Origin: Paenibacillus taiwanensis DSM 18679
GTDB taxonomy: Bacteria; Bacillota; Bacilli; Paenibacillales; Paenibacillaceae
DNA: 64,000 nt
Reading direction: 5' to 3'
NCBI RefSeq assembly: GCF_000425125.1
Contig: NZ_KE384306.1
Location: 397,705 to 461,704 of the forward strand
This document shows positions 1 to 64,000 of the stretch, in pieces. The position numbers were made by a program, and so were the translations under genes. Below the pieces are notes generated by a model. The model saw only the letters and a list, made by a program, of their open reading frames with translations. It did not search any database and was not told where the DNA came from. The first letter of the stretch is position 1. Each line of letters starts with the position of its first letter.

Positions 1-212
1 CTTGTACGATCGAGCATGAGGAAAATGATGAGGTGGTTAGTCAATTTCTTCAGCAGCATACGAAATGGAGCCTTGATGATTCGTGGAAGCTTCATTTGCC
101 AGCGGACAAGCTTGCGGCTGCGCTGGCGCGCAGCTCGGCAGGAATGCTGCAAGTGCTGCCGCATGATGCCGACTCCGATGGGTTCTTTATCGCGTGTTTA
201 CAGCGCGAGTAA
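1..212 (+). CDS. rsmB: 16S rRNA (cytosine-C5) methyltransferase RsmB, C-terminal end (partial)
   Basis: Reading from base 3 gives 69 codons and a TAA stop at 210-212. The peptide begins CTIEHEENDEVV and ends GFFIACLQRE. The early CT(I/L)xxEEN segment and the GFFIA-type end are typical of the last part of the Sun/RsmB family, which methylates C967 of 16S rRNA. The catalytic cysteines and SAM site lie upstream of the window. Its position directly before rlmN and prpC-prkC is the usual order in Bacillus relatives. Identification rests on a short tail plus context, so it is good but not absolute. Confidence 0.8.
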   Translation, partial: CTIEHEENDEVVSQFLQQHTKWSLDDSWKLHLPADKLAAALARSSAGMLQVLPHDADSDGFFIACLQRE

Positions 213-253
213 CAGGATACACAGCAACAGCTTCATAGATGATGATAACGAGA

Positions 254-303
254 ACCCGCGCTGTAAGGGACTGCAAGGACCCTGTATGGTGCGGGTTTTG
301 TTA
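254..303 (+). terminator. Rho-independent terminator after rsmB
   Basis: An outer stem ACCCGC/GCGGGT (254-259 with 291-296) encloses an inner AGGG/CCCT stem and is followed by TTTTGTT. It separates rsmB from rlmN. Confidence 0.6.
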
Positions 304-432
304 GTTGGGTAGAGTTGTTTTTGCAAACTTGCCATTTGTGGTAAAATAAATCGACTGCAACGTTATGATAGCAGAGTTAGATTCTTCATATAATCGTTGT
401 AAGCTATAACAGAATAGGTAGTGTGATAATTA

Positions 433-1485
433 ATGAAACCATTTATATACGATCTGTCGTTTGACAAGCTGCAGGAGTGGCTGAAGGAGAACGATGAGCC
501 GGCATTTCGTGCCGGACAAATTTTTGACTGGATTTATGTGAAGCGAGTGACCGATTTTGAGCAGATGTCCAACCTGTCGAAGTCGCTGCGCACCAAGTTG
601 AACGAGCAATTCCAGTTTGTAACACTTAAAGAAATAACCCATATGAAATCACAGGATGGAACGATAAAGTTCTTATTTGGACTGCATGACGATCATGCAA
701 TCGAAACCGTCGTGATGAAGCATAACTACGGCAACAGTGTTTGTGTAACGACACAAGTAGGGTGTCGGGTAGGTTGTACGTTTTGTGCTTCTACTTTAGG
801 AGGGCTCAAGCGTAATCTTACAGCAGGAGAGATTGTAGCCCAAGTCGTAGCAGCTCAGAAAATATTGGATGAAACAAATGAGCGTGTGAGCAGTATCGTT
901 ATTATGGGCACGGGCGAACCATTTGAGAATTACGAAGCAACGATGGACTTTTTACGAATCATGATTTCGGAAAAAGGTCTTCATATCGGTCAGCGTCATA
1001 TTACGGTGTCCACAAGCGGAATCGTGCCTAGTATTTATAAGTTTGCAGATGAAAATACACAAATTAATTTGGCGATTTCGATTCATGCTCCTAACGACAA
1101 GCTGCGTTCGAAGCTAATGCCTGTTAACCGTCGTTTCCCATTTGAAGACGTTATGAATGCGCTCAAATATTATCAGGACAAGACTGGCCGTCGGATTACG
1201 TTTGAGTATGCGCTTATTGGCGGTGTTAATGATCAGGTGGAGCATGCTGAAGAACTAGCTGACGTGCTGAAGCGGATGGACATGATGGCGCATGTGAACT
1301 TAATTCCGGTTAACTACGTCCCAGAGCGCGACTATGTGCGTACGCCTCGTAACGAAATATTTAAATTTTACAATAAACTGGTGGATAAAGGAATTAATGC
1401 AACGATTCGACGTGAGCAGGGACACGATATTGCAGCGGCTTGTGGCCAGTTGCGTGCGAAGCATATGGAATCTAATGCGAGGTGA
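433..1485 (+). CDS. rlmN: 23S rRNA (adenine2503-C2)/tRNA methyltransferase RlmN
   Basis: The 350-residue protein is a radical-SAM enzyme that methylates C2 of A2503 in 23S rRNA and of A37 in some tRNAs. The CxxxCxxC iron-sulfur motif is at Cys111, Cys115 and Cys118 (CRVGCTFC). [10 protein letters not shown] segment matches the SAM-binding glycine-rich region. Cys337 near the C-terminus (AAACGQL) matches the cysteine that carries the methyl group. Length is close to the usual 345-365. The ATG follows a weak AGGTAG-type SD. The stop overlaps the SD of prpC, so the two are probably cotranscribed. Confidence 0.95.
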
Positions 1486-1490
1486 TCAAA

Positions 1491-2258
1491 ATGAAAGCTG
1501 TAGATCGATCCGATGTTGGGCTGGTCCGAGCAGTAAATGAAGATCGTGCCTACACAGGCATACTTACGAATGGTTATACGCTCGCAATAGTAGCAGACGG
1601 TATGGGCGGACATCAAGCAGGAGATATCGCAAGCACCTTGGCGGTAGATACTGTTGTAAGGGAGCTATCCTCATTACCAGAGCATTTAGAAGAGAATGAA
1701 CGCGGGCAGGCGCTAAAACATGCTATTTTACGTGCTAACGATACGGTCTATCAGATTGCTTCTCAGGATGAAAAATACAACCATATGGGCACGACCATTG
1801 TGGCGGCTTTTTTGAAAGGGAAATCGGGTGTGATTGGCCATATTGGCGACAGCCGTGCTTACCTAATTAATCGGAACCGGATACAGCAATTAACGGAAGA
1901 TCATTCCTTGGTTTATGAATTAATGAAGTCTGGTCAAATATCGGCCGAAGAAGCAGAGCGGCACCCACGACGTAATGTGCTGACTCGTGCGCTTGGCACC
2001 GATAACCAGGTGCAAGTAGATCTAAATGCTTTACAGTTAACCGAAGGGGAGTCACTGCTCTTATGCAGCGATGGGTTGACCAATATGGTGAGTGTAGCTG
2101 ATATTTGGTCTACTGTCATTGACCCGTCCTTACCGCTAGAAGTGAGAGCTGATCGTTTGATAGAGCAGGCTATCGAAGCGGGTGGAGAGGACAACGTTAC
2201 GGTAGTGCTCTTGCAAGGATCAGGTGCGGGCACCGAGAAAGAGGGGTGGAACGCATGA
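1491..2258 (+). CDS. prpC: PP2C-type protein serine/threonine phosphatase PrpC/Stp
   Basis: The 255-residue PPM-family phosphatase is the cytoplasmic partner of the kinase PrkC and removes phosphate from its targets. Motifs in order are the N-terminal SDVGLVRAVNED, ADGMGGHQAGD (metal-binding Asp and Gly), GTTIV, IGDSRAYL, LCSDGLTNM and GGEDNVTVV. The ATG at 1491 was chosen because it lies 4-5 bases after AGGTGAT. A GTG at 1482 in the same frame lies inside that SD. The last four bases overlap the start of prkC (ATGA), so translation is probably coupled. Confidence 0.93.
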   Translation: MKAVDRSDVGLVRAVNEDRAYTGILTNGYTLAIVADGMGGHQAGDIASTLAVDTVVRELSSLPEHLEENERGQALKHAILRANDTVYQIASQDEKYNHMGTTIVAAFLKGKSGVIGHIGDSRAYLINRNRIQQLTEDHSLVYELMKSGQISAEEAERHPRRNVLTRALGTDNQVQVDLNALQLTEGESLLLCSDGLTNMVSVADIWSTVIDPSLPLEVRADRLIEQAIEAGGEDNVTVVLLQGSGAGTEKEGWNA

Positions 2259-4480
2259 TTGGCACTACGTTGGCTGGAAGATATGAGATTATTGCTCGCG
2301 TTGGTGGCGGGGGCATGGCATTGGTGTACAAGTCGCTTGACGTGCTGCTGAATCGTTATGTGGCAGTTAAAGTGTTGCGACAGCAGTTTGTACACGATGA
2401 GGAGTTTATTCGGCGTTTTCGCCGTGAGGCGCAATCTGCGGCTTCGCTGTCTCATCCTAACGTTGTCAGTGTTTATGACGTGGGACAAGAAGAAGATATT
2501 CATTTTATCGTTATGGAGTACGTGGAAGGCTATAATCTAAATGAAATTATTAAAGAGCGGGCACCGCTGCAATCTGACGAAGCTGTGCGTATTGCCATGC
2601 AAATTTGCGATGCGCTTGATCATGCACACCATAATCATATTATTCATCGCGACATTAAGCCGCATAATATATTAATTGGTAATAATGGCCGTGTAAAAGT
2701 AACAGATTTTGGTATTGCAAGAGCAGTTACTTCTTCTACGATCACACAGACGGGTTCTGTGGTAGGGTCTGTCCATTATTTTTCACCAGAGCATGCCAAA
2801 GGTGTACTGACTGGCGAGAAGTCTGATTTGTATTCGCTTGGCATCGTGCTGTATCAAATGTTAACAGGCAAGCTTCCATTCCTTGGAGAAAGCCCGATTA
2901 GTGTAGCCTTAAAACATTTGCAAGAGCCCTTTGAAGAGCCGAGGCTTGTGAATCCACTAATTCCGCAAAGTGTGGAAAATGTTATTTTAAAATCGATGCG
3001 GAAAAATCCGATAGAACGTTATCAATCGGCCAAAGAAATGCTAAACGACCTTGACACTTGTCTCCAACCAGAGCGGATGTATGAGCCTAAAGTTACATTT
3101 GCGAACGGTGGTGCTGTATTCGACGATGAGCAGGAAACGCGTGTAATGCCAGCTATTCGTGCTGATGTCGCTACTGGGGCGGCAGACTATCAAAGTACGG
3201 ACAAGGAGCGCTATGCACCGTCTTATGACCAATCAAGAACAGCAGCGCCTGGTAGTCTGTCCGCGCGTGCTAGTGGGCGGGAGGAGAGCAGCACAAACAA
3301 GAATGGCTCTAACAAGCCTCCCGTTAAGAAATGGGTGAAGCCAACAATTTGGATTGGCTCTACGCTTGTATTTTTAGGTATTTTGATCAGCGTTGTGTTT
3401 TATGTCAAAAGTCTACTTGTGGTTGATGAGGTTAAACTGCCAAACCTAGTCAAGATGACAGAGGAAGCAGCGCTGCAAGAGCTTGCTAAAATTGGCATTC
3501 ATGCGGAGGACCCGATTATTCGAGAACCTAAAGAAGGTTTTGCGAAAGGAATTGTGTTCAATCAGAGCAAAGCGCAGGGGACAATGGTCAAGGAAGGGTC
3601 CTCGATTAAATTGTATGTTAGTGACGGCGAGCCGACGAAGCCATTGCCAGACCTCAAAGGTTTGACGTATAACGATGCCGTGAAAAAACTGCTAGAAATG
3701 GGCTTTGACATTTCTCACATTTCGGATAAAGCCGTGTACGATGAACATGCGGAGACTGGTGTTGTTGTAGGGATGATGCCGGAAGCAGGGGCGAAAATTG
3801 ATCCTAAAACAGGAAGCGTAAAGCTTGATGTCAGCAAGGGGAAGGAATCGTTTGCTATGCCGAACCTTGTAGGATTAACTAAAGATGCAGCGATAGCACA
3901 GATCGAGGCAAGCCAACTCAAATTGGCGAAAGATGGTATTATAGAAGAACCGAGCTTTGCTGCACAGGGCTCTGTAATTAAGCAATATCCTTATGAACCG
4001 AATGATCCGGTTATAAAAGGTGCTGAAGTAAAGATTTATGTTAGCTCTGGCTACCCTCCAGAAGCGATCAACTATACATTTAATTTGCCAGTAGCTCCTG
4101 CGGAGGAAGGCAAGACAAGCACGATTCGTATTGTGTATACAGATGCGCGCGGCGAGAACACGGAGTGGGGCTCAAAGAAGATTAATACAACTCAAGTTTT
4201 CTCCATCCCGCTTGTGCTAGCGCCTAATAAAGATGGTGTTGTTTCAGTACATCGTGATGGCAAATTCGTTGACACGTATCCAATCTCCTATTTGGACGCG
4301 AAGCAAGGTACAGTACCTATTCCAGAAGTGCATCCTGTCGATGGCAAGCCAGATGGCGGGGCAGGCCAAGCGGAAGAAGGTCATGGACAACATGCAGAGG
4401 GCGAAGCGGGTCAAGGGGGCGAATCTGGCAGCAATGCTGGAACGGACACTGGAGTCGGCACCGGAGCAAATGGTGGTTAA
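2255..4480 (+). CDS. prkC: Membrane Ser/Thr kinase PrkC with PASTA repeats
   Basis: The 741-residue protein has a cytoplasmic kinase domain (about 10-265), a linker, one membrane helix (about 363-386) and an outer part. The kinase has a glycine loop GGGGMA, the catalytic HRDIKPHN with Asp133, and DFG at 151-153. Outside are three PASTA units (about 390-600), which in this family bind peptidoglycan fragments that signal germination and growth. An Ig-like segment and a Gly/Glu/His-rich tail of about 40 residues follow. The ATG at 2255 overlaps the prpC stop and follows GAGGGGTGG. B. subtilis PrkC is about 650 residues, so the tail is extra. Confidence 0.94.
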   Translation: MIGTTLAGRYEIIARVGGGGMALVYKSLDVLLNRYVAVKVLRQQFVHDEEFIRRFRREAQSAASLSHPNVVSVYDVGQEEDIHFIVMEYVEGYNLNEIIKERAPLQSDEAVRIAMQICDALDHAHHNHIIHRDIKPHNILIGNNGRVKVTDFGIARAVTSSTITQTGSVVGSVHYFSPEHAKGVLTGEKSDLYSLGIVLYQMLTGKLPFLGESPISVALKHLQEPFEEPRLVNPLIPQSVENVILKSMRKNPIERYQSAKEMLNDLDTCLQPERMYEPKVTFANGGAVFDDEQETRVMPAIRADVATGAADYQSTDKERYAPSYDQSRTAAPGSLSARASGREESSTNKNGSNKPPVKKWVKPTIWIGSTLVFLGILISVVFYVKSLLVVDEVKLPNLVKMTEEAALQELAKIGIHAEDPIIREPKEGFAKGIVFNQSKAQGTMVKEGSSIKLYVSDGEPTKPLPDLKGLTYNDAVKKLLEMGFDISHISDKAVYDEHAETGVVVGMMPEAGAKIDPKTGSVKLDVSKGKESFAMPNLVGLTKDAAIAQIEASQLKLAKDGIIEEPSFAAQGSVIKQYPYEPNDPVIKGAEVKIYVSSGYPPEAINYTFNLPVAPAEEGKTSTIRIVYTDARGENTEWGSKKINTTQVFSIPLVLAPNKDGVVSVHRDGKFVDTYPISYLDAKQGTVPIPEVHPVDGKPDGGAGQAEEGHGQHAEGEAGQGGESGSNAGTDTGVGTGANGG

Positions 4481-4514
4481 ATATAAAGAAGCATCAGACA
4501 TTGGAGGATGAAGT

Positions 4515-5432
4515 ATGCCGGAAGGTTTAATCGTAAAGGCGCTGAGCGGCTATTATTACGTTCGACCGGACGGAGAATCGATGCAAGCAACGGTTCAGTG
4601 TCGAGCAAGAGGTATATTTAAGAAGAGAGGTGTGTCCCCGCTTGTCGGGGACCATGTCGTCTTCTCATTGACTGAAAATGGTGAAGGCACGGTTGACGAG
4701 ATTAGATCGCGTTCCACGGAACTTATACGTCCGCCAATCGCTAACGTTGGTCTTGCGCTGCTTGCATTTTCGGTATTGGAGCCGGATTTTAATACACAGC
4801 TGCTGGACAAGTTTCTTGTACATATTGAACATGCAGGACTAGATGCGGTCATTGTGCTGACCAAATGGGACTTGCTAGAACGTCTTCCCGCTGCAATTGG
4901 TGAGCGGCAGCGTGAAGAAGTGGAGCAGCAGATCAAGACGTATCGTAAGATCGGCTATAACGTCATCGTAACTAGTTCGAAACACGGCTTTGGTTATCAA
5001 GAACTGGAGCAGAAGTTGTCTCACGATATCAGTGTGTTTGCGGGCCAGTCTGGCGTAGGCAAATCGTCTTTGTTAAATGCTATGATTCCTGGCATTACAC
5101 TTGAGACGAATCAGATCAGTCATCGTTTGGGGAGAGGCAAGCACACCACTCGTCATGTGGAGCTGATTGCACTGCCAGGCGGAGGCTATATCGCGGATAC
5201 TCCGGGCTTTAGCCAACTTGATTTTCTGGAGCTTGGTGTCGAGCAGTTGGGGACGTGTTTCCGGGAGTTCCAGCAGTATGCCGATGACTGCAAGTTCCGT
5301 GGCTGTACGCATACTCATGAGCCAGGCTGTAAAGTAAAAGAGGCGTTGGAAACAGGTGAAATTGCAGCTTCGCGTTATCATCATTACACCCTCTTCTTGG
5401 AAGAGATGAAAGACAAAAAGCGGAGGTATTAA
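4515..5432 (+). CDS. rsgA: Ribosome small-subunit-dependent GTPase RsgA
   Basis: The 305-residue protein is a circularly permuted GTPase that helps the 30S subunit mature. Domains are an N-terminal OB fold (about 1-70), then the GTPase with G4 (TKWD) before G1 (GQSGVGKSS) and G3 (DTPGF). A C-terminal zinc knuckle follows with Cys-x4-Cys-x-His-x5-Cys ([14 protein letters not shown]). The ATG follows GGAGGATGA. It starts 34 bases after prkC and ends one base before rpe, which fits one operon. Confidence 0.95.
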
Positions 5433-5433
5433 T

Positions 5434-6096
5434 ATGTTAAAGATTGCTCCATCGATATTAGCAGCAGATTTTTCACGCCTTGGAGAGGAAGTGGCCGATG
5501 TCACTCAAGGCGGAGCGGATTGGATACATATTGACGCGATGGACGGTCGATTTGTGCCTAACTTGACGTTTGGGCCGTTGGCTGTACAGGCTGTGAAGCC
5601 GCATACTCATTTGCCGCTTGACGTGCACTTAATGATAGTGGAGCCTGAGAAATATGTAGCTGACTTTGCTAAAGCGGGAGCCGATATTATTACAGTCCAC
5701 GCAGAGGCTTGCTCGCATCTACATCGTGTCATTTATCAGATTAAAGAACACGGTGTGCAGGCTGGTGTTGCGTTAAATCCACATACGCCGTTATCTGCAA
5801 TTGAAGAAGTGATTACAGATATCGATTTGGCATTGGTAATGACGGTTAACCCAGGTTTTGGCGGGCAACGTTTTATTAGCAATTGTGTAGACAAGATTCG
5901 CCGCCTCAGACAATTAAGCGACCAACGCGGGCATAAAGGCCTTCATATTGAAGTGGATGGCGGTATTACAGCCGAAACGGCCCGTTCCGTTGTTGAGGCG
6001 GGTGCAGACGTGCTTGTTGCGGGTAGCGCGGTATACGGCAGCAAGGATCGTGCTACAGCCATTCAAGCGATACGTCAAGCAGGCACACACATCTAG
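5434..6096 (+). CDS. rpe: Ribulose-phosphate 3-epimerase
   Basis: The 220-residue TIM-barrel enzyme interconverts ribulose-5-phosphate and xylulose-5-phosphate in the pentose phosphate pathway. Family signatures are [14 protein letters not shown] at the N-terminus, [38 protein letters not shown] and EVDGGI near the C-terminus. These include the two metal-binding His and two Asp residues. The ATG follows GGAGGTAT in the end of rsgA. Its place after rsgA is conserved in Bacillus relatives. Confidence 0.96.
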
Positions 6097-6121
6097 GAGT
6101 ACGGAAAAGGGGAGATACCGT

Positions 6122-6382
6122 ATGACATGGAGAACAGCGTTAACAACCGGTTTTTTTAGCTTTCTGTGCGGCACACTAGTAGGCTGGTACGCATTTCTGC
6201 CGATGCCGTTTAATTTGCTTAGCTCTGTAGGAGCACTTATTACAGGTGTGTGGTTCTTCCGGAAATTTGAATCCCGAAAGATGAGAATTGCTTTTATTGT
6301 GCTTTCTATCTTTTACATGGTGTTGTTTCTTATTTTTATGTCGTTATATATTACGGTATCACAAATGCCGATGCCTTCGTAA
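6122..6382 (+). CDS. Small three-helix membrane protein, unknown function
   Basis: The 86-residue protein starts at an ATG seven bases after AAGGGGAGAT. Three hydrophobic stretches (about 6-25, 28-46 and 53-78) leave little room for soluble domains. A basic patch (RKFESRKMR) sits between helices 2 and 3. It begins 26 bases after rpe and is probably the last gene of the rlmN-rpe unit, since a strong terminator follows. I do not recognise the family, and no catalytic motif is visible. Confidence 0.6.
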   Translation: MTWRTALTTGFFSFLCGTLVGWYAFLPMPFNLLSSVGALITGVWFFRKFESRKMRIAFIVLSIFYMVLFLIFMSLYITVSQMPMPS

Positions 6383-6808
6383 ATTGATGTTAGCGGTGTC
6401 TCGCTAGCTGTAAGGCTGTCAGACTGTTGGAGCACGGGGGTTGATAAGCCCTGAGTGTTGACAGCGACAGAGGAGTTAGGGAATTGATGTGGTGACACGC
6501 ATACCATGCCCGTACTCGGCATATGATGGTTACATGAGCAATGGACTCATGTAACCTTTTTTTGTCCGGATAGGAAAGTATAAGTTCGCTGAAGCTTTGG
6601 ATGTGTTGCGAGAACTGCGTTCCTAAAGGGGAATAAGCCAAATCTGTGCTTTCGAAGCGGAGTAGCTTCGTATCTTCTAGGTGCTCATCCTCCGATAGGC
6701 CTCGTTAACGTGAAGTTCCAGCATAGGCGGAAATGAGCGATAAGAGGACTGAGAAGGAAGGCAATATTCGCTCTTAAGCATAATTGAGAACAACGAGGAG
6801 GGTGGAAG
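6383..6808. other. Non-coding gap before spoVM
   Basis: The gap holds the terminator at 6528-6563. The remaining bases upstream of spoVM carry no supported ORF and no clear promoter. A SigE promoter is expected for spoVM from B. subtilis, but I could not place one with proper spacing. Confidence 0.5.
6528..6563 (+). terminator. Strong Rho-independent terminator
   Basis: An 11-bp perfect stem GGTTACATGAG/CTCATGTAACC with a 7-base loop is followed by seven T. It closes the rlmN to rpe transcription unit. Confidence 0.9.
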
Positions 6809-6889
6809 ATGAAATTTTATACGTTTAAGCTGCCTAAGTTCCTGGGAGGATTTGTGAAGGCGATCTTAAACACATTCAACAAGAGCTGA
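6809..6889 (+). CDS. spoVM: Stage V sporulation protein M (26 residues)
   Basis: The peptide begins MKFYTFKLPKFLGG and ends NTFNKS. It has the exact 26-residue length of B. subtilis SpoVM and nearly the same first 14 residues. SpoVM is an amphipathic helix that recognises the convex forespore membrane, anchors SpoIVA for coat assembly, and inhibits the FtsH protease. Pro9, which is important for curvature sensing, is kept. The SD GAGGAGGGTGG lies just upstream. Placement between rpe and rpmB matches B. subtilis. The gene is too short for most ORF callers. Confidence 0.95.
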   Translation: MKFYTFKLPKFLGGFVKAILNTFNKS

Positions 6890-7021
6890 TGTTGCAGGCG
6901 GCCCTTTTGCTGAATCCGTCACCTTCCATCCGACACGATTATTCCGCGAGAGCGGTATAAATGACTAAAAGGCGGCACGTACGTTAAGTGTATGTACACG
7001 GGTTTCGGCACGCGCACGTAA

Positions 7022-7054
7022 AAAAGCACCTGATTTGAGTTCAGGTGCTTTTTG
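7022..7054. terminator. Bidirectional terminator between spoVM and rpmB
   Basis: A perfect 13-bp stem (AAAAAGCACCTGA with TCAGGTGCTTTTT) and a 7-base loop give a T run on either strand. It can end both the plus-strand spoVM and the minus-strand rpmB transcripts. Confidence 0.9.
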
Positions 7055-7071
7055 TATATTGAAGCTAGGGA

Positions 7072-7260
7072 TTAGACGCGAGTCACTTTACCTGCCTTCA
7101 ATGCGCGCGTGCTCACGTATACGCGTTTCGGTTTACCATCGACCAAGATGCGAACTTTCTGAACATTAACGCCCCAAGAGCGACGAGTCTTGTTGTTCGC
7201 GTGTGATCTAAAGTTACCCGATCCAGGTTTCTTACCTGTGATATAACATTTGCGAGCCAT
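7072..7260 (-). CDS. rpmB: 50S ribosomal protein L28
   Basis: The 62-residue basic protein begins [16 protein letters not shown] and ends [10 protein letters not shown], as in the bL28 family. It is part of the large ribosomal subunit. The ATG at 7260 was chosen because it follows TAAGGAGGTGTTAGGC and gives the family N-terminus; an in-frame extension upstream lacks support. Only one cysteine is present, so this is the zinc-free form. It is transcribed alone on the minus strand from a strong promoter at 7314-7343. Confidence 0.97.
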
Positions 7261-7313
7261 GCCTAACACCTCCTTATCCCATAGCGACCAAGCGTACAAT
7301 CAAATACTCAAAT

Positions 7314-7343
7314 ATCATACCATAGGCTAATTTGCCTCGTCAA
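7314..7343 (-). promoter_or_regulatory. SigA-type promoter of rpmB
   Basis: On the minus strand, TTGACG (7343-7338) is followed by an 18-base spacer and TATGAT (7319-7314), about 54 bases upstream of the rpmB start. Confidence 0.75.
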
Positions 7344-7358
7344 CTGAAACGATAACTT

Positions 7359-7384
7359 TGTTTATTTCTGTTGTTTATTTCTGT
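7359..7384 (+). repeat. Two exact tandem copies of a 13-bp unit
   Basis: TGTTTATTTCTGT occurs twice in a row in the divergent region between rpmB and yloU. TATAGTACAAT follows shortly after, so the repeat may overlap the yloU promoter. Confidence 0.8.
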
Positions 7385-7443
7385 TTTCTCTTATAGTACA
7401 ATGGTGAATAGTCCATAATACTCAAAAAAGGAGTGAACGAACC

Positions 7444-7803
7444 ATGGCCATTGAACTTGGAATGGAACTAGGTAAAGTAAGCATCTCCGAAGAAGTCGTC
7501 GCTGTGATCGCAGGTTCAGCCGCAATGGAATGTTACGGTCTAGTGGGCATGGCTTCGCGCAAGCAATTAAAAGATGGTATAGCTGAATTGCTCGGTCGCG
7601 AGAACCTGACACGTGGCGTTGAAGTTCGCCGTGTTCAGGATGCGCTGCATATAGATTTGTATATTGTCGTTAGTTACGGAACGAAGATTTCAGAGGTAGC
7701 GCATAACATCCAAGTAAAAGTGAAATACGTGTTGAACGAAGTTATTGGTCTTACTGTAGATCAGGTAAATATTTTTGTACAGGACGTACGTGTATTAAGC
7801 TAG
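7444..7803 (+). CDS. yloU: Asp23/Gls24-family envelope stress protein YloU
   Basis: The 119-residue protein belongs to the Asp23/Gls24 (DUF322) family, whose members are membrane-associated proteins linked to envelope and alkaline stress. The N-terminus (LGKVSISEEVVAVIAGSAA), a YGLVGMA segment and the C-terminal VNIFVQDV are characteristic. The ATG follows AAAAAAGGAGTG by about nine bases. It lies 15 bases upstream of fakA, and the same rpmB-yloU-yloV order occurs in B. subtilis. Its molecular role is not established. Confidence 0.9.
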   Translation: MAIELGMELGKVSISEEVVAVIAGSAAMECYGLVGMASRKQLKDGIAELLGRENLTRGVEVRRVQDALHIDLYIVVSYGTKISEVAHNIQVKVKYVLNEVIGLTVDQVNIFVQDVRVLS

Positions 7804-7818
7804 GAAGGGGAATTTTCG

Positions 7819-9585
7819 TTGAACATGCGTTCTTTAAATGGGACCCAATTTGCCAATATGGTGCTAAGCGGTGCGGACTCTCTTAACCGCCATGCCGAGT
7901 ACGTTAATGCTCTTAACGTGTTTCCGGTACCAGATGGAGACACAGGCACTAATATGAACTTAACGATGACGGCCGGAGTGGCGGAGATGAAGGCTAAGAT
8001 GTCCGCCTCGATCGCCAAGACGGCAGAGGTGTTGTCCAAGGGACTGCTTATGGGCGCTCGTGGCAACTCGGGTGTGATCTTGTCCCAGTTGTTCCGCGGT
8101 TTCAGTCGCGGTGTAGCTGGACTTGATGAGGTGAATGCCGTTCAATTCGCTAATGCGCTGCAAAGCGGTGTCGATACGGCTTACAAAGCCGTTGTAAAGC
8201 CTGTCGAAGGGACAATTCTTACTGTTGCCAAAGAAGCGGCCAAGCACGCGGTACATATCGCACGTCGGACACCTGACGTTCGGGAGCTTGTAGCCGAAGT
8301 CGTTGCAAGAGCAAAGGATGCACTTGCCAAGACCCCTGATTTGCTTCCGGTGTTAAAGCAGGTAGGCGTAGTAGATTCAGGTGGACAAGGTCTCGTATAC
8401 ATCTACGAAGGCTTCCTCCGCTCCCTAGAAGGAGGGGCAACGGAGTTTGTCGCGGATACTAGCGAAGTGCCCTCTATGACATCACCTGCGGCACCCGCAG
8501 CTCCAGTCGTTAAAGAGACGGTTAAGCGCGAGCAGAACACATCGGCTCAAGCGAAGCTGCATACGGAAGATATCGAATTTTTATACGATATGGAATTTTT
8601 TATCGATCTTTCGCGTGGAGCGAAGCGTCCTTACAAGGAAGAGGAGTTCGAGAAAGCGCTAGCAAAGAACGGCGATTCTATTATCCTGATTGCGGATGAT
8701 GATATTGTTAAGGTTCATGTACATTCCCGCCTTCCTGGCGAAGTGTTGGATCTGGCTATGCAGTACGGAGAATTGATTCGGATTCATATCCTAAATATGC
8801 GTGAGCAGCATCGTGAATTGCTGCATGGTGAACACGGTGAATCTGCGATGGCTGACGTATTCGCAGATATGCCTGTAACAAGCTCTATTTCGGAGCCTGT
8901 TGCGGTAGAGCCTCCAGCAGATGAGATGGCTCCGTACGGCTTTATTGCTGTAGCGATGGGGCAAGGCATCACGGATATTTACAAGAGCTTGGGTATTGAC
9001 GTCGTGTTGTCCGGAGGACAAACAATGAACCCTAGCACACAAGACTTTATCGATGCGATTGAGTCTATCACGGCACAGCATTTGTTTATTTTGCCTAACA
9101 ATTCTAACATTATTATGGCTGCGAAGCAGGCAGCAGAAATTGTTGAGCGTGACGTAACTGTACTGGAGACGAAGACGATTCCACAAGGGATCTCTGCTGC
9201 GTTTGCCTTCCAAGAGGAAGAGTCCGTGGAAACGAACACGGAGCTGATGCAAAGTGCAATCGCTCATGTGAAGTCTGGTCAAGTGACGTATGCAGTACGT
9301 GACACCAGCATGGACGATTTGGAGATTAAGGCGGGCCATTTCATCGGGATTTCCGGTGGCAAGATTGTAGCCACGACTGAAGAGTTGACAGGAACTTGTG
9401 AGCGGCTCCTTGACAAGATGTTAGAAGATGGCGGCGAGATTATTACGATTTTAACGGGCGAGGATGCGAAGGAAGAGGAAACGGAATCATTGCTCGAGTG
9501 GTTGTCTCAGCATCATGCAGACGCAGAGGTTGAAGTTCACGAAGGTGGACAACCTATCTATTCTTACATTATCTCTGTTGAATAA
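7819..9585 (+). CDS. fakA: Fatty acid kinase catalytic subunit FakA (YloV, DhaL-type)
   Basis: The 588-residue protein phosphorylates fatty acids held by FakB-type DegV proteins. The N-terminal DhaL nucleotide-binding domain (about 1-200) has FPVPDGDTGTNM at 35-46 with Mg-binding aspartates, and GARGNSGVILSQLFRG. A middle region (about 240-320) and a C-terminal DegV-like domain follow. A TTG start at 7819 was chosen because GGAAGGGG lies eight bases upstream and the resulting MNMRSLNG aligns with the MSIRTLNG start of YloV. An ATG at 7825 is the alternative. The degV gene follows 37 bases later. Confidence 0.93.
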   Translation: MNMRSLNGTQFANMVLSGADSLNRHAEYVNALNVFPVPDGDTGTNMNLTMTAGVAEMKAKMSASIAKTAEVLSKGLLMGARGNSGVILSQLFRGFSRGVAGLDEVNAVQFANALQSGVDTAYKAVVKPVEGTILTVAKEAAKHAVHIARRTPDVRELVAEVVARAKDALAKTPDLLPVLKQVGVVDSGGQGLVYIYEGFLRSLEGGATEFVADTSEVPSMTSPAAPAAPVVKETVKREQNTSAQAKLHTEDIEFLYDMEFFIDLSRGAKRPYKEEEFEKALAKNGDSIILIADDDIVKVHVHSRLPGEVLDLAMQYGELIRIHILNMREQHRELLHGEHGESAMADVFADMPVTSSISEPVAVEPPADEMAPYGFIAVAMGQGITDIYKSLGIDVVLSGGQTMNPSTQDFIDAIESITAQHLFILPNNSNIIMAAKQAAEIVERDVTVLETKTIPQGISAAFAFQEEESVETNTELMQSAIAHVKSGQVTYAVRDTSMDDLEIKAGHFIGISGGKIVATTEELTGTCERLLDKMLEDGGEIITILTGEDAKEEETESLLEWLSQHHADAEVEVHEGGQPIYSYIISVE

Positions 9586-9622
9586 GAATATCAATTTAGC
9601 AAGTTGAAGGGGAGGCAACGAT

Positions 9623-10495
9623 ATGGCTCAAGTTCGAATCGTGACCGACAGTACCGCTGACATTCCACTCGAATTACGAGAACGTTATGGCATCGAGATG
9701 GTGCCGCTCAAAGTTCATTTCGAGCAAGAGATGTACAAGGATGCCATTACGATTGAACCGGATCAATTTTACGATAAATTAGTCCAGTCTTCTAAGTTGC
9801 CAACTACATCTCAACCTTCGCCTGTAGAATTTGTAGATGTGTTTAAACGTCTGAATGAGGAACCGGAAACGTCTATCATTTCCATCCATCTATCATCAGC
9901 TTTAAGTGGTACGTATCAGTCGGCCATGCTTGCTAGCAACATGATGGAAGAAGAAGCTGATATTACGGTAGTAGATTCTCGTTCTGCTTCATATGGCTTC
10001 GGTCTGTTTGTTGTTGAAGCGGCCAAGATGGCTCAAGAGGGACGATCGAAGGATGAAATTTTAGAGATGATTACACGGATGCAGCAGGAGCGTAAGTTGT
10101 TTTTCCTTGTTGATTCTCTTGAATTTTTGCAGAAGGGCGGCCGTATCGGGAAAGCGGCTGCAATGTTTGGCACCTTGCTTAACATTAAGCCCATTCTGTC
10201 CATTGATCCGGCAGGCGAAGTATACGCGATGGAGAAGGTACGTGGCTATAAGAAAGCTCTTCAGCGAATTATGGAACTATTAAGCAGCGATTTTGCAGAG
10301 AAGCCGATTCATCTTGCAATTGGTTATGGCCAAGTAAAGGAATCGGCTGACGAAGTGGTAGCAGCCCTTCAGTCACAATTTGATATTCGTTCTGTACAAT
10401 ATACGCGCATCGGCGCAGTTGTTGGAACACACGTCGGACCCGGAGTCGTCGCCATGTTTGCATGGCCTGCGGAAGTGTCCGCAGACAAGTTGTAG
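9623..10495 (+). CDS. DegV-family fatty-acid-binding protein (FakB-like)
   Basis: The 290-residue DegV-family protein binds one fatty acid in its core and presents it to FakA. Motifs are VTDSTADIPLE at the N-terminus, the SALSGTYQSA lipid-headgroup loop, and DSLEFLQKGGRIGK with the conserved GGR. The domain end (IGAVVGTHVGPG) is also typical. The ATG follows AGGGGAGG. Its neighbour fakA supports a kinase/carrier pair. Which fatty acid it prefers cannot be read from sequence. Confidence 0.92.
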   Translation: MAQVRIVTDSTADIPLELRERYGIEMVPLKVHFEQEMYKDAITIEPDQFYDKLVQSSKLPTTSQPSPVEFVDVFKRLNEEPETSIISIHLSSALSGTYQSAMLASNMMEEEADITVVDSRSASYGFGLFVVEAAKMAQEGRSKDEILEMITRMQQERKLFFLVDSLEFLQKGGRIGKAAAMFGTLLNIKPILSIDPAGEVYAMEKVRGYKKALQRIMELLSSDFAEKPIHLAIGYGQVKESADEVVAALQSQFDIRSVQYTRIGAVVGTHVGPGVVAMFAWPAEVSADKL

Positions 10496-10514
10496 TCGGA
10501 GTGAACGCTGACTT

Positions 10515-12563
10515 ATGATTGATTATTCTCTAATTCCAGTGACGATGATTAAAGGCGTGAGCACTTTGAAACAACAAGAGCTTCACGCCTTTGGCATCTC
10601 TACCGTTCAGGATATGCTGCTTTATTTCCCATTTCGCTATGAAGACTTTCGAGTACGGCAATTAAGTGAAGTAAAAGACGGCGAGAAAATTACGGTGGAA
10701 GGTCGCATCGTAAGTGAGCCTGTTCTACAGCGGTTTGGCAAGAAATCACGCTTGTCGTGCCGCATCATGATCGAGAGCTGGCTGGTGACCGCGACTTGGT
10801 TTAACCGGCCTTATCTGCGTGAACAATTATTCCAAGGTAGGGACATTTTGGTTACTGGCAAGTGGGATCAGCGCAGATTACAACTGACGGTCTCTACCTC
10901 TGAATTTCCGGATCGCGGAGCATTCCGCAAAGACACGCTACAGCCGGTCTATTCTGTTGGCGGGAAGATTACGCAGCAATGGATGCGTAAGACCATCGCT
11001 CAGGCATTAACGCAGTTTGGGGAAACGATCCCGGAAATTTTGCCGCAGGAGCTTGTGCGACGTTATCAACTCGTTCCACGGAAGCAGGCGATTCGTACGC
11101 TGCATCAGCCACAGGATGCGGAAGAAGGCAAACATGCACGGCGCAGAATGGTTTATGAGGAGCTGTTCTTGTTTCAGCTCAAGCTTCATATGTTTCGTGC
11201 GCTGACGCGTAAGCGAGCAGATGGAGTGGTACATGAGGTTTCCAACTCCACTGTGCGTGAATTTGTACATTCGCTGCCCTTTGAGCTTACCGAGGGGCAA
11301 AAGAAGTCTGTGACGGACATTTTACAAGATATGCGGTCTCCGTTTTGTATGAATCGTCTGTTGCAAGGCGACGTTGGTTCAGGCAAGACTGTAGTAGCGG
11401 CCGTTGCGTTATTCGCAGCTGTTCGTTCCGGTTATCAGGGTGCACTAATGGTGCCAACAGAAATATTAGCTGAGCAGCATATGCGTTCGCTGACGAAGTT
11501 GTTTGAACCACATGGGATACAGGTTGCGTTATTAACAGGCAGTGTGTCGGTACGCAAGCGGCGTGATTTACTGGGCGCTTTGCAGATGGGAATGGTCGAC
11601 ATTTTGGTTGGCACGCATGCGCTGATTCAAGACGATGTATATTTTCGCAAGCTAGGACTTGTAGTAACTGACGAGCAGCATCGGTTTGGGGTGAACCAGC
11701 GCAGCGTGCTGCGCCGTAAGGGGCTTAATCCAGATGTACTGTTGATGACGGCAACACCTATTCCGCGTACGTTGGCGATTACCGCTTTTGGTGATATGGA
11801 CGTCTCCTCTATTAAGGAGCGACCAGCAGGCCGGAAACCTATTAAGACTTATTGGGTGAAGCATGAGCTGCTGGATCGAATTTTGAACTTTATTAGGCGC
11901 GAGATTGCAGACGGCAGGCAAGCCTATATCATATGTCCCCTTATTGAGGAGTCGGACAAGCTGGACGTCCAGAACGTTATTGATGTTCACGTCCAGATGC
12001 AGCAGGCATTTCCTGATTTACAGGTAGGCTTGCTGCACGGCAGATTAAGCGCTGTGGAGAAGGACGCTGTGATGCGTTCTTTTGGTGACGGTGAAACTCA
12101 CGTGCTCGTCTCCACGACGGTCATCGAGGTTGGGGTGGATGTACCAAACTCTACGCTAATGGTTATTATGGACGCGGAGCGTTTTGGTTTGTCGCAGCTG
12201 CACCAGTTGCGCGGACGTGTGGGACGGGGGCAGCATCAGTCGTATTGTGTGCTGATTGCCGATCCGAAATCAGAGATCGGACAGGAGCGTATGCACATTA
12301 TGACCGAGACAGAGGATGGTTTTGAGTTGTCTCAGCGTGATCTGGAGCTGCGTGGTCCAGGCGATTTCTTTGGAACCAAACAGAGTGGTATGCCGGAGTT
12401 TAAGCTTGCGGATATGGCGAGCGACTTTGCTGTCTTGGAGCAGGCGCGTGATGATGCAGCGGAACTAATTCGTGCAGAAGAGTATTGGACTTCACCGATG
12501 TATGCGCTGCTGCGCGAGGAAATGCAAAAAGATCAGTTGTTCCAAGGTGAATTAATGGACTAA
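10515..12563 (+). CDS. recG: ATP-dependent DNA helicase RecG
   Basis: The 682-residue helicase remodels stalled replication forks and branch-migrates Holliday junctions. An N-terminal wedge/OB domain (about 1-220) precedes two RecA-like domains. Walker A is GDVGSGKT (about 286-293) and the family-specific DEQH box is at 386-389. Also visible are TATPIPRTLA, STTVIEVGVDVPN and the motif VI region QLRGRVGRG. Length matches the B. subtilis protein (682). It follows degV/fakB by 19 bases. Confidence 0.97.
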   Translation: MIDYSLIPVTMIKGVSTLKQQELHAFGISTVQDMLLYFPFRYEDFRVRQLSEVKDGEKITVEGRIVSEPVLQRFGKKSRLSCRIMIESWLVTATWFNRPYLREQLFQGRDILVTGKWDQRRLQLTVSTSEFPDRGAFRKDTLQPVYSVGGKITQQWMRKTIAQALTQFGETIPEILPQELVRRYQLVPRKQAIRTLHQPQDAEEGKHARRRMVYEELFLFQLKLHMFRALTRKRADGVVHEVSNSTVREFVHSLPFELTEGQKKSVTDILQDMRSPFCMNRLLQGDVGSGKTVVAAVALFAAVRSGYQGALMVPTEILAEQHMRSLTKLFEPHGIQVALLTGSVSVRKRRDLLGALQMGMVDILVGTHALIQDDVYFRKLGLVVTDEQHRFGVNQRSVLRRKGLNPDVLLMTATPIPRTLAITAFGDMDVSSIKERPAGRKPIKTYWVKHELLDRILNFIRREIADGRQAYIICPLIEESDKLDVQNVIDVHVQMQQAFPDLQVGLLHGRLSAVEKDAVMRSFGDGETHVLVSTTVIEVGVDVPNSTLMVIMDAERFGLSQLHQLRGRVGRGQHQSYCVLIADPKSEIGQERMHIMTETEDGFELSQRDLELRGPGDFFGTKQSGMPEFKLADMASDFAVLEQARDDAAELIRAEEYWTSPMYALLREEMQKDQLFQGELMD

Positions 12564-12722
12564 CAACCTTTATTTTTGGACGGTCAGTTGACAAGCTGTC
12601 GGGCATACAATGGTACAGATTATGTGCAGTGCAGTGATTGCTTCAGCAGGATGCGCTGAACAAGTAAAGCAGTCTATGTAACGTTGTCATAGCTGCAAGA
12701 TGCACCGGAGGTGTGCCCTACG

Positions 12723-13010
12723 ATGAGTTATGTCAAATATGGGATTAGCCCGCAATTGGTTGAACGGATCAAAACCAAGCTGCGTAATCCTGCTCTAAAA
12801 GATCGAGTAAAGCGTCATTTGGATGGCGTGTCGAAGTATGATTTGCAGGATCGTACCAAAGTACGCTCGCTTATTCGTCAGGTGGCCAAATCTCTTAACG
12901 AGCCGTTGACGATTGTGCAGGAGGATCAACTGGTCAACTTTGTTATTTCACTTAAGATAGACCCGAACAATACGTTTCATTTGCTTAAACTATGGGGAAT
13001 GTTTCGTTAG
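12723..13010 (+). CDS. SpoVIF-like sporulation protein (probable)
   Basis: The 95-residue basic protein contains YGISPQLVERIKTKLRN, a DLQDRTKVRSLIRQ segment and a C-terminal KIDPNNTFHLLKLWGMFR. This resembles the Stage VI sporulation protein F family, which helps spore coat assembly in B. subtilis. A gene annotated this way commonly follows recG in Paenibacillus as I recall it. The ATG at 12723 follows GGAGGTGT by nine bases; a GTG at 12711 lies inside the SD. No membrane segment is present. Family assignment is from memory of pattern. Confidence 0.6.
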   Translation: MSYVKYGISPQLVERIKTKLRNPALKDRVKRHLDGVSKYDLQDRTKVRSLIRQVAKSLNEPLTIVQEDQLVNFVISLKIDPNNTFHLLKLWGMFR

Positions 13011-13018
13011 TATTTGCA

Positions 13019-13055
13019 GGAGAACCGGGTGGGAAATCATCTGGTTCTTCTTTTT
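13019..13055 (+). terminator. Terminator after the SpoVIF-like gene
   Basis: A stem AGAACCGG/CTGGTTCT with a 12-base loop is followed by TCTTTTT. It closes the recG unit and marks the left edge of the variable region. Confidence 0.7.
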
Positions 13056-13229
13056 ATTCGTTTGTAACGGTTGAACCTGTCGCTAACCGTCGCTAAAGAT
13101 TGATCATACGAAAAAGCAGCATGCCTTCTTTGATTATTTACTGTGTAAATATATCCATATTAAGGGAGTTGTGGTATGATCGATTTATAGAGACTAGCAG
13201 GAGTCAACTGCATAGGGGGAATTCGATTC

Positions 13230-14525
13230 ATGATATCCATGTTACGTAAGAAGAAAAGTTCGATGTTCGATAGCCTTGATAGTGGATCGTGTCGTATTGA
13301 TGTGCCACAAGCGATGTTAAATCAATTGCGAATGATTGGGTTGACTACACGTGACCTCGCTATGCTAAAGCAGCTAAGGCCGCATGTAGAGGACAGCATC
13401 GACAAGACAATTGACTCATTTTATGACACGGTGAATAAAGAAAAACAGTTAAGTGACATCATCCGCAAGCATAGCCACACAGATCGCCTCAAGCTTACAC
13501 TACGGCCGCATCTGATGCAGTTGTTCGAAGGAAAGATCGATGAAGTATACATAGAGAGACGCCGCATTGTAGCACATGTTCATGTCCGCATTCATTTACC
13601 AACCAAATGGTATATCGCCTCTTTTCATACGCTCCAGCAATCCATTTTAGAAACCGCTTACAAATTAGGAATATCCTTGGATGAATATAAAGCACTAGAG
13701 CAGGCGATTACACGTATGCTTAATCTGGAGCAGCAGCTTGTGCTAGAAGCGTATGAACAGGAGCACAGTCGGCTGCGTGCAGAGGCAGAAGTGGAGAAGG
13801 TGAAAGTTCGTCGCATGGTGTCTGAGGCAAGTGAAGCCCTATCACATAGCACGGCCGAGACGCAGCAAGCTCTAAATGAAATGGTTCAACGTTCTCAGGG
13901 AATGTTTGAGAAAGTACGTTCTAGCAATCAAACCTCTGACTCAGTAGCTGTGCTTTCGCACGATGGCAGCTTGATGTTAGGCGAGCAGCAAGCACGTATG
14001 GAAAATATCGTAAGCGCGATGAATCAGGTAACGGGCCGTATGACGGAGCTGATGTCCATATCTGAAGAGATTCATCAAATTATGGACATCGTACAAGGGA
14101 TATCACAGCAGACGCAGCTTCTTGCCTTGAATGCAACAATTGAAGCCGCACATGCTGAAGAACATGGAAAAGGCTTTGCTGTTGTGGCGCGTGAGGTCCG
14201 TCGTATGGCGGAGCGGACGAATGAATCGTCAACTGTTATTCAGCATTTGATCGGCAAAACACATGAGAAGATTGCTGTGATTAATGAAGTGATGCAGGAG
14301 GTGGACAACCGTATTCAGACGGGCAATGGGGAGACGGGAAAAGCGTTTGAATTCTTCTCGCATATTTACGAGCAGATTCAACATCATCAGCAGCAAAGCC
14401 AGGAAGTGCTAACCGACGTTGAGTTTCTTGGCTCGATGCTAGAGGAGATTCGGGAAGCCTCGGATGCGGTTAATCATCAGGCAGATGTCTTGATGGATAT
14501 GATTCAGCAAGAACAGAAAGTTTAA
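13230..14525 (+). CDS. Globin-coupled sensor, HemAT-like methyl-accepting protein
   Basis: The 431-residue protein has an N-terminal protoglobin domain (about 20-175) and a C-terminal methyl-accepting signalling domain. The globin part has AHVHVRIHLPTKWYIASF, with His118 at the place of the haem-binding proximal His of B. subtilis HemAT. The signalling hairpin tip includes LALNATIEAAHAEEHGKGFAVVAREVRRMAERT. There is no signal peptide, membrane helix or HAMP domain, so it should be a soluble oxygen or gas sensor. The ATG at 13230 lies nine bases after AGGGGGA. No che genes are nearby. Confidence 0.9.
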   Translation: MISMLRKKKSSMFDSLDSGSCRIDVPQAMLNQLRMIGLTTRDLAMLKQLRPHVEDSIDKTIDSFYDTVNKEKQLSDIIRKHSHTDRLKLTLRPHLMQLFEGKIDEVYIERRRIVAHVHVRIHLPTKWYIASFHTLQQSILETAYKLGISLDEYKALEQAITRMLNLEQQLVLEAYEQEHSRLRAEAEVEKVKVRRMVSEASEALSHSTAETQQALNEMVQRSQGMFEKVRSSNQTSDSVAVLSHDGSLMLGEQQARMENIVSAMNQVTGRMTELMSISEEIHQIMDIVQGISQQTQLLALNATIEAAHAEEHGKGFAVVAREVRRMAERTNESSTVIQHLIGKTHEKIAVINEVMQEVDNRIQTGNGETGKAFEFFSHIYEQIQHHQQQSQEVLTDVEFLGSMLEEIREASDAVNHQADVLMDMIQQEQKV

Positions 14526-14534
14526 TCAACAGCA

Positions 14535-14578
14535 GGCTGTCAGTCACTACGATGGAGGTAGGCGACTCACAGCCTTTT
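14535..14578 (+). terminator. Terminator after the HemAT-like gene
   Basis: GGCTGT (14535-14540) pairs with ACAGCC (14569-14574), with an inner AGTC/GACT pairing. TTTT follows. Confidence 0.6.
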
Positions 14579-14612
14579 GTATATAGATCATCCGTGGTTT
14601 TCATTTTTTCAT

Positions 14613-15308
14613 TTAAAATAACAAGGGGGGATCACTAATAGCTGTTATACATTCAGGCGAATCGTGTTTAACATTACCTACTTTAGGATCTACAGGATAC
14701 ATCTCCAGCCACTCAGAAGGACAGGGCTTTAATAACCGTTGCAGCTTGTCCACTTCTACAACACTTCTGTCCAGCCATGTGGACGCCTCTTCAGGGCCTA
14801 GTATGACTGGCATTCGATCATGTACTTGCTCCATTGTCCGATTCGGAGTTGTTGTGACGATGGTAAAAGTGCTCATTTTCTCTCCATGTTCATTTCTCCA
14901 AGTGTCATATAGACCTGCCATGCTGAATAAACCTCCGTCAGCGGGGACGATACGCAGCGGTTGTTTCTTGCCATCGCTTGCAAGCTTCCATTCGTAAAAG
15001 CTGTCCGCTGGAATGAGGCAGCGTTTGCGTTGGAACGGTTGGCGAAACGCCGGCTTCTCTAGCAGCGTCTCAGCACGGGCATTTAGGGTACGCCATCCCA
15101 TCTTGTCATCTTTCGCCCAAGAAGGTATTAATCCCCATCGCAGAGGTCCTGCCTTCCGTTTTTCCCCATCATGAATAATAGCCGGCGCTGTTTGCCCGGG
15201 CGCTATATTGTAGCGCGGTTGATGGCAGGCAACAGACGGACCTTCCTCCAACTCGTAATACATGAGAAGTTCTTCCCACGTGATGGTTAGAGTGTAACGT
15301 CCACACAT
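14613..15308 (-). CDS. SRAP/HMCES-family abasic-site DNA-protein crosslinking protein
   Basis: The 231-residue protein begins MCGRYTL, and Cys2 becomes the N-terminal residue that forms a thiazolidine crosslink with abasic sites in single-stranded DNA. Other family motifs are the Asn in PRYNIAPGQ, ARAETLLEKPAF, RCLIPADSFYEW with the catalytic Glu, and VHDRMPVIL with the conserved His. Length is standard (about 220-235). The ATG follows AAGGAGGTGTTACAT. Bacterial members often sit near translesion polymerases, and a Y-family polymerase lies 3 kb away. No LexA box was found just upstream. Confidence 0.93.
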   Translation of the reverse strand: MCGRYTLTITWEELLMYYELEEGPSVACHQPRYNIAPGQTAPAIIHDGEKRKAGPLRWGLIPSWAKDDKMGWRTLNARAETLLEKPAFRQPFQRKRCLIPADSFYEWKLASDGKKQPLRIVPADGGLFSMAGLYDTWRNEHGEKMSTFTIVTTTPNRTMEQVHDRMPVILGPEEASTWLDRSVVEVDKLQRLLKPCPSEWLEMYPVDPKVGNVKHDSPECITAISDPPLLF

Positions 15309-15730
15309 TTATGTAACACCTCCTTTGCTTTACAACGGGTACAACGGGGATGCAGTCTTAGGCCCACATGTCCATATGTCTGCATTGTAGCATATCGTGA
15401 ATCGACTCGACTAATGCAATAGGGGGAAGTGACGCAGTTCACTAGCTCTAGGCACATTTAGTGTCATGTCATGCACACATTGACGATAAAGATCGATCGA
15501 TATGCGTTTACAAATGGACCGCTATATTTTCAACTGCTGAAATCTACCAGATGTTTGACAGAATGTTGTCATATTTCATAGCTTTGCAGCATATTATAGA
15601 ATATCAGTGCAACGAGCACTGCGCTGATTGAGTTGTGATGATGATGTTTCATTTTTATATTTCAATGATTGATCGTAGGCCAGAACGTTAACGATAGGAA
15701 GCTTATAATAGATTAGGGAGGTTGAGCTTT
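15309..15730. other. Divergent intergenic region
   Basis: No gene is supported here. It separates the minus-strand SRAP gene from the protease-nuclease gene and holds the TGACA palindrome at 15556-15571. TATAAT occurs at 15704-15709 but is too close to the SD to be the main promoter. A weaker TTTCAT-N17-TAGAAT pair begins near 15573. Confidence 0.4.
15556..15571. promoter_or_regulatory. TGACA-N6-TGTCA palindrome
   Basis: A perfect 5-bp inverted repeat with a 6-base spacer begins one base into a TTGACA hexamer (15555-15560). It lies about 160 bases upstream of the protease-nuclease gene. It is a possible operator; the cognate regulator is unknown. Confidence 0.35.
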
Positions 15731-17560
15731 ATGTTTATCCATCCGATCAACAAGGCTTCATCCGAATTTATCGGGATATCCTTACAAGCAAAGCAAAATG
15801 ATCTGACTACACAGCGATATCAACAACGGTCCAATGAGCGGGGCAAAAATTTGTCAGCGTTACAGTGCAAAAATCCTTTTGAAGTGGATAGCCCTGAAAG
15901 GGCTGCACAACGCCAACAATTTATTGATCCTAGAGACGGAATGGCACTAGAACGTATTTTAGGAAAAAGCGACTTATTTCCAATCAGCTTTTTTGAAAAG
16001 GGGCTGCAAGTCAGTAAGGCCATCTGTAGGGTGGAGATCCGTGATCGAACGGGAAGAGTCGAAGGATTTGGGACAGGCTTTCTCGTAACTCCCAATCTGC
16101 TGCTGACCAATAATCATGTCCTGCCTAATTCGGATACGACGTTATCCAGTATGGCGCAGTTTAATTATGAAATCGATCTGAACGGGAAAGAACGAGTCAT
16201 GCATAGCTTTCGATTGATGCCAGACCGGTTTTATATGACGAATGAGGAATTGGATTTTACGTTGGTAGCAGTTGAAGAGCAAGCTTCTGATGGAACCCCA
16301 TTAGCCGAATTCGGTTACTTGTCTTTGGTTAAACAAACAGGCAAGGTGCTGATTGGAGAATATGTGTCCATTATTCAGCATCCGTCTGGTGCACCCAAAG
16401 CAGTAGTCGTAAGAGAGAACAAAATAACAGATATGCTAGATAACTTTATTCACTATTCTGCTGATACTTTGCCAGGCTCATCAGGTTCTGCTGTATTTAA
16501 TGATGAATGGATGGTAGTTGCGCTCCATCATGCGGGTGTCCCTGATCCGAAAAATCCGGCGGAGTTTATTGCGAATGAAGGTGTCCGTATAAGCAGTATC
16601 CTCAAGTATATTGAAGAACAGAAGTCGAATCTAACCGCTCAACAGCAGCAGTATGTGGATCGTCTAACATTATCTGCTGAAGGGACTAGCCCAGAAGGAG
16701 AGAAGCTTGCAGTAGGAGAGGAATTAGGCCTGGTATGGTATGAGGGGTTAACCGGCCACGATAGCAAGTTTCTAGGTGACGCTCATGAAGTTCATCATCC
16801 TTCGTTTCGTACGGATCTCGAACCAGACCTGGCAAGGCTAAAACAAGGCGGCACCATTCTTCATTATACGCATTTCTCCATTGTGATGAGCAAATCTCGG
16901 CGACTCGCCTATTACACGGTAGTTGACATTGATGGCAGCCAATTAACTGATTATGACAGGGTAGATTGGCGCTATGATCCGCGTATTGATCGGATGTATC
17001 AATGTGGTAATGAATTGTACAAGGACAACCCTCTGGATCGAGGACATTTAGTAAGGAGAAGGGACCCGGTGTGGGGGAGAGCGGGAGCGCAAGCAAACAT
17101 CGATTCTTTTCATTTTACGAACTGTTCACCGCAGCATGAGAAATTTAATCAGCAGATATGGCTTGGGCTGGAGGATTATATTTTAAATCATATGAGTAAT
17201 ACGAAGCGCAAAGCCTCTGTATTTACGGGTCCTGTATTCCGTAAGGATGATATCTGGTATCGAAATGTTCAAATTCCTTCTGAATATTGGAAAATTGCTG
17301 TTATGGTCGATCATAACGACCGGCTATCGGTAACGGCATACCTCACATCCCAGTGGAGCTTGATTAAATATTTAGGAACGGCGAAGGAAGAAGAACCTGT
17401 GCTAGGCGCCTACAAAACATTTCAGGTTAAAGTTTCCTTGCTTGAGGCGTTGACGGGGCTGGATTTTGGAAATTTGCGTCTATACGACCGGCTAGATCTG
17501 AAGGAGTCTACATTCGGACAAGTTCCGATTGAGCGTTTTGACGATATACAGCTGATTTGA
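15731..17560 (+). CDS. Trypsin-like serine protease fused to NUC1-type endonuclease
   Basis: The 609-residue protein has no signal peptide or membrane helix. After about 70 residues comes a short helical segment with ALERILGKSDLFPISF, resembling the small adaptor domains of bacterial conflict proteins. A trypsin-fold protease (about 95-290) has His129 (LLTNNHVLP), Asp175 (ELDFTLV) and Ser251 (PGSSGSAVF). The C-terminal half (about 345-605) is a DNA/RNA non-specific endonuclease with DRGH at 436-439 and FTNCSPQHEKFNQQIW. The ATG at 15731 lies nine bases after GGAGG; a TTG at 15722 is in the SD. It is a single-gene unit next to DNA-damage genes. A defence or stress role is inference. Confidence 0.85.
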   Translation: MFIHPINKASSEFIGISLQAKQNDLTTQRYQQRSNERGKNLSALQCKNPFEVDSPERAAQRQQFIDPRDGMALERILGKSDLFPISFFEKGLQVSKAICRVEIRDRTGRVEGFGTGFLVTPNLLLTNNHVLPNSDTTLSSMAQFNYEIDLNGKERVMHSFRLMPDRFYMTNEELDFTLVAVEEQASDGTPLAEFGYLSLVKQTGKVLIGEYVSIIQHPSGAPKAVVVRENKITDMLDNFIHYSADTLPGSSGSAVFNDEWMVVALHHAGVPDPKNPAEFIANEGVRISSILKYIEEQKSNLTAQQQQYVDRLTLSAEGTSPEGEKLAVGEELGLVWYEGLTGHDSKFLGDAHEVHHPSFRTDLEPDLARLKQGGTILHYTHFSIVMSKSRRLAYYTVVDIDGSQLTDYDRVDWRYDPRIDRMYQCGNELYKDNPLDRGHLVRRRDPVWGRAGAQANIDSFHFTNCSPQHEKFNQQIWLGLEDYILNHMSNTKRKASVFTGPVFRKDDIWYRNVQIPSEYWKIAVMVDHNDRLSVTAYLTSQWSLIKYLGTAKEEEPVLGAYKTFQVKVSLLEALTGLDFGNLRLYDRLDLKESTFGQVPIERFDDIQLI

Positions 17561-17883
17561 TCGTAGTTCTATGCTTTTTAGGCTATAAATAGATGTGTGC
17601 TGCAAGATTGTAATGAGAGGTCAAACGGGAAACTGGCTGGCCTCTCAGTATTGTGAATAATAGTGTGCGTATATCAAGCTATCAAGCTAGCCGCTTTGCT
17701 TAAAGGGAACTTTGTTTATTTATCTTCATATCTTGCAGTATATCTTTCCTTTTGAGCTTTCGTAATTTGATTTTGGAATACATCTTTTTGAATAGTTACT
17801 TATGTTTAACGATAATAGGGTAGCGTTCAAGTTCTGTAACAAGTTGAAAATTGAAAATTAAAGGGAAATGTAATCAAAGAGGG

Positions 17884-17921
17884 TTCCACATAGTAGTTGC
17901 ATACTATGTGGAATTTTTTTT
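17884..17921 (+). terminator. Strong Rho-independent terminator
   Basis: A perfect 12-bp stem TTCCACATAGTA/TACTATGTGGAA with a 6-base loop is followed by eight T. Confidence 0.85.
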
Positions 17922-18060
17922 AATTTTTTTTGTTATTAAATTATTGTTTATAGGTCTTGATCATGTTCAGTCATTTTCATATAAAGCAAGACCTGCTTGC
18001 CCATCTCCAACAGTCATATAATGAAGCACGCCTCTGAGGGGATAATTCCATAATATTCAC

Positions 18061-18089
18061 TTGCATAACGAACAAGTGTTCTGTATATA
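18061..18089 (+). promoter_or_regulatory. Promoter of the Y-family polymerase operon
   Basis: TTGCAT (18061-18066) and TATATA (18084-18089) are separated by exactly 17 bases. A LexA box fills the spacer, so repressor binding would block RNA polymerase. Confidence 0.7.
18069..18082. promoter_or_regulatory. LexA (SOS) box
   Basis: CGAACAAGTGTTCT matches 13 of 14 positions of the Gram-positive LexA consensus CGAACRNRYGTTYC. It sits between the -35 and -10 elements. Confidence 0.85.
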
Positions 18090-18098
18090 ATATAAAAA

Positions 18099-18112
18099 AG
18101 AATGTACGTTCT
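18099..18112. promoter_or_regulatory. Second, weaker LexA-like box
   Basis: AGAATGTACGTTCT matches 11 of 14 consensus positions and starts ten bases after the -10 element, near the expected start site. Two boxes in tandem would give tighter repression. Confidence 0.5.
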
Positions 18113-18198
18113 CATTTTTGTTAATTGTATAAAAAGGTAGTCAAGTCCTAAAACAGTAAAGCGTGATACAAGGTTGTTGAATAATTGGAGGGCTTAAT

Positions 18199-19467
18199 GT
18201 GAGTCATAAACGTGAAAAGGTTATTTTTCTAGCCGACTGCGAAAGTTTTTATGCGAGCGTAGAGAAAGCGGAACATCCAGAATACAAAAATAAACCAGTA
18301 GCAGTAGCTGGTGACCCTACACGAAGGTCAGGTATTATTTTAGCCGCGTGCCCCATTGCGAAAAGTTATGGTGTGACGACAGCCGAACGGTTAGGAGAAG
18401 CACTCAACAAGTGTCCTGATCTTATTATTATGCGCCCTCGCATGCAGCATTATATCGATGTTTCTTTAATGATTACTCAAATATATGAGGATTTTACGGA
18501 TTTAGTTGAAGTGTTTAGTATTGATGAACAATTTTTAGATGTTACGGCAAGCCTGTCGATCTTTGGAGATCCGCTCACCATTGCTAAGGAGATTCAACAA
18601 CGGGTAATGATGCAAACAGGTGTCAGGATTCGTATCGGAATCAGCACCAACAAAATTTTGGCTAAAATTGCGACCGATATTTGGGCGAAGAAAAACAAAA
18701 GCGGCATTTTTACTTTACTACCATCTGATGTACCTAAAATGCTATGGCCGGAACCTGCTCACAAAATGTTCGGTGTCGGGTCGCGGATGAGCAAGCATTT
18801 TGCCAAATTAGGAATGGTGACGATTGGCGATGTTGCAACCACTCCACTGCCGCGGCTTAAAGATAAATTTCGAGCTCGCTTTGGCAAGCAGTCGGATATT
18901 CAAGCCGAGGTGATGTGGCGGACGGCGAACGGGCTAGATGATAGCCCGGTTACCCCGAGGACATTTCATACGCCGCCCAAATCTATCGGCCATATGATGA
19001 CCTTACCCCGAGATTATGCAGCTTCCGCAGAGATCGATACGATTTTGCTAGAACTGACGGAGGAAGTATGCCGCGATTGTCGGCTGAAAGGTTACATGGG
19101 ATGGGTTGTAACCGTGAGCTGTATGTGCAGTCCATATGAGGAGCCGACAGGCTTTTCTCGCCAAATGAAAATGCCAGATCCGTCAAACAATACGAATAAA
19201 GTATTTGAGATGGTAAAAACAATTTTTTATCAATATTGGGACCATATGCCTGTGCGCCGCGCGGGCGTTATGTTAAGCACGTTGGTGGATGATCAGCACT
19301 ATCAATTGACCCTTTTTGAGGATCAGGAGAAAACTCGAGCGTTGGATAAAGTTACCGATAACATAAAAACGCGATACGGCAGCGCAGCAATTGTAAGAGC
19401 TTCCTCCCTTACTCGTGCAGGTCAAGCGTTAGAAAGATCCATAAAGATTGGGGGACATTTTAAATGA
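18199..19467 (+). CDS. Y-family translesion DNA polymerase (UvrX/YqjW type)
   Basis: The 422-residue polymerase copies past damaged bases. The palm motifs FLADCESFYASVEKA and VFSIDEQFLDVT carry the metal-binding Asp and Asp-Glu pair. The finger segment RRSGIILAACPIAKSYGV is typical of the UvrX/YqjW branch rather than classic DinB. Helix-hairpin-helix (about 190-215) and little-finger (about 250-370) regions follow. GTG start with GGAGGG about six bases upstream. The promoter contains a LexA box. It overlaps the next gene by ATGA, like yqjW-yqjX and uvrX-yolD pairs. Confidence 0.92.
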   Translation: MSHKREKVIFLADCESFYASVEKAEHPEYKNKPVAVAGDPTRRSGIILAACPIAKSYGVTTAERLGEALNKCPDLIIMRPRMQHYIDVSLMITQIYEDFTDLVEVFSIDEQFLDVTASLSIFGDPLTIAKEIQQRVMMQTGVRIRIGISTNKILAKIATDIWAKKNKSGIFTLLPSDVPKMLWPEPAHKMFGVGSRMSKHFAKLGMVTIGDVATTPLPRLKDKFRARFGKQSDIQAEVMWRTANGLDDSPVTPRTFHTPPKSIGHMMTLPRDYAASAEIDTILLELTEEVCRDCRLKGYMGWVVTVSCMCSPYEEPTGFSRQMKMPDPSNNTNKVFEMVKTIFYQYWDHMPVRRAGVMLSTLVDDQHYQLTLFEDQEKTRALDKVTDNIKTRYGSAAIVRASSLTRAGQALERSIKIGGHFK

Positions 19468-19946
19468 GTAAAAAGCTGGAGCAGAACGGTCTTTGGGAGT
19501 CCAGTCGTATGATGTTGCCTCAGCATCGAGAAGCGTTGTTAAATAGGGATCGTGTAGTACCGCGTCTTACGACTAGCCGTCCTAAACAGGAAGATATGGC
19601 ATTGATACGTGATTATATTTTGCTTCCGATCATGCACACGCTAGTAACTAAAAAAATGTCCGAAATGAAAAATTCTTCGGAGACGCTAAAATCGCTGTAT
19701 GCCAAAGCAGCTCAAATTCTCGCCGTTCATATCCACAAAAACTTGTGCAAGGTGAAACAAGAAATGATGGAAAAAGAAATTCACATTTTACATGACGAAA
19801 AGCATGAAGATGTAATGGAGCTGCATTATTCCTATCGTGATTATGAAGATCGTTTAATTATAACAAAAGAATATATGAAGGCAGAAATAAGCAAGAGGTT
19901 AGCTCAATACACAGACAGCCTTATAGCCAAATTAAGTAACCCCTAA
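19464..19946 (+). CDS. YolD-like partner protein of the Y-family polymerase
   Basis: The 160-residue protein starts inside the polymerase stop codon (ATGA). Its N-terminus (LWESSRMMLPQHREALL) carries the W-x-s-x-MLPxHxE signature of YolD-like proteins, which accompany Y-family polymerases in Bacillus. The C-terminal half differs from YolD. It is a helical region with IHILHDEKHEDVMELHYSYR and is clearly homologous to the gene at 20128-20541. There is no membrane segment. Its role is probably a regulator or accessory of the polymerase; this is inferred from context. Confidence 0.7.
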   Translation: MSKKLEQNGLWESSRMMLPQHREALLNRDRVVPRLTTSRPKQEDMALIRDYILLPIMHTLVTKKMSEMKNSSETLKSLYAKAAQILAVHIHKNLCKVKQEMMEKEIHILHDEKHEDVMELHYSYRDYEDRLIITKEYMKAEISKRLAQYTDSLIAKLSNP

Positions 19947-20042
19947 ATAAGAAACTAAGCTATTGCATCACGCAGTGGTTTACTAATTAAGACGGCAGGC
20001 CACTGCAGCTATTAAGGCATGTTATACAACCCGTAAATCCAA

Positions 20043-20078
20043 AACAAGTAGTCGATCCCATGAGATCGACTACTTGTT
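20043..20078. terminator. Bidirectional terminator between convergent genes
   Basis: A perfect 15-bp stem AACAAGTAGTCGATC/GATCGACTACTTGTT has a 6-base loop. The minus-strand side is followed by TTGG and ATTT, the plus-strand side by ACAG, so it works best for the minus-strand gene. Confidence 0.75.
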
Positions 20079-20127
20079 ACAGAGGCTCTGCCATACGCGC
20101 TCCAGACTTGACCTTGTCCTAATTTAA

Positions 20128-20541
20128 TTACGGAGCGATTGTATTCGGTTGTTCCGCAGAATGAATGTGCAAGTAACGCTTCACTAGGCTAGTGACTTCA
20201 GTGCGCAGCAGACCACGCAGCATGTAGAAAGAATGCTCGTAGCCTCTGCACATGTAGTGTACACGTATACCATGAGTTTGTCGTTCTTCATCATATACTT
20301 TGATTCCTCTCTGTCTGAATTGCTTACGAATGCGATAGAGTTCTGCGGTCGCCTCGTCTTGAGCTTGGCGCAGACTTTCTATGTAAATGTAGGCCATCTT
20401 CAGCGAGGAAGAGGCTAGTCCGGCGATATCACGCTCCAGAACATCGAGGACTAGCGCTTGTAACACATACTGTTTGACGAGCAGTGCGTCGTCAGTGTGA
20501 TGGGGTAGCGTCCCTTGTGGGGAGGTTGGACGGGAGCTCAT
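20128..20541 (-). CDS. Paralogue of the YolD-like partner, SOS-box linked
   Basis: The 137-residue protein aligns over about 110 residues with the C-terminal part of the gene at 19464-19946. Shared features are LVKQYVLQALVL, IKVYDEERQTHGIRVHY and a CRGYEHSF segment matching YRDYEDRL. It lacks the N-terminal YolD-like signature, so this C-terminal region is a separate domain. The ATG follows AAAGGAGGCGTCAC. A LexA-like box lies 38 bases upstream. No known function; linkage to DNA-damage response is inferred. Confidence 0.7.
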   Translation of the reverse strand: MSSRPTSPQGTLPHHTDDALLVKQYVLQALVLDVLERDIAGLASSSLKMAYIYIESLRQAQDEATAELYRIRKQFRQRGIKVYDEERQTHGIRVHYMCRGYEHSFYMLRGLLRTEVTSLVKRYLHIHSAEQPNTIAP

Positions 20542-20578
20542 GTGACGCCTCCTTTATATCGTTATAATGAATATAATA

Positions 20579-20592
20579 CGAACTTATGTTCT
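20579..20592. promoter_or_regulatory. LexA-like box in divergent region (1)
   Basis: CGAACTTATGTTCT matches 12 of 14 positions of CGAACRNRYGTTYC. It lies upstream of the minus-strand YolD-partner paralogue in an AT-rich stretch rich in TATAAT-like hexamers. Confidence 0.65.
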
Positions 20593-20609
20593 TATTATAT
20601 TCAATATAA

Positions 20610-20623
20610 CGAACAAATATTCG
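20610..20623. promoter_or_regulatory. LexA-like box in divergent region (2)
   Basis: CGAACAAATATTCG matches 12 of 14 positions of the LexA consensus. It is 31 bases from the first box (about three helical turns) and closer to the DUF2164 gene. Confidence 0.55.
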
Positions 20624-20716
20624 ATTATCAAGCGGAAGTGAGTGCCAAAGGGAAGGAATGAGCAGGATATTGTCGAAGTGTATCAATGGGTTAGAACAAA
20701 GGAGCGTGGGCAGCAA

Positions 20717-20959
20717 ATGATGAAATTAACGAAGGAGCAACGAGAAGCGCTAGTGAGTGAAATTCAGTATTATTATGAGGTTGAACGATCAGAAACAATG
20801 GGCGAGCTTGCAGCAACGGACATATTGGAATTTATGCTGAAGACAATCGGTCCGCACGTTTACAATCAAGCATTGGAAGATGCGCGTAAGATGCTAAATG
20901 ATCGTTTTGCGGCTGTTGAGGATGAATTGTATGCGATGCACAAACGTGCAGTGAGATAA
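20717..20959 (+). CDS. DUF2164 family protein
   Basis: The 80-residue acidic protein begins MMKLTKEQREALVSEIQYYY and has GELAATDILEFMLKTIGPHVYNQ-type residues followed by a DARKML helix. This is the pattern of DUF2164, a small helical family of unknown function. The ATG at 20717 gives the family N-terminus; a GTG at 20642 would add 25 residues. AAGGAGC lies about 12 bases upstream of the chosen start. It is divergent from the SOS-linked paralogue and may share its LexA boxes. Confidence 0.75.
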   Translation: MMKLTKEQREALVSEIQYYYEVERSETMGELAATDILEFMLKTIGPHVYNQALEDARKMLNDRFAAVEDELYAMHKRAVR

Positions 20960-21036
20960 CACCAGTAGAAACAGGAATATTTTATATCCTGTTCAATAGT
21001 ATTCAATTACGATAATGTAGAATAAGCGCAGCTATA

Positions 21037-21075
21037 GCTGCTTCGCATACGGATACAGATGCGGAGCAGCTTGTT
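21037..21075 (+). terminator. Probable terminator after the DUF2164 gene
   Basis: A 12-bp stem GCTGCTTCGCAT/ATGCGGAGCAGC (one wobble pair) is followed by TTGTT. An earlier weaker hairpin AACAGG/CCTGTT lies near 20970-21000. Confidence 0.55.
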
Positions 21076-21239
21076 CGATTGTGGTCAGGAGGGAGCGCTG
21101 CACAAGGCATGGAGACGAGTGGAGTGGCATTTTTTCATATAGAGTATGGTTGGAGCCCTCGGAATCACGCAACACGGTGCAGCAGTCAGATCACATGTGT
21201 CGATTGGCGGGCTGCACAGATCAAGGGGTGTGGTATTGA

Positions 21240-21833
21240 TTGATCACTTGTGCACATCAAGTCGGTAAATGGAGTTTCCATGAGGCAGAGCAGCGTATAT
21301 TGACCTGGATTGCTGAAGATGAAATAAGGATGTCAGAATTACAGGCTGTGCGGGAGCTGAACCTGCCGGATTGGTGTATTGGAGCTGGATATGTGCGTAA
21401 TCTGGTATGGGACAAATTACATCGTTATGCAGAGCCTACACCTTTGAATGATGTTGATGTTGTTTATTACGATCCGTTATGTACACAGGAATCGATGGAG
21501 AAGTTATATGAGCAAGCGCTACAAGCAAAGCTGCCGTATCGAAAGTGGTCGTTTAAAAATCAAGCGCGTATGCATATGCTGAATGGGAACGAGCCATTCG
21601 TGTCTACGGCAGACGCTATGATGCATTGGCCAGAGCTGATGACGGCTGTAGGTGTACGAATGGAGCCTGATGGGGCGCTGACCTTCATATGCCCGTGGGG
21701 AGAGCAGGCTCTGCAAGACTTAATGGCGATGCACATTCGCCAGAGCCCCAAATTTAAGGATCGTGTATATTATGAAGCACGGGTACGCAATAAGGGTTGG
21801 CAAGTCACATGGCCCTATGTACGTATGAAATAG
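21240..21833 (+). CDS. Nucleotidyltransferase-fold protein (DUF925/NTP_transf_6)
   Basis: The 197-residue protein has the signature of the COG3575 family of putative nucleotidyltransferases: WCIGAGYVRNLVWDKLH, then LNDVDVVYYDP with the metal-binding DVD. Further segments are WSFKNQARMH, EPFVSTADAMMHWPE and KFKDRVYYEARVRNKGW near the end. Substrate is unknown. No ATG exists near the N-terminus. A TTG at 21240, nine bases after AAGGGGTG, keeps the full domain. A small unknown gene follows 53 bases later. Confidence 0.8.
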   Translation: MITCAHQVGKWSFHEAEQRILTWIAEDEIRMSELQAVRELNLPDWCIGAGYVRNLVWDKLHRYAEPTPLNDVDVVYYDPLCTQESMEKLYEQALQAKLPYRKWSFKNQARMHMLNGNEPFVSTADAMMHWPELMTAVGVRMEPDGALTFICPWGEQALQDLMAMHIRQSPKFKDRVYYEARVRNKGWQVTWPYVRMK

Positions 21834-21886
21834 GGAATTATAATTAGGGATAGACGAGATATTGTGAAAAATGGAGGGCGTGAGTG

Positions 21887-22177
21887 ATGAACCATGTACA
21901 ATTTGAGCGGATTGCAGAGGAAGGCAGCAAGGCTACCTATGAATTTCGTGCGGAAGGAGCAAGCGCCGATGAGATCGTGCAGGGTATGTTTGATATCGAT
22001 CTGGAGCGATACCGGAACATGGAAGCTGAGGGGCATGACGAGGCAATGAGTCAGGCTATCTACTGGCTGACACCCATTCAGAGCGATCAGCAGTATTGGC
22101 TCGGGATGCGGGTCTTTTTCCGAATATACAAGCATTACTTGGAGCAGGGCGTTTACATAGAACATCAAGATGCTTAG
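21887..22177 (+). CDS. Small acidic protein, unknown
   Basis: The 96-residue protein has no signal peptide or membrane helix. It reads as alpha/beta: VQFERIAEEGSKATYEFR, then DEIVQGMFDIDLERYRNM and QQYWLGMRVFFRIYKHYL. I do not recognise the family. The ATG at 21887 follows GGAGG by nine bases; a GTG one codon earlier is also possible. Codon use and a good SD suggest a real gene, perhaps cotranscribed with the nucleotidyltransferase. Confidence 0.6.
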   Translation: MNHVQFERIAEEGSKATYEFRAEGASADEIVQGMFDIDLERYRNMEAEGHDEAMSQAIYWLTPIQSDQQYWLGMRVFFRIYKHYLEQGVYIEHQDA

Positions 22178-22301
22178 ACACTGTGCCACTGATCCACAGG
22201 CGTGAACAAAGCCAACTAGGCATTTGGAGGGTGTGCTGCTTGGGGAGAGGGGGCCGTACAGCAGTGCGGTGTATGAGTATGGTCAGATGGAGGGGGATAT
22301 A

Positions 22302-22808
22302 ATGAAAATGACGTTGCACAAAGGGGAAGTGCTGTTTCATCAAGGGGACCCGGGCACTTATTTATACCGGATCGTAAGTGGGTTGTATAAAGTGACACGT
22401 TTGCATGAAAATGGAAATATTGTGTTGTTTAATATTTTATATCCAGGTGAGGTAGTGCCGCATCATTCATTGATTTCACCAAAAGACTTTCATGGCACAG
22501 CAACCGCTTTGACCAATGGAGAAGTAGAGCGTATTTCGGCGAAGGATTGGTATGCGGAATTGGCTATAAGCACAGACAAAGCATTAGATGCCGCCAAGCT
22601 GTTGCAAGAGAAGCTCCGGTTTATGCAGCAGCGTATCGATCATCTAACGATTGGATCACCAGCGGAACGACTGGAACTGCTGAAGAGGTGGATGAACAGC
22701 TATGCCAAAGAAGAACGTGTAACGGATCTGCTCACGCAAGAAGAGATCGGTCAATTTATAGGTGTTCGTCGTGAGACGGTAAATCGGCTTATTCGGCAAG
22801 GCGTATAG
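22302..22808 (+). CDS. Crp/Fnr-family transcription regulator (short form)
   Basis: The 168-residue protein has a cyclic-nucleotide-binding-type jelly roll (KGEVLFHQGDPGTYLYRIVSGLYKV-like residues in the first 30 codons), a dimer helix (KLLQEKLRFMQQRI) and a winged-helix motif TQEEIGQFIGVRRETVNRLI. It ends seven residues after the recognition helix begins to close (RLIRQGV), so the wing seen in Crp is missing. Cysteines that could hold an Fnr-type iron-sulfur cluster are absent. The ATG at 22302 follows GGAGGGGGA by five bases. Targets are unknown. Confidence 0.8.
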   Translation: MKMTLHKGEVLFHQGDPGTYLYRIVSGLYKVTRLHENGNIVLFNILYPGEVVPHHSLISPKDFHGTATALTNGEVERISAKDWYAELAISTDKALDAAKLLQEKLRFMQQRIDHLTIGSPAERLELLKRWMNSYAKEERVTDLLTQEEIGQFIGVRRETVNRLIRQGV

Positions 22809-22925
22809 ATCGAAATGATAAGAGCGTGAGTGCAGAATGCCTTATTTCAATTCATATGATGTCTACGTGCTGATAAGCATCGAGTAATGCAGAAGTGTAA
22901 AATGAGGTTCCTAAATAAAGCAAGC

Positions 22926-22960
22926 CAAAAAGACCGTTCCTTATCCTTATAGGACGGTCT
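22926..22960 (-). terminator. Terminator of the DUF898 gene
   Basis: AGACCG and CGGTCT plus TCCT/AGGA form an interrupted 10-bp stem. On the minus strand it is followed by five T, and it lies 35 bases after the DUF898 stop. Confidence 0.7.
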
Positions 22961-22995
22961 CTTGTGCATGAATGGACTAGCTGTACGTATGGATA

Positions 22996-23343
22996 CTATC
23001 TAAACTGGGTATGTTTTACTTTCCATTTTTCTAACGCAATAAACAACCAAAAACTGTAGATTCCGAATGTGATAATACATAATAGCCACCACTTGATCCA
23101 ATTGCCAAATAAACCAACTGCGGTTCCCGTAAACGCTAACCGTCGCCCCTCAATGACCGTATGCTCCACTTTCCAGCGATACAGCATAGTAAAGCTCCAC
23201 GGCAAACAAATGCCAAGCGTAAACACCGTCACCATAAATCCTAAAATTGTTAACCCGATGTACTGTAGCAATCCTCCGTCAAAATAAGAATCCCCACCCA
23301 CTTGATCCTGCGCATATGGACGCGCATTCATCGTCATACTCAT
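22996..23343 (-). CDS. DUF898-family membrane protein
   Basis: The 115-residue protein has two membrane-spanning regions, around residues 26-55 and 75-103. Each is followed by a W-K-V-x-H-T motif (RWKVEHTVIEGRRLAFTG and KWKVKHTQFR). The GRRLAFTG segment and the paired WKxxHT motifs fit the DUF898 (YjgN-like) family. This is a short single-unit version. SD is AAAAGGGG about eight bases before the ATG. Function unknown. Confidence 0.75.
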   Translation of the reverse strand: MSMTMNARPYAQDQVGGDSYFDGGLLQYIGLTILGFMVTVFTLGICLPWSFTMLYRWKVEHTVIEGRRLAFTGTAVGLFGNWIKWWLLCIITFGIYSFWLFIALEKWKVKHTQFR

Positions 23344-23736
23344 CTAGTTTTCCCCTTTTCTATGTTATCTACAAAAATATAATTCCTTGTCAACGTTGCT
23401 TTTTCCTGCCGTATTTTAAAATATGAACTTTATTTCACATATTTAAAGTCATGACTTGCTCATTGCGTAAAAGGATGTCTCAAAAATCAACGTTTGATTT
23501 TTTGAGCCCTGCATTAGAAGCGAGTACCTGGGAAAAGAAGGGACCTCACTCCCACTGAAGTGGATGTTGAGGTCCTTTTGTGTGTTTATTGAGATGTTAG
23601 GCTGTCCCGCGCACAATTTGAAAACAGCCCTTCATCTACTATACGTTTTTGGTTACTTGGTCATTTTTGAAATTTCAACAGCTTCACGAAAGCGAAGGGA
23701 ATGTACGATTCCCGCTTCTGAAAATAAAATGACATA
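23344..23736. other. Non-coding gap with two stem structures
   Basis: No gene is supported. Around 23472-23508 a GTCTCAAAAATCAA... arm faces a TTTGATTTTTTGAG arm. A long imperfect hairpin (GGGACCTCACTCCCACT and AGTGGATGTTGAGGTCC) at about 23540-23580 ends in TTTT. A GGGAAT/ATTCCC hairpin near 23697-23715 may stop the collagen-like transcript. Confidence 0.4.
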
Positions 23737-24774
23737 TTAGGCCATTCTAAATATAGCTATACCATTGTCCGTTGTTGCTGTTGAGCCCACGGTATTTCCG
23801 TCGTACACGAGTCGGAGAACGTTCGGTCCTGCACCTGTAACAATAATGGCTGAATTTGCAAAGTTCTCCCTTGCTCCTACGCCACCGCCAACAGAAACAT
23901 TTGATGAACCGGGAACCGGTGTACCATTAAGTTCTAATCGTGTTGTAAAGGAGGAGCCAGCAGATGTGTACTGGAGAGATGCGTCATAGGTAACCCAGAA
24001 CGTGGAGTTGGGGGCTAATAAAATATCTGTGGTAGGAATTGCAGCAGTAATATCACCAGAGCTTTGATGGATAGGGATCGTCCATGTTATGGCTTCAGGA
24101 GCATCTGCAATCGCTTGCCCCGTTTCAGAAGCCTGGAAGTAACTGGTTGTGAACGATGGGCCTGTAGCTCCAGTAATTCCAACACCCGTAGCGCCTGTTG
24201 GGCCAGTAGCTCCAACGCCCGTAGCCCCGGTAGCCCCCGTAGCGCCGGCTGCACCGTCGGCGCCAGTCGGCCCTGTGGCACCCGTAGCACCTGCTGGTCC
24301 AGGATCGCCCGTAGCACCCGTGGCGCCTGCTAGTCCATTAGCACCTGTAGCTCCCGTAGCACCCGCTGGTCCAGTAGCACCCGTAGCACCAGAGGCTCCT
24401 GTAGCTCCCGTACTACCAGTAGGCCCTACGGGTCCGCCTGACGGACCTGTTGGCCCTGTTATACCAGTAGGTCCCGTAAGGGAAGGTGCATTTAAAATAG
24501 TTTCCAATTTAGTTGAAAGCAGCATTTCTTTCTTGATCGTTTCTTGTAAAGTACTCTTTACACTTGCGTCGACAGCAAGAAGATCGCTTATAGTTGCAGG
24601 GATGGATAATCCAGGTAAAGTACCAACTGCATATTGAATCTTTTCTGCCTCAGCGTTAATCACGTGCCCAAGTCCGAGCTCTTCGATTGCAATAGACGAC
24701 AAGAGTAAGTTTAAGGCGTCATCTCTTGTAATCGTAATGCTAGGGGTAATATTAGGCAGGTTTGCCTGTGACAT
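23737..24774 (-). CDS. Collagen-like spore-surface protein (BclA type)
   Basis: The 345-residue protein has three parts. The N-terminal ~115 residues ([32 protein letters not shown] in two halves) resemble Paenibacillus exosporium/spore proteins. The central ~110 residues are Gly-x-Thr/Ala triplets such as [10 protein letters not shown]. The C-terminal ~125 residues form a beta-rich domain of the BclA/C1q-like type ending NGIAIFRMA. Such proteins make hair-like, often glycosylated, filaments on spores. The ATG at 24774 follows AAGGAG by ten bases; a GTG three codons earlier is too close to the SD. No signal peptide is seen, as is usual for mother-cell spore proteins. Confidence 0.85.
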
Positions 24775-25021
24775 TAATATCACTCCTTAATAGATAGATA
24801 ATTAATAAACACAACACAGCATATTCATAGAAATAGAAGGTGTACTACCTCAGAGGCAAAATCCGCAAGTATGCTGCGTATAGCAGGTTATTAATTTGGG
24901 CTTGATTCACGAGCCGCTCGCCATTGCAATACGAGAGATCGTGGATAGGATGAAGGAATAAAGTCTATCGTAATGCCATACAGCTTCAGGCTTTTCTGAG
25001 TATGTCACATAGAAATGAAAT

Positions 25022-25225
25022 CTAGGGGTTACCACTATCTTTTTTTCGTTCTATTTGCTGTTTGAAAATAGAACGAAAAGAGTAAAGGTATAATATCCAC
25101 AAGACTAGACTAATAACATCTATCACGTATGATTTTCCAATAGAAATTGACAGCATCGTGCCACGAACACTTATGACAATGCCTAGAAATCCACATAAAT
25201 ATACGAATAGGCGACTGTACTTCAT
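25022..25225 (-). CDS. Small two-helix membrane protein, unknown
   Basis: The 67-residue protein starts with a strong TAGGAGGTTA SD eight bases upstream, which supports expression. Hydrophobic stretches are at about 5-25 and 33-52, and the C-terminus is basic (QQIERKKDS). I do not recognise it. It lies upstream of the collagen-like gene on the same strand, with about 250 bases between. Confidence 0.5.
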   Translation of the reverse strand: MKYSRLFVYLCGFLGIVISVRGTMLSISIGKSYVIDVISLVLWILYLYSFRSIFKQQIERKKDSGNP

Positions 25226-25598
25226 AACTGCTTAACCTCCTAAATAATGGGGATAAAGAAAAATGAGCATTTTACTCATGAGGATTCCTCTTTAATTGCC
25301 TGCGAAAAGGAGTATGTATTTTTTATGCACAAGTAGTAATGAGTTTGCGAGTTGTAATTAAAATGTGTGTATTTCTAGTGGTCACCTAACGGCCCTAAGA
25401 GGAGATTTTATGACAGAAATTATGTTTCCAAAAATCGCTATGATGAACAAGTAGACTTGAGTGAAGTGGAATTAGGTAATTAGCGTAAGGGGAACCAGCC
25501 GCCGATTCATTTTCGACGGCTGACTGATTTGGCAAAGCGTTGTAATTTAAGCTTCAAAGTAATGGGTCAGGTCGAATCGTACAACCGACGGGTGCCTA
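25226..25598. other. Gap with possible mini-ORF and coding remnant
   Basis: ATG at 25410 with AAGAGGAG seven bases upstream opens a 14-codon ORF (MTEIMFPKIAMMNK). In the second frame, 25379-25486 reads as a 35-codon start-less fragment ending SEVELGN. A CAGCCG/CGGCTG hairpin is at 25496-25522. None is strong evidence for a gene. Confidence 0.35.
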
Positions 25599-26147
25599 TT
25601 ATTGCTCCCAATACTTGCCCGTCGTCAGACGCTCGGCAAGCCGCTTGCTTGATTGGCGGCGAATCTTGCGCAGCTCTGAGCGTTCTGCTGCCGATTCGTG
25701 CAGCAAACATTCTTCTTCTGTCTCGGGAATGACTGGGGCTACAGGACAAGGCTTTCCTGCCTCATCTCGTGAGACAAAGGTAAGGAACGAAGTGGCTGCG
25801 ATAACACGCTCGCCTGTATATAAATTTTCGGCGACAATCTTAACGAACACTTCGATACTTGTTCTGCCCGTGTGGGTGACAAACGACTCCAAGCAAACGG
25901 AGTCCGTCTGGTGAATTGGCCGCAGGAAGTCAACGGAATCTGTGGAAGCCGTTACAACGTTGCAGCGGCTGTGCCGCATCGCGCTAATAGAGGCTACTTC
26001 ATCAATCAGGCTCATTAATTTGCCGCCAAACAACGTCTTATGATTGTTTACATCATTCGGAAATACACGGCCAGTCCGAAATACTCTGGATTCTTTGCAC
26101 TTTTTCGGTTCAAGCTGGGAGGTAATTGATTCTAGTTGTTGAGACAT
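25599..26147 (-). CDS. Hotdog-fold acyl-CoA thioesterase (YkhA-like)
   Basis: The 182-residue protein is a cytoplasmic acyl-CoA hydrolase of the BFIT/YkhA type. Signatures are FPNDVNNHKTLFGGKLMSLIDEVA with the conserved Asn and Asp split over the first strand and helix, then TASTDSVDFLRPI and a central ETFVTHTGRTS-like SFVTHTGRTS. The C-terminal ~45 residues are charged. The ATG at 26147 follows AAAGGGCG by nine bases; an ATG six codons upstream lacks an SD. B. subtilis YkhA is about 170-180 residues. Confidence 0.88.
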   Translation of the reverse strand: MSQQLESITSQLEPKKCKESRVFRTGRVFPNDVNNHKTLFGGKLMSLIDEVASISAMRHSRCNVVTASTDSVDFLRPIHQTDSVCLESFVTHTGRTSIEVFVKIVAENLYTGERVIAATSFLTFVSRDEAGKPCPVAPVIPETEEECLLHESAAERSELRKIRRQSSKRLAERLTTGKYWEQ

Positions 26148-26353
26148 GATGAGACGCCCTTTCATTAAAAATTACAATGGTCTTAATTATAGCGGATTAT
26201 AGCCAGATGTCGATATCAAATCGTATGGATGCCAATTATACTGCTATTAACGATAAATTGCCGCCAGTCCACGCCTGTTGGCGGAATTGACGGCAATTTG
26301 CAGCTTGAACAATCCAATATACTCTGATGTGTAATATACTACTACGTTACAGC

Positions 26354-26387
26354 TAAGTCAGGCGGCCAGCGCGCTAGCCCTGACTTA
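26354..26387. terminator. Hairpin downstream of hmp
   Basis: TAAGTCAGG pairs perfectly with CCTGACTTA around a GC-rich loop. There is no good T tract on either side, so termination is plausible but weak. Confidence 0.4.
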
Positions 26388-26398
26388 GGGCAGTTCCC

Positions 26399-27616
26399 TT
26401 ACTGTTCCAAGGAGCCAGCAGGCCCAAAAAATTCATAATGCACACGAGAGCGGTCCACCTGCAGGGTGTCTAGCGCCTGATAGATCGCCTTCATAAAAGG
26501 GACAGGTCCGCAAAAGTATACATCAGCCTCTGCCAAGATCGCGGCAGGAACAACGGAAGCGAGCCAAGCTGCATCTATATAGCCGACATGGTCACAAGTG
26601 TCATTGGTGCTGGCTTGCTCGTAGCACACAAACGAATGGACACGCTCATGCGCTTCAGCAAGCGCCGCGATCTCGTCGCTCAACGCGTGCATGGCGCGGT
26701 TTTGCGCCGCGTGAATGTAATACACTTCGCGTTCCGGCTCTTCGGACGCAAGTGTATGCAGCATGCTGGTCATCGGCGTTAAGCCTACGCCGCCGCTGAG
26801 CAGTAGAACTGGCGCGGAAGTGCCGCGCTTCAGCGTAAAATCACCGGCAGGTGCAGTCGCCTCAAGGATATCACCTTCATGTACAGCAAGGTGAAGGTAG
26901 CTCGACACTACGCCGGCAGGCGAGTTATTATTACCATCCTCCCGCTTTACGCTGATACGATAAGTGTCCGAACCTGGTGCGTTTGACAGGCTGTAGTGGC
27001 GATAATGTGTATTTTGGTGGCCCTCAGGCTGCACACGAATCGTCAAATATTGACCTGGTTCAAAAGAGGCGATCGCTTGGCCATCCTCCGGCTTCAAATA
27101 AAAGGACGAGATAACATCGCTCTCTTGTACTTTGCGTGTGACTACAAAGCGCCGTACGTCCTTCCAACCGCCGCTTTGCGTCTCGGCTTCCTTATACATG
27201 TCCTGCTCGACTTGAATAAAGACGTCTGCGATGACGCCGTATGCCTCTGCCCAAGCATTTATAATATCGTCTGTAGCCGCCTCGCCAAGTACATCCTTAA
27301 TCGCAAGCAGCAAATGCTTGCCAACAATAGGATAATGCTCAGGCTTAATGTTCAGCGCGCGATGCTTCTGCGCGATCTGCTTGACGACGGGGATAATCGT
27401 TTCCAACTGATCAATGTTGGCTGCGGCTGCATACACAGCGTTCGCGAGTGCCATTGGCTGGCGGCCCTGACGCTGATTCGCATGGTTAAACACGTTTAAT
27501 AGTTCAGGGTGATTCGTAAACATCAATTCGTAAAATCGTGTTGTAATTGCAGGACCGTGCTCCGCTAATACCGGAACGGTAGCTTTAACTAATTCAATAG
27601 TACGTGGGTTTAACAT
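26399..27616 (-). CDS. hmp: Flavohaemoglobin (nitric oxide dioxygenase)
   Basis: The 405-residue enzyme converts NO to nitrate using O2 and NAD(P)H. The globin domain (1-140) has the proximal haem His85 (QKHRALN), as in E. coli Hmp. The FAD domain has the HYSLSNAP segment and the NAD domain has LLSGGVGLTPM and FCGPVPFMK. The ATG at 27616 follows AGGAGGATGTCCTC and gives the family N-terminus MLNPRTIELVKATVP; an in-frame 27-codon extension upstream is not expected. The GC-richer 3' two thirds differ slightly from neighbours. Confidence 0.96.
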   Translation of the reverse strand: MLNPRTIELVKATVPVLAEHGPAITTRFYELMFTNHPELLNVFNHANQRQGRQPMALANAVYAAAANIDQLETIIPVVKQIAQKHRALNIKPEHYPIVGKHLLLAIKDVLGEAATDDIINAWAEAYGVIADVFIQVEQDMYKEAETQSGGWKDVRRFVVTRKVQESDVISSFYLKPEDGQAIASFEPGQYLTIRVQPEGHQNTHYRHYSLSNAPGSDTYRISVKREDGNNNSPAGVVSSYLHLAVHEGDILEATAPAGDFTLKRGTSAPVLLLSGGVGLTPMTSMLHTLASEEPEREVYYIHAAQNRAMHALSDEIAALAEAHERVHSFVCYEQASTNDTCDHVGYIDAAWLASVVPAAILAEADVYFCGPVPFMKAIYQALDTLQVDRSRVHYEFFGPAGSLEQ

Positions 27617-27665
27617 GAGGACATCCTCCTTATTTGTCGATAAAAATGAATCGTTTGAACGCTCG

Positions 27666-27694
27666 GTATTACCTAGATGGTCAACAGGGAACAA
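27666..27694 (-). promoter_or_regulatory. Possible hmp promoter
   Basis: On the minus strand TTGTTC (27694-27689) and TAATAC (27671-27666) are 17 bases apart. They lie about 50-80 bases upstream of the hmp start. Confidence 0.45.
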
Positions 27695-27836
27695 CAAGCT
27701 TGAGCCACATGAAAATGTTAAAATGGATTCGGCCGCCCGGACAACCTCTATGGTAGAGGTCTAACATATACTGTAGGGCGGACTGCATAACGAAATGTTG
27801 AACCTTGCGAGCTGCCTACAGTTGTCATTTTACGGG

Positions 27837-27869
27837 TGTGACAAACGTCACAGTGTGATTAAACGCACA
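27837..27869. promoter_or_regulatory. Tandem Crp/Fnr-type palindromes
   Basis: TGTGACAAACGTCACA (27837-27852) is a perfect TGTGA-N6-TCACA palindrome. One base later TGTGATTAAACGCACA (27854-27869) matches nine of the ten fixed bases. Centres are 17 bases apart. The pair lies about 220 bases upstream of hmp and 240 bases upstream of the plus-strand promoter at 28105. Confidence 0.7.
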
Positions 27870-28104
27870 TCAAATGTGATCGCTTCTTGAACAACTGTCA
27901 CAGCTGTTATCGTTATTGACCTTGGTAGCGTGTCAGCACCGGAGTAAGAACAGAAAATGTTGGAAAAGTGTAAAGACGTCAAATTCAAGAGCATGGCAGA
28001 GCAAATACAGCAGGAAGCAGACCATAGATGGGGCTGGTTCAAGCTCGTTCCCGTTAAATGCGGCTAAATCCAGACGGCAGCGATATTTGAAGAATGGATG
28101 CGGT

Positions 28105-28132
28105 TTGGAGGGCATATAGATTGTGGTATAAT
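28105..28132 (+). promoter_or_regulatory. Extended -10 promoter before the YitT-family leader
   Basis: TATAAT (28127-28132) carries an upstream TG (TGGTATAAT), with TTGGAG 16 bases before it. It would start a transcript at about 28139, giving a leader of about 260 bases before the YitT-family gene. Confidence 0.65.
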
Positions 28133-28184
28133 AGCTTTAGTTAAGGTTAACCCAAAAACAATTACAGAAAGGATCAGGATACCA

Positions 28185-28250
28185 ATGCGTCCCCGAAGGA
28201 TGATGCCCCAAAGGACAATCTGGAAACGTTATGATCTTTCCTACATCTAG
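28185..28250 (+). CDS. Possible 21-residue leader peptide
   Basis: ATG at 28185 with GGATCAGGAT just upstream opens a 21-codon ORF that starts MRPRRMMPQR and ends DLSYI. It has five Arg in 21 residues. It lies between the promoter and the foldable region before the YitT-family gene. I do not recognise it. It could be a leader peptide, a small protein, or chance. Confidence 0.4.
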   Translation: MRPRRMMPQRTIWKRYDLSYI

Positions 28251-28264
28251 CTCCTCTCGCAGAA

Positions 28265-28361
28265 AAGTGAAGTCACTTGACGAATGAGACTGACTGCGAA
28301 GGAAGCGTGACGAAGATGAATCGAAGGATGAAGTCCTCTATTTGTGATCCCGCAGTCAGTC
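28265..28361 (+). ncRNA. Candidate structured 5' leader (no known class assigned)
   Basis: GACTGACTGCG (28288-28298) is fully complementary to CGCAGTCAGTC (28351-28361), closing a 52-base interior. Inside, AGGA-TGAAG-TCCT can form a hairpin; upstream, AAGTGA-AG-TCACTT forms another. No T-run follows, so any control would act on translation or stability. The closing stem ends 36 bases before the YitT-family start codon. Confidence 0.45.
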
Positions 28362-28397
28362 ATAGGCACACTATGCGACAGACGAGAGGGAACAAAG

Positions 28398-29057
28398 ATG
28401 AGGAAAAACGAACAATTACGTAACATAGGTTGGATGTTGTTAGGATCAATTTTACTTGCATGTAGTTATTATCACATTAATTTTCAGAACCATCTAGCAG
28501 AAGGCGGGTTCGTAGGTTTGGCGCTTATCGGCAAATATACATTTGACTGGTCGCCTGCTCTCACCGTATTGCTGCTCGACATTCCGGTATTTATTGCGGC
28601 GTGGTTCTTCAAAGGCCGAACCTTTATTATGAACACAGCGATTGCTACAGGCGTATTCTCGCTTACTTATGAGCTGTGCGAACGGTTTTCGCCGTTTGTG
28701 TTTGATTTTGGTTCGAATTTATTGCTTGCGGCGATTGTATCCGGGGTATTAACTGGATTAGGCGCAGGAATAGTGCTTCGCTTCGGCGGCGCAACAGGTG
28801 GCGATGATATTGCAGCGCTGTTTATAAGCCGTATGACGAAGTTGAGCGTAGGTACTGTATTTATATTGATTGATGTCGCGGTATTACTTGTGTCCATGTT
28901 CTACCTGCCGCTTATGGATACGTTGTATACGATTTTGGCGGTAAGTGTAGCTGGTAAAGTAATCACGTGGACCGTTCAAGCAGGTACGGCACGTCGTCCG
29001 GTAAAGGTAACTTCCAAAGTACCACAAGTTCCGGCAGTTCGGCATCAACATGGATAA
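28398..29057 (+). CDS. YitT-family membrane protein, short form
   Basis: The 219-residue protein begins with RNIGWMLLGSILLACSYYHI, the usual YitT (DUF161) N-terminus. About five membrane helices follow, with LAEGGFVGLALI and GATGGDDIAALFISR. The usual C-terminal DUF2179 domain of YitT proteins is absent; instead a short basic tail ends at residue 219. Function of the family is unknown. The ATG at 28398 follows GAGAGGGAACAAAG. It is the only gene behind the long leader and ends at a strong terminator. Confidence 0.85.
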   Translation: MRKNEQLRNIGWMLLGSILLACSYYHINFQNHLAEGGFVGLALIGKYTFDWSPALTVLLLDIPVFIAAWFFKGRTFIMNTAIATGVFSLTYELCERFSPFVFDFGSNLLLAAIVSGVLTGLGAGIVLRFGGATGGDDIAALFISRMTKLSVGTVFILIDVAVLLVSMFYLPLMDTLYTILAVSVAGKVITWTVQAGTARRPVKVTSKVPQVPAVRHQHG

Positions 29058-29072
29058 TAGATATTTAATAAG

Positions 29073-29120
29073 GAACCGTTCGATTGCTGCCTTATGGGGG
29101 AGGATCGAACGGTTCTTTTT
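29073..29120 (+). terminator. Strong terminator after the YitT-family gene
   Basis: A perfect 12-bp stem GAACCGTTCGAT/ATCGAACGGTTC is followed by TTTTT. Confidence 0.9.
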
Positions 29121-29197
29121 GCCTTGCGCTGTACATCTGATTATGCCACAATGGGGGTAACTCAGGATGTATGTCGGACGTAATTAACGGGGGAGCT

Positions 29198-30151
29198 ATG
29201 GAATACGAGAAAATTAGAAAAAGCATCGAAGCAGCGAAGCTGTATTATTTGCACGACTATAGCCAACAAGATATTGCAAGTCGACTCGGCGTCTCTCGTC
29301 CAACGGTATCACGCCTTCTACAGCAGGCCAAGGAAGAAGGTATCGTAGAAATACGTATTATGGACCCGAGGGAAGACAGACAGCAGCTTCAGGAGGAGCT
29401 GGAGCAGGCGTTTGGGTTGCAGCAAGCGTTGGTTGCCACGATACCCGCATTTGATGAGCCAATCATTAAACAGTACATTGGGATGCTTGCAGCGGAATAC
29501 GTGAACAGCATCGTCAAGGATGGAGACATCATTGGCACGACTTGGGGAACGACGTTATATCAGGTTGCTGCGCATTTGGAGTACAAAGCATTAAAAGATG
29601 TGCAGATCGTACAGCTCAAAGGGGGCGTCAGCCATTCCGAACAGAAAACATATGCATCTGAGATTTTACATTTGTTCGGGCAAGCCTATAACGCAATGCC
29701 GTATCATCTGCCGCTGCCAGCTATTGTGGACCATGTAGTCGTAAAGCAAGCAATTGAGGCAGACCGCCATATCCGGAGGCTGCTGGATTTGGGCCGGCAG
29801 GCGAATATAGCGCTGTTTACAGTAGGTGTGCCGGATGCAAGTGACTCGTTATTGTTCCACCTAGGTTATTTTACAGAAGAAGATATTCAATTATTGTCCC
29901 AGCATGCTGTTGGTGATATCGGATCACGGTTTATCGACAAAGAGGGACGAATTTGCAACGAGCAGTTAAACGCAAGGACGATTGGAATTGAATTGGAAGA
30001 GCTCAAGCAGAAGGAAAAATCAGTATTAATTGCGGGCGGGGCCCAGAAGGTTGATGGGATTCGCGGAGCTTTACAGGCGAAGTATGCCAATGTGCTAATT
30101 ACAGATCAGTTTACGGCAAAGCTGCTGTTAAATCGGGATAGTCTGAATTAG
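29198..30151 (+). CDS. deoR: Deoxyribonucleoside regulator DeoR (SorC family)
   Basis: The 317-residue repressor controls the downstream nupC-pdp-deoC genes and is released by deoxyribose-5-phosphate in B. subtilis. The N-terminal helix-turn-helix is QQDIASRLGVSRPTVSRLL. The sugar-binding domain has GDIIGTTWGTTLYQVA, VQLKGGVSHSE and NARTIGIELEEL, very close to B. subtilis DeoR. The ATG at 29198 gives the family start (MEYEKIRKSIEAAKLYY); a GGGGG stretch four bases before serves as SD. An ATG at 29171 is the alternative. Confidence 0.93.
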   Translation: MEYEKIRKSIEAAKLYYLHDYSQQDIASRLGVSRPTVSRLLQQAKEEGIVEIRIMDPREDRQQLQEELEQAFGLQQALVATIPAFDEPIIKQYIGMLAAEYVNSIVKDGDIIGTTWGTTLYQVAAHLEYKALKDVQIVQLKGGVSHSEQKTYASEILHLFGQAYNAMPYHLPLPAIVDHVVVKQAIEADRHIRRLLDLGRQANIALFTVGVPDASDSLLFHLGYFTEEDIQLLSQHAVGDIGSRFIDKEGRICNEQLNARTIGIELEELKQKEKSVLIAGGAQKVDGIRGALQAKYANVLITDQFTAKLLLNRDSLN

Positions 30152-30183
30152 CTGCCCAACTCTTTCATAAAAATAGATCATAC

Positions 30184-30216
30184 AAGAGATACTGTTTGAA
30201 GGCAGTATCTCTTTTT
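30184..30216 (+). terminator. Terminator after deoR
   Basis: An 11-bp perfect stem AAGAGATACTG/CAGTATCTCTT with an 8-base loop is followed by TTT, giving a T-run of five in all. Confidence 0.85.
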
Positions 30217-30427
30217 GTGTTTGTGTACATAAATAAATATTTACATTTTGAGTTGTTATGATTTTACAAATGTTCAACAAGGGGATGTGAGGAGAGAAGG
30301 CGTAAGGAAAAAAGGATAAAAAAGTTGAATTGGGAATGAATACGTTGTGGAAACGTTGGAAACAAAGCAATATTGAATAATTTAAGAACATGAAATCGAA
30401 CGATCTTAACATTTGTTCAAAATAGTA

Positions 30428-30456
30428 TTTACAAAAGTTCAAATGCTTAGTATATT
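30428..30456 (+). promoter_or_regulatory. SigA promoter of nupC-pdp-deoC
   Basis: TTTACA (30428-30433) and TATATT (30451-30456) are exactly 17 bases apart. Repeated GTTCAAA motifs lie just before and within the promoter, where DeoR would act. Confidence 0.75.
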
Positions 30457-30525
30457 ACATTCGTAAGGCGCACAAAATTGCGGGCGTGCGAATCAGGGTA
30501 CTGATTAGCGTGTTACACGTTAGAA

Positions 30526-30539
30526 AGTAAGCGCTATTA
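30526..30539 (+). promoter_or_regulatory. CcpA cre site
   Basis: AGTAAGCGCTATTA matches 12 of 14 positions of the cre consensus TGWAARCGYTWNCW. It lies about 65 bases downstream of the predicted start site, so CcpA would act as a roadblock. The B. subtilis deo operon is also under carbon control. Confidence 0.6.
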
Positions 30540-30584
30540 TAAAGCAAAAATAAAGCAAAACATTAAAGAGCTGGAGGCTATAGA

Positions 30585-31769
30585 ATGAAATTTGTGTATG
30601 CCCTGTTAGGACTGCTGCTTGTCTTTGGACTGGCGTATGCGGTCAGCAACAACCGCAAAGGTATTCGTTATAAACCGATACTTGCAATGATTGTTACGCA
30701 ATTGGTGCTCGGATTTATCGTATTAAATACGGAAATCGGGATTGTGCTCATTAAATTTGTATCGGGTCTCTTTGACAAGCTGATGCAGTTTGGTATAGGC
30801 GGCGTGGAGTTTGTATTTGGTGGTTTACAAAATGAAGGAGCTTCTACATTCTTCTTAAACGTATTGCTGCCAATCGTCTTTATTTCGGTACTGATCGGAA
30901 TATTAAACTTCATTAAAGTACTGCCCTTTATTATCAAATACGTCGGATTAGCTTTAAGCAAGATAAACGGCATGGGCAAGCTGGAAAACTACGTTGCGGT
31001 GTCCGCAGCCGTGCTTGGCCAATCTGAAGTGTTCCTGACAACAAAAAAACAATTAGGACAAGTGTCCAAGCAGCGACTTTACACGTTGTGTACATCAGCA
31101 ATGAGCGCAGTAAGCGTGGCGATTGTTGGAGCGTACATGACGATGCTCGAACCTAAATATGTCGTAGTTGCGATTATATTAAACATTTTCTCGGCTCTTA
31201 TTATCGCGAGCCTGATCAATCCTTATAAAGTGCCGCCAGAGGAAGATGTTGCGGTTGTACAAGAGGAAGGCAAGAAGGAATCGTTTTTCCAAATGATTAG
31301 TGAGAGTATTATGGATGGCTTTAAAGTTGCCATTATCGTTGGTGCGATGTTGATTGGTTTTATCGCATTGATGAATATGATCAACTGGGTATTTGAAGCC
31401 ATTTTCCAACTATCGTTCCAAAACGTACTCGGTTATATATTCGCACCTGTCGCTTTCTTAATGGGAGTTCCTTGGTCCGAAGCTGTATCCGCAGGCGGTA
31501 TTATGGCTACAAAGCTTGTCACCAATGAATTTGTGGCCATGCTTAACTTTAAGGATATCGCGAGTGGCATGTCCGACCGCACGGTGGGTATCGTATCTGT
31601 ATTTTTGGTAAGCTTTGCTAACTTTAGTTCCATCGGAATCATTACGGGTGCTGTTAAAGCACTACATGATAAACGCGGAGACGAAGTGGCGCAATTTGGC
31701 TTAAAGCTGCTGTTTGGCTCTACGCTGGCTTCCATTTTATCGTCAACATTAATCGGATTGTTCTTGTAA
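30585..31769 (+). CDS. nupC: Concentrative nucleoside transporter NupC
   Basis: The 394-residue membrane protein imports pyrimidine nucleosides with cations (CNT family). The N-terminal half carries several helices and the re-entrant region GQSEVFLTTK, the nucleoside-binding motif of CNT proteins. The C-terminal half has GTKLVTNEFVAM-type MATKLVTNEFVAML and SFANFSSIGI, the second signature. Length equals B. subtilis NupC (393). The ATG follows GGAGG by nine bases. It starts the nupC-pdp-deoC unit downstream of its regulator deoR. Confidence 0.94.
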   Translation: MKFVYALLGLLLVFGLAYAVSNNRKGIRYKPILAMIVTQLVLGFIVLNTEIGIVLIKFVSGLFDKLMQFGIGGVEFVFGGLQNEGASTFFLNVLLPIVFISVLIGILNFIKVLPFIIKYVGLALSKINGMGKLENYVAVSAAVLGQSEVFLTTKKQLGQVSKQRLYTLCTSAMSAVSVAIVGAYMTMLEPKYVVVAIILNIFSALIIASLINPYKVPPEEDVAVVQEEGKKESFFQMISESIMDGFKVAIIVGAMLIGFIALMNMINWVFEAIFQLSFQNVLGYIFAPVAFLMGVPWSEAVSAGGIMATKLVTNEFVAMLNFKDIASGMSDRTVGIVSVFLVSFANFSSIGIITGAVKALHDKRGDEVAQFGLKLLFGSTLASILSSTLIGLFL

Positions 31770-31830
31770 TTACGGTTTCACCGGCAGCGCCGGATCATTA
31801 TAAACGCATCGTTGGAGAGGATGGCTTATT

Positions 31831-33138
31831 ATGAGAATGGTTGACTTGATTACGAAAAAGCGGGATGGCGGACAACTGACAAAGCAAGAAATCGACTTTA
31901 TTATTGAAGGTTACACAAAAGGTACGATTCCAGATTATCAAATGTCCTCCTTTTTAATGTCCGTATTTTTTAAGGGGATGACACCTCAAGAAACGGCCGA
32001 TATGACAATGGCAATGGTGGATTCAGGTGATACAATTGATTTATCCGCTATTAAAGGCATAAAAGTAGACAAGCACAGCACCGGCGGTGTTGGTGATACA
32101 ACAACGATAGTGTTGGCTCCATTAGTCGCAGCAGTAGGAGTACCCGTGGCGAAGCTGTCTGGACGTGGTCTTGGCCATACTGGAGGCACGGTTGACAAGT
32201 TTGAGGCGATCCCTGGCTTCCATGCGGAAATTGACAATGAACAATTTATTAAGCAGGTCAATGAAGTTAAAGTTGCGGTTACAGGTCCTACAGGTAACTT
32301 GACTCCTGCCGATAAGAAAATTTACGGATTACGTGATGTGACTGGCACGGTAAACTCGATACCGTTAATGGCAAGCTCGATTATGAGCAAGAAGATCGCT
32401 TCCGGATCGGATGCGATTGTGCTTGATGTGAAGGTTGGCGCCGGTGCGTTTATGAAAGACCTGGAGGGTGCCAAAGCGCTAGCAGAAGCGATGGTTGAGA
32501 TCGGCAGCAACGTTGGCCGCAACACGATGGCGGTCATTTCCGATATGAATCAGCCGCTCGGGTATGCAATTGGTAACGCACTTGAAGTGAAAGAAGCAAT
32601 TGACACGCTGCGTGGCGAAGGTCCTGACGATCTTCACGAGCTGTGCTTAACACTTGGAAGCCATATGGTATATTTGGCTGAACATGCCAACAGTGTTGAA
32701 GAAGCGCGCCGTCAGTTGGAAGAGGCTATTCAGAGCGGCAAAGCGCTGGAAACGTTTAAAGCATTTATAGAAGCGCAGGGCGGCGATGCATCTATCGTGG
32801 ATGAGCCTGCGAAGCTTCCGGCAGCAAGCTACCAGATTGCGGTGAAGGCGAAGCAGGATGGTTACGTATCAGCGATCGTAGCTGATAGTATCGGTACGGC
32901 AGCTATGATATTAGGTGCTGGCCGTGCGACTAAAGAGTCCGAGATCGACCTTGCTGTCGGACTTATGCTGGAGAAGAAAATTGGCGATGAAGTGAAGCAA
33001 GGGGATACGATTGTTACGATCCACAGCAACCGCGAGGCAGTAGAAGATGTGATTGAGCGTATTTATGAAGCTTATACGATTACAGGCAGCAAAGTGGGGC
33101 GTCCAACGTTAGTTCATGCTGAAATTCATTCCAAGTAA
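31831..33138 (+). CDS. pdp: Pyrimidine-nucleoside phosphorylase
   Basis: The 435-residue cytoplasmic enzyme splits uridine, thymidine and deoxyuridine with phosphate. The phosphate loop [12 protein letters not shown] and the phosphorylase signature [20 protein letters not shown] are present. ITSKKIASG-type [13 protein letters not shown] and the K-V-G-A-GAFM segment complete the active site. The N-terminus [13 protein letters not shown] matches Pdp. The ATG follows GGAGAGGATGG. Order nupC-pdp-deoC differs from B. subtilis (deoC-nupC-pdp), but the content is the same. Confidence 0.96.
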
Positions 33139-33196
33139 GCTGCCGCATAAGAAAGCAGCAAGTAAAATATAATCCAATTGAGTGGAGGAACCTTAC

Positions 33197-33874
33197 ATGA
33201 ATACGGAACAAATTGCACGTTTGATCGATCATACTTTATTAAAGCCCGATGCTACACGTGATGCGATTGTCCGCCTAGCGGAGGAAGCAAAGCAGCATCA
33301 TTTTGCATCGGTATGTGTAAACCCTGCTAATGTAAAGACCGCTTATGAAGTATTAAAAGATACGCCTGACGTCAAGGTGTGTACAGTAATCGGTTTCCCG
33401 CTTGGGGCTTCAACACCTGAGGCGAAGGCATTCGAGACCCAGGATGCGATAGCTAATGGAGCTACAGAGGTAGACACTGTTATTAATGTCGGCGCGTTAA
33501 AAGACAAGCTGGATGAGCTAGTAGAGCGTGACATTCGTGCAGTAGTAGAAGCAGCAAAAGGTAAGGCGCTTGTTAAAGTGATTATCGAAACGTGCCTGTT
33601 GACAGATGAGGAGAAAGTTCGGGCTTGTGAGCTGTCTGTACGTGCAGGCGCTGACTTTGTGAAGACGTCAACTGGTTTCTCGACAGGTGGCGCAACAGCG
33701 GCTGATATCGCGTTAATGCGCAAGACTGTTGGGCCTGACGTAGGTGTTAAAGCTTCAGGTGGTGTACGAAGTGCAGAAGATTTTGCAGCAATGGTACAAG
33801 CGGGCGCGAGCCGGATTGGAACAAGCTCTGGTATTGCACTAGTGAAGGGTGAGCAGTCTAATTCAGCTTATTAA
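33197..33874 (+). CDS. deoC: Deoxyribose-phosphate aldolase
   Basis: The 225-residue TIM-barrel aldolase cleaves deoxyribose-5-phosphate, the DeoR inducer, to acetaldehyde and glyceraldehyde-3-phosphate. Motifs are [11 protein letters not shown] at the N-terminus, [23 protein letters not shown] and FVKTSTGF with the Schiff-base Lys156. KASGGVRS near the end carries the second lysine. The ATG at 33197 follows GTGGAGG by eight bases; the GTG at 33182 is part of that SD. A strong terminator follows. Confidence 0.96.
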
Positions 33875-33913
33875 GCCGGGTGTAAAGGTGCTCATAAAAC
33901 GATAGAATGGCAG

Positions 33914-33955
33914 GAGCTGTTTTTGGTGTGTGTGACCAAAGGCAGCTCTTTTTTT
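33914..33955 (+). terminator. Terminator of the deo operon
   Basis: GAGCTG/CAGCTC plus TTTGGT/ACCAAA form a long stem followed by TTTTTTT. Confidence 0.88.
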
Positions 33956-34093
33956 GTGAACACACGTGCATAGTAGAAATAGGATTGGTTATGGAAATAT
34001 AAAACAATCGGTTCCATTCAGAATGCATGTTCGCCCATGTATGCGCATATGTTTGTAGTATACAGGCATTATGATGCGGATGGAGGCGTTAGA

Positions 34094-34897
34094 ATGGAAG
34101 CGATCATCAAGGCCATGTTGGAGAAGCTGCCCCCTTGGGGTTATCATTTGTTTACTGTGATCATTTCAGCGGGCATTTTATTTTATTTTTTTAAGACGAT
34201 GTATATTAATAAAAAATTAAGTGACATGGTATCGGATGTGATGACAAGAGACGAGCGCATGCAGACGTATCAGGAAAAGTTGGATACGTTTCGTACAGCA
34301 CAAATGGATAGTGAGCACGCTGCGCAGCAATGTCTTTCCGCGTTGCGCAACTTGAAGACATTCACAGATACGTGCAGTGACCTGCGCATGCTATTGGACC
34401 CTTACATGGCGCTGACAGAGTCGGCCTTTTTGTTGCAGCGGATGCTGGACATGCTTGCAATCGATATGAAGATGAAGCCAGGCGGTCACCATCGCTGCGG
34501 GATATGGTTGTACGCAGATCAGACGTTAACGCTTCGTTTTGCGTCTGCCGGCTTCCCCAAAAAATATGTTGGCGAGCGGCAGCTGCATGTGGACCGTTCT
34601 GTAGCAGGTCGCTCTTTCCGTAAACAAACGGCTGTTCATTGTGCTGACGTCAAAAAGGATGAGGACTGGGAGCGTAATCCAGACTCGAAAAGCCCATATC
34701 AATCGCTGCTCTGTCTTTCGTTAGGCGTGCATGGCGTATTAACGATCGATGGGCTGGAACCTTTCCCTGAAGCAGGCAGAGCTATTGCGGATATGTATGC
34801 CAGTCTTATGATAGGCGTACTTGCGGACCATGCAGCTGCATTCCAGCTTTGGGCAGCATCCCGATTGGAAGAACAGGGGGACAATGTTACCGCATAA
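34094..34897 (+). CDS. Membrane-anchored GAF-like protein, unknown
   Basis: The 267-residue protein has one N-terminal membrane helix (about 13-35), a charged helical linker (about 40-95), and a GAF-like domain (about 115-255). That domain has HRCGIWLYADQTLTLRFASAG, the basic FPKKYVGER turn, GRSFRKQTAVHCADV and LGVHGVLTIDGLEPF. No kinase, cyclase or output domain is attached. The ATG at 34094 follows GGAGGCG by six bases; an in-frame ATG at 34037 lacks an SD. It is a single-gene unit. The role may be sensing, but nothing fixes it. Confidence 0.65.
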   Translation: MEAIIKAMLEKLPPWGYHLFTVIISAGILFYFFKTMYINKKLSDMVSDVMTRDERMQTYQEKLDTFRTAQMDSEHAAQQCLSALRNLKTFTDTCSDLRMLLDPYMALTESAFLLQRMLDMLAIDMKMKPGGHHRCGIWLYADQTLTLRFASAGFPKKYVGERQLHVDRSVAGRSFRKQTAVHCADVKKDEDWERNPDSKSPYQSLLCLSLGVHGVLTIDGLEPFPEAGRAIADMYASLMIGVLADHAAAFQLWAASRLEEQGDNVTA

Positions 34898-35019
34898 GTG
34901 AAAAATGGCAGAGTGGATAGGTGCATAGGAGGTAGCCGTACAGACTTTATGCTGATGAAGCGAACTCGCTATAATGACGCTTAACCCTGCTTCTTATGTG
35001 CTGTCTTTGATAAGAAGGG

Positions 35020-35070
35020 TTGGTAATTGTTACTACCAACTGATATGATAATATGTACATTTGAAGTACA
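35020..35070 (+). promoter_or_regulatory. MFS gene promoter with two palindromes
   Basis: TTGGTA (35020-35025) and TATGAT (35044-35049) are 18 bases apart. The -35 is the left arm of a TTGGTA-N8-TACCAA palindrome (35020-35039). A second palindrome, TGTAC-N7-GTACA (35054-35070), covers the expected start site. Both look like operators. Confidence 0.5.
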
Positions 35071-35100
35071 CATTTCTTAATCAGAGACGGAGAATCGTAG

Positions 35101-36309
35101 ATGTGGAGAAACCGAAACGTATGGATTGTATTAGCGGGTGAATTTATTGCAGGGTTAGGCATGTGGACCTCTATTATTGCGAATCTTGAATTTATGCAGC
35201 AGCATGTTCCATCTGACTTTATGAAGTCACTTATTTTATTTACAGGCTTGTTAGCGGGAATTATTGTCGGACCTCTAGCTGGTAGAGTCGTTGATTCGAA
35301 TCGTAAAAAGAAAGTGTTGATTATAGCCGGAATCGGCCGGCTAATTAGTGTGTGCTTTATGTTTTTGGCGCTGGCCTTTGACTCCGTGGCATGGATGGTC
35401 GTGTTCGGAATCGCGCTGCAATTGTCGATGGCTTTTATGTTCCCAGCGTTGCAGGCGCTTATCCCGCAAATCGTATCAGAGAAGGATTTAATGACACTGA
35501 ATGGTGTGTTTATGAATGCCTCGACGATTGCACGTATATTGGGAACGGCGCTTGCAGGGGCACTGCTGCTTGTTATGAGCTTGTACACGTTGTACTTATG
35601 TTCCTTTATTGCCTATGCGTTGCTGCTTCTCTCCACGTGCTTCTTGAAGGTGGACGAGGAGATATCAACTGACAAATCAAGCAAGAACAATAGCAAAGGC
35701 GCATTTAAAGAGATGATTCCTGTATTAAAAACAATGCCGGTCGCGATGATGATGTTAGGTATTTCATTGCTGCCGATCTTGTTTCTTGGTTCGTTTAATT
35801 TGATGGTCATTAATATTAGTGAACTACAAAATAGTGTTCAAATTAAAGGGTTATTGTACGCAGCTGAGGGCATTTGCTTCTTTATTGCCGCGTTGTTTGT
35901 CAAACGTATAATGGGGAAAGGTAGTACATTAAAAAAGCTGTTTGGATTATCGGTCGTAATTGCAATTTCGCAATTTTTGTTATTTTTTGCAGACATTCCT
36001 GTCATCTCAATCGTGTCGTTTGGTCTGCTCGGATTTGCTCTAGGTTGTTTTTTTCCACTCGTTGCCACTTATTTTCAAACGGGAATCCCAAAGGAGTATC
36101 ATGGTAGATTTTTCTCGCTGCGCGGCATGTTAGAGCGGTTGTTATTCCAGGTTGTTTTGCTGTCATCTGGATTTTTCTTGGATACGATCGGATTAAAATA
36201 TATGGTGCTAATCTTTGGGGCAGTATCCATTGCGATCGTGCTGTATAGTATATTTCAGGCTAATCGGTTGTCCGCATATAAACTGGAAGCCGCTAGCTCC
36301 GCTTCATAA
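35101..36309 (+). CDS. MFS transporter
   Basis: The 402-residue protein has about 12 hydrophobic helices with a charged central loop (about 188-205, DEEISTDKSSKNNSKG). The loop between helices 2 and 3 has GRVVDSNRKKK, the basic MFS motif A. PALQALIPQIV and FMNASTIARILGTALAG are typical of the MdtH/enterobactin-exporter-like branch. The ATG follows CGGAGAATCG. Substrate cannot be read; efflux is likely. The promoter has two palindromes, so it is probably inducible. Confidence 0.85.
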   Translation: MWRNRNVWIVLAGEFIAGLGMWTSIIANLEFMQQHVPSDFMKSLILFTGLLAGIIVGPLAGRVVDSNRKKKVLIIAGIGRLISVCFMFLALAFDSVAWMVVFGIALQLSMAFMFPALQALIPQIVSEKDLMTLNGVFMNASTIARILGTALAGALLLVMSLYTLYLCSFIAYALLLLSTCFLKVDEEISTDKSSKNNSKGAFKEMIPVLKTMPVAMMMLGISLLPILFLGSFNLMVINISELQNSVQIKGLLYAAEGICFFIAALFVKRIMGKGSTLKKLFGLSVVIAISQFLLFFADIPVISIVSFGLLGFALGCFFPLVATYFQTGIPKEYHGRFFSLRGMLERLLFQVVLLSSGFFLDTIGLKYMVLIFGAVSIAIVLYSIFQANRLSAYKLEAASSAS

Positions 36310-36342
36310 TTCCATCATTGCATTGCAGATGTGAACACTTAT

Positions 36343-36378
36343 GACTTGTTGCTCCGTTGGAGTTAACAGGTCTTTTTT
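36343..36378 (+). terminator. Terminator after the MFS gene
   Basis: GACTTGTT pairs with AACAGGTC (one wobble), with an inner CTCC/GGAG pairing, and six T follow. Confidence 0.82.
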
Positions 36379-36595
36379 ATTTATGAATGCTGTGTCACGT
36401 CTCGACTACTTGATTACTCGCTTGCAAAAGCTTTAAGCGGAATGGAACAACGGTAAACGTACCCAAATGATCAATGACGAATCTGTAGTGTGAATTGCGG
36501 GCAAACTGAGTTAGACGTTGAACTTATTCCCATTTCTGATGTTCAGACCGTCGAAATAAAGAGAGGTTGAACATAGAAAGTAAGGGGGCTATGCG

Positions 36596-36988
36596 ATGAG
36601 ATTCGGATTAAAGTGCACGCTTCGAACTAGCTTGTTACTAAGTTTACTAACAATAAGTACATCAGGCTGTTTGTGGCCTGACTCACAGGCTGTATCCGTT
36701 GATCATAAACCAAGCCAATTTAACGGATATATTGTGACACATCAAGTAAAAGAGGAGCGGGTGCTGTTTGTTTGGGGGAAAATCCGCACACAGGAGTTGG
36801 AACATAAATCGGTCGAGCAAGTTGTCGAGATCGTCAAGCCGAATGCGCTTTGGGTGGATATTCGTTCTATTCCACAATCATTTAGTTCAGGCGACAACGT
36901 TAAATTATGGATATCCGAACGTGATGGCAGCGTTTATCCAGGTACGGCCAAAGCGATCAGATTGGAAATTATAAGCGGATCTAATTAA
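36596..36988 (+). CDS. Lipoprotein with DUF3221-like domain
   Basis: The 130-residue protein has a lipoprotein signal: basic start, hydrophobic core, and STSGC with Cys25 as the lipid-bearing residue. The mature part has GYIVTHQVKEERVLFV and later SSGDNVKLWISERDGSVYPG, a beta-rich OB-like pattern as in the DUF3221 family. Function unknown. The ATG at 36596 follows AGGGGG. It is a single gene. Confidence 0.7.
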   Translation: MRFGLKCTLRTSLLLSLLTISTSGCLWPDSQAVSVDHKPSQFNGYIVTHQVKEERVLFVWGKIRTQELEHKSVEQVVEIVKPNALWVDIRSIPQSFSSGDNVKLWISERDGSVYPGTAKAIRLEIISGSN

Positions 36989-37019
36989 GAAGCAGCTGCG
37001 TATGAAGGAAGCTGCTTCT
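36988..37019. terminator. Hairpin after the lipoprotein gene
   Basis: AGAAGCAGCT pairs perfectly with AGCTGCTTCT, starting in the stop codon. No T run follows on the plus strand; a second palindrome CTCCAATTGGAG comes directly after. Confidence 0.5.
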
Positions 37020-37066
37020 CCAATTGGAGCCCCATCGCGATACGAAGATGAAAGTAGGCTTCTTTG

Positions 37067-37483
37067 TTACATCAGTGCAATGACAAGAAGTTCAAACAAC
37101 ACTAAAGGTAAAATAACGTTGTTGTAATACGGATTGTAGGCACGGTAAAAATCATAGGGACTAGCATGACCGTAGGGGTGACACCCGCAAGGCTGGACAG
37201 GCATGGATTGTGCAGGCGTCTGATACATGTATGCCATATCGAGTGTATAAGGCATAGGTTGTTGGGGCTGTGGCTGGCCTGCAATACTTAAATGAAGGAT
37301 GCTGCCATGGAGATTAACGATGACACCTTCATATGTTTTGCCGTCAATCGTTGTAATTTTGACGTGAGAGTTAACATAAGGGCTAATAGCTTGCTGAGCT
37401 CGCTCGCGCACGCCTTTCAGATTGGTAACGGTGTTTGGTGTGGCTTGATACACCAGTACAGCCTCGTTAGCATTGGATGACAT
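37067..37483 (-). CDS. Small protein with Sm-like motif, unknown
   Basis: The 138-residue protein has an N-terminal ~75-residue part with YVNSHVKITTIDGKTYEGVI followed by VNLHGSILHLSI. This pattern (strand, turn, strand around G-x-x-Y-E-G) resembles an Sm-like barrel. The middle is rich in Gln, Pro, Tyr and Met with a CGCHPYGHA stretch, and the C-terminus is a hydrophobic helix (VILPLVLFELLVIALM). The ATG at 37483 follows GGAGGTTA; a 42-codon in-frame extension is unsupported. Tyr/Pro-rich composition could suit a spore coat protein, but that is a guess. Confidence 0.55.
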   Translation of the reverse strand: MSSNANEAVLVYQATPNTVTNLKGVRERAQQAISPYVNSHVKITTIDGKTYEGVIVNLHGSILHLSIAGQPQPQQPMPYTLDMAYMYQTPAQSMPVQPCGCHPYGHASPYDFYRAYNPYYNNVILPLVLFELLVIALM

Positions 37484-37645
37484 AAGGATAACCTCCGATG
37501 TTGTAAATAGGAATAATGTATCGTATGCGTTAGCCCAAGGATAGGTTCTCGGTGCAGCAATACGAGAGTAGAGATGAATTGTTTTATAAGAGTGTGTATA
37601 ATATGACATATAAAATAGATTGGATTCCGAGGTGAACAGGCAGAA

Positions 37646-38590
37646 ATGAATATGGTAGAGGGAGTATTAATAATTGCCTTTGTGATGGGGCTCGGCATAG
37701 TAGCTGCAAGCTTATATTTTTACAAGTTGGCGGTTAATCGATCAAGCAAATCGTTTTTGTCTGGTGACCCGGATACAGAAATGGCGAAAAAATGGAAACG
37801 GCACGCAGAAGCGAATCAGGAGTGGTTAAGCCGTCAAAGCTATGAAGATGTAGAAATTCAATCGTATGACGGATTGAAGCTGCACGGTTACTATATGGCG
37901 GCGCAGCAGCCGACCAATAAAGTAGCCATCCTAGTACATGGCTATTCCGGACAAGGGCGCGACATGGTATCTTATGCAAGTATTTATTATGATTCATTAG
38001 GGTATAACGTGCTTATGCCGGACAATCGGGGACATGGTCTGAGCGAAGGCCATTACATTGGATTTGGCTGGCACGATCGCAAAGATTATTTAAAATGGAT
38101 TGATTATGTCATCGCTCGTTTTGGTAACGAGGTGGAACTCGTTTTGCACGGGGTATCTATGGGAGGGGCGACCGTACTCATGACCAGCGGTGAAGAACTG
38201 CCGGAACAAGTCAAAGTGATCGTGGCTGATTGTGCTTATACGTCTGTGTATGACCAATTGACCTACCAGCTCAAACAGATGTTTAGGTTGCCGAGCTTTC
38301 CGCTTTTATCTACAACCAGTCTGGTGTGCAGATTGCGTGCAGGCTATTCTTTTAAGGAAGCAACTGCGCTGAAGCAAGTAGAGCGTGCCAAGACGCCGAT
38401 CTTGTTTATACATGGAGAAGAGGATACGTTTGTTCCGACGCAGATGGTATATCCGCTGCATGAGCGATGCAATAGCGAAAAAGAATTGTGGATCGTGCCT
38501 AAAGCCGCTCACGGTGCCTCGATACTTGAGGATTACGAGGGATATGTGGAAAAAGTAAAAACCTTTGTGAATCGTTATATTCCCGTATAA
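37646..38590 (+). CDS. Alpha/beta hydrolase with N-terminal membrane anchor
   Basis: The 314-residue protein has one N-terminal helix (about 5-27) and an alpha/beta-hydrolase domain. The nucleophile elbow is HGVSMGGATV, the acid is in HGEEDTFVP, and the His is in KAAHGAS. VHGYSGQGRDMVSYA forms the oxyanion loop and DNRGHGLSEG follows. It resembles YqkD/FrsA-like hydrolases of Bacillus. Substrate is unknown. The SD is GAGGTGA, 12 bases from the ATG. Confidence 0.85.
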   Translation: MNMVEGVLIIAFVMGLGIVAASLYFYKLAVNRSSKSFLSGDPDTEMAKKWKRHAEANQEWLSRQSYEDVEIQSYDGLKLHGYYMAAQQPTNKVAILVHGYSGQGRDMVSYASIYYDSLGYNVLMPDNRGHGLSEGHYIGFGWHDRKDYLKWIDYVIARFGNEVELVLHGVSMGGATVLMTSGEELPEQVKVIVADCAYTSVYDQLTYQLKQMFRLPSFPLLSTTSLVCRLRAGYSFKEATALKQVERAKTPILFIHGEEDTFVPTQMVYPLHERCNSEKELWIVPKAAHGASILEDYEGYVEKVKTFVNRYIPV

Positions 38591-38675
38591 CAATACATTT
38601 ATATCGTTACCGCAATGGGTTTGATCCGACTGTAACAAATGGTAGATCAAGTTTGTATGTCATTAGTAATCGTAA

Positions 38676-38713
38676 AACCAAAAGGACAGTTCTGTCCTTT
38701 TGGTTATTTTTTT
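38676..38713 (+). terminator. Strong terminator after the hydrolase gene
   Basis: A perfect 14-bp stem AACCAAAAGGACAG/CTGTCCTTTTGGTT with a 2-base loop (four when folded) is followed by ATTTTTTT. Confidence 0.9.
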
Positions 38714-38836
38714 GCGTTTTGCTTGATGCATCAATACATCAAGTGACCAAACTTGCTTTGTACATGAAGGAAATCGCGTAAGTGCTAGTAGAGGCAACGG
38801 TGCTTAATGTAAATGATGCCGTTAACTCATAGCTCA

Positions 38837-39565
38837 TTAGCGTAGAATGTACCCTCCGTCTGGGAACAGGGTGCTTCCTGTTGTGTAACCATTTGTCATC
38901 AAATAAATGACGGTATGTGCAGCCTCAGCAGCTTGCCCGACTCTTCCTAGCAGATTCATGCTAGTATAGGCATCGTAAGCTTGGTCTCTTACTTCCTGTG
39001 CAGCCCCTTCCCAATTAAACGCTGTATAAATCGTGCCTGGGGAAATTACATTTACCCGCACCGGTGCAAGTTCAACGGCTAACGCTTTACCCAAGCTTTC
39101 GATGGCTCCGTTACAGGCAGCATAGGAGGCGCCATCAGCAAGCGGTCGTTGACCAAAAGCCCCCGACATCAGCACAATTGAACCGTCTGGGTTCAGATTA
39201 GACGCTGCATATTTTGCCGCATTGTACTGGGGCCAAAATTTAGCGTCAAAACAACTGTGTGCTACCTCCGCATGAGAGGAAATTGGACCTCTTACATAGG
39301 AGGCGCCAGGAGTAAATAAGTGATCAAATTTGCCAATCTGCTCAAAAAAATGTTGTAGCTCTACTTCGTTTTGATTGTCTAAAGGGAAGGCTTCTACTGC
39401 ATCGCTGTTTAAATATCGGGCAGCGGTATTCAGCTTCGCTTGTGAACGTCCTGCAATAATAACATGTGCTCCTTGTTCGACAGCTTGCTGGGCAGTAGCC
39501 AGACCGATGCCTGAACTGCCTCCAATGATGACTACACGTTGATTTTTTAATGAAATGACGGGCAT
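38837..39565 (-). CDS. Short-chain dehydrogenase/reductase with YxxxN in place of YxxxK
   Basis: The 242-residue Rossmann protein has VVIIGGSSGIGLATAQ for NAD(P) and IIAGRSQAKL, whose Arg-Ser suggests NADP preference. Catalytic Ser is in VLMSGAFG and Tyr in SYAACNGAIESLG. The residue four after Tyr is Asn, not the usual Lys. TGSTLFPDGGYILR closes the domain. The ATG at 39565 matches the family start; an ATG eight codons upstream is possible. It is divergent from a HxlR-type regulator, which probably controls it. Confidence 0.85.
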   Translation of the reverse strand: MPVISLKNQRVVIIGGSSGIGLATAQQAVEQGAHVIIAGRSQAKLNTAARYLNSDAVEAFPLDNQNEVELQHFFEQIGKFDHLFTPGASYVRGPISSHAEVAHSCFDAKFWPQYNAAKYAASNLNPDGSIVLMSGAFGQRPLADGASYAACNGAIESLGKALAVELAPVRVNVISPGTIYTAFNWEGAAQEVRDQAYDAYTSMNLLGRVGQAAEAAHTVIYLMTNGYTTGSTLFPDGGYILR

Positions 39566-39672
39566 GTATATGCGCTCCCTCTCCATCATGATACACCGTC
39601 AGATATAGAACTGCTGACGGCGTGCTTTTCTTATTATTGAGCACAGCGGGGCTGCTGCAAAGTACGCACTTT

Positions 39673-39699
39673 ATTCGTACTTACTACGAATATTCGTAC
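39673..39699. promoter_or_regulatory. Operator-like palindrome between SDR and HxlR genes
   Basis: ATTCGTA-CTTAC-TACGAAT (39673-39691) is a perfect 7-bp palindrome, and a third half-site ATTCGTACT follows at 39692-39699. TAC/GTA-type palindromes are bound by HxlR-family dimers. Confidence 0.65.
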
Positions 39700-39799
39700 T
39701 ATGGGTATCCTGTGTGCTGCTAATTACTAGGAGAACACACATTAGTCGTGCAACATAAAAAATCATTTTGTATGATGGACGTAGAGATGAGGTGATCTG

Positions 39800-40180
39800 A
39801 TGAATAGAAACGATCAGGAGCCACGACTATCAGGCGTCCTTACAACACTTGATATCGTCGGTGGAAAATGGAAGCCGCTTATTTTATTTATACTGTTGGT
39901 GGAGGGTACTAAACGGTTTGGCGAGCTGACACGGATGATCCCAGGGGTTTCACAAGGAACGTTAGCCAAGCAGTTGCGTGAATTGGAACAGGATCAACTA
40001 ATCGAACGCGTAGTTTATCAGGAAATACCCCCACGAGTGGAATATAGCGTGTCCGAACATGGCCAGACTTTTCGAGCTGTACTAGACAGCATGTGTGCTT
40101 GGGGAAGATCGCATACACAATATATGAATACGGATGAAGAGGATCAGAAAGGCGCGGATGCAGAAAAAAGCAGTCATTAG
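39800..40180 (+). CDS. HxlR-family transcription regulator
   Basis: The 126-residue winged-helix protein has [14 protein letters not shown], then [25 protein letters not shown] and [18 protein letters not shown], the core of the HxlR/DUF24 family. The N-terminal Cys used by redox-sensing members (such as YodB) is absent; the one Cys, in DSMCAWG, is near the C-terminus. The ATG follows GAGGTGAT. It is divergent from an SDR gene with a shared palindrome, so autoregulation and control of that gene are likely. Confidence 0.9.
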
Positions 40181-40228
40181 CACAGCAAAGCGGCTCGAAG
40201 TCCATAGAACTTGAGCCGCTTTGCTGTG
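40181..40228. terminator. Long perfect hairpin after the HxlR gene
   Basis: A 16-bp perfect stem CACAGCAAAGCGGCTC/GAGCCGCTTTGCTGTG begins right after the stop codon. The plus side lacks a T-run; the minus side reaches TTTTTT ten bases later. It may serve both convergent genes. Confidence 0.6.
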
Positions 40229-40311
40229 TCCTATTGAATTGCTGCAGGAAGTGCCTTGCGTAGATTTAATTTGCCTGCTGTGCTCCTATTATCGTTATAC
40301 CGTACTCATGA

Positions 40312-42708
40312 TCATTGCACGCGTGACCATAGGGCAGGTACGATGGACGGCTCCCAACCTGTCAAAGCAGTATGTGGCTGTATACATTTGTATACGAATC
40401 CCCCATAGGATACAAGATCACCTGCTTTGTAAGCAGTGCCTGCCCGCCACGGATTAGTTCCAGTATCTTTGTCAGGCAGTTTTGTCGACACTGGTGAGCT
40501 GTGCGGGGACACGTTCCCCTGCGCATCTTTAGCCCTGACTGTAAACGTATAGGTTTGACCTGGTGTGAGTCCGGTTACCGTGTAATTGGTGGCTGGAATA
40601 GTGGCGATAAGGTTCCCTTGATTAAATAATTCGTACTGTAGACTAGCCGCAGCACCGTTTGGATCCATCCATGTTAGACTGGCTGTATCGTATGTGACAC
40701 CAGTCACTGTTAGTTGCTCAGGTGCTTTCAATACGACAGGCTCTATACCGCCTGGGACGATTTCGGCATTAAGGCCTGACACCACTAATGCGAATGGTTG
40801 CGTGCCGCCTTGCGGTACGTTGTACCCTTTAACGGTCACAATGTAATCGCCAGTTGATGGTGTGTTCACATAAACGTTTTCAACGTTGTTAATATGGTCG
40901 GCACTGGCACACGTAGAACTTGCTGTGTTCTGCACGAAGCAGTTGCCTTTTAGTATTTCTTGATTTGGAGCTTTTACTTCGAGATCGAGGTCGTTTACTA
41001 ATTGCTTGCTTGCTTGGACAGCCCCTTGGTAATCGCTCCAAACGAGAGAGATTTTTAAGGGTTTGCCTGCTGTAGATTTCACACGGTAGGATACGGAGCC
41101 GTTTGTATTTAATCCGGCTTGGCTGTCAATAAAGCCATTTTGTCTTCCATCGGTCGGGGTAAGCGAGTTCACTAAATTTACACGGCCCCAGCCAGTCTCT
41201 CTGCTCATCCAGCCATAACCTACATCTTCTGCTCCGTTAATGAGTGTAGCTTTAATAAGTGCTGATGATGGTATTACTTGCTTATTTTGAATATAAAATT
41301 GCCGTACGATAGCAGCCGAACCAGCAACGGCTGGAGTGGCCATAGAAGTGCCAGATAAGCTGGTGTAATAATTGTTAGGGTTAGGCGTGCGGGTTGAAGC
41401 GGAAGAGCGTGCGGATATAATGTTGGAACCGGTTACAACAAGATCTGGCTTAATTCTTCCATCCACAGCATAACCTCTGCTGGAAGTTGAAGCGATTAGA
41501 TTTGGGTTGGACTTTTGTAAATTACCAACCGTGATCGTGTTTTTAGCATTGCCAGGAGTTGAGATGGTGTTATTTGCGCTGCCGTCATTTCCAGCTGCGA
41601 ACAGAACCGTGAAGTCCTTGTTGTTAAACGTAAACTCATCAACCCGTGAAGAATTGGCGTTATACGAGTAATTCAAACGGGCTCCCCAGGAGTTAGTATG
41701 GATGGCTGCTCCTTGCTGCTTCGCAGTGCCGAACAAATCGCGCACATCGCCAGGGCAGATGGAATCTCCGCCGCAGCCAATCGCTTGAAACAACAGCTTG
41801 GCGCCAGGAGCGACACCTTTGTACTTACCGTTAGACATGGCTCCGTTGCCAAGTACCGTGCCTGCTACGTGGGTACCGTGACCGTTCGTGTCCGACCAGG
41901 TTCCGGTTGATGGATTCGGAGCTGGTGTGGCATGAAGCTGTCCCTCGAAATCCTTGTGCAGTGTGCTTAAACTTCCTGAATCCAGACCGCTGTCAGCCAC
42001 GCTAACCACTTGGCCGTTGCCTGTCCAGCCTTTGCTCCACACACCCGTTGGTGTAGAGGCGTTTATTTGATTCGTAATAAAGTCATTGGATATTCCGTAT
42101 TGTGGCTTTTGTTCAACGAAGGTTACATCTGGATGTTGAAGGACTAGAGGAATTTGTTCGTCGCGAAGTTTGGCTTCGATGAAGCCTTGCTGCACATCGG
42201 TAATTGTTATTGCTTGTTGCTGCAACGAAACGGCTACTTGAGATTCGCTGCCTTTAAATATGGAGATGACGTAATGGTTAGATTGGCTGTGCGCTGAAGA
42301 TAGGGTGGTGCCGTCCTTCCACTGGGCTTGAAATGGAGTGACGTTGTAAATGAGCTCGTTTGCGGCGAGGATGCCGGCTTGTTGTGGATTCATACGTACG
42401 AGATAAGCGTAGTCGGGAAGATAGTCTCCAATCTCCGCTCCAGTCTGAAGCAGCAACTGCTTGGATGCCTCCGTTATGACGTCTTTAAATTGAACAACGT
42501 ACAATTTACGCTCCGTGTTGCCATCTTCCTGCAGAAGATCGTCGTTCCATGTTCCCTCTTGCAGATTGACACTGCCTGTCCTCAGATGGAGTAGTCTCTC
42601 AGAAGATCCGCTCATCTCAGATTTCTCGTATGCCCCGACTGCTGAGGGCATCAGGCTGAGCGCCATAGCAAGCGATAGAACAAGGGAAAGTATTCTTTTG
42701 TTTTTCAT
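40312..42708 (-). CDS. Secreted subtilisin-like protease with FnIII and chitin-binding domains
   Basis: The 798-residue S8 protease has a signal peptide (cleavage near AVGA-YE, about residue 26), a propeptide region (to about 200), and a catalytic domain with Asp239 (SVADSGLDSG), His277 (NGHGTHVAGT) and Ser455 (SGTSMATPAVAG). A beta-rich P-type domain (about 520-645) is followed by a fibronectin III domain (about 655-740, PEQLTVTGVTYDTASLTW) and a C-terminal CBM5/12-type module (NPWRAGTAYKAGDLVSY). Cysteines cluster in GCGGDSICPGD and may form a disulfide. The ATG follows GGAGG by 12 bases. It likely degrades proteins in chitin-containing material. Confidence 0.92.
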   Translation of the reverse strand: MKNKRILSLVLSLAMALSLMPSAVGAYEKSEMSGSSERLLHLRTGSVNLQEGTWNDDLLQEDGNTERKLYVVQFKDVITEASKQLLLQTGAEIGDYLPDYAYLVRMNPQQAGILAANELIYNVTPFQAQWKDGTTLSSAHSQSNHYVISIFKGSESQVAVSLQQQAITITDVQQGFIEAKLRDEQIPLVLQHPDVTFVEQKPQYGISNDFITNQINASTPTGVWSKGWTGNGQVVSVADSGLDSGSLSTLHKDFEGQLHATPAPNPSTGTWSDTNGHGTHVAGTVLGNGAMSNGKYKGVAPGAKLLFQAIGCGGDSICPGDVRDLFGTAKQQGAAIHTNSWGARLNYSYNANSSRVDEFTFNNKDFTVLFAAGNDGSANNTISTPGNAKNTITVGNLQKSNPNLIASTSSRGYAVDGRIKPDLVVTGSNIISARSSASTRTPNPNNYYTSLSGTSMATPAVAGSAAIVRQFYIQNKQVIPSSALIKATLINGAEDVGYGWMSRETGWGRVNLVNSLTPTDGRQNGFIDSQAGLNTNGSVSYRVKSTAGKPLKISLVWSDYQGAVQASKQLVNDLDLEVKAPNQEILKGNCFVQNTASSTCASADHINNVENVYVNTPSTGDYIVTVKGYNVPQGGTQPFALVVSGLNAEIVPGGIEPVVLKAPEQLTVTGVTYDTASLTWMDPNGAAASLQYELFNQGNLIATIPATNYTVTGLTPGQTYTFTVRAKDAQGNVSPHSSPVSTKLPDKDTGTNPWRAGTAYKAGDLVSYGGFVYKCIQPHTALTGWEPSIVPALWSRVQ

Positions 42709-43464
42709 TTTTCATTAATTCCTCCTCTATGAAATGGGTATACTGCCGTAATCGCGGTTAACCAAATAACATCATCACTCCTTTTGAATCGTGATTACAT
42801 TTTCGCACCATTAACGTTCAACAAAAATTCTTAATAGGTTAATAATTTGGACAAAAATGTATATTGACATCTTATTAAAGATCATATTGGATTTCAATAG
42901 TTTTCCTGTACTTTTTAATGTTTTTTTAATATTTTGTAAGAGAGCGGATCTATAAAGAGTGAATACTAAGCACATCTATGTGTGTTTTGGTATATCAAGA
43001 TTGACCGTTGTTTATATGTGGATTGGTTCATTTGTTATTCGGACTAAAATAAACCGGAGGTCAAGATAAACATAAATTAACTTTGCAGTAAGTATAAGTA
43101 GCTTGGTGAATGACATCTGACTTAGAGCTTGATATTCAGCAATAGGCTGCCGTCTACAACCTTGAATGCTTACAGAAGAAATTAAACGACCGTTCCCCAG
43201 TAGAGTATCGGGAAACGGCCGCAGCATACAGGCGTCTCTTTTGTTTACTTGACAGGGGGGAATATCGATATCGAAAATATCAGCTGCTTTGTTGAATCCC
43301 TCCATATAAATTGAATAACTTGTGAATGGTATAGATATAAAACCGAATCAATAAAGATTGAGGGGAACTCAGCATAATGGTATTCTGCTACCTGTAATAA
43401 ATGTAATAGAGTCTGTAAAATACGAATAGTGAAGGGTACTTTTTTAATTTTGGGAGTGATAGAA
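42709..43464. other. Long AT-rich intergenic region
   Basis: No gene is supported. A CCGTTCCCC/GGGAAACGG hairpin near 43190-43220 has no T tract. On the minus strand a 5-codon ORF (MMLFG) with an AAAGGAGTGATG SD lies upstream of the protease gene. Most of the region is AT-rich like the immunity gene that follows, unlike the core genes. Confidence 0.45.
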
Positions 43465-44295
43465 ATGAACATTTGGGAGACGGCTTTTGACCCCAATAAT
43501 GATTGTATTACCACATCAGATGATAATAGTTCACCGTATGAACATTCTGAAATGTACAAAGGGGTAAGGATACGAGATAACTGGGTTCCTTTCGATGTGT
43601 ATACCTACCAAGAAGGGAAACATAGGGACTTTATTAACTATTTTGGTGGTCTACCTGTAGTAAGTAAGAAGACATTTGAATGTTTGGAACCACATTTGAA
43701 AGAAGTAGTAGAGTTTTTACCGTTGAGACATCCCGAAGAAGAGATGTATGTTATGAATATAGTGAATGTAATTGACGCTTTAGACTATGAAAAAACAGCA
43801 ATAAGAGTGTTGCCTTGTGGGAGTATGGAATATTTTGATAATGTCTATTTTGTTAAAGATAGAATTAAGGCGGATGAATATATTTTTAAAATCCCTGAAA
43901 CGGTTACATCAAGACCCTTTGTGACAGATCGCTTCATTGAACTGTTAGACAAATATAATATAAAAGGTCCACATCTTAATTTTCGGTGGAGTTATGAATC
44001 AACATGTGGTATCTCAGATACTCAAATAGAACAATACTATAAGGTATTAAAAAAATTACGGACTCAAGGAAACCAAGAAAAGTTCACATTCTCACAAGCC
44101 TTAATGGAAATTAAATCGAACAAAACATACAGAAGCGGTGAATACAAGCTTCGAATCCAGTATGGAGATGTTAGGCTTGGGACACTGACCAATGAATGTA
44201 AAATTGCTTGGAGGCGTCTTCACTACATCACGCCTAAATTAGAAGGACTACTATGGCATGAGGATGACACTAATGATTTTGGTGAATTTGTATAA
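43465..44295 (+). CDS. Imm11/DUF1629-like immunity protein (probable)
   Basis: The 276-residue cytoplasmic protein has no signal or membrane helix. GGLPVVSKKTFECLEP, EFLPLRH, MNIVNVIDALDYEKTA, then KADEYIFKIPE and FVTDRFIELLDKYNIKG follow the pattern of the Imm11 (DUF1629) immunity family, which protects against polymorphic toxins. A further ~80 residues are extra, with GEYKLRIQYGDVRLG. The ATG at 43465 follows GGGAGTGA by six bases. The gene is AT-rich relative to the core and has no toxin next to it. Assignment is by pattern memory. Confidence 0.6.
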   Translation: MNIWETAFDPNNDCITTSDDNSSPYEHSEMYKGVRIRDNWVPFDVYTYQEGKHRDFINYFGGLPVVSKKTFECLEPHLKEVVEFLPLRHPEEEMYVMNIVNVIDALDYEKTAIRVLPCGSMEYFDNVYFVKDRIKADEYIFKIPETVTSRPFVTDRFIELLDKYNIKGPHLNFRWSYESTCGISDTQIEQYYKVLKKLRTQGNQEKFTFSQALMEIKSNKTYRSGEYKLRIQYGDVRLGTLTNECKIAWRRLHYITPKLEGLLWHEDDTNDFGEFV

Positions 44296-44412
44296 GGGAT
44301 GAAAGAAATAAGCAGCCCTCCTTTTTTACTGTTTGATTGACGGGTGGAAATCATTGTAATACATTAATGGTATTCAATCGCCTTGACAAATAAAAGAAGG
44401 GAATGGTGCGTG

Positions 44413-45186
44413 ATGATCAAGAAAGGCATATCAAGGGTGATTATACTTTTGTTACTGTTTAGCTTTTCGTTAGGGACAAACGCAGGAGTATTTTCTTCTA
44501 ACGCAGAAGCTGCCTCAAGTAGTGCGACGTTTAACTGCACCAGTTATGGTGTGACCACCATTGTGCCGATCGGCACAACGCTGCCTGCTGGCTGGATCAT
44601 TTCGCTGAAAAACGGCGACACGTTTACTGCCAAGTGCTTACTCGGTGGTGCGACAGGTGTGACGGCCGTTGCTATGCTTGGTTCTGCGATACCGAGCGGA
44701 TGGGTGGTCATCAATCAAACAAGCACGTATGTTACCCTTAAAAATGCAAACGGAGCCAGTTATGGTGAAACTTACACGGTCGTCCCGATCTCGCCGCTGC
44801 CTGCTGGTTGGGCAATGATAAACAGAACGGACAGTACGGTGTGGATCAAAAACCTTAATGGAGCACCCAATGGGGCTCAGGTCACCGTTTTGATTGGCAC
44901 GCCATTACCAAGTGGCTGGGTGATTGTCAATACAATCGGATCTACGATGACCATTAAGTACGTTATAGGAGCAAGCTTCGGAGAGACTACTACGATCTTG
45001 CCGATCTCTCCACTTCCATCTGGTTGGGCGGTCATTAACAAAACCGACAGTACCGTGTGGATTAAAAATCTGAACGGCGCCAGCGTTGGAATGATCGTTG
45101 ATGTGCTTCCAGGTTTTCCAATACCTGCGGGTTGGACCGTCATAGGGACAGTAGGCACTGTTGTTAAAATTAAATATACAGGATAA
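44413..45186 (+). CDS. Secreted protein of six ~35-residue repeats, unknown
   Basis: The 257-residue protein has a signal peptide (hydrophobic VIILLLLFSFSLG, cleavage near AEA-ASS). The mature part is six tandem repeats of 34-37 residues. Each has a P(L/I)P(S/A)GW(x)(V/I)(I/V)N core and ends in a (V/T)xIKNxNGA-like strand. Repeats 3 and 5 are nearly the same (ISPLP(A/S)GWA), as are 4 and 6, so a two-repeat unit seems to have duplicated. No catalytic residues or cell-wall anchor is seen. The ATG follows GAAGGGAA. I do not recognise the family. Confidence 0.7.
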   Translation: MIKKGISRVIILLLLFSFSLGTNAGVFSSNAEAASSSATFNCTSYGVTTIVPIGTTLPAGWIISLKNGDTFTAKCLLGGATGVTAVAMLGSAIPSGWVVINQTSTYVTLKNANGASYGETYTVVPISPLPAGWAMINRTDSTVWIKNLNGAPNGAQVTVLIGTPLPSGWVIVNTIGSTMTIKYVIGASFGETTTILPISPLPSGWAVINKTDSTVWIKNLNGASVGMIVDVLPGFPIPAGWTVIGTVGTVVKIKYTG

Positions 45187-45352
45187 TGACAGCGTGGAGA
45201 GTAATCGCAAGAGGTTGTGAAGCGCTAGTTATATCCGTTATCCTCTTTGTACTGCCAGCAGTCAAACTTCGTGGGTGGAAGCCTTTGTAGAAGGTTACTT
45301 CACAGTTGGCCAACCCAGCGGCAGATGTCGTTTAACAAGAATATATATGCTT

Positions 45353-45380
45353 AAAAGTCGTTTAACTGCGGCTTTTTTTG
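45353..45380 (+). terminator. Terminator downstream of the repeat protein
   Basis: AAAAGTCG pairs with CGGCTTTT (one wobble) and T7 follows. It lies about 170 bases after the repeat-protein stop codon. Confidence 0.65.
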
Positions 45381-45620
45381 TTGCGTGTTGTGAATCTAAA
45401 AGGCTTTATATCTTGATTGGTGGCTCGGTAGGAAATTAGTGCGTAGTGGAAAAGAGATGGACTTAGTTTTAGTTGTACATTAATAATAAGCATCAGCATA
45501 GGAAAGTTTTGAAATAATAACACGTCACCAATGGTACCCAATATTCAAAAAATATGAATGTATAAAAATAATGATATATCATCAAACCCTTGATACATAT
45601 GGCTTTATCAAACATTAATT

Positions 45621-45644
45621 GAGCGCCCTATTGCTAGGGCGCTC
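45621..45644. other. Perfect 10-bp hairpin
   Basis: GAGCGCCCTA-TTGC-TAGGGCGCTC has no T run on either side. It may be a transcript end or a processing site upstream of the quinone-reductase gene. Confidence 0.45.
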
Positions 45645-45920
45645 TCATGGGAGAGGAGAAACCGGACGAAGAGCTTATGGGGAAACGTAAGTCTTCTCCG
45701 CGGTTGTCTACGACATTCGATGATGTCGATAATTAAAGGATTGCCCGTACGGGGTGAAATATACCTGCTCCCTATAAAAAAATTACGCAAGCATGAAATG
45801 GAAGGTCATACAAACGAGCGACAAGGTATTGCAGCTCATGGAAAGACGCATGTTATGGAGGATGACTTTGACGGTGAACAAGTGGGTCGCCATTACCATT
45901 TTGGAGGAGGATGCTTTGTA

Positions 45921-46505
45921 ATGAAATATGTCGTTATTAACACACATCCAAACAACGAAAGCTTTAACTACGCGATACAAGAGACTGCGGTATCGGCGCT
46001 ACAGGAAGCGGGACATGAAGTACAGCTGCGCGACTTGTACACGCTGAACTTTAACCCCATATTGTCAGTGGAGGACTTTGCAGGATCGAAATCGGGTCAA
46101 CTTCCTGACGATATTAAGGCGGAGCAGGATTTAATTCGTTGGGCGGACGTTCTGGTTGTCATTTATCCACTATGGTGGGCTTCGCTTCCAGCAATGCTGA
46201 AAGGTTACATTGATCGTGTGTTCTCCTATGGGTTCGCGTATTCAATGGATAACAATGGGCTTAATAAACTGCTTGTTGGGAAGAAGGCAATTTTGTTTAC
46301 CACGATGGGAAATACAGAAACGCATTATGAGGAAACCGGGATGTTTGATTCACTGGCCAATACAGTGGATAAGGGGATTTTTGATTTTGTAGGGATCGAA
46401 GTATTGGAGCATCGTTATTTTACTTCCGTCACAACCGTTGATGATGCAGAACGTAAAAAAATGTTAGATGAGGTGAAAACAACGCTTCGTAAACTAGAAT
46501 CTTAA
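45921..46505 (+). CDS. NAD(P)H quinone oxidoreductase (flavodoxin-fold, YwrO/KefF-like)
   Basis: The 194-residue protein has the FMN-binding flavodoxin-like fold of the NQO1/MdaB/YwrO family. Signatures are YVVINTHPNNESFNYAI, a GHEVQLRDLYTLNFNP segment, VIYPLWWASLPAMLKGYIDRVFSYGFAY and LFTTMGNTETHY. It likely reduces quinones or nitro compounds. The ATG at 45921 follows GGAGGAGG by ten bases and gives the family N-terminus. A terminator follows at once, so it is a single gene. Confidence 0.9.
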   Translation: MKYVVINTHPNNESFNYAIQETAVSALQEAGHEVQLRDLYTLNFNPILSVEDFAGSKSGQLPDDIKAEQDLIRWADVLVVIYPLWWASLPAMLKGYIDRVFSYGFAYSMDNNGLNKLLVGKKAILFTTMGNTETHYEETGMFDSLANTVDKGIFDFVGIEVLEHRYFTSVTTVDDAERKKMLDEVKTTLRKLES

Positions 46506-46519
46506 TGCAACTTGGTGGT

Positions 46520-46557
46520 AAAGCTCCTTTCTATAACTATAGGAAGGAGCTTTATTT
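46520..46557 (+). terminator. Terminator after the quinone reductase gene
   Basis: AAAGCTCCTT pairs perfectly with AAGGAGCTTT; an interrupted TATA inner pairing fills the loop. ATTTAA follows. Confidence 0.7.
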
Positions 46558-46759
46558 AATGAGATAAGCACTGAAGTTTGGACATATTTAATTAGTAAAA
46601 CGTCTATGTATTCATATGAGCAATTTCTTGCCTGTGTGGTGGCCTTATGACAGGATTGACTCAACAATCGATATAAAATGTGTTACGATATACGTCGAAA
46701 CAACGAAACGAAATTGACGTGTCAATTGAACAACGAAGAATGAAATGTGGTGAGCTATC

Positions 46760-47341
46760 GTGCGAGTGATATCGGGAACAGCCAAGGGCCGTCAACTTAA
46801 AGCGGTGCCTGGCAAAGGGACACGCCCAACGACAGATAAAGTAAAAGAAGCGATGTTTAGCATGATCGGGCCGTATTTCGAGGGCGGGCTAGTGCTGGAT
46901 TTGTTTGCAGGTACAGGAGGTCTTGGAATTGAGGCGCTCAGTCGAGGCATGGACAAAGCGATCTTCATTGATATGGACCCGAAGGCTATAGAAATAATCC
47001 GGCATAACGTACAAGCTGCTGGCGTAGGTATGCGCACTGAAATATATCGCAATGATGCTAGACGTGCGCTTAAAGCATTGGCAAAGCGAGGTACAACTTT
47101 TGATCTAGTGTTTATGGATCCTCCTTATCGGTTAACAGATGCTGATGCGTTACTAACTGATATGATGGAAAGTGACATCCTTGCTAAGGATGCAACAATT
47201 GTTATGGAACATGATGCAGGTCATGAGTATCCGGAACAGATCGGTCCTTTTGTAATATGGAAAAAGGCCAATTATGGAGAAACGACATTAACGATGTATC
47301 AGCAGCGCCCAATGACGGAACATGCTGATTCCGATACGTAA
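46760..47341 (+). CDS. rsmD: 16S rRNA (guanine966-N2) methyltransferase RsmD
   Basis: The 193-residue SAM-dependent methyltransferase modifies G966 of 16S rRNA. Signatures are MRVISGTAKGRQLKAVPG, RPTTDKVKEAMFSMI, LDLFAGTGGLGIEALSRG and VFMDPPYRL with the catalytic NPPY-type DPPY. GTG start with GGTGAG about seven bases upstream. It is followed 15 bases later by coaD, the usual rsmD-coaD pair. This restarts the conserved gene order after the accessory block. Confidence 0.95.
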   Translation: MRVISGTAKGRQLKAVPGKGTRPTTDKVKEAMFSMIGPYFEGGLVLDLFAGTGGLGIEALSRGMDKAIFIDMDPKAIEIIRHNVQAAGVGMRTEIYRNDARRALKALAKRGTTFDLVFMDPPYRLTDADALLTDMMESDILAKDATIVMEHDAGHEYPEQIGPFVIWKKANYGETTLTMYQQRPMTEHADSDT

Positions 47342-47356
47342 AGGAGTCGAAAAGGA

Positions 47357-47869
47357 ATGACAGCACCACTCACGCATCAACCGCGCATTGCCGTCTATCC
47401 GGGCAGCTTTGACCCGGTAACATTAGGACATCTTGATATTATAGAGCGTGCGGCCAAGCAATTTGATCGTGTTATTGTTGCCGTGTTAAATAATTTGAGC
47501 AAAAAGCCATTATTTACGGTAGAGGAACGTAAGGAATTAATGAAGGAAACGACGGCTCATTTGCCTAACGTAGAAATAGACAGTTTCCGCGATTTGCTTG
47601 TGAACTATATGGATCAGAAACAAGCCCATGTTATCGTGCGTGGTATTCGTACCGTTACGGATTTTGAGTATGAATTGCAGATGGCCAGCACAAATCAGAA
47701 GCTGAATCCGCGTATTGAGACGATTTTTATGATGACCAATCCGAAATACTCCTACCTAAGCTCCAGCATGGTAAAAGAGATTGCTCGCTTTAGGGGCTCT
47801 GTCGTGGATCTGGTTACGCCAGAGGTAGATGCAGCCATGCGCAGCAAATATTCTGAAATGACAGAATAG
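47357..47869 (+). CDS. coaD: Phosphopantetheine adenylyltransferase
   Basis: The 170-residue enzyme makes dephospho-CoA from 4'-phosphopantetheine and ATP. The nucleotidyltransferase motif T-x-G-H is in [36 protein letters not shown] and [15 protein letters not shown] are the other signatures. The ATG follows AAGGAG. Its neighbours rsmD and ylbJ are conserved in Bacillus relatives. Confidence 0.96.
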
Positions 47870-47889
47870 AGCTGCTAGGCTATTACTTC

Positions 47890-49242
47890 TCAGCGTGACG
47901 AGCGGAAAGCGAAATAACAAATCATACTTATACAGAGAAGCACACTTATAAAAAGGGTGCAAGCCATAAGTAATACGAGTGGCTGCTGCCAACCATCCAA
48001 TTGCGTAATATAAGGAATAAGATGCATCAGGCTGTGGGAGTCTGCCCCCCATTGGATTGGACTGTTCCCGTAAATAGCTGGGTTTGTTTCAAACACAGGT
48101 GCGGCTTGCGCTGAACCTCGCAGCCAGATTTGCATGGGACCCCAAATTACATAAGTGAGGCCAAATGCTACAGCGGCATGAAGCAAACGGAACCGAAGAA
48201 AGCGTGAATAACGCAAATCGGTTCCTTTTATTAAGCTGTGAACTTGCAAATGGGCGCTGGCTCCGCTCCAGCCGATGACGGCACCCATTAGTGCAGCTTG
48301 AAATACAGGGGAGTCAAATGCAGCGGTGCCGACCGCAAACGTCCCTAAATTAATTTCAAGCAGCCCGTTGAGCATAAAGCTGCCGAATTGCTGGGGGATT
48401 GCAATTTTTAACACCTGCACAATGACAGAAAAGATCATCATGTATCCGCCGATCATCATCAATGTTTGTACAGCGCTTGTGACAGAATCTCCAAGGAGCT
48501 TGCCTAATGGACGACTATCGAGACGGTGTGCTGTCTCCATAGCCGTCATCAGGCCGGTGCTGAGTGCGGCAGTGGACGTCTTTGCTTCGGTAGGAGACCT
48601 GTCCGAAGAGATCGTGTCTGACGTGAATGGTTGAGTTGATGTTTGGAAGCTTGTGGAATGAGATGTGCTCGTGCTATTAGAAATAAAGTTATATTTTACA
48701 AGGTCAAACAGCCTGAGAAGCAGCATGGATAAGAGTGCAGCAACCCAGTGCACAATAGCGATAATTAGCCCTGTGTCGGCTTGCTGCATAAATCCAACGC
48801 CTACAACAGCAATGATAAATACAGGATTGCTGGCATGAGACAATCCAAGCAATCTCTCGCCCTCTTGCCTGTTGAGTAGTTGTTGACGACGCAGCTTAAC
48901 GACTGCCTCTGCACCAGCAGGATACCCGGCTGTCCAACCAACTGCCCACGCCCATCCTCCTACCCCAGGAAGTTGCAGCAGCCAGCGCATCACGGGATTG
49001 AGGAGCACGCCAAGGCCGTGTACCCACCCATATGCCACAAGCATTTCAGATAAGATCAGAAAGGGTAAAAGGGCAGGGAAAATAATGTTCCACCATACTT
49101 TTAGCCCTTGCAAAGATGCTTTAAAAGCGGCATCAGGGTAAGACACAATACAAATAACTAGAATAAGGGCGATGGAACCCGCAATAGCTGTATATAAAGG
49201 ATGCTGCGATCGATTAGAACGAAGAAAGCGGGATAATTGCAT
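47890..49242 (-). CDS. ylbJ: Sporulation integral membrane protein YlbJ
   Basis: The 450-residue membrane protein has about eight hydrophobic helices and the YlbJ signatures GLKVWWNIIFPALLPFLILSE (split by the helix), GWTAGYPAGAEAVVKL, LSHASNPVFI and IGWSGASAHLQVHSL. In B. subtilis YlbJ is needed for resistant spores. A Ser/Thr-rich loop of about 40 residues (190-240) is longer than in B. subtilis (408 residues). The ATG at 49242 follows AGAGGTGA by five bases; the GTG at 49251 is inside that SD. It is on the minus strand between coaD and ylbL. Confidence 0.92.
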   Translation of the reverse strand: MQLSRFLRSNRSQHPLYTAIAGSIALILVICIVSYPDAAFKASLQGLKVWWNIIFPALLPFLILSEMLVAYGWVHGLGVLLNPVMRWLLQLPGVGGWAWAVGWTAGYPAGAEAVVKLRRQQLLNRQEGERLLGLSHASNPVFIIAVVGVGFMQQADTGLIIAIVHWVAALLSMLLLRLFDLVKYNFISNSTSTSHSTSFQTSTQPFTSDTISSDRSPTEAKTSTAALSTGLMTAMETAHRLDSRPLGKLLGDSVTSAVQTLMMIGGYMMIFSVIVQVLKIAIPQQFGSFMLNGLLEINLGTFAVGTAAFDSPVFQAALMGAVIGWSGASAHLQVHSLIKGTDLRYSRFLRFRLLHAAVAFGLTYVIWGPMQIWLRGSAQAAPVFETNPAIYGNSPIQWGADSHSLMHLIPYITQLDGWQQPLVLLMACTLFISVLLCISMICYFAFRSSR

Positions 49243-49360
49243 CAAATTCACCTCTTTATAGAGTGGGGGCTTGTCCGATTAATGAATAAACACATCTACC
49301 TTATGTTTACGTATCAAAAAAGGTCTTTAGACCTGTAACTGCTAGAGGAGGTACAACTTT

Positions 49361-50422
49361 ATGACGGATGAGCACTTGCCATCTAACAATCCTGTAAAAA
49401 GTTCTTGGTCTGCTTGGAAATGGTTTGTTGCCGGATTACTACTTATTTATTTTTTGGTGTTTATGCCTACACCCTATGTCATATATGAGCCAGGCAGTGC
49501 AGAAGCCGTTAAACCGATGGTCGAGGTAGCAGCGGGGGACGATGTGGAGAAGGGTACTTTTATGTTGACTACTGTTAGGCGTACGTATGCCAACATGGCG
49601 CTACTAGCTTGGAGTTCACTGGATAAGAACACCCAGATCGCAAAGAAGGAGGATGCGCTTCAGGGGCGTTCGGAGGCAGAATACTCAACAGCGCTTACCT
49701 TTATGATGAGCGGTTCACAAAGTAATGCGGTTCTTGCTGCTTATAACAAAGTAGGCGTGCCTTATGAGATTGTTAAGCATGGCATTTTTGTCATATACAA
49801 CGATCCGAAAATTGCACACAATGAGTTTGTGACCAACGACCGTATTGATACAATTGAAGGCATTAAAACAAATGGCTATGAGGATATACAAAATGCGCTG
49901 CTCAATCGTAAAGCAGGAGAAACCTTGACGGTGAAGGTGGAGCGAGAAGGTAAATTGATCGATGTAAAAGCAACGCTGGCCGAATTTGTATCTTCTCAAA
50001 GTCCTGACAAAAAGAGGATAGGATTTGGTATTCAGTACGGGGAGAAAAAAGAAATTGTTCCTGATGACAGTGGTAAAAAAATATCATTTAAAGACAGTGA
50101 CATCGGTGGACCTTCCGCAGGGCTGATGTTTACGTTGGAACTGATTAATCGTCTAACACCAGGAGATTTGACACATGGCTATAAAATAGCAGGTACAGGT
50201 GAGATTACGCCTGATGGTCAGGTAGGCATTATCGGAGGCATTCAGCACAAAGTAGTTGCTGCGGACCGTGAAGGTGCTGTTATGTTCCTTGCACCTGAGG
50301 GCAACTATGCTGAAGCGAAGGCGAAGGTGGATACGATGGACACCAAGATGAAGCTGGTGTCTGTGCGCACGCTAGATGATGCATTGCGTGCGCTAGACGA
50401 GCTTGACGCTGCGGGCAAATAA
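49361..50422 (+). CDS. ylbL: Membrane PDZ/Lon-type protease (YlbL/SepM-like)
   Basis: The 353-residue protein has one N-terminal membrane helix (about 19-40), an outer region with a PDZ domain (about 145-225, FVTNDRIDTIEG and LNRKAGETLTVKVER), and a C-terminal Lon-type protease domain. The catalytic Ser is in SDIGGPSAGLMF and the Lys in GGIQHKVVAA. In streptococci SepM trims a competence peptide. In Bacillus YlbL works with CtpA to degrade a cell-division inhibitor. The ATG follows GAGGAGGTAC. Confidence 0.9.
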   Translation: MTDEHLPSNNPVKSSWSAWKWFVAGLLLIYFLVFMPTPYVIYEPGSAEAVKPMVEVAAGDDVEKGTFMLTTVRRTYANMALLAWSSLDKNTQIAKKEDALQGRSEAEYSTALTFMMSGSQSNAVLAAYNKVGVPYEIVKHGIFVIYNDPKIAHNEFVTNDRIDTIEGIKTNGYEDIQNALLNRKAGETLTVKVEREGKLIDVKATLAEFVSSQSPDKKRIGFGIQYGEKKEIVPDDSGKKISFKDSDIGGPSAGLMFTLELINRLTPGDLTHGYKIAGTGEITPDGQVGIIGGIQHKVVAADREGAVMFLAPEGNYAEAKAKVDTMDTKMKLVSVRTLDDALRALDELDAAGK

Positions 50423-50449
50423 GCCGACGGCTTGCCCATCAGCGCCTTG

Positions 50450-51805
50450 TTAAAGGGTGCGGTGCGGCGGCTCATAATAGTCACGCCGCGCTGCGCGCCC
50501 GCTCCAGTGCGGGTGTGCGGCCGCATATACCGCCGTAGCCTGGGCATCGGCGGTGAGTCCGCAGGGGCCGCCAAGACCGCTGTTCTCTCTAGTCATCTGA
50601 TGGATGACAGGGAGGGTAGCGGTCTTCTTCATGCGCTTTAATAGTGCTTGCCCCTTTGGGGTGAAGCCGAGCACTCGAATATATGCAGGCCCTGCTGCCA
50701 AGGCTTGCGGGCCAAAAGCGTCTTTCGTATGTCCAAGCATAATATGGGTCAGCATACGCTGTAGTTTCGTTCTGGTGTACCGTTTTGTTTTGAGTGCTTG
50801 AAGAAGCAAATGTACAGATGGAGCCTCCAGGGTGGACAATTTTTGTATTAAACGATATTCAAGTCCCTCCGTTACCTCCAATATATTCGTTAATTGCTCG
50901 CGTGAATCGACGGACAGCTTGTAAAATAACAAACGTGCGAATGACTCCCAATTCACGGGCAGTCTCTCATGTGACTCCTCCTGTTGCAAAATACGTACAG
51001 TGGAGGCGGGGACGTATCGTGAGATAGGCATGCTCTGCTTCGTGACTCCAGTCCAAGCATCCTCATTATGGCCAAACAAGAGACGTCGAATAGCCGTCGC
51101 GCTTGCAATGGGACTGTTGTTCACCTCCACGTCATGATAGCCTGCTTCTTGTCTCGTAATCGTATAAGCTTTGATCCTGCTGTCTAATCGATGCAGCGCC
51201 ATCATATAATGCAAGCCTAACGAATTGTTAGGCTTATCCAACCAACTTTCTGCCGAAGCAGCCAAGGTGGAATCACCCTCATGAACAGCGTGTGGAAGTG
51301 GTGGTAAGCTGGACTCATGCTCCTGCTGCTCAGAAGGGATGACAGCTGCCTGCTGGCTGTCCTGTGCAGCAAACGCATAAGCAGAAGGATAACTGAATCC
51401 TTTCTTTAGAGCGGCTTGCAGCCGCTGTGAGAATGCGGTTGTCTCGCTAGTCAATTGACGTGCGGCATCGCTTATGGTAGTAATATTGCCGATTTCGCTG
51501 CCGAAGCAGAGCGCATCGACGACGCCTGTTGCATGCAGAGTGGCAACTGCACCAAAAGCAAACCATTCAGCAGGCTGAACGGCATAAGCAACAGGCAATT
51601 CCAGCACAAGATCCACGCCTTGCGCCAGCGCCATATCTGTGCGCGCCCACTTGTCAACCAGAGCAGGCTCGCCACGCTGTAGAAAATGGCCGCTCATGAC
51701 AGCAACCGACGCATCTGCTCCGGCTACGATCTTTGATTGTTGGAGATGATATACATGACCGTTGTGCATCGGATTATATTCGACAATGACGCCGACTGTA
51801 CGCAT
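50450..51805 (-). CDS. tmcAL: tRNA(Met) cytidine acetate ligase TmcAL (YlbM)
   Basis: The 451-residue enzyme activates acetate with ATP and forms N4-acetylcytidine at the wobble base of elongator tRNA(Met). The N-terminal nucleotidyltransferase-like motif is VGVIVEYNPMHNGHVYHL. SGHFLQRGEPALVDKW and a C-terminal RRLLFGHNEDAW-like pattern follow. A low-complexity insert (about 165-205) with Gln, Glu and Pro makes it longer than B. subtilis YlbM (415). The ATG follows GGAGGTCAGC. It converges on ylbL with only 27 bases between stops and no clear terminator. Confidence 0.93.
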   Translation of the reverse strand: MRTVGVIVEYNPMHNGHVYHLQQSKIVAGADASVAVMSGHFLQRGEPALVDKWARTDMALAQGVDLVLELPVAYAVQPAEWFAFGAVATLHATGVVDALCFGSEIGNITTISDAARQLTSETTAFSQRLQAALKKGFSYPSAYAFAAQDSQQAAVIPSEQQEHESSLPPLPHAVHEGDSTLAASAESWLDKPNNSLGLHYMMALHRLDSRIKAYTITRQEAGYHDVEVNNSPIASATAIRRLLFGHNEDAWTGVTKQSMPISRYVPASTVRILQQEESHERLPVNWESFARLLFYKLSVDSREQLTNILEVTEGLEYRLIQKLSTLEAPSVHLLLQALKTKRYTRTKLQRMLTHIMLGHTKDAFGPQALAAGPAYIRVLGFTPKGQALLKRMKKTATLPVIHQMTRENSGLGGPCGLTADAQATAVYAAAHPHWSGRAARRDYYEPPHRTL

Positions 51806-51962
51806 GCTGACCTCCTATTTAATGAACAAATTCCTTCTTATTCCACATCGTCAGACATAAGGAGGCTATTGTTTTTTTGATGAAACTATCATATCATGAA
51901 GCAATCGCGTCCGCACAAATAGGCGGCTGCTATGGTCCTTACAAACTGTCAAACGAATTTGG

Positions 51963-51992
51963 TTGACAAAGCATGAGAATAATCGCTATAAT
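51963..51992 (+). promoter_or_regulatory. Strong SigA promoter of yceD-rpmF
   Basis: TTGACA (51963-51968) and TATAAT (51987-51992) are both perfect consensus hexamers, with an 18-base spacer. Confidence 0.9.
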
Positions 51993-52018
51993 TAATTTTG
52001 TTTGTTTGGAGTGATAAC

Positions 52019-52528
52019 ATGAACTTTTCTTTTCGGGATACCATTAAAGGTCATAAAGTGCATATCCACGACACATTCCGTGCTGATGAAGTCATCAAGG
52101 GACGTAGCGATATTCGCCATATTGAACCGGTTGACGTCGACTTAACTGCTGTATCGGAAAGCGACGACAGAATTGGTGTTAGCGGCCAGTTGAAAGCGGA
52201 TTTGGGTATTATATGCTCACGTTGCTTGACACCGCATACCGAGACGGTTGTCATTCCGTTTCACGAGCAATTTAAGCTGACGGATTCTACTGATCTTCCA
52301 ACAGATGACGAGGATGACGTCATTACATTGACGGATGATCGCGTTGATCTGACACCATATGTGGAGGAAGCGGTGTTCGTTCATTTGCCGTACGCGCCTC
52401 TATGCAGAGAGGACTGTCAGGGCTTGTGCCCGACTTGCGGTTCGAACCGCAACGACAATCCTTGCGGTTGCTCGAATGAACGAATTGATCCGAGACTTGC
52501 AGGGTTGAAAGATTTCTTTAAGAAATAA
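52019..52528 (+). CDS. yceD: DUF177 protein YceD
   Basis: The 169-residue acidic protein belongs to the DUF177/YceD family found next to rpmF in most bacteria and linked to 23S rRNA accumulation. The central pair CSRC (residues in IICSRCLTPH) and the C-terminal CREDCQGLCPTCGSNRN and CGC carry conserved cysteines, which probably hold zinc. The ATG at 52019 follows GGAGTGA by five bases; a TTG at 51998 would place the start in the promoter. It is cotranscribed with rpmF. Confidence 0.92.
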   Translation: MNFSFRDTIKGHKVHIHDTFRADEVIKGRSDIRHIEPVDVDLTAVSESDDRIGVSGQLKADLGIICSRCLTPHTETVVIPFHEQFKLTDSTDLPTDDEDDVITLTDDRVDLTPYVEEAVFVHLPYAPLCREDCQGLCPTCGSNRNDNPCGCSNERIDPRLAGLKDFFKK

Positions 52529-52574
52529 CAACCAACAAAGTTGTAGTACGTAATTTTGGTAAGGAGGTGGGAAC

Positions 52575-52748
52575 ATGGCAGTACCTCAAAGAAGAACGTC
52601 CAAAACACGCCGCGACAAGCGTCGTACTCATTTTAAATTAGAGGTTCCAGGTATGGTCAAGTGCGAACAATGTGGTGAGTTGAAGTTGGCGCATCACGTA
52701 TGTAAAGTTTGCGGAACATACAAAGCAAGAGAGATTATCAAACAATAA
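52575..52748 (+). CDS. rpmF: 50S ribosomal protein L32
   Basis: The 57-residue basic protein begins [19 protein letters not shown] and has a zinc ribbon with Cys-x2-Cys (CEQC) and Cys-x2-Cys (CKVC), so this is the zinc-binding bL32 form. It is part of the large subunit. The ATG follows AAGGAGGTGGGAAC. A strong terminator follows, which separates it from the fapR cluster. It is too short for many ORF filters. Confidence 0.97.
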
Positions 52749-52800
52749 TCTCATACTTATGGAGTTAGCTGCTGTAAAGTTGCATACCTCCAGAACGGGG

Positions 52801-52839
52801 AAAGTAGTATCTCACTTTGGATGAGGTACTACTTTTTTT
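52801..52839 (+). terminator. Terminator after rpmF
   Basis: AAAGTAGTA pairs with TACTACTTT around a TCTCA/TGAGG inner pairing; seven T end the structure. Confidence 0.85.
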
Positions 52840-52980
52840 GTGTTAGGACGTCTGTATATGTACAGAGGATACTTCCAAAAGGTCCAAAAAATACAGGGAA
52901 GGTCCTAGCTGCTAGAAGGAGTTATGCTCCATTTGTAGGGGGAATTAGTTAAGTTTTGATATAGAACAAAAACTGGCGCT

Positions 52981-53008
52981 TTTCATCGGGCTGATTTTTA
53001 TATATACT
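52981..53008 (+). promoter_or_regulatory. Likely fapR promoter
   Basis: TTTCAT (52981-52986) and TATACT (53003-53008) are 16 bases apart. The expected start lies near 53015, inside the FapR palindrome. Confidence 0.5.
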
Positions 53009-53011
53009 GGT

Positions 53012-53028
53012 TTAGTACCAGGTTCTAA
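53012..53028. promoter_or_regulatory. FapR operator
   Basis: TTAGTACC-A-GGTTCTAA is a 17-bp palindrome with a single mismatch between its arms. It matches the TTAGTACC-type half-site of B. subtilis FapR. It covers the predicted transcription start of the fapR-plsX-fab genes. Confidence 0.8.
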
Positions 53029-53136
53029 GATGTACCTTTAACGCTGTGAGAAATAACAGCTTTAAGGGCTTACGTTACATAGCATACGATAATAAAGTAT
53101 AACTTAACCAATATAGAGCCTTGGAGCGAGGTAAAG

Positions 53137-53757
53137 GTGGTGCGGGACATCGAACGGTTACCGAAACGACAACGGCAGCAGCAGCTTGTTCATATCATTG
53201 AGGATAATCCATTTATTACAGATCAGGAATTGACCCGCATGCTTCGAGTCAGCATACAAACGATTCGACTGGATCGCATGGAGCTTGGTATTCCTGAGTT
53301 GAGGGAACGTCTCAAGTTGATGGCAGAGCGTACTTACGATCAAGTACGATCCTTGCCTCTGCATGAGGTGATTGGTGATATTATCGACTTACAGCTGGAT
53401 AAGAGCGGTATTTCCATCTTTGAAATAAGTGAAGAACATGTGTTTTCCCGTACGCAAATTGCAAGGGGACACCATTTGTTTGCACAAGCAAATTCCTTGG
53501 CTGTGGCGGTTATTAATGATGAGATTGCTCTGACTGCGTCAGCTGACATACGATTTGTGCGCTCAGTTAAGCTGGGAGAGAAATGTATTGCGAAGGCATA
53601 TGTTCGCTCCATCTCGGGCGAGCGCAGCAAGGCTAAAGTGGAAGTGTTTAGTTATGTGGGGGAAGAACTTGTTTTCCAGGGGCACTTTATCATTTTTCGC
53701 TCGACAACAGAGATAGTTAGCGTCGAAGGAGGATACAGTCATGAAGATCGTCATTGA
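53137..53757 (+). CDS. fapR: Transcription factor FapR
   Basis: The 206-residue repressor controls fatty-acid and phospholipid synthesis and is released by malonyl-CoA. An N-terminal DeoR-like helix-turn-helix ([22 protein letters not shown]) binds the operator. A linker helix and a C-terminal hotdog domain (about 70-200) with [14 protein letters not shown] bind the ligand. The gene overlaps plsX by 17 bases, so the two are cotranslated. The start is GTG at 53137 or 53140. An operator lies in its own promoter. Confidence 0.93.
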
Positions 53758-54739
53758 TGCAATGGGTGGAGACAACGCCCCGCAAAGTAATGTGGAGGGC
53801 GCGTGTGAAGCTGCGCGCAACTGGAAAGATATTGAGATTGTGCTTGTCGGTGATGAGGCGCAAATGAAACCGTTTATGCAGCAAGCGCCAGCTAACATAA
53901 CGGTTGTGCATACAGAAGAACGGATTGAGCCGGATGATGAGCCGGTTAAGGCGGTGCGCCGTAAGAAAGGCGCATCTATGGTTATGGCAGGCCGGATGGT
54001 AAAAGAGGGCGAAGCCGATTGCATGATATCAGCCGGTAATACGGGGGCACTCATGACAACAGGGTTGCTCGTTGTAGGCCGGATGGATGGAGTGGAGCGC
54101 CCTGCGTTGGCGCCAATGATTCCAACGATGGATGGCAGAGGCGTCCTGGCACTTGATCTAGGGGCCAATATGGATGCAAAGCCGGAGCATTTGTTGCAAT
54201 ACGCGCTGATGGGCAGTATTTATCGCGCAAAGGTGCATGGTATTGAGAGACCTCGAATCGGGCTGCTTAACGTTGGCACAGAAGCAAGAAAAGGGAATGA
54301 TTTGACCAAAGAAGTGTATCCGATGCTGGAAAAGGCATCTATACATTTTGTTGGAAATGTAGAAGCAAGAGATGTGTTAGAAAGCAATTGTGATGTGCTG
54401 GTGTGTGATGGATTTGTTGGTAATATTATGTTGAAATCGTTGGAAGGAACGGCTGGTTCCTTGTTTGGGGTATTAAAGCGTGAGTTTACACGTAATTGGA
54501 TGACCAAGCTCGCAGCAGCGGTGCTGATGCCTGCCTTGAAACGACTAAAGAAGACGATGGATTACAAAGAACATGGCGGTGCGCCGTTATTAGGATTGAA
54601 CGGACTTGTAATCAAGGCGCATGGCTCATCAGACAGCAGGGCGATGCTGAATGCAATTAGACAAGCCCGTACAGCCTTGCAGCATGATTTGATTGGTACA
54701 ATCTCTGCTGAGATTAACGGGAATACTAGCGGGAAGTGA
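53741..54739 (+). CDS. plsX: Phosphate acyltransferase PlsX
   Basis: The 332-residue peripheral membrane enzyme makes acyl-phosphate from acyl-ACP, the first step to phosphatidic acid. Signatures are [10 protein letters not shown] at the N-terminus, [28 protein letters not shown] and [11 protein letters not shown]. The ATG lies six bases after GGAGGATA inside the end of fapR. fapR-plsX-fabH/fabD-fabG is the common order in Firmicutes. Confidence 0.96.
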
Positions 54740-54749
54740 GTGATAGACA

Positions 54750-55736
54750 GTGAACATGCGATCAGTGGGGATCATTGGAACAGGGAAGTATGTGCCTGAG
54801 CGTATCTTAACAAACGAAGATCTGGCGCAATTAGTAGATACAAACGATGAGTGGATCGTCAGCCGTACAGGGATGAAGGAGAGACGTATTGCGGCAGAGC
54901 ATGAGGCAACATCAGATTTGGCTTACAAGGCTGCCGTGCGGGCTCTTGAATCGTCTGGCATAACGGCTGAACAGTTAGACTTGATCGTTGTATGTACGGT
55001 TACGCCTGATATGGCGTTCCCGTCAACGGCGTGCCTGGTCCAAGAGAAGCTTGGTGCTAAGAAAGCTGCTGCATTTGATCTATCGGCTGCTTGCGCAGGA
55101 TTTATATACGGGTTGGCAACTGCCTCTAATTTTGTCAAAACGGGCATTTATAATTATACATTGGTAATCGGTGCAGAGTGTTTGTCCCGAATTACCGATT
55201 ACACGGATCGCAATACGTGTGTATTGTTTGGAGACGGTGCAGGTGCAGCGGTGCTTGGTCCTGTAGCAGATGGACGAGGCTTCCAATCCTTTGAGCTTGG
55301 CGCGGACGGTACGGGACAAGAACTGTTAAAAATCGAAGGTGGCGGATCACGACTTCCGGCTTCCGTTGAGACGTTGGAAGACAAGCGCCATTATATTTAT
55401 ATGAATGGACGGGAAGTATTTAAGTTTGCGGTACGTATAATGGGCAGTGCTGCTGAGGAAGCACTGGCTAAGGCAGGTAAGACCAAAGAAGATATCGATT
55501 TGTTCATTCCGCATCAAGCCAATATGCGTATCATTCAATCGGCTATTGAACGATTGCATGTACCAGTGGAGAAGTGTGTGATCAATTTACCGCGCTATGC
55601 GAACACTTCCGCTGCATCGATTCCGATTGCTTTGGCGGAGGCTGCTGAGGAAGGACGACTATCGGAAGGTGATACTGTCGTATTAGTCGGCTTTGGTGGC
55701 GGGCTAACGTGGGGCGCTTCTGTTATTACGTGGTAG
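54750..55736 (+). CDS. fabH: Beta-ketoacyl-ACP synthase III
   Basis: The 328-residue thiolase-fold enzyme starts fatty-acid synthesis by joining acyl-CoA with malonyl-ACP. Catalytic residues are Cys115 ([10 protein letters not shown]), His in IPHQANMRI and Asn in [10 protein letters not shown]. Branched-chain primers are expected in this lineage but cannot be read off. GTG at 54750 is favoured by GAGTGAT five bases upstream; ATG at 54756 gives an N-terminus closer to B. subtilis FabH. It begins 10 bases after plsX. Confidence 0.95.
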
Positions 55737-55805
55737 CTTGCATTAACGAGGGCCGTATTTTCAGCACCTCATCATTAAGATATCGTCAAGGTAGAAGGAG
55801 TGGAC

Positions 55806-56735
55806 ATGTTGGGTAAAGTAGCATTTGTGTTTCCCGGTCAAGGCGCACAGGCTGTAGGGATGGGACATGACGTTTATGAAAATGTTGCGGCGTCGCGGGA
55901 AGTGTTTGACATCGCTAACCGGGTGCTTGAATACTCGCTATCCGATCTGATCTTTAATGGTCCGGAAAATCTGCTCAAGCAAACGGCCAATACGCAGCCT
56001 GCGCTGCTTACGACAAGTTATGCACTGTATAAAGCCTTTGAAGAAAAGGGCATTCGACCGGATTTTGTTGCAGGTCATAGCCTTGGGGAGTACAGTGCGC
56101 TTGTAGTGGCGGGAGTCATGAAATTCGAAGAGGCGGTAGCAGTTGTACGCAAGCGTGGACAATTCATGGAAGAGGCAGTTCCAAATGGAGAAGGCGCGAT
56201 GGCGGCTGTGCTTGGTGCTGACCGTGTTAATTTGGGTGCATTGTGTGATGACATTACGGCATATACAGCACCTGTTGAAATGGCAAATGTAAATTGCCCA
56301 GGGCAAATTGTCATCTCTGGGTCTACGGCAGGTGTACAAGCAGTCGTGGAACGCGGCAAGGAAATCGGCGCAAAGCGTGTTATTCCACTTGAAGTAAGCG
56401 GCCCATTTCATTCAACCTTGATGAAGCCGGCAGCTGAGCGTTTGGAAGCTGCTTTGAGTGAACTAGACCTTCGTGACACCGACATACAGGTAGTCTCGAA
56501 CGTATCCGCACGCCCTGAGCAGTCAGCTGAACGTATTCGCGAATTACTTATAGAGCAGGTATGTTCTCCGGTATTATGGGAGGATAGCGTGCAGTATATG
56601 ATTGAGCAAGGCGTAGACACTTTTATTGAAATTGGGTCAGGTACGGTGCTTGCAGGGCTGATCAAGAAAATTGATCGTTCTGTTAAAGTTGTGTCGATTA
56701 ATAGCTTGGAAGCTATTCAAGCTTTTGAAGGGTGA
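55806..56735 (+). CDS. fabD: Malonyl-CoA-ACP transacylase
   Basis: The 309-residue enzyme moves malonyl from CoA to ACP. The nucleophile is Ser92 (GHSLGEYSAL), preceded by FVFPGQGAQAVGMG; Arg is in RKRGQFM and His in GPFHSTLM. The ATG at 55806 follows AAGGAGTGG by five bases; the GTG at 55800 is in the SD. It is 69 bases after fabH and followed by a hairpin before fabG. Confidence 0.96.
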   Translation: MLGKVAFVFPGQGAQAVGMGHDVYENVAASREVFDIANRVLEYSLSDLIFNGPENLLKQTANTQPALLTTSYALYKAFEEKGIRPDFVAGHSLGEYSALVVAGVMKFEEAVAVVRKRGQFMEEAVPNGEGAMAAVLGADRVNLGALCDDITAYTAPVEMANVNCPGQIVISGSTAGVQAVVERGKEIGAKRVIPLEVSGPFHSTLMKPAAERLEAALSELDLRDTDIQVVSNVSARPEQSAERIRELLIEQVCSPVLWEDSVQYMIEQGVDTFIEIGSGTVLAGLIKKIDRSVKVVSINSLEAIQAFEG

Positions 56736-56824
56736 CAGAGTAATCTTTCAGAAATAGGCTGGCAAGCTTTTGATCATGAAGCGATTACGACGTAATTTAA
56801 TAGCTGCATGACAACTAAACTATG

Positions 56825-56853
56825 CGGGCATACCCCGCTGCGGAGTATGCCCG
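56825..56853 (+). other. Strong intercistronic hairpin between fabD and fabG
   Basis: CGGGCATAC/GTATGCCCG forms a perfect 9-bp stem, extended inside by CCG/CGG after one mismatch. No T run follows, so it is more likely an mRNA-processing or stability element than a terminator. Confidence 0.6.
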
Positions 56854-56877
56854 TAAATGGGTCAAGGAGGGTAAAGG

Positions 56878-57624
56878 ATGTCCAATGTGGAAGGTAAAGT
56901 GGCACTTGTCACCGGCGCATCCCGTGGAATCGGACGCGCAATCGCCATATCGTTGGCGGCTGCCGGAGCCGATGTTGTGGTGAACTATGCTGGCAGCACT
57001 GCCGCTGCATCCGAAACTGTCGCGTCTATTGAAGCGATGGGACGCCGCGCCATTGCGGTGCAAGCGAATGTTGGGAAGGCTGAAGAGGCAGAGCAACTGG
57101 TGAAGACGACGTTGGAGCAATTTGGACGCGTTGACATTCTTGTGAATAATGCCGGCATTACAAGAGATAATTTAATTATGCGGATGAAAGAGGAAGAATT
57201 CGATCAAGTCATTGAAACGAATCTGAAAGGCGTATTTAATTGCCTGAAGGCTGTTACAAGACCGATGATGAAGCAACGCTCGGGCCGCATTATTAATATT
57301 TCTTCCGTAGTCGGAGTGCTCGGAAATGCAGGGCAAGCCAACTATGTAGCAGCCAAAGCAGGAGTCATCGGCTTAACGAAGGCTTCGGCACGTGAACTGG
57401 CTTCGCGAGGCATTACTGTGAACTGTGTAGCCCCAGGCTTCATTGAAACGGAAATGACCGATGTGTTGTCAGATGACATGAAGGCACAACTGTTGGCGGG
57501 TATTCCACTAGCTAGACTCGGCCAACCTGAGGACATCGCCAAAGCCGTGTTGTTCCTTGCATCCGAAGATGCACAGTACATGACTGGCCAGACACTTCAT
57601 GTTGATGGCGGTATGTATATGTAA
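56878..57624 (+). CDS. fabG: 3-oxoacyl-ACP reductase
   Basis: The 248-residue SDR reduces 3-oxoacyl-ACP with NADPH. It has [13 protein letters not shown] for the cofactor, [15 protein letters not shown], a Ser in INISSVVG, and the Tyr-x3-Lys pair in [29 protein letters not shown] is the FabG end. The ATG follows CAAGGAGGG by six bases. Its position between fabD and acpP fixes the function beyond general SDR similarity. Confidence 0.96.
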
Positions 57625-57679
57625 GGCTTACCAGTCTATGTTTCATAGACTTTGAGCATTTTTTGTTAGCTATGTTGTA

Positions 57680-57708
57680 TGGCAATTTAAAAAGTTTTCT
57701 CGTATAAT
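57680..57708 (+). promoter_or_regulatory. Possible internal promoter before acpP
   Basis: TATAAT (57703-57708) is perfect, but the -35 at 17 bases (TGGCAA) matches only 3 of 6. It would add acpP transcripts beyond the main operon. Confidence 0.4.
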
Positions 57709-57729
57709 ACCAAAGAGGAGGTGAACCGG

Positions 57730-57966
57730 ATGTCTGCTGAAGTATTTGAGCGTGTAAAGCGTATCGTCATTGAGCGTCTTGGCGTTGACGAAGCTGAAGT
57801 TACTCTCGAAGCATCTTTTAAGGATGATCTTGGCGCTGATTCCCTCGATGTGGTGGAATTGGTAATGGAATTAGAAGATGAGTTTGATATGGAAATCTCT
57901 GATGAAGATGCAGAGAAGATTACATCAGTTGGTGAAGTAGTCAACTACATACAATCTCATACGTAA
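57730..57966 (+). CDS. acpP: Acyl carrier protein
   Basis: The 78-residue acidic four-helix protein carries the growing acyl chain on a phosphopantetheine attached at Ser38 in [15 protein letters not shown]. The N-terminus [17 protein letters not shown] and the tail [11 protein letters not shown] are standard. The ATG at 57730 follows GAGGAGGTG by five bases; the GTG at 57721 is in the SD. It is flanked by fabG and fabF. Confidence 0.97.
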
Positions 57967-57980
57967 GATTGTTGAAAATG

Positions 57981-58010
57981 AGTCCCGTTCGTACGTAACG
58001 TAACGGGACT
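57981..58010 (+). other. Hairpin after acpP
   Basis: AGTCCCGTT pairs perfectly with AACGGGACT; TCTCCTCATT follows, a poor T tract. It may act as a partial terminator or protect the abundant acpP message. Confidence 0.5.
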
Positions 58011-58114
58011 TCTCCTCATTAATGGAATGGAATAAGTAGTCATGGTATTACGCTACAAATGATACCATGCGTTGAAATATATTCGGGAACTGAAATAGGC
58101 TGAGGTGATTTCGA

Positions 58115-59356
58115 TTGAAGCAAAACAGGGTTGTAGTGACCGGTATGGGTGTTGTAACTGCCCTCGGTTCGGACCTTGCCACGTTTTGGAATAATCTAGT
58201 AGAAGGCAAGTCGGGAATATCCTTAATCGAGGCATTTGATGTGTCGGATTATCCGACCAAGATTGCAGCGTCCGTCAAGGACTTTAATCCGGAAGCATAC
58301 ATGGATAAGAAGGAAGCGCGTCGTATGGACCGCTTCGTTCAGTTCGCTGTTGCAGCTAGTGTTATGGCACTGGAAGATGCAAAGTTGAACGTAAGAGAGC
58401 AGACAGACCCAGAACGTGTCGGCGTTATCGTCGGTTCGGGCATCGGTGGTTTAGGGACATGGGAAGATCAGCATACGGCCCTGATGGAGAAAGGCCCTAA
58501 GCGTGTGAGTCCATTCTTTATTCCAATGATGATTGCCAACATGGCTTCGGGACAAGTGTCCATGACCGTTGGAGCTAAGGGGCCTAACACGGCGGCAGTA
58601 TCGGCTTGCGCCACAGGCACGCATTCCATTGGTGATGCATTTAAGATCATTCAACGTGGTGATGCTGACGTGATGATATGCGGCGGTGCCGAAGCAACGA
58701 TTCGCCCACTTGGTATGGCGGGTTTCTGCTCGATGCGTGCGATGTCGACACGCATCGAGGAGCCAGCACGTGCTAGCCGCCCGTTCGACACCGAACGAGA
58801 CGGCTTTATTATGGGCGAAGGTTCCGGCGTACTGGTTATTGAGTCGCTCGAACATGCGGTAGCACGTGGAGCCCATATTTATGCCGAGATCATTGGCTAC
58901 GGTATGAGTGCCGATGCACATCACATGACAGAGCCAGATCCGACAGGACCTGCTCATTGCATGAGACGTGCGCTGAAGGATGCAGGTTTGAATCCAGAGG
59001 ACATTGATTATATCAATGCTCACGGTACATCGACTCCGGTAGGGGACAAGTCAGAAACAACTGCGATCAAGCATACGTTTGGTGATTATGCTTACAACGT
59101 AGCGATCAGTTCCACAAAGTCCATGACAGGGCATCTGCTTGGTGCAGCCGGTGGTGTGGAAGCAGTTATATGTGGTCTTGTATTGGAGAAGGGTTGTATA
59201 CCTCCTACGATTAACCTCGAGAATCCAGACCCACTATGTGATCTGGATTATGTACCAAATGTTGCGCGTCATGTTGATGTCAACGTAGCGATGTCTAACT
59301 CGTTTGGCTTTGGCGGACACAATGCAACGCTAGTATTAAAGAAATACGAAGCATAA
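58115..59356 (+). CDS. fabF: Beta-ketoacyl-ACP synthase II
   Basis: The 413-residue condensing enzyme elongates acyl-ACP with malonyl-ACP. Catalytic residues are Cys165 ([12 protein letters not shown]), the His in [11 protein letters not shown] and the His in [18 protein letters not shown] start five bases after GAGGTGAT gives [14 protein letters not shown], the usual N-terminus. The next gene, rnc, starts 12 bases later. Confidence 0.96.
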
Positions 59357-59368
59357 GGGGTCAGGCAG

Positions 59369-60067
59369 TTGAGTGCAGATATGAAGCAATTACAACAGAA
59401 ACTGAACATTTCATTTCGGAATCGGCAGCTGTTGAAAATGGCATTCACTCATGCATCCTACGTGAACGAACACCGCTTCGGACACCACCAAGATAATGAG
59501 CGTTTGGAATTCCTTGGTGATGCCGTGTTGGAGTTAACGGTCTCTGAATTTTTGTTTGACCAATGTCCGACACGGCCGGAAGGTGAGCTAACGAAGATGC
59601 GTGCATCAATCGTATGTGAACCTTCTCTCGTCAAATTTGCGAATCATCTCGAATTTGGACAGTACGTCTTGCTAGGCAAAGGCGAAGAGCTGACAGGGGG
59701 CCGTACACGGCCTGCTTTGTTGGCTGATGTGTTTGAGTCGTTTATTGGCGCGCTGTATTTGGATCAAGGACTGGATCCTGTCCGTGATTTCTTGCGGCGC
59801 TTCGTCTTTCCACACATTTCGCTCGATGGTAAGTTGCAGACGAATGATTACAAGACGCAGCTCCAGGAGCTAACGCAGCATCACAATTTAGGCGTGCTGG
59901 AATATCGCATTGTCGAGGAGCGTGGACCGGCGCATGAGCGCGAGTTCGTATCCGAGGTGTATATGGGAGAACAATGTTTGGGTCGCGGAGCAGGCCGCTC
60001 CAAGAAGGAAGCGGAGCAGCAAGCAGCAGCACAAGCTCTTGAACATGTAGTCATACCGAAATCATAA
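59369..60067 (+). CDS. rnc: Ribonuclease III
   Basis: The 232-residue endonuclease cuts double-stranded RNA such as rRNA precursors. The signature [18 protein letters not shown] carries the metal-binding Glu and Asp, with a second pair in [17 protein letters not shown]-terminal dsRNA-binding domain (about 155-228) has [23 protein letters not shown] start at 59369 follows AGGGGT by nine bases; ATG at 59381 is an alternative. It lies between fabF and smc as in B. subtilis. Confidence 0.96.
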
Positions 60068-60107
60068 CGTACTGAGGGCCGGCGCGATTGCCGCCGGCTC
60101 GTTTCGC

Positions 60108-60181
60108 AGAAAGAGCAAAGAACAGCGTGCGAGACGGGGCAGAAGCCATACCGTTAGTGGCTGGTTTTTGCTCTTTCTTTT
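60108..60181 (+). terminator. Terminator-like structure between rnc and smc
   Basis: AGAAAGAGCAAA (60108-60119) pairs perfectly with TTTGCTCTTTCT (60167-60178), and the T-run continues to 60181. A GC-rich hairpin GCCGGCG/CGCCGGC lies just before. Confidence 0.65.
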
Positions 60182-60275
60182 CCGAATGGGACAACTGAGC
60201 TTAGTATATGGGCGCATAACCGCAGTCGGATAAGCGATTCGAGTATAAGAGAGACGTTGAGGTGAATAAAGAAGG

Positions 60276-63200
60276 ATGTTCTTAAAGCGGTTGGAACTGG
60301 CAGGCTTCAAGTCGTTCGCAGATCGAACCGAGTTGGAGTTTGTGCAAGGGATTACGGGTGTCGTAGGTCCGAACGGCAGCGGTAAAAGTAACATTTCGGA
60401 CTCCATCCGCTGGGTGCTTGGCGAGCAGAGCGCAAAGTCACTGCGTGGGGGCAAGATGGAAGATATTATTTTTGCGGGCAGTGATGCTCGTAAAGCAGTG
60501 AACTATGGGGAAGTGTCCTTGACGCTGGATAACAGCGACGAGGCGCTGCCGCTTGATTATAACGAAGTGACCGTCACACGACGCGTTCATCGCAGTGGAG
60601 ACAGTGAGTACTTTATTAACAAGCAGTCGTGTCGGCTGCGTGATATTACCGAGCTATTTATGGATACCGGCATCGGGAAAGAAGCCTATTCGATAATTGG
60701 GCAAGGCCGTATAGAGGAAATTTTGAGCACACGATCGGAAGATCGGCGTGGCATATTTGAAGAGGCGTCAGGTATTGTGAAGTACAAGTCGAGAAAAAAA
60801 GATGCAACGAGAAAGCTCGATGAGACGGAACAGAATTTACTGCGAATCCATGACCTCGTGACTGAGTTGGAAGATCAAATTGGACCACTACGAGAACAGT
60901 CGGAGAAGGCACGCCACTTCAAGCAGCTTCGAGAATGGCTGAAAACAAAAGAAATTGCGGTATACGTACACCAGATTGAGCAGCTTCACCACAATTGGCA
61001 GGAAGCAAATGACAAGCTGGCCCGTTTGAAAGAGAGAGAACTATCGCTTTCTACCGTTGTAAGCGAGCATGATGCCAAGCTGGAGGTTCATCGGATCGAA
61101 CTTCGTAAGTTGGAAGAAGAGCTGGAGAAATACCAAGCTACGCTGCTTCATTACAGCGAAGAATTTGAGAAATGTGAAGGGCAAGGAGAGGTGCTGCGTG
61201 AGCGTAAGCGCAATCTAGTTGCGAATGAGCAGCAGCTACAGCAGTCTATCGCATTGACCTCCGAACGGATGCAGGCTAAGCAGATTGAGCTACAAACTGT
61301 GCGAGACAAGCTCCGCGATGTTGAGATTGAGATTCAAGAAGTGAATCACCTCATACAAGCAGAGCAAGAACGGCTAGTTGGTGTTGCTGGTGGAGCTAGC
61401 TCTGATGCTGAGGAGTCGCTTAAAGGGCAATTGCTAGAAATTATGAATCAGATGGCCCAGCAGCGCAATGACATTCGGTATTATGATCAGCAAAAAGAAG
61501 CGCTTCAGAAGCGACTTGATAAGATGTCTGCGGGCCGTAATAAGCGTGAAGCTGAACAGAAAGAACTGCAAAAGAAAATGAATGATACCAGACGCCGTAT
61601 GGAATCAATGGCTAATGATCTGGTTTATATACGGAATCGTTACATGCAGGAGAGCGAGCAGTTAAAGCAGGATGAACAACTGCTCGAAGAAGGACAGCAG
61701 GCGGTGCGCAAGTGGCAGCAGAAGTATGATTCAATTGTGTCGCGTCGTGATACGATGCAGGAGCTTCAGGATGATCTCGACGGCTTTATGCTTGGTGTGC
61801 GCGAAGTGCTGAAAGCTGCCCGACGCCCTAATGGTCTAGCGGGTGTTCATGGGGCAGTAGCAGAGCTTATAAGAGTTCCGGAGCAATTAGAAACGGCTAT
61901 GGAGACAGCCTTGGGAGCGGCACTACAGCATGTTGTAATGGAAAATGAATCTGTGTCCCGACAAGCGATTTCATTTTTAAAGCAACGTCAACTTGGTCGA
62001 GCAACGTTTCTTCCATTAGACGTTATTCGAGCACGCTCCATGCATGATTCGGATCGTCGTGTTGTTGACGGTATGGAGGGCTTTGTCGGCATTGCCGCCG
62101 ATCTCGTACAGACACAAAGCGCTTATACACAAGTGGTCGGCAGCTTGCTTGGTAATGTCGTAATTGCGAACACACTTGAAGATGCAAACCGGATTGCGGC
62201 AAAGCTTAATTATCGTTATCGTGTAGTTACCTTGGAAGGTGACGTCGTTAATGCTGGCGGCTCCATGACGGGGGGAAGTCTGAATAAGAAATCTGCAAAT
62301 CTGCTTGGCCGTCAACGGCAGCTCGAACAGCTTGGCAAGGAGATTACGGAAACGTTAGCTCAGCTCAAGAAGCTGACAGATTCCATAGCCGAGCTGAAGC
62401 AGCGTACAACTACTGGTGTGAAGCGTTTGGATGACTTACGTGAGCAAGGAGAAGCCAAACGAATTAGCGAACAGCATCTGGCAAGCGAGCTTCAACAAAT
62501 TGAAAAAGAAGAACGACAGCTGCATACACAAGTAGAAGCGGAGCAACAGGAGCTTGCTCTTGCAAGCGACGAGATGAGAACGCTAGAGGCGGGACGTCTT
62601 ACGGCAGAACAGCGTCTCGCTGAACTGAAAGTGGACGAGGACCGCATGCATGTGATGATTCAAACAGCAGAATCGGCAAGACGGGCCAGTGAATCCGAGA
62701 AGGAAGAATTGCAATCACAACTGACTGATTTAAAGGTCCGTCAAGGTAAATTGGATCAGGAGATATTCTCATTAAGTGAGCAAGCAGGGCGAGCTGAACA
62801 GGAATCTAAGACGTATGAGCGGGAATATTCGCATCAGACGCAGACGTTAATTCAGGTTCAGATTGATTTGGAGACAGTTGAACGCGAGACGATGAAGCAG
62901 ACGGAAGACTTAAATCATTTTGGTGTGAAAAAGCAAGAAGCGATGACGAGCATCGAATTTAAGCGTGCAGATCGGGCAGTATCCGTTCAAAAGCTGGATC
63001 TGGCTGAAAGTGATACACGTGAACAGCGTACGGAATTAAAGCAAGTAGAAGAAGCGATGCGGCATACGGAGATTCAGGCGAATCGTCTGGACGTCGAGCT
63101 GGACAACTTGCTGCGTAAGCTAAGTGAAGAATATGAGATAAGCTATGAACTGGCGAAGCATCGTTATCCGATGCCTGAGGATATACAAGCGGCACAGCTA

Positions 63201-63848
63201 GAGGTTAAAGATTTAAAACGGCAAATTTCCCAACTTGGCGAAGTGAATCTTGGCGCAATTGAAGAATATGAGCGTGTTCATGAACGCTACCAATTTTTGA
63301 GTGAACAGAAAAACGATCTAATCGAAGCCAAAACAACACTTTATCAAGTTATTAAAGAGATGGATGACGAAATGTCCAAAAGATTCAAACATACTTTTGA
63401 CGCGATTCGCAAGCAATTTGTCGTCGTATTTTCGAAGTTGTTTGGTGGAGGACGTGCTGATCTTGTCCTAATTGAGCCGGATCGTATATTGGATACAGGC
63501 ATTGACATTGTAGCCCAGCCTCCGGGCAAAAAGCTGCAAAATTTGCAACTGCTTTCTGGTGGAGAACGTGCGTTGACGGCTATGGCACTATTGTTTGCCA
63601 TTTTACATGTGAAGCCGGTTCCGTTCTGTGTATTGGACGAAGTAGAAGCAGCATTGGATGAGGCAAACGTGACACGATTTGCGCAATATTTACGTGAGTT
63701 TTCGGAACAAACCCAGTTTATTGTGGTAACTCACCGCAAAGGTACGATGGAAGAAGCGGACGTCTTATACGGTGTCACGATGGAAGAAGGCGGCGTATCG
63801 AAGCTTGTATCGGTTAGACTGGAAGATGAAGAAGCAATCATTGCATAG
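60276..63848 (+). CDS. smc: Chromosome condensation/segregation protein SMC
   Basis: The 1190-residue ATPase loops DNA with ScpA and ScpB. The N-terminal head has Walker A GPNGSGKSN (31-39). Long coiled coils (about 170-500 and 680-1010) flank a hinge (about 515-670) with GVHGAVAELI and GGSMTGGSLNKKSANLLGRQR. The C-terminal head has the signature LSGGERALTAMALLFAIL and Walker B VPFCVLDEVEAALDEAN. Length matches B. subtilis (1186). The ATG follows GAGGTGA by 10-12 bases. Confidence 0.97.
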   Translation: MFLKRLELAGFKSFADRTELEFVQGITGVVGPNGSGKSNISDSIRWVLGEQSAKSLRGGKMEDIIFAGSDARKAVNYGEVSLTLDNSDEALPLDYNEVTVTRRVHRSGDSEYFINKQSCRLRDITELFMDTGIGKEAYSIIGQGRIEEILSTRSEDRRGIFEEASGIVKYKSRKKDATRKLDETEQNLLRIHDLVTELEDQIGPLREQSEKARHFKQLREWLKTKEIAVYVHQIEQLHHNWQEANDKLARLKERELSLSTVVSEHDAKLEVHRIELRKLEEELEKYQATLLHYSEEFEKCEGQGEVLRERKRNLVANEQQLQQSIALTSERMQAKQIELQTVRDKLRDVEIEIQEVNHLIQAEQERLVGVAGGASSDAEESLKGQLLEIMNQMAQQRNDIRYYDQQKEALQKRLDKMSAGRNKREAEQKELQKKMNDTRRRMESMANDLVYIRNRYMQESEQLKQDEQLLEEGQQAVRKWQQKYDSIVSRRDTMQELQDDLDGFMLGVREVLKAARRPNGLAGVHGAVAELIRVPEQLETAMETALGAALQHVVMENESVSRQAISFLKQRQLGRATFLPLDVIRARSMHDSDRRVVDGMEGFVGIAADLVQTQSAYTQVVGSLLGNVVIANTLEDANRIAAKLNYRYRVVTLEGDVVNAGGSMTGGSLNKKSANLLGRQRQLEQLGKEITETLAQLKKLTDSIAELKQRTTTGVKRLDDLREQGEAKRISEQHLASELQQIEKEERQLHTQVEAEQQELALASDEMRTLEAGRLTAEQRLAELKVDEDRMHVMIQTAESARRASESEKEELQSQLTDLKVRQGKLDQEIFSLSEQAGRAEQESKTYEREYSHQTQTLIQVQIDLETVERETMKQTEDLNHFGVKKQEAMTSIEFKRADRAVSVQKLDLAESDTREQRTELKQVEEAMRHTEIQANRLDVELDNLLRKLSEEYEISYELAKHRYPMPEDIQAAQLEVKDLKRQISQLGEVNLGAIEEYERVHERYQFLSEQKNDLIEAKTTLYQVIKEMDDEMSKRFKHTFDAIRKQFVVVFSKLFGGGRADLVLIEPDRILDTGIDIVAQPPGKKLQNLQLLSGGERALTAMALLFAILHVKPVPFCVLDEVEAALDEANVTRFAQYLREFSEQTQFIVVTHRKGTMEEADVLYGVTMEEGGVSKLVSVRLEDEEAIIA

Positions 63849-63862
63849 AGCGGAGGAAGACA

Positions 63863-64000
63863 ATGAGCTTTTTTAAGAAGCTAAAAGACAGTATAGCGGC
63901 AAAAACGGAAGCTGTAACATCTATCTTTAAAGATGGTCTGGAAAAAACCCGTAAAGGGTTTGTGGAAAAAGTGACAGATCTGATCACACGTCGCAAAAAA
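63863..64000 (+). CDS. ftsY: Signal recognition particle receptor FtsY, N-terminus (partial)
   Basis: Forty-six codons to the window end begin MSFFKKLKDSIAAKTEA and continue with a Lys-rich helical stretch, as in the membrane-binding N-terminus of FtsY. The ATG lies seven bases after CGGAGGAA and 14 bases after smc. The GTPase domain is outside the window. smc-ftsY is a conserved pair, which supports the call. Confidence 0.88.
   Translation, partial: MSFFKKLKDSIAAKTEAVTSIFKDGLEKTRKGFVEKVTDLITRRKK

Follow-up and report, generated by a model that had tools for sequence, protein, structure and literature searches.

Introduction

A 2008 survey, in the part of it available to us, already lists a trypsin–Endonuclease_NS protein (PMC2605481), and Kaur et al. 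(eLife 2020, PMC7159879) predicted a NucA–trypsin "System 3", fused or split and mostly found in alphaproteobacteria. The accessible text of the latter article, with 45 organisms in its Table 1, proposes a proteolytic cascade that deploys NucA, and describes several cases with transmembrane (TM) segments and subsets with EAD1 or STAND partners. In Caulobacter crescentus, LypC (Nat Microbiol 2026, PMC13236601) is composed of a trypsin-like domain, a linker and a C-terminal endonuclease aligned with NucA-type enzymes; it works with LypA (CARD–trypsin–ATPase) and LypB (NLR-like), and LypABC serves gene-transfer-agent (GTA) release. According to the sections of that paper at hand, S296A abolishes lysis, the nuclease mutations H471A/N505A do not affect it, and deleting the nuclease domain destabilises the protein. 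The available portion of Tuck et al. (Science 2025, PMC12799240) describes a trypsin-like protease that activates a pro-nuclease in Hachiman/AVAST, with such pairs occurring in Lamassu and DRT as well; forced dimerisation of the protease results in toxicity.

Here we analysed a 64,000-nt stretch of the Paenibacillus taiwanensis DSM 18679 genome (the window; NZ_KE384306.1, positions 397,705 to 461,704), in which a first-pass annotation had noticed a protease and a nuclease in one chain and had proposed a self-contained abortive defence or stress response. Both components of System 3, a trypsin-like peptidase and a NucA-type nuclease, are present in this chain, which differs from the described cases in being encoded by a lone gene, in having its own helical N-terminus and in belonging to Bacillota. 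Since EAD1, TM segments and STAND partners are optional and confined to subsets in the source, their absence is not disqualifying. The architecture is a known, predicted class and our protein is a further case of it. It shares the LypC layout, judged by the published domain limits rather than by comparison with the LypC sequence, and the catalytic His and Asn are 34 residues apart in both; partners such as LypA and LypB are not found beside our gene. The systems of Tuck et al., as far as their text was accessible, likewise couple a trypsin-like protease to a nuclease and are activated by oligomerisation, but they use a separately encoded MBL-fold nuclease and a protease fused to HamA, Avs1a or LmuA, whereas the nuclease here is of the Endonuclease_NS family and Pfam matched no MBL-fold nuclease gene among eight window neighbours. 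We recognised no further report of the single-chain branch, or of the E-R-I-x-G element described below, in the open-licence PMC literature. We estimate a probability of about 0.6 that the product is a dormant cytoplasmic cell-death effector, abortive and conflict-type, of the NucA–trypsin class.

Results

One intact chain carries a conserved protease and a conserved nuclease

The gene at 15731..17560 on the forward strand is a single ORF of 609 aa from its ATG, without stop or frameshift, and is preceded 9 nt upstream by a Shine–Dalgarno-like GGGAGG (15716..15721, +); one reading frame of the opposite strand is interrupted by many stops. The profile search proposed in the first-pass annotation recovered both domains far beyond chance: Trypsin_2 (PF13365) at residues 114–265 (16070..16525; whole-protein E 3.2e-21) and Endonuclease_NS (PF01223) at residues 373–581 (16847..17473; E 3.2e-46). 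The nearest solved sequences were staphylococcal SplE and V8-type proteases for the former, and Anabaena NucA and mitochondrial EndoG for the latter. The nuclease is the sole Endonuclease_NS match in its genome, and the other three Trypsin_2 genes of this genome carry PDZ domains and are HtrA-like.

A scan of species genomes gave 81 loci, and among the best 80 of them 53 passed a rough two-domain criterion, although one of these, L100, is really a protease–Endonuclease I fusion and several others are truncated where their contig stops. Conservation was measured on the query and 41 of the 53 homologues (42 rows); the 12 left out were near-duplicate, cut, frame-broken or divergent (L044, L047, L061, L080, L082, L085, L086, L087, L095, L100, L109 and L120), and leaving out the frame-broken rows favours the following result. 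The triad H129, D175 and S251 was identical in 42 of 42 rows, as were H439, N473 and E481 of the nuclease, and the remainder of its DRGH motif (436–439) was nearly so (D436 in 41, R437 in 39 and G438 in 41 rows). Both active sites reported at the outset are retained throughout the aligned rows. Compared with the sister-species copy (93% identity), the gene showed a dN/dS of 0.063 overall, 0.040 in the protease, 0.060 in the nuclease and 0.144 in the linker, the least constrained part. These data show that both domains are under purifying selection.

The linker, residues 296–341 (16616..16753, +), was also the region in which auto-cleavage (about residues 290–345) had been proposed to activate the nuclease. 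The alignment gives this proposal no footing, since none of the linker residues is invariant in a way that would point to a constant cleavage position. A conserved Glu was considered as such a site and rejected: E330 is invariant in 6 sequences, but Glu occupies the position in only 15 of the 42 rows. NuiA, the dedicated inhibitor, had no match, but this negative is uninformative because the control genomes gave none either.

No export signal is visible, in agreement with the first-pass annotation. By a 17-residue Kyte–Doolittle window, a crude test used in place of a signal-peptide program, the hydropathy maximum within residues 1–60 was 0.63 in our protein and at most 0.78 across the 42 rows when L052, L060, L063, L071 and L089 were begun at a chosen inner start; read from the longest ORF instead, L052, L071 and L089 reached 1.94, 1.74 and 1.41. 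Hydropathy revealed no TM-like stretch in the protein.

The protease is V8-like and shares its fold with FAM111A

V8/Esp glutamyl endopeptidases have the fold and the triad of our protease in common with it, together with the T/S190- and H213-type residues of the S1 pocket. T246 (41 of 42 rows) and H266 (42 of 42) probably correspond to Thr/Ser190 and His213, a mapping made partly by hand in which H266 was paired by alignment with the histidine of GIHWGG in V8 and T246 was placed by counting from S251. The V8-type enzymes cut after Glu, and the same His213 is also common to Gln-specific enzymes. They are secreted, whereas our protein has no visible export signal, and their activity depends on a processed N-terminus. 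S250 takes the place of Asp194 in trypsin, so the classical Ile16–Asp194 switch cannot apply as such. The mature N-terminus of V8/Esp is made by propeptide removal, as described in the part of the source available to us (PMC5508998).

The best structural match of the protease was the serine protease domain of FAM111A, with which it shares the fold; in sequence the relation is weaker, the FAM111A profile giving E 4.3e-13 against about 1e-17 for Spl/V8. As far as the accessible text of two papers describes it (PMC10920703, PMC9798293), FAM111A is a human protein that acts in DNA replication and in defence against viruses, lacks a nuclease domain and has an N-terminal helix ahead of the protease barrel, as does our protein. 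In a general rather than a dedicated Pfam scan, residues 1–101, where counterparts of the UBL, ssDNA-binding and PIP regions of FAM111 might lie, had no match.

A Foldseek search with the full-length model returned autotaxin, with its NUC1-like part, rather than a protease in its first rows. Matches from a viral structure library covered one domain, the protease or the nuclease, at a low TM-score; the first of them, a trypsin-like protein of Megaviridae (BFVD A0A5J6VLR1), was aligned over 639 columns at a TM-score of only 0.26 and possibly has more than one domain in common with ours. PADLOC gave weak matches to the protease domain alone (RT-Protease_XI, LmuA and PDC-M35A).

Residues 74–95 form a clade-wide element of the protease

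Residues 1–73 (15731..15949, +) had no Pfam match and are predicted to be helical (residues 8–32, 34–46, 49–52 and 55–64; model m09e787d38e7e, mean pLDDT 94.1). EAD8 or bDLD1 takes this place in sister proteins, yet neither an EAD nor a bDLD was matched in our protein by Pfam up to E 0.1.

Across 70 aligned protease modules, conservation begins abruptly at residue 74: the mean entropy drops from 2.62 bits at 66–73 to 1.13 bits at 74–78, a level similar to the 1.17 bits of the stretch around the catalytic His (111–135). E74 is identical in 42 of 42 rows and R75 in 40, and among the 70 modules E74 is kept in 69 and R or K at position 75 in 64. This residue pair opens an element with the pattern ERIxGxxDLxPISYLExGL (residues 74–95; 15950..16015, +). 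Its first part, residues 74–87 (ERILGKSDLFPISF), had been taken for an adaptor-like segment. We reject that assignment: the element also occurs in clade members fused to EAD8, bDLD1, TPR-S, Endonuclease I or EEP, and in the EAD8- and bDLD1-fused members it lies behind the adaptor, so that ERILGKSDLFPISF belongs to the N-terminus of the protease clade itself.

Structural extrapolation placed Val1 of V8 at about residue 77, and the FAM111A cut F334/G335 at about 73/74 in one alignment (first row) or 75/76 in another. Because the element lies near the site of V8/Esp trimming and of FAM111A autocleavage and dimerisation, it may act in activating the protease. Counting against cleavage there, residues 72–77 are helical in a confident model of the protease and are not obviously an exposed loop. 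Disorder at 76–81 in the full-length model had been considered a sign of a cleavable loop; it was not reproduced in the better protease model and was dropped. Residues 74–95 are probably a regulatory part of the protease throughout the clade, a recognition that is new.

The protease clade is joined to different payloads and front modules

Of the 27 loci that did not pass the two-domain criterion, 15 had their proteins scanned with Pfam. The same protease clade was found with Endonuclease I (L094, L097, L099 and L102), with EEP (L110) and with subtilase (L106 and L119); beyond these 15 loci, L100 has Endonuclease I and L030 has EEP and Endonuclease I together. The known precedent of effector-associated domains in front of trypsin-like peptidases is borne out by sister modules fused to EAD8 (L107 and L111), bDLD1 (L108) and TPR-S (L117). 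Sub-threshold matches were to a GDSL lipase on L105 and to EAD1 on L116, and Pfam detected no further domain beside the protease on L096 and L101. The EEP–Endonuclease I protein (L030:5976-8735, Paenibacillaceae) has 919 aa, and frames similar in length occur in genomes G284 and G290. In a gammaproteobacterial MAG (L117:5100-8255), a TIR–Endonuclease_NS gene and a TPR-S–trypsin gene lie on opposite strands.

Two-domain homologues were present in 3 of 19 genomes of the genus (G000, G014 and G005), 6 of 295 of the family and 7 of 296 of an order sample that partly overlaps the family sample. Their hosts include Paenibacillus, Cohnella, Psychrobacillus, Neobacillus, Planococcus, Peptostreptococcaceae, Streptococcus henryi, Tessaracoccus, the methanogenic archaeon Methanosarcina and a Poribacteria MAG. 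Matches were also seen in 127 of 72,556 plasmid records, many of them rhizobial, 31 covering at least 80% of the query. The distribution is patchy and accessory. Phage origin was considered and rejected, with 1 weak match, to the nuclease part alone, in 50,697 phage records and none confirmed in viral contigs. Two rhizobial arrangements were recorded: a Rhizobium plasmid cassette that encodes, one after another, an LCAT-like hydrolase, a protein with a weak MBL match, an S1/P1 nuclease, a serine protease and a NucA-type nuclease (L147:2782-10045), and a fused gene followed by an S1/P1 nuclease gene in Bradyrhizobium (L153:7830-12050).

Genes neighbouring the homologues show no excess of defence families

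A neighbourhood survey for defence islands had been suggested as a check on the abortive-defence proposal. We tallied the neighbours of 38 of the 53 two-domain loci, leaving out near-duplicate or partial ones (L044, L047, L048, L061, L062, L080, L081, L085, L086, L087, L100, L109, L120 and both Cohnella loci, L055 and L064, which were dropped together). The near set comprised 93 genes within 1 kb and the far set 93 of 254 genes 4–9 kb away, the far set alone being limited to genes below 1000 aa. PADLOC families matched numbered 29 among the near genes and 33 among the far genes (25 listed for each). The near genes are no richer in such families, and a defence island around the homologues was not seen.

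Peptidase_C1 (6 of 93) and Peptidase_S8 (4 of 93) were the commonest families among the 25 listed of 131 near-gene Pfam families, and no peptidase stood among the 25 listed of 129 far-gene families. The Peptidase_S8 enrichment was discarded: in L046 a single gene had been counted as two halves, and the other two members are large, secreted-looking subtilases of L050. The six papain-like Peptidase_C1 genes lie 13–19 bp downstream on the same strand in Peptostreptococcaceae, Peptoniphilus, Filifactor, Tissierellia and Peptostreptococcus (five loci) and in Streptococcus henryi (L069, L070, L071, L072, L074 and L090 in all). We regard this enrichment as a hint only, because the comparison covers the 25 listed families of each set, the gene-size limits are unequal and the C1 loci cluster in the phylogeny. 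In two Paenibacillus species, a second trypsin-like gene stands divergent to the homologue at a distance of 110–114 bp (L025:10710-11729 and L026:9947-10948).

These papain-like genes would suit an arrangement like that of LypC, in which the protease is the working part, acting through a proteolytic cascade to turn on separate lytic effectors, with the nuclease secondary or stabilising. The common layout and the LypC mutants, lysis being lost with S296A and not with H471A/N505A and the protein being unstable once its nuclease domain is deleted (PMC13236601, in its accessible part), speak for it. We nevertheless consider it unlikely for our protein, whose nuclease is nearly as constrained as its protease (0.060 against 0.040) and keeps H439, N473 and E481 invariant throughout the alignment. 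Moreover, no LypA- or LypB-like gene is found among the window neighbours, this genome's remaining Trypsin_2 genes are of the HtrA type, and it has no Peptidase_C1 match.

A protease joined to a nuclease without a leader would also suit a toxin delivered into other bacteria by a signal-peptide-free route, and one Cupriavidus copy is embedded in a gene cluster for type II secretion. This reading is improbable: no secretion or injection genes appeared in the neighbour clusters recurring in at least 3 loci, built from ORFs of at least 60 aa and hence blind to shorter immunity genes, nor among the 25 listed of 131 near-gene Pfam families, and homologues also occur in methanogenic archaea.

The SRAP/SOS context is incidental

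The location described in the first-pass annotation, between an SRAP gene and an SOS polymerase operon, was verified. The SRAP gene (14613..15308, −; PF02586, E 9e-76) is divergent upstream, and the Y-family (DinB/UmuC-type) polymerase gene (18199..19467, +; PF00817, E 1.6e-43) follows downstream, with a 160-aa ORF without Pfam match behind it (up to 19946, +), which we take to be YolD-like; we treat all three as context and not as part of the system. A terminator-like hairpin with a T tract (17876..17921, +) separates our gene, which stands alone, from the polymerase operon, in a region (12500-20700) where 8 such sites were found against 6.2 expected in shuffles. Ahead of the polymerase gene are two sites resembling the LexA box (consensus GAACNNNNGTTC), one exact (18070-18081, +) and one with one mismatch (18100-18111, +); ahead of our gene (15309-15730) there is none. 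Pfam found no sensor, NLR, EAD, STAND or MBL domain among the eight window neighbours.

SRAP and DinB genes are found near each other in 18 of 19 genomes of the genus (not in G010). The interval between them (window 15309-18198; L194-L209) is a variable-cargo site ranging from 0.3 to 5.9 kb in the 18 genomes; it holds the protease-nuclease gene in 2 of them, and in 16 it is short or holds other genes. The DinB gene is inverted between the two closest species. A defence hotspot was considered here and not borne out, the cargo of other genomes being beta-lactamase-like, two-component, hydrolase or none by sequence reading rather than domain search. SRAP or DinB flanked 1 of the 53 two-domain homologues in the flanks examined, that of the sister species. 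Position aside, the SRAP/SOS context of our gene is incidental, and a functional link is not supported.

A part in DNA repair, with the protease removing DNA-crosslinked proteins in the manner of FAM111A alongside SRAP and DinB, is accordingly very improbable: beyond that single flank, in 16 of the 18 genus genomes with an SRAP–DinB pair the gene does not accompany it, no LexA-like box lies ahead of our gene, and the shared fold shows no function. Least probable of all is a housekeeping or sporulation-linked turnover enzyme, for although many carriers belong to spore-forming genera, two-domain homologues are absent from 16 of 19 genus and 289 of 295 family genomes and do occur in archaea and Streptococcus henryi.

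Three further features of the window were noted. Two more LexA-box-like sites, one exact, lie at 20580-20622 ahead of an ORF at 20642 (DUF2164). A gene just upstream of SRAP (13230-14525, +) encodes a protoglobin fused to a chemotaxis signalling domain, by its domains a predicted heme-based sensor. At 23737-24783 (−) is a collagen-like protein of GXX repeats, of the kind seen on spore surfaces.

Discussion

Domain content, conservation and distribution support the conflict-type effector, while we infer its trigger, the order of cleavage and the role of its nuclease. On synthesis the chain would have low activity. Either oligomerisation by way of the N-terminal helices or a cut at or beside E74-R75-I76, made by its own or another protease, would complete the protease active site; the active protease might then cut partner proteins, its own variable linker or both, after which the nuclease would degrade nucleic acids and the cell would stop or die. 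Since LypC lysis needs the protease and not the nuclease residues, we only infer that the protease frees the nuclease in this order. The dispensable nuclease residues of LypC weigh against the conflict-type effector, as do the lack of a defence-family excess, of an adjacent sensor or NLR and of a cut site in the linker. The abortive-defence proposal is supported in part, by the conflict-system class of the leaderless chain, the conserved active sites, the patchy distribution and the front modules of sister proteases; its SOS context, linker cleavage and defence neighbours are not supported.

We also put forward, as a tentative and rather doubtful generalisation, that E-[RK]-[IVL]-x-G and the DLxPISYLExGL helix after it serve an entire clade of bacterial conflict proteases as a single shared activation switch. 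Regardless of the front module (EAD8, bDLD1, TPR-S or a short helical region) and of the payload (NucA, Endonuclease I or EEP), induced proximity or cutting at the element would turn an inactive protease into an active one. This would parallel propeptide removal in V8/Esp and the dimerisation through an N-terminal helix and autocleavage of FAM111A, and neighbouring proteases, such as the product of the operonic papain-like gene, might be upstream activators.

The protein offers a small and self-contained example of a class that was predicted in 2020 and is only now being tested. With everything on a one-gene chain, the order in which it oligomerises, is cut and activates its nuclease can be tested with few point mutants. 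Should the element prove to be a general switch, many bacterial immune proteases would be linked in mechanism to V8-type zymogens and to FAM111A, itself an antiviral protease, and a single mutation would be enough to silence any one of them.

Follow-up and report, generated by a model that had tools for sequence, protein, structure and literature searches.

A window of 64,000 nucleotides from the Paenibacillus taiwanensis genome, the whole stretch of DNA analysed here, encodes a 609-aa protein that joins a V8-like trypsin domain and a NucA/EndoG-type nuclease in one chain. On balance, we lean towards reading this protein as a cytoplasmic protease-gated self-destruct effector of the NucA-trypsin kind in its single-gene form. 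At rest, the V8/FAM111A-like protease would be monomeric and inactive, with the NucA-type nuclease retained in its chain. Stress or infection would then provide a signal that gathers chains through their N-terminal helices and renders the protease active, and the active protease would cut after Glu in the flexible linker (about residues 314-339) as well as in other targets. The nuclease unit, from about residue 340, would degrade DNA and RNA and lead to growth stop or cell death. We infer that the purpose is abortive defence or programmed death.

Domain layout, active sites and location of the protein

The open reading frame spans positions 15722-17560 (+), and the likely start is the ATG at 15731 with AGGGAGG upstream, which gives a gene of 15731..17560 including the stop codon. 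The gene is present as a single copy in its own 5.2-Mb genome, where it is also the sole Endonuclease_NS match, and the nearest named relative among the listed homologues, from Paenibacillus sp. UMB4589-SE434, is 93% identical. The initial annotation described a complete His129-Asp175-Ser251 triad and a DRGH nuclease motif in one protein; both are present, and the profile search that it proposed matched Trypsin_2 at residues 114-265 (E 3.2e-21) and Endonuclease_NS at residues 373-581 (E 3.2e-46), each above the curated Pfam cut-off. All features of the protein lie on the + strand. The N-terminal region, residues 9-64 (15755..15922), is helical in the AlphaFold2 model (helices 9-32, 34-46, 49-52 and 55-64) and matched no Pfam domain in the scan of the protein. 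The V8-like trypsin domain was delimited by Pfam, structure searches and the AlphaFold2 model to residues 98-300 (16022..16630), with the triad residues His129 (16115..16117), Asp175 (16253..16255) and Ser251 (16481..16483) assigned by alignment. The linker at residues 314-339 (16670..16747), with pLDDT below 50 at residues 318-325, is the predicted cleavage region. The nuclease unit occupies residues 340-609 (16748..17557) and its first residues are the conserved G-[YH]-D-x-x-FLG; the stand-alone nuclease relatives L107 and L108 start a few residues ahead of this boundary. Sequence and alignment place the DRGH motif, D436-R-G-H439 with the catalytic His439, at 17036..17047, and the alignment places the expected metal-site residues, Asn473 to Glu481, at 17147..17173. 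We take Asn473 and Glu481 to be the catalytic residues expected of a NucA-type enzyme, with roles as in NucA and Serratia nuclease. Among solved structures, the nuclease part is closest by sequence to Anabaena NucA and EndoG, and the protease to SplE and V8-type glutamyl endopeptidases. The AlphaFold2 model was built from 99 alignment rows and reached a pLDDT of 90.9, superseding a 24-row fold with a pLDDT of 62.5. At its pTM of 0.59 the domain arrangement is not predicted, and therefore any occlusion of the nuclease is not predicted either.

For the homologue search 7,989 candidates were scored, 3,272 were found and 120 were listed, and an alignment of 183 rows was made from the query protein, the 120 listed homologues and 62 loci. 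Four high-GC loci in which the wrong frame had been picked (L052, L056, L063 and L075) were read in it by match range. D175, S251, H439, N473 and E481 are kept in all 183 rows and H129 in 182, the exception being L045, which is incomplete near a contig end. Neither activity is decayed among the full-length members examined. The initial annotation had named loss of either catalytic set across the family as a point against its reading; full-length members are intact, yet nucleases without a trypsin do exist.

In a crude signal-peptide test, the N-terminal hydropathy score of the query was 0.78 and none of 121 proteins (the query and the 120 listed homologues) exceeded 1.8, the mark of an export signal, whereas scores of 2.27 and 3.16 were obtained for the positive controls, two subtilases that are plainly secreted. 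The core ORF was above this limit in one of 79 loci (L007, 645 aa), and this ORF begins 5' of the start in P0058 (597 aa, same species name). Because hydropathy was negative in the query and the listed homologues and the L007 ORF starts upstream of the P0058 start, the trypsin-NucA protein is very probably cytoplasmic. This agrees with the supposition that both activities are cytoplasmic, and the secreted homologues that would have spoken against it did not appear among these relatives. NucA- and V8-type enzymes are often secreted, which would fit an extracellular degradative enzyme, set free by lysis or by non-classical release, that scavenges nutrients or kills neighbours. Other digestive-type hydrolases adjoin the genes of relatives, and some of these carry export signals: the L006 copy has two exported subtilases next to it, and in L098 the neighbour of the stand-alone nuclease is an M14 carboxypeptidase whose start is signal-like. 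However, besides the query and its listed homologues, three metzincin-or-papain partner groups (5 proteins) also had no signal peptide, and the NACHT, CHAT and caspase partners of relatives are intracellular types, so that we regard an extracellular role as unlikely.

T246 is kept in 180 of the 183 rows and H266 in 182; in the V8-type chain 1wcz they align with Thr and His, and we presume that they are the S1-pocket positions corresponding to V8 Thr164 and His184. A V8-like S1 pocket predicts cleavage after Glu. Glu makes up 10.2% of linker residues versus 6.7%, a modest enrichment counted without the four high-GC loci named above, and a Glu in every linker of such length is expected anyway.

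The first Foldseek match of the model was the serine protease domain of FAM111A (PDB 8s9k), with a structural alignment that starts at residue 80 of the model and residue 339 of the chain; the second-round structural comparison behind this alignment was dominated by the nuclease part. The matched range takes in the N-terminal dimerisation helix described for FAM111A (PMC10920703). FAM111A differs as a human protein of chymotrypsin-like specificity without a nuclease, and the likeness is read at the level of the fold. The short segment ahead of the protease that had been called adaptor-like, ERILGKSDLFPISF (residues 72-97, 15944..16021, helix 85-95), is conserved and is retained in trypsin-EEP relatives, but it belongs to the protease module: judging from the model, it is the protease's own N-terminal part, at the position of the FAM111A dimerisation helix. 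The parallel drawn in the initial annotation with peptidases preceded by effector-associated domains found no support, since a Pfam scan up to E 1 revealed no such domain in the protein; an EAD1 search of its own genome gave no match, but no control matched either. FAM111A autocleavage is reported to be independent of dimerisation (PMC10920703), which by analogy may argue against gating triggered by a dimer. PADLOC (2023) yielded four matches, RT-Protease_XI (7.4e-10 and 9.9e-9), LmuA (2.6e-6) and PDC-M35A (0.0023), all inside residues 94-299, and no known anti-phage system protein in it was matched over the full length.

Genomic setting of the gene and of its relatives

In the window, the gene is flanked upstream by SRAP (14613-15308, -), which is a peptidase merely by the name of its Pfam family, and downstream by a Y-family polymerase (18199, +). 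The placement between SRAP and an SOS polymerase had been pointed out in the initial annotation and is correct, but the setting is not conserved: of 80 loci searched by tblastn, a single one, that of the 93% sister L002 (apparently one genome with L106 and counted once), has both genes near the trypsin-NucA gene, with the polymerase on the opposite strand, and neither was found in the other 79. LexA-like boxes with one mismatch occur at 18069, before the polymerase, and at 20579, 20610 and 59467, and there is no near-consensus box before the trypsin-NucA gene; matches with two mismatches are near chance (28 versus 22.4, with 13 of 100 shuffles reaching 28). A terminator-like hairpin (17876..17921, +) lies between the gene and the SOS operon, one of 3 such sites in the whole stretch versus 2.1 in shuffles; its stem has 20 counted pairs, 4 being G-C, and a T run follows. 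The SRAP/SOS-polymerase setting is confined to this lineage, and it looks incidental because the pair occurs in a single locus of 80, no box precedes the gene and the hairpin intervenes. SOS regulation of the gene is unsupported on the last two grounds, and a conserved link to SRAP and the polymerase was rejected on the first. The same data bear on the idea of a DNA-protein-crosslink repair enzyme, in which a FAM111A-like protease and a nuclease would work beside SRAP and a translesion polymerase. The FAM111A resemblance and the flanking genes, shared with the sister, speak for it; the 79 loci with neither gene, the reversed polymerase of the sister, the lack of a near-consensus upstream box, the hairpin and the rarity of the gene in its own family (see below) make it very improbable.

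Other features of the window were also recorded. The LexA-like boxes at 20579 (CGAACTTATGTTCT) and 20610 (CGAACAAATATTCG) lie between a 137-aa ORF (20128-20541, -), which has no Pfam match, and a DUF2164 ORF (20642, +), and the two ORFs facing 20541-20642 are possibly an SOS-regulated pair. A protoglobin joined to a chemotaxis signalling domain, that is, a globin-coupled sensor, is encoded at 13230-14525 (+), and a collagen-like ORF with numerous G-x-T-G repeats at 23737-24783 (-).

Among the ten window neighbours scanned there was no protease partner and no NTPase, NLR/STAND genes included. NACHT (PF05729) was absent from the own genome in a search in which 11 of 14 controls matched, 3 of them above the cut-off, and no metzincin partner was found there in a search that had no positive control. 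Around the relatives, subtilisin, metzincin or papain motifs were carried by 13 of 261 ORFs within 2 kb of the gene, 3 of 196 at 2-4 kb and 0 of 294 at 4-8 kb (79 of 80 loci, L064 being left out as no core ORF was picked). The enrichment near the gene has a Fisher p of 4.7e-5, computed over related and hence non-independent loci, and the 13 near proteases include the two secreted subtilases of L006. Metzincins are directly upstream of the gene in Neobacillus and Lysinibacillus, a papain-family protease is 15-20 bp downstream in Peptostreptococcaceae, Filifactor and Anaerolineaceae bins, M43 proteases are downstream in Rhodococcus and Gordonia, and C92 and subtilisin are beside the gene in Psychrobacillus and Sporosarcina. 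In Stanieria a matrixin is 87 bp downstream and in Nostoc an M57 protease is about 5 kb upstream; a matrixin domain is found in the same chain in 2 of the 120 listed proteins (P0027 and P0107). Apart from these loci, two Paenibacillaceae genomes encode a second, divergent trypsin-like protease (L102:8047-9048 and L105:8010-9029), separated from the trypsin-NucA gene by about 110 bp; the one in L102 matches Pfam Trypsin_2.

Pfam and PADLOC scans covered 255 neighbouring proteins of 73 loci, seven near-duplicates of the 80 having been dropped. Subtilase, papain and astacin domains were counted in 7, 3 and 3 of 150 proteins in the first batch, and subtilase, CHAT, NACHT and M43 in 4, 4, 3 and 3 of 114 in the second, which includes 9 proteins added from plasmid and Paenibacillus loci. 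In these scans, run with no background control, few classical defence genes were found beside the relatives, and we did not take PADLOC matches to subtilase and IetS as signs of defence islands. The survey for defence islands suggested by the initial annotation thus gave a mixed answer: classical defence genes are few, while proteases are enriched and, in some Actinomycetota, the gene upstream encodes a NACHT protein (in L059) or a CHAT-ATPase-subtilase protein (in L055). One of the plasmid regions carried no annotation. Rhizobial plasmid copies have genes for S1/P1 nuclease, CHAT, phospholipase D-like or patatin proteins nearby, or else a serine protease gene 3 kb away; the NGR234 copy has no neighbour of those kinds, nor, per annotation, does the Paenibacillus polymyxa plasmid copy. 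A 438-aa protein without a Pfam match is encoded 16 bp upstream of the latter (L112:8617-9933) and, by eye, resembles the peptidylarginine/agmatine deiminase family. The missing protease partner in the window, the few classical defence genes near relatives, the modest Glu enrichment of the linker, the domain arrangement left unpredicted at pTM 0.59 and the limited transfer between phyla (see below) all count against the gated effector.

Module exchange and distribution

The same protease module occurs with other partners. In Paenibacillaceae L094-L096 it is kept at 39-43% identity and followed by an EEP nuclease and Endonuclease I, which replace NucA (Pfam domains read on L094). A search with this protein listed 120 relatives among its matches, all with Trypsin_2; besides EEP, 37 carry Endonuclease I, 26 a GDSL hydrolase and 57 neither. 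The triad is aligned and complete in 91 of the 120, and the other 29, aligned over 330 residues only, carry a GxSG[SA]-type motif beyond that point. In L095 a metzincin gene (6829-7692) is directly upstream of the trypsin-EEP-EndoI gene, the picked ORFs overlapping by 29 bp, and a subtilase-like fragment was noted nearby by eye. In another Paenibacillaceae locus (L097:2695-4733), the protease module has a hydrophobic C-terminus (411-aa ORF) and is directly upstream of a caspase gene (Peptidase_C14, E 5.8e-36).

The nuclease, in turn, is found apart from the trypsin. In L092/L101 the NucA unit is behind a subtilisin gene (Pfam E 3.3e-68) with a 4-bp overlap, and in L107 behind a subtilisin gene with a broken frame; L108, L136 and L137 have the NucA unit alone, and in the last two the fusion linker is kept, by eye, and the trypsin lost. 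A stand-alone NucA behind an M14 carboxypeptidase gene is present at L098:4313-6897; L099 and L100, from two further genomes of the same genus, look similar. Because NucA relatives lacking the trypsin exist (L098-L100, L108, L136 and L137), a nuclease that is not gated in cis is tolerated.

Relatives occur in Bacillota, Actinomycetota, Methanosarcina, cyanobacteria, Planctomycetota, Pseudomonadota and other phyla. The locus search confirmed at least 530 relatives, a lower bound of family size, of which the best 80 were kept; ORFs were chosen by length, which is error-prone in high-GC genomes. The family is frequent in Bacillota yet patchy. Some match was found in 17 of 295 genomes of the own family, with 6 full-length (own genome included), and in 2 of 398 genomes of a phylum sample (own included); in an own-class sample, 18 of 398 genomes match the nuclease part, 7 of those in frames longer than 580 aa. 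Plasmid records with a match numbered 127 at any coverage and 31 at 80% coverage or more. As to phage carriage, a single weak record was found, which covers part of the nuclease only. In a tree of the query and its 80 closest loci the grouping mostly follows phylum, with 11 changes against a minimum of 9 and a shuffled mean of 38. Cross-phylum transfer therefore looks limited, and gain and loss within phyla fits better than rampant transfer between them.

A wider picture, which we offer as speculation and think possible though doubtful, is a large intracellular zymogen superfamily of bacteria and archaea. A helix-dimerised V8/FAM111A-like protease would be combined with varied executioners (NucA, EEP, and EEP with EndoI or GDSL) and co-proteases (metzincin, papain, M43 and subtilisin), and the Bacillota form would be an NLR-free, one-gene, apoptosis-like device that cuts itself after a linker Glu. 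To judge from the relatives, proteases and nucleases are exchanged in bacteria with a freedom like that of warheads among polymorphic toxins. If the gated effector is real, a single gene of 609 residues would be about the smallest protease-to-nuclease death switch to study, and the FAM111A-like activation helix would connect the death proteases of bacteria with a human protease active in antiviral defence and replication. Simple point mutants can probe the gating step directly.

Comparison with known systems

The earliest record of the pairing that we found is a Tryp-Endonuclease_NS protein of Fusobacterium nucleatum, NP_604177.1, which a 2008 survey placed under nucleic acid metabolism (PMC2605481); it is likened here by its description. 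Kaur et al. 2020 (PMC7159879) described fused or operonic NucA and trypsin as the core of a conflict system, System 3, and proposed that a proteolytic cascade, which subtilisin can join, deploys the nuclease. The Paenibacillus protein likewise has a NucA-type domain and a trypsin-like peptidase in one chain with both active sites present. System 3 is described as mostly alphaproteobacterial, some members having EAD1, TM or STAND parts, and these parts were not found in the Paenibacillus protein. The protein is thus a real, well-conserved member of a predicted, mostly untested class, and the hypothesis was published before. What the present analysis adds is that relatives exchange modules and often lie among proteases, that the protease resembles FAM111A, and that the gating step can be tested. 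The System 3 section does not include the metzincin, papain, M43 and C92 partners or the EEP/EndoI/GDSL exchange seen here, and the words 'EEP', 'exonuclease' and 'SGNH' do not occur in the main text (PMC7159879). Among the papers listed in literature searches there was no experimental study of the Bacillota single-gene form.

The nearest tested protein is LypC of the Caulobacter LypABC CARD-NLR-like system, reported in 2026, which works with LypA (CARD) and LypB (NLR) (PMC13236601). Compared by description, LypC is also one chain with an N-terminal trypsin-like domain, a flexible linker and a C-terminal endonuclease, and its His-to-Asn spacing of 34 equals that of residues 439 to 473 here. 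Endonuclease_NS profile matches are present in Caulobacter vibrioides. LypABC differs in its NLR partner, there being no NACHT in the own Paenibacillus genome. In LypC, S296A abolishes lysis and H471A/N505A do not (PMC13236601), so the nuclease need not be the killer, and this is the main doubt about the gated effector. The LypC mutants, the shared domain order and the shared spacing would fit a protease that is itself the executor and cuts other cell proteins to cause lysis or death, with the nuclease serving folding, DNA clean-up or some other situation. A scaffold role, however, leaves unexplained why the nuclease catalytic residues are kept in all 183 rows; some relatives, moreover, retain the nuclease without the trypsin, and we judge this division of labour rather unlikely. 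Those trypsin-less relatives, like the dispensable LypC nuclease, also argue against a simple gated nuclease.

The suggestion in the initial annotation that the protease frees or activates the nuclease matches the proposal of Kaur et al. and is supported by HamM, a different nuclease; LypC speaks against the nuclease as a necessary killer. Tuck et al. 2025 (PMC12799240) reported that a trypsin-like domain cuts HamM, a proteolytic activation of a pro-nuclease, and that the dimerised protease is toxic. The HamM/protease-HamA, Avs and Canu pairs described there resemble the Paenibacillus protein in that a cytoplasmic trypsin-like (or caspase) protease activates a pro-nuclease, as we propose for the single chain; they differ in that the HamM nuclease has an MBL fold and is encoded by a separate gene, the protease is fused to a sensor, and HamA cuts after Ile.
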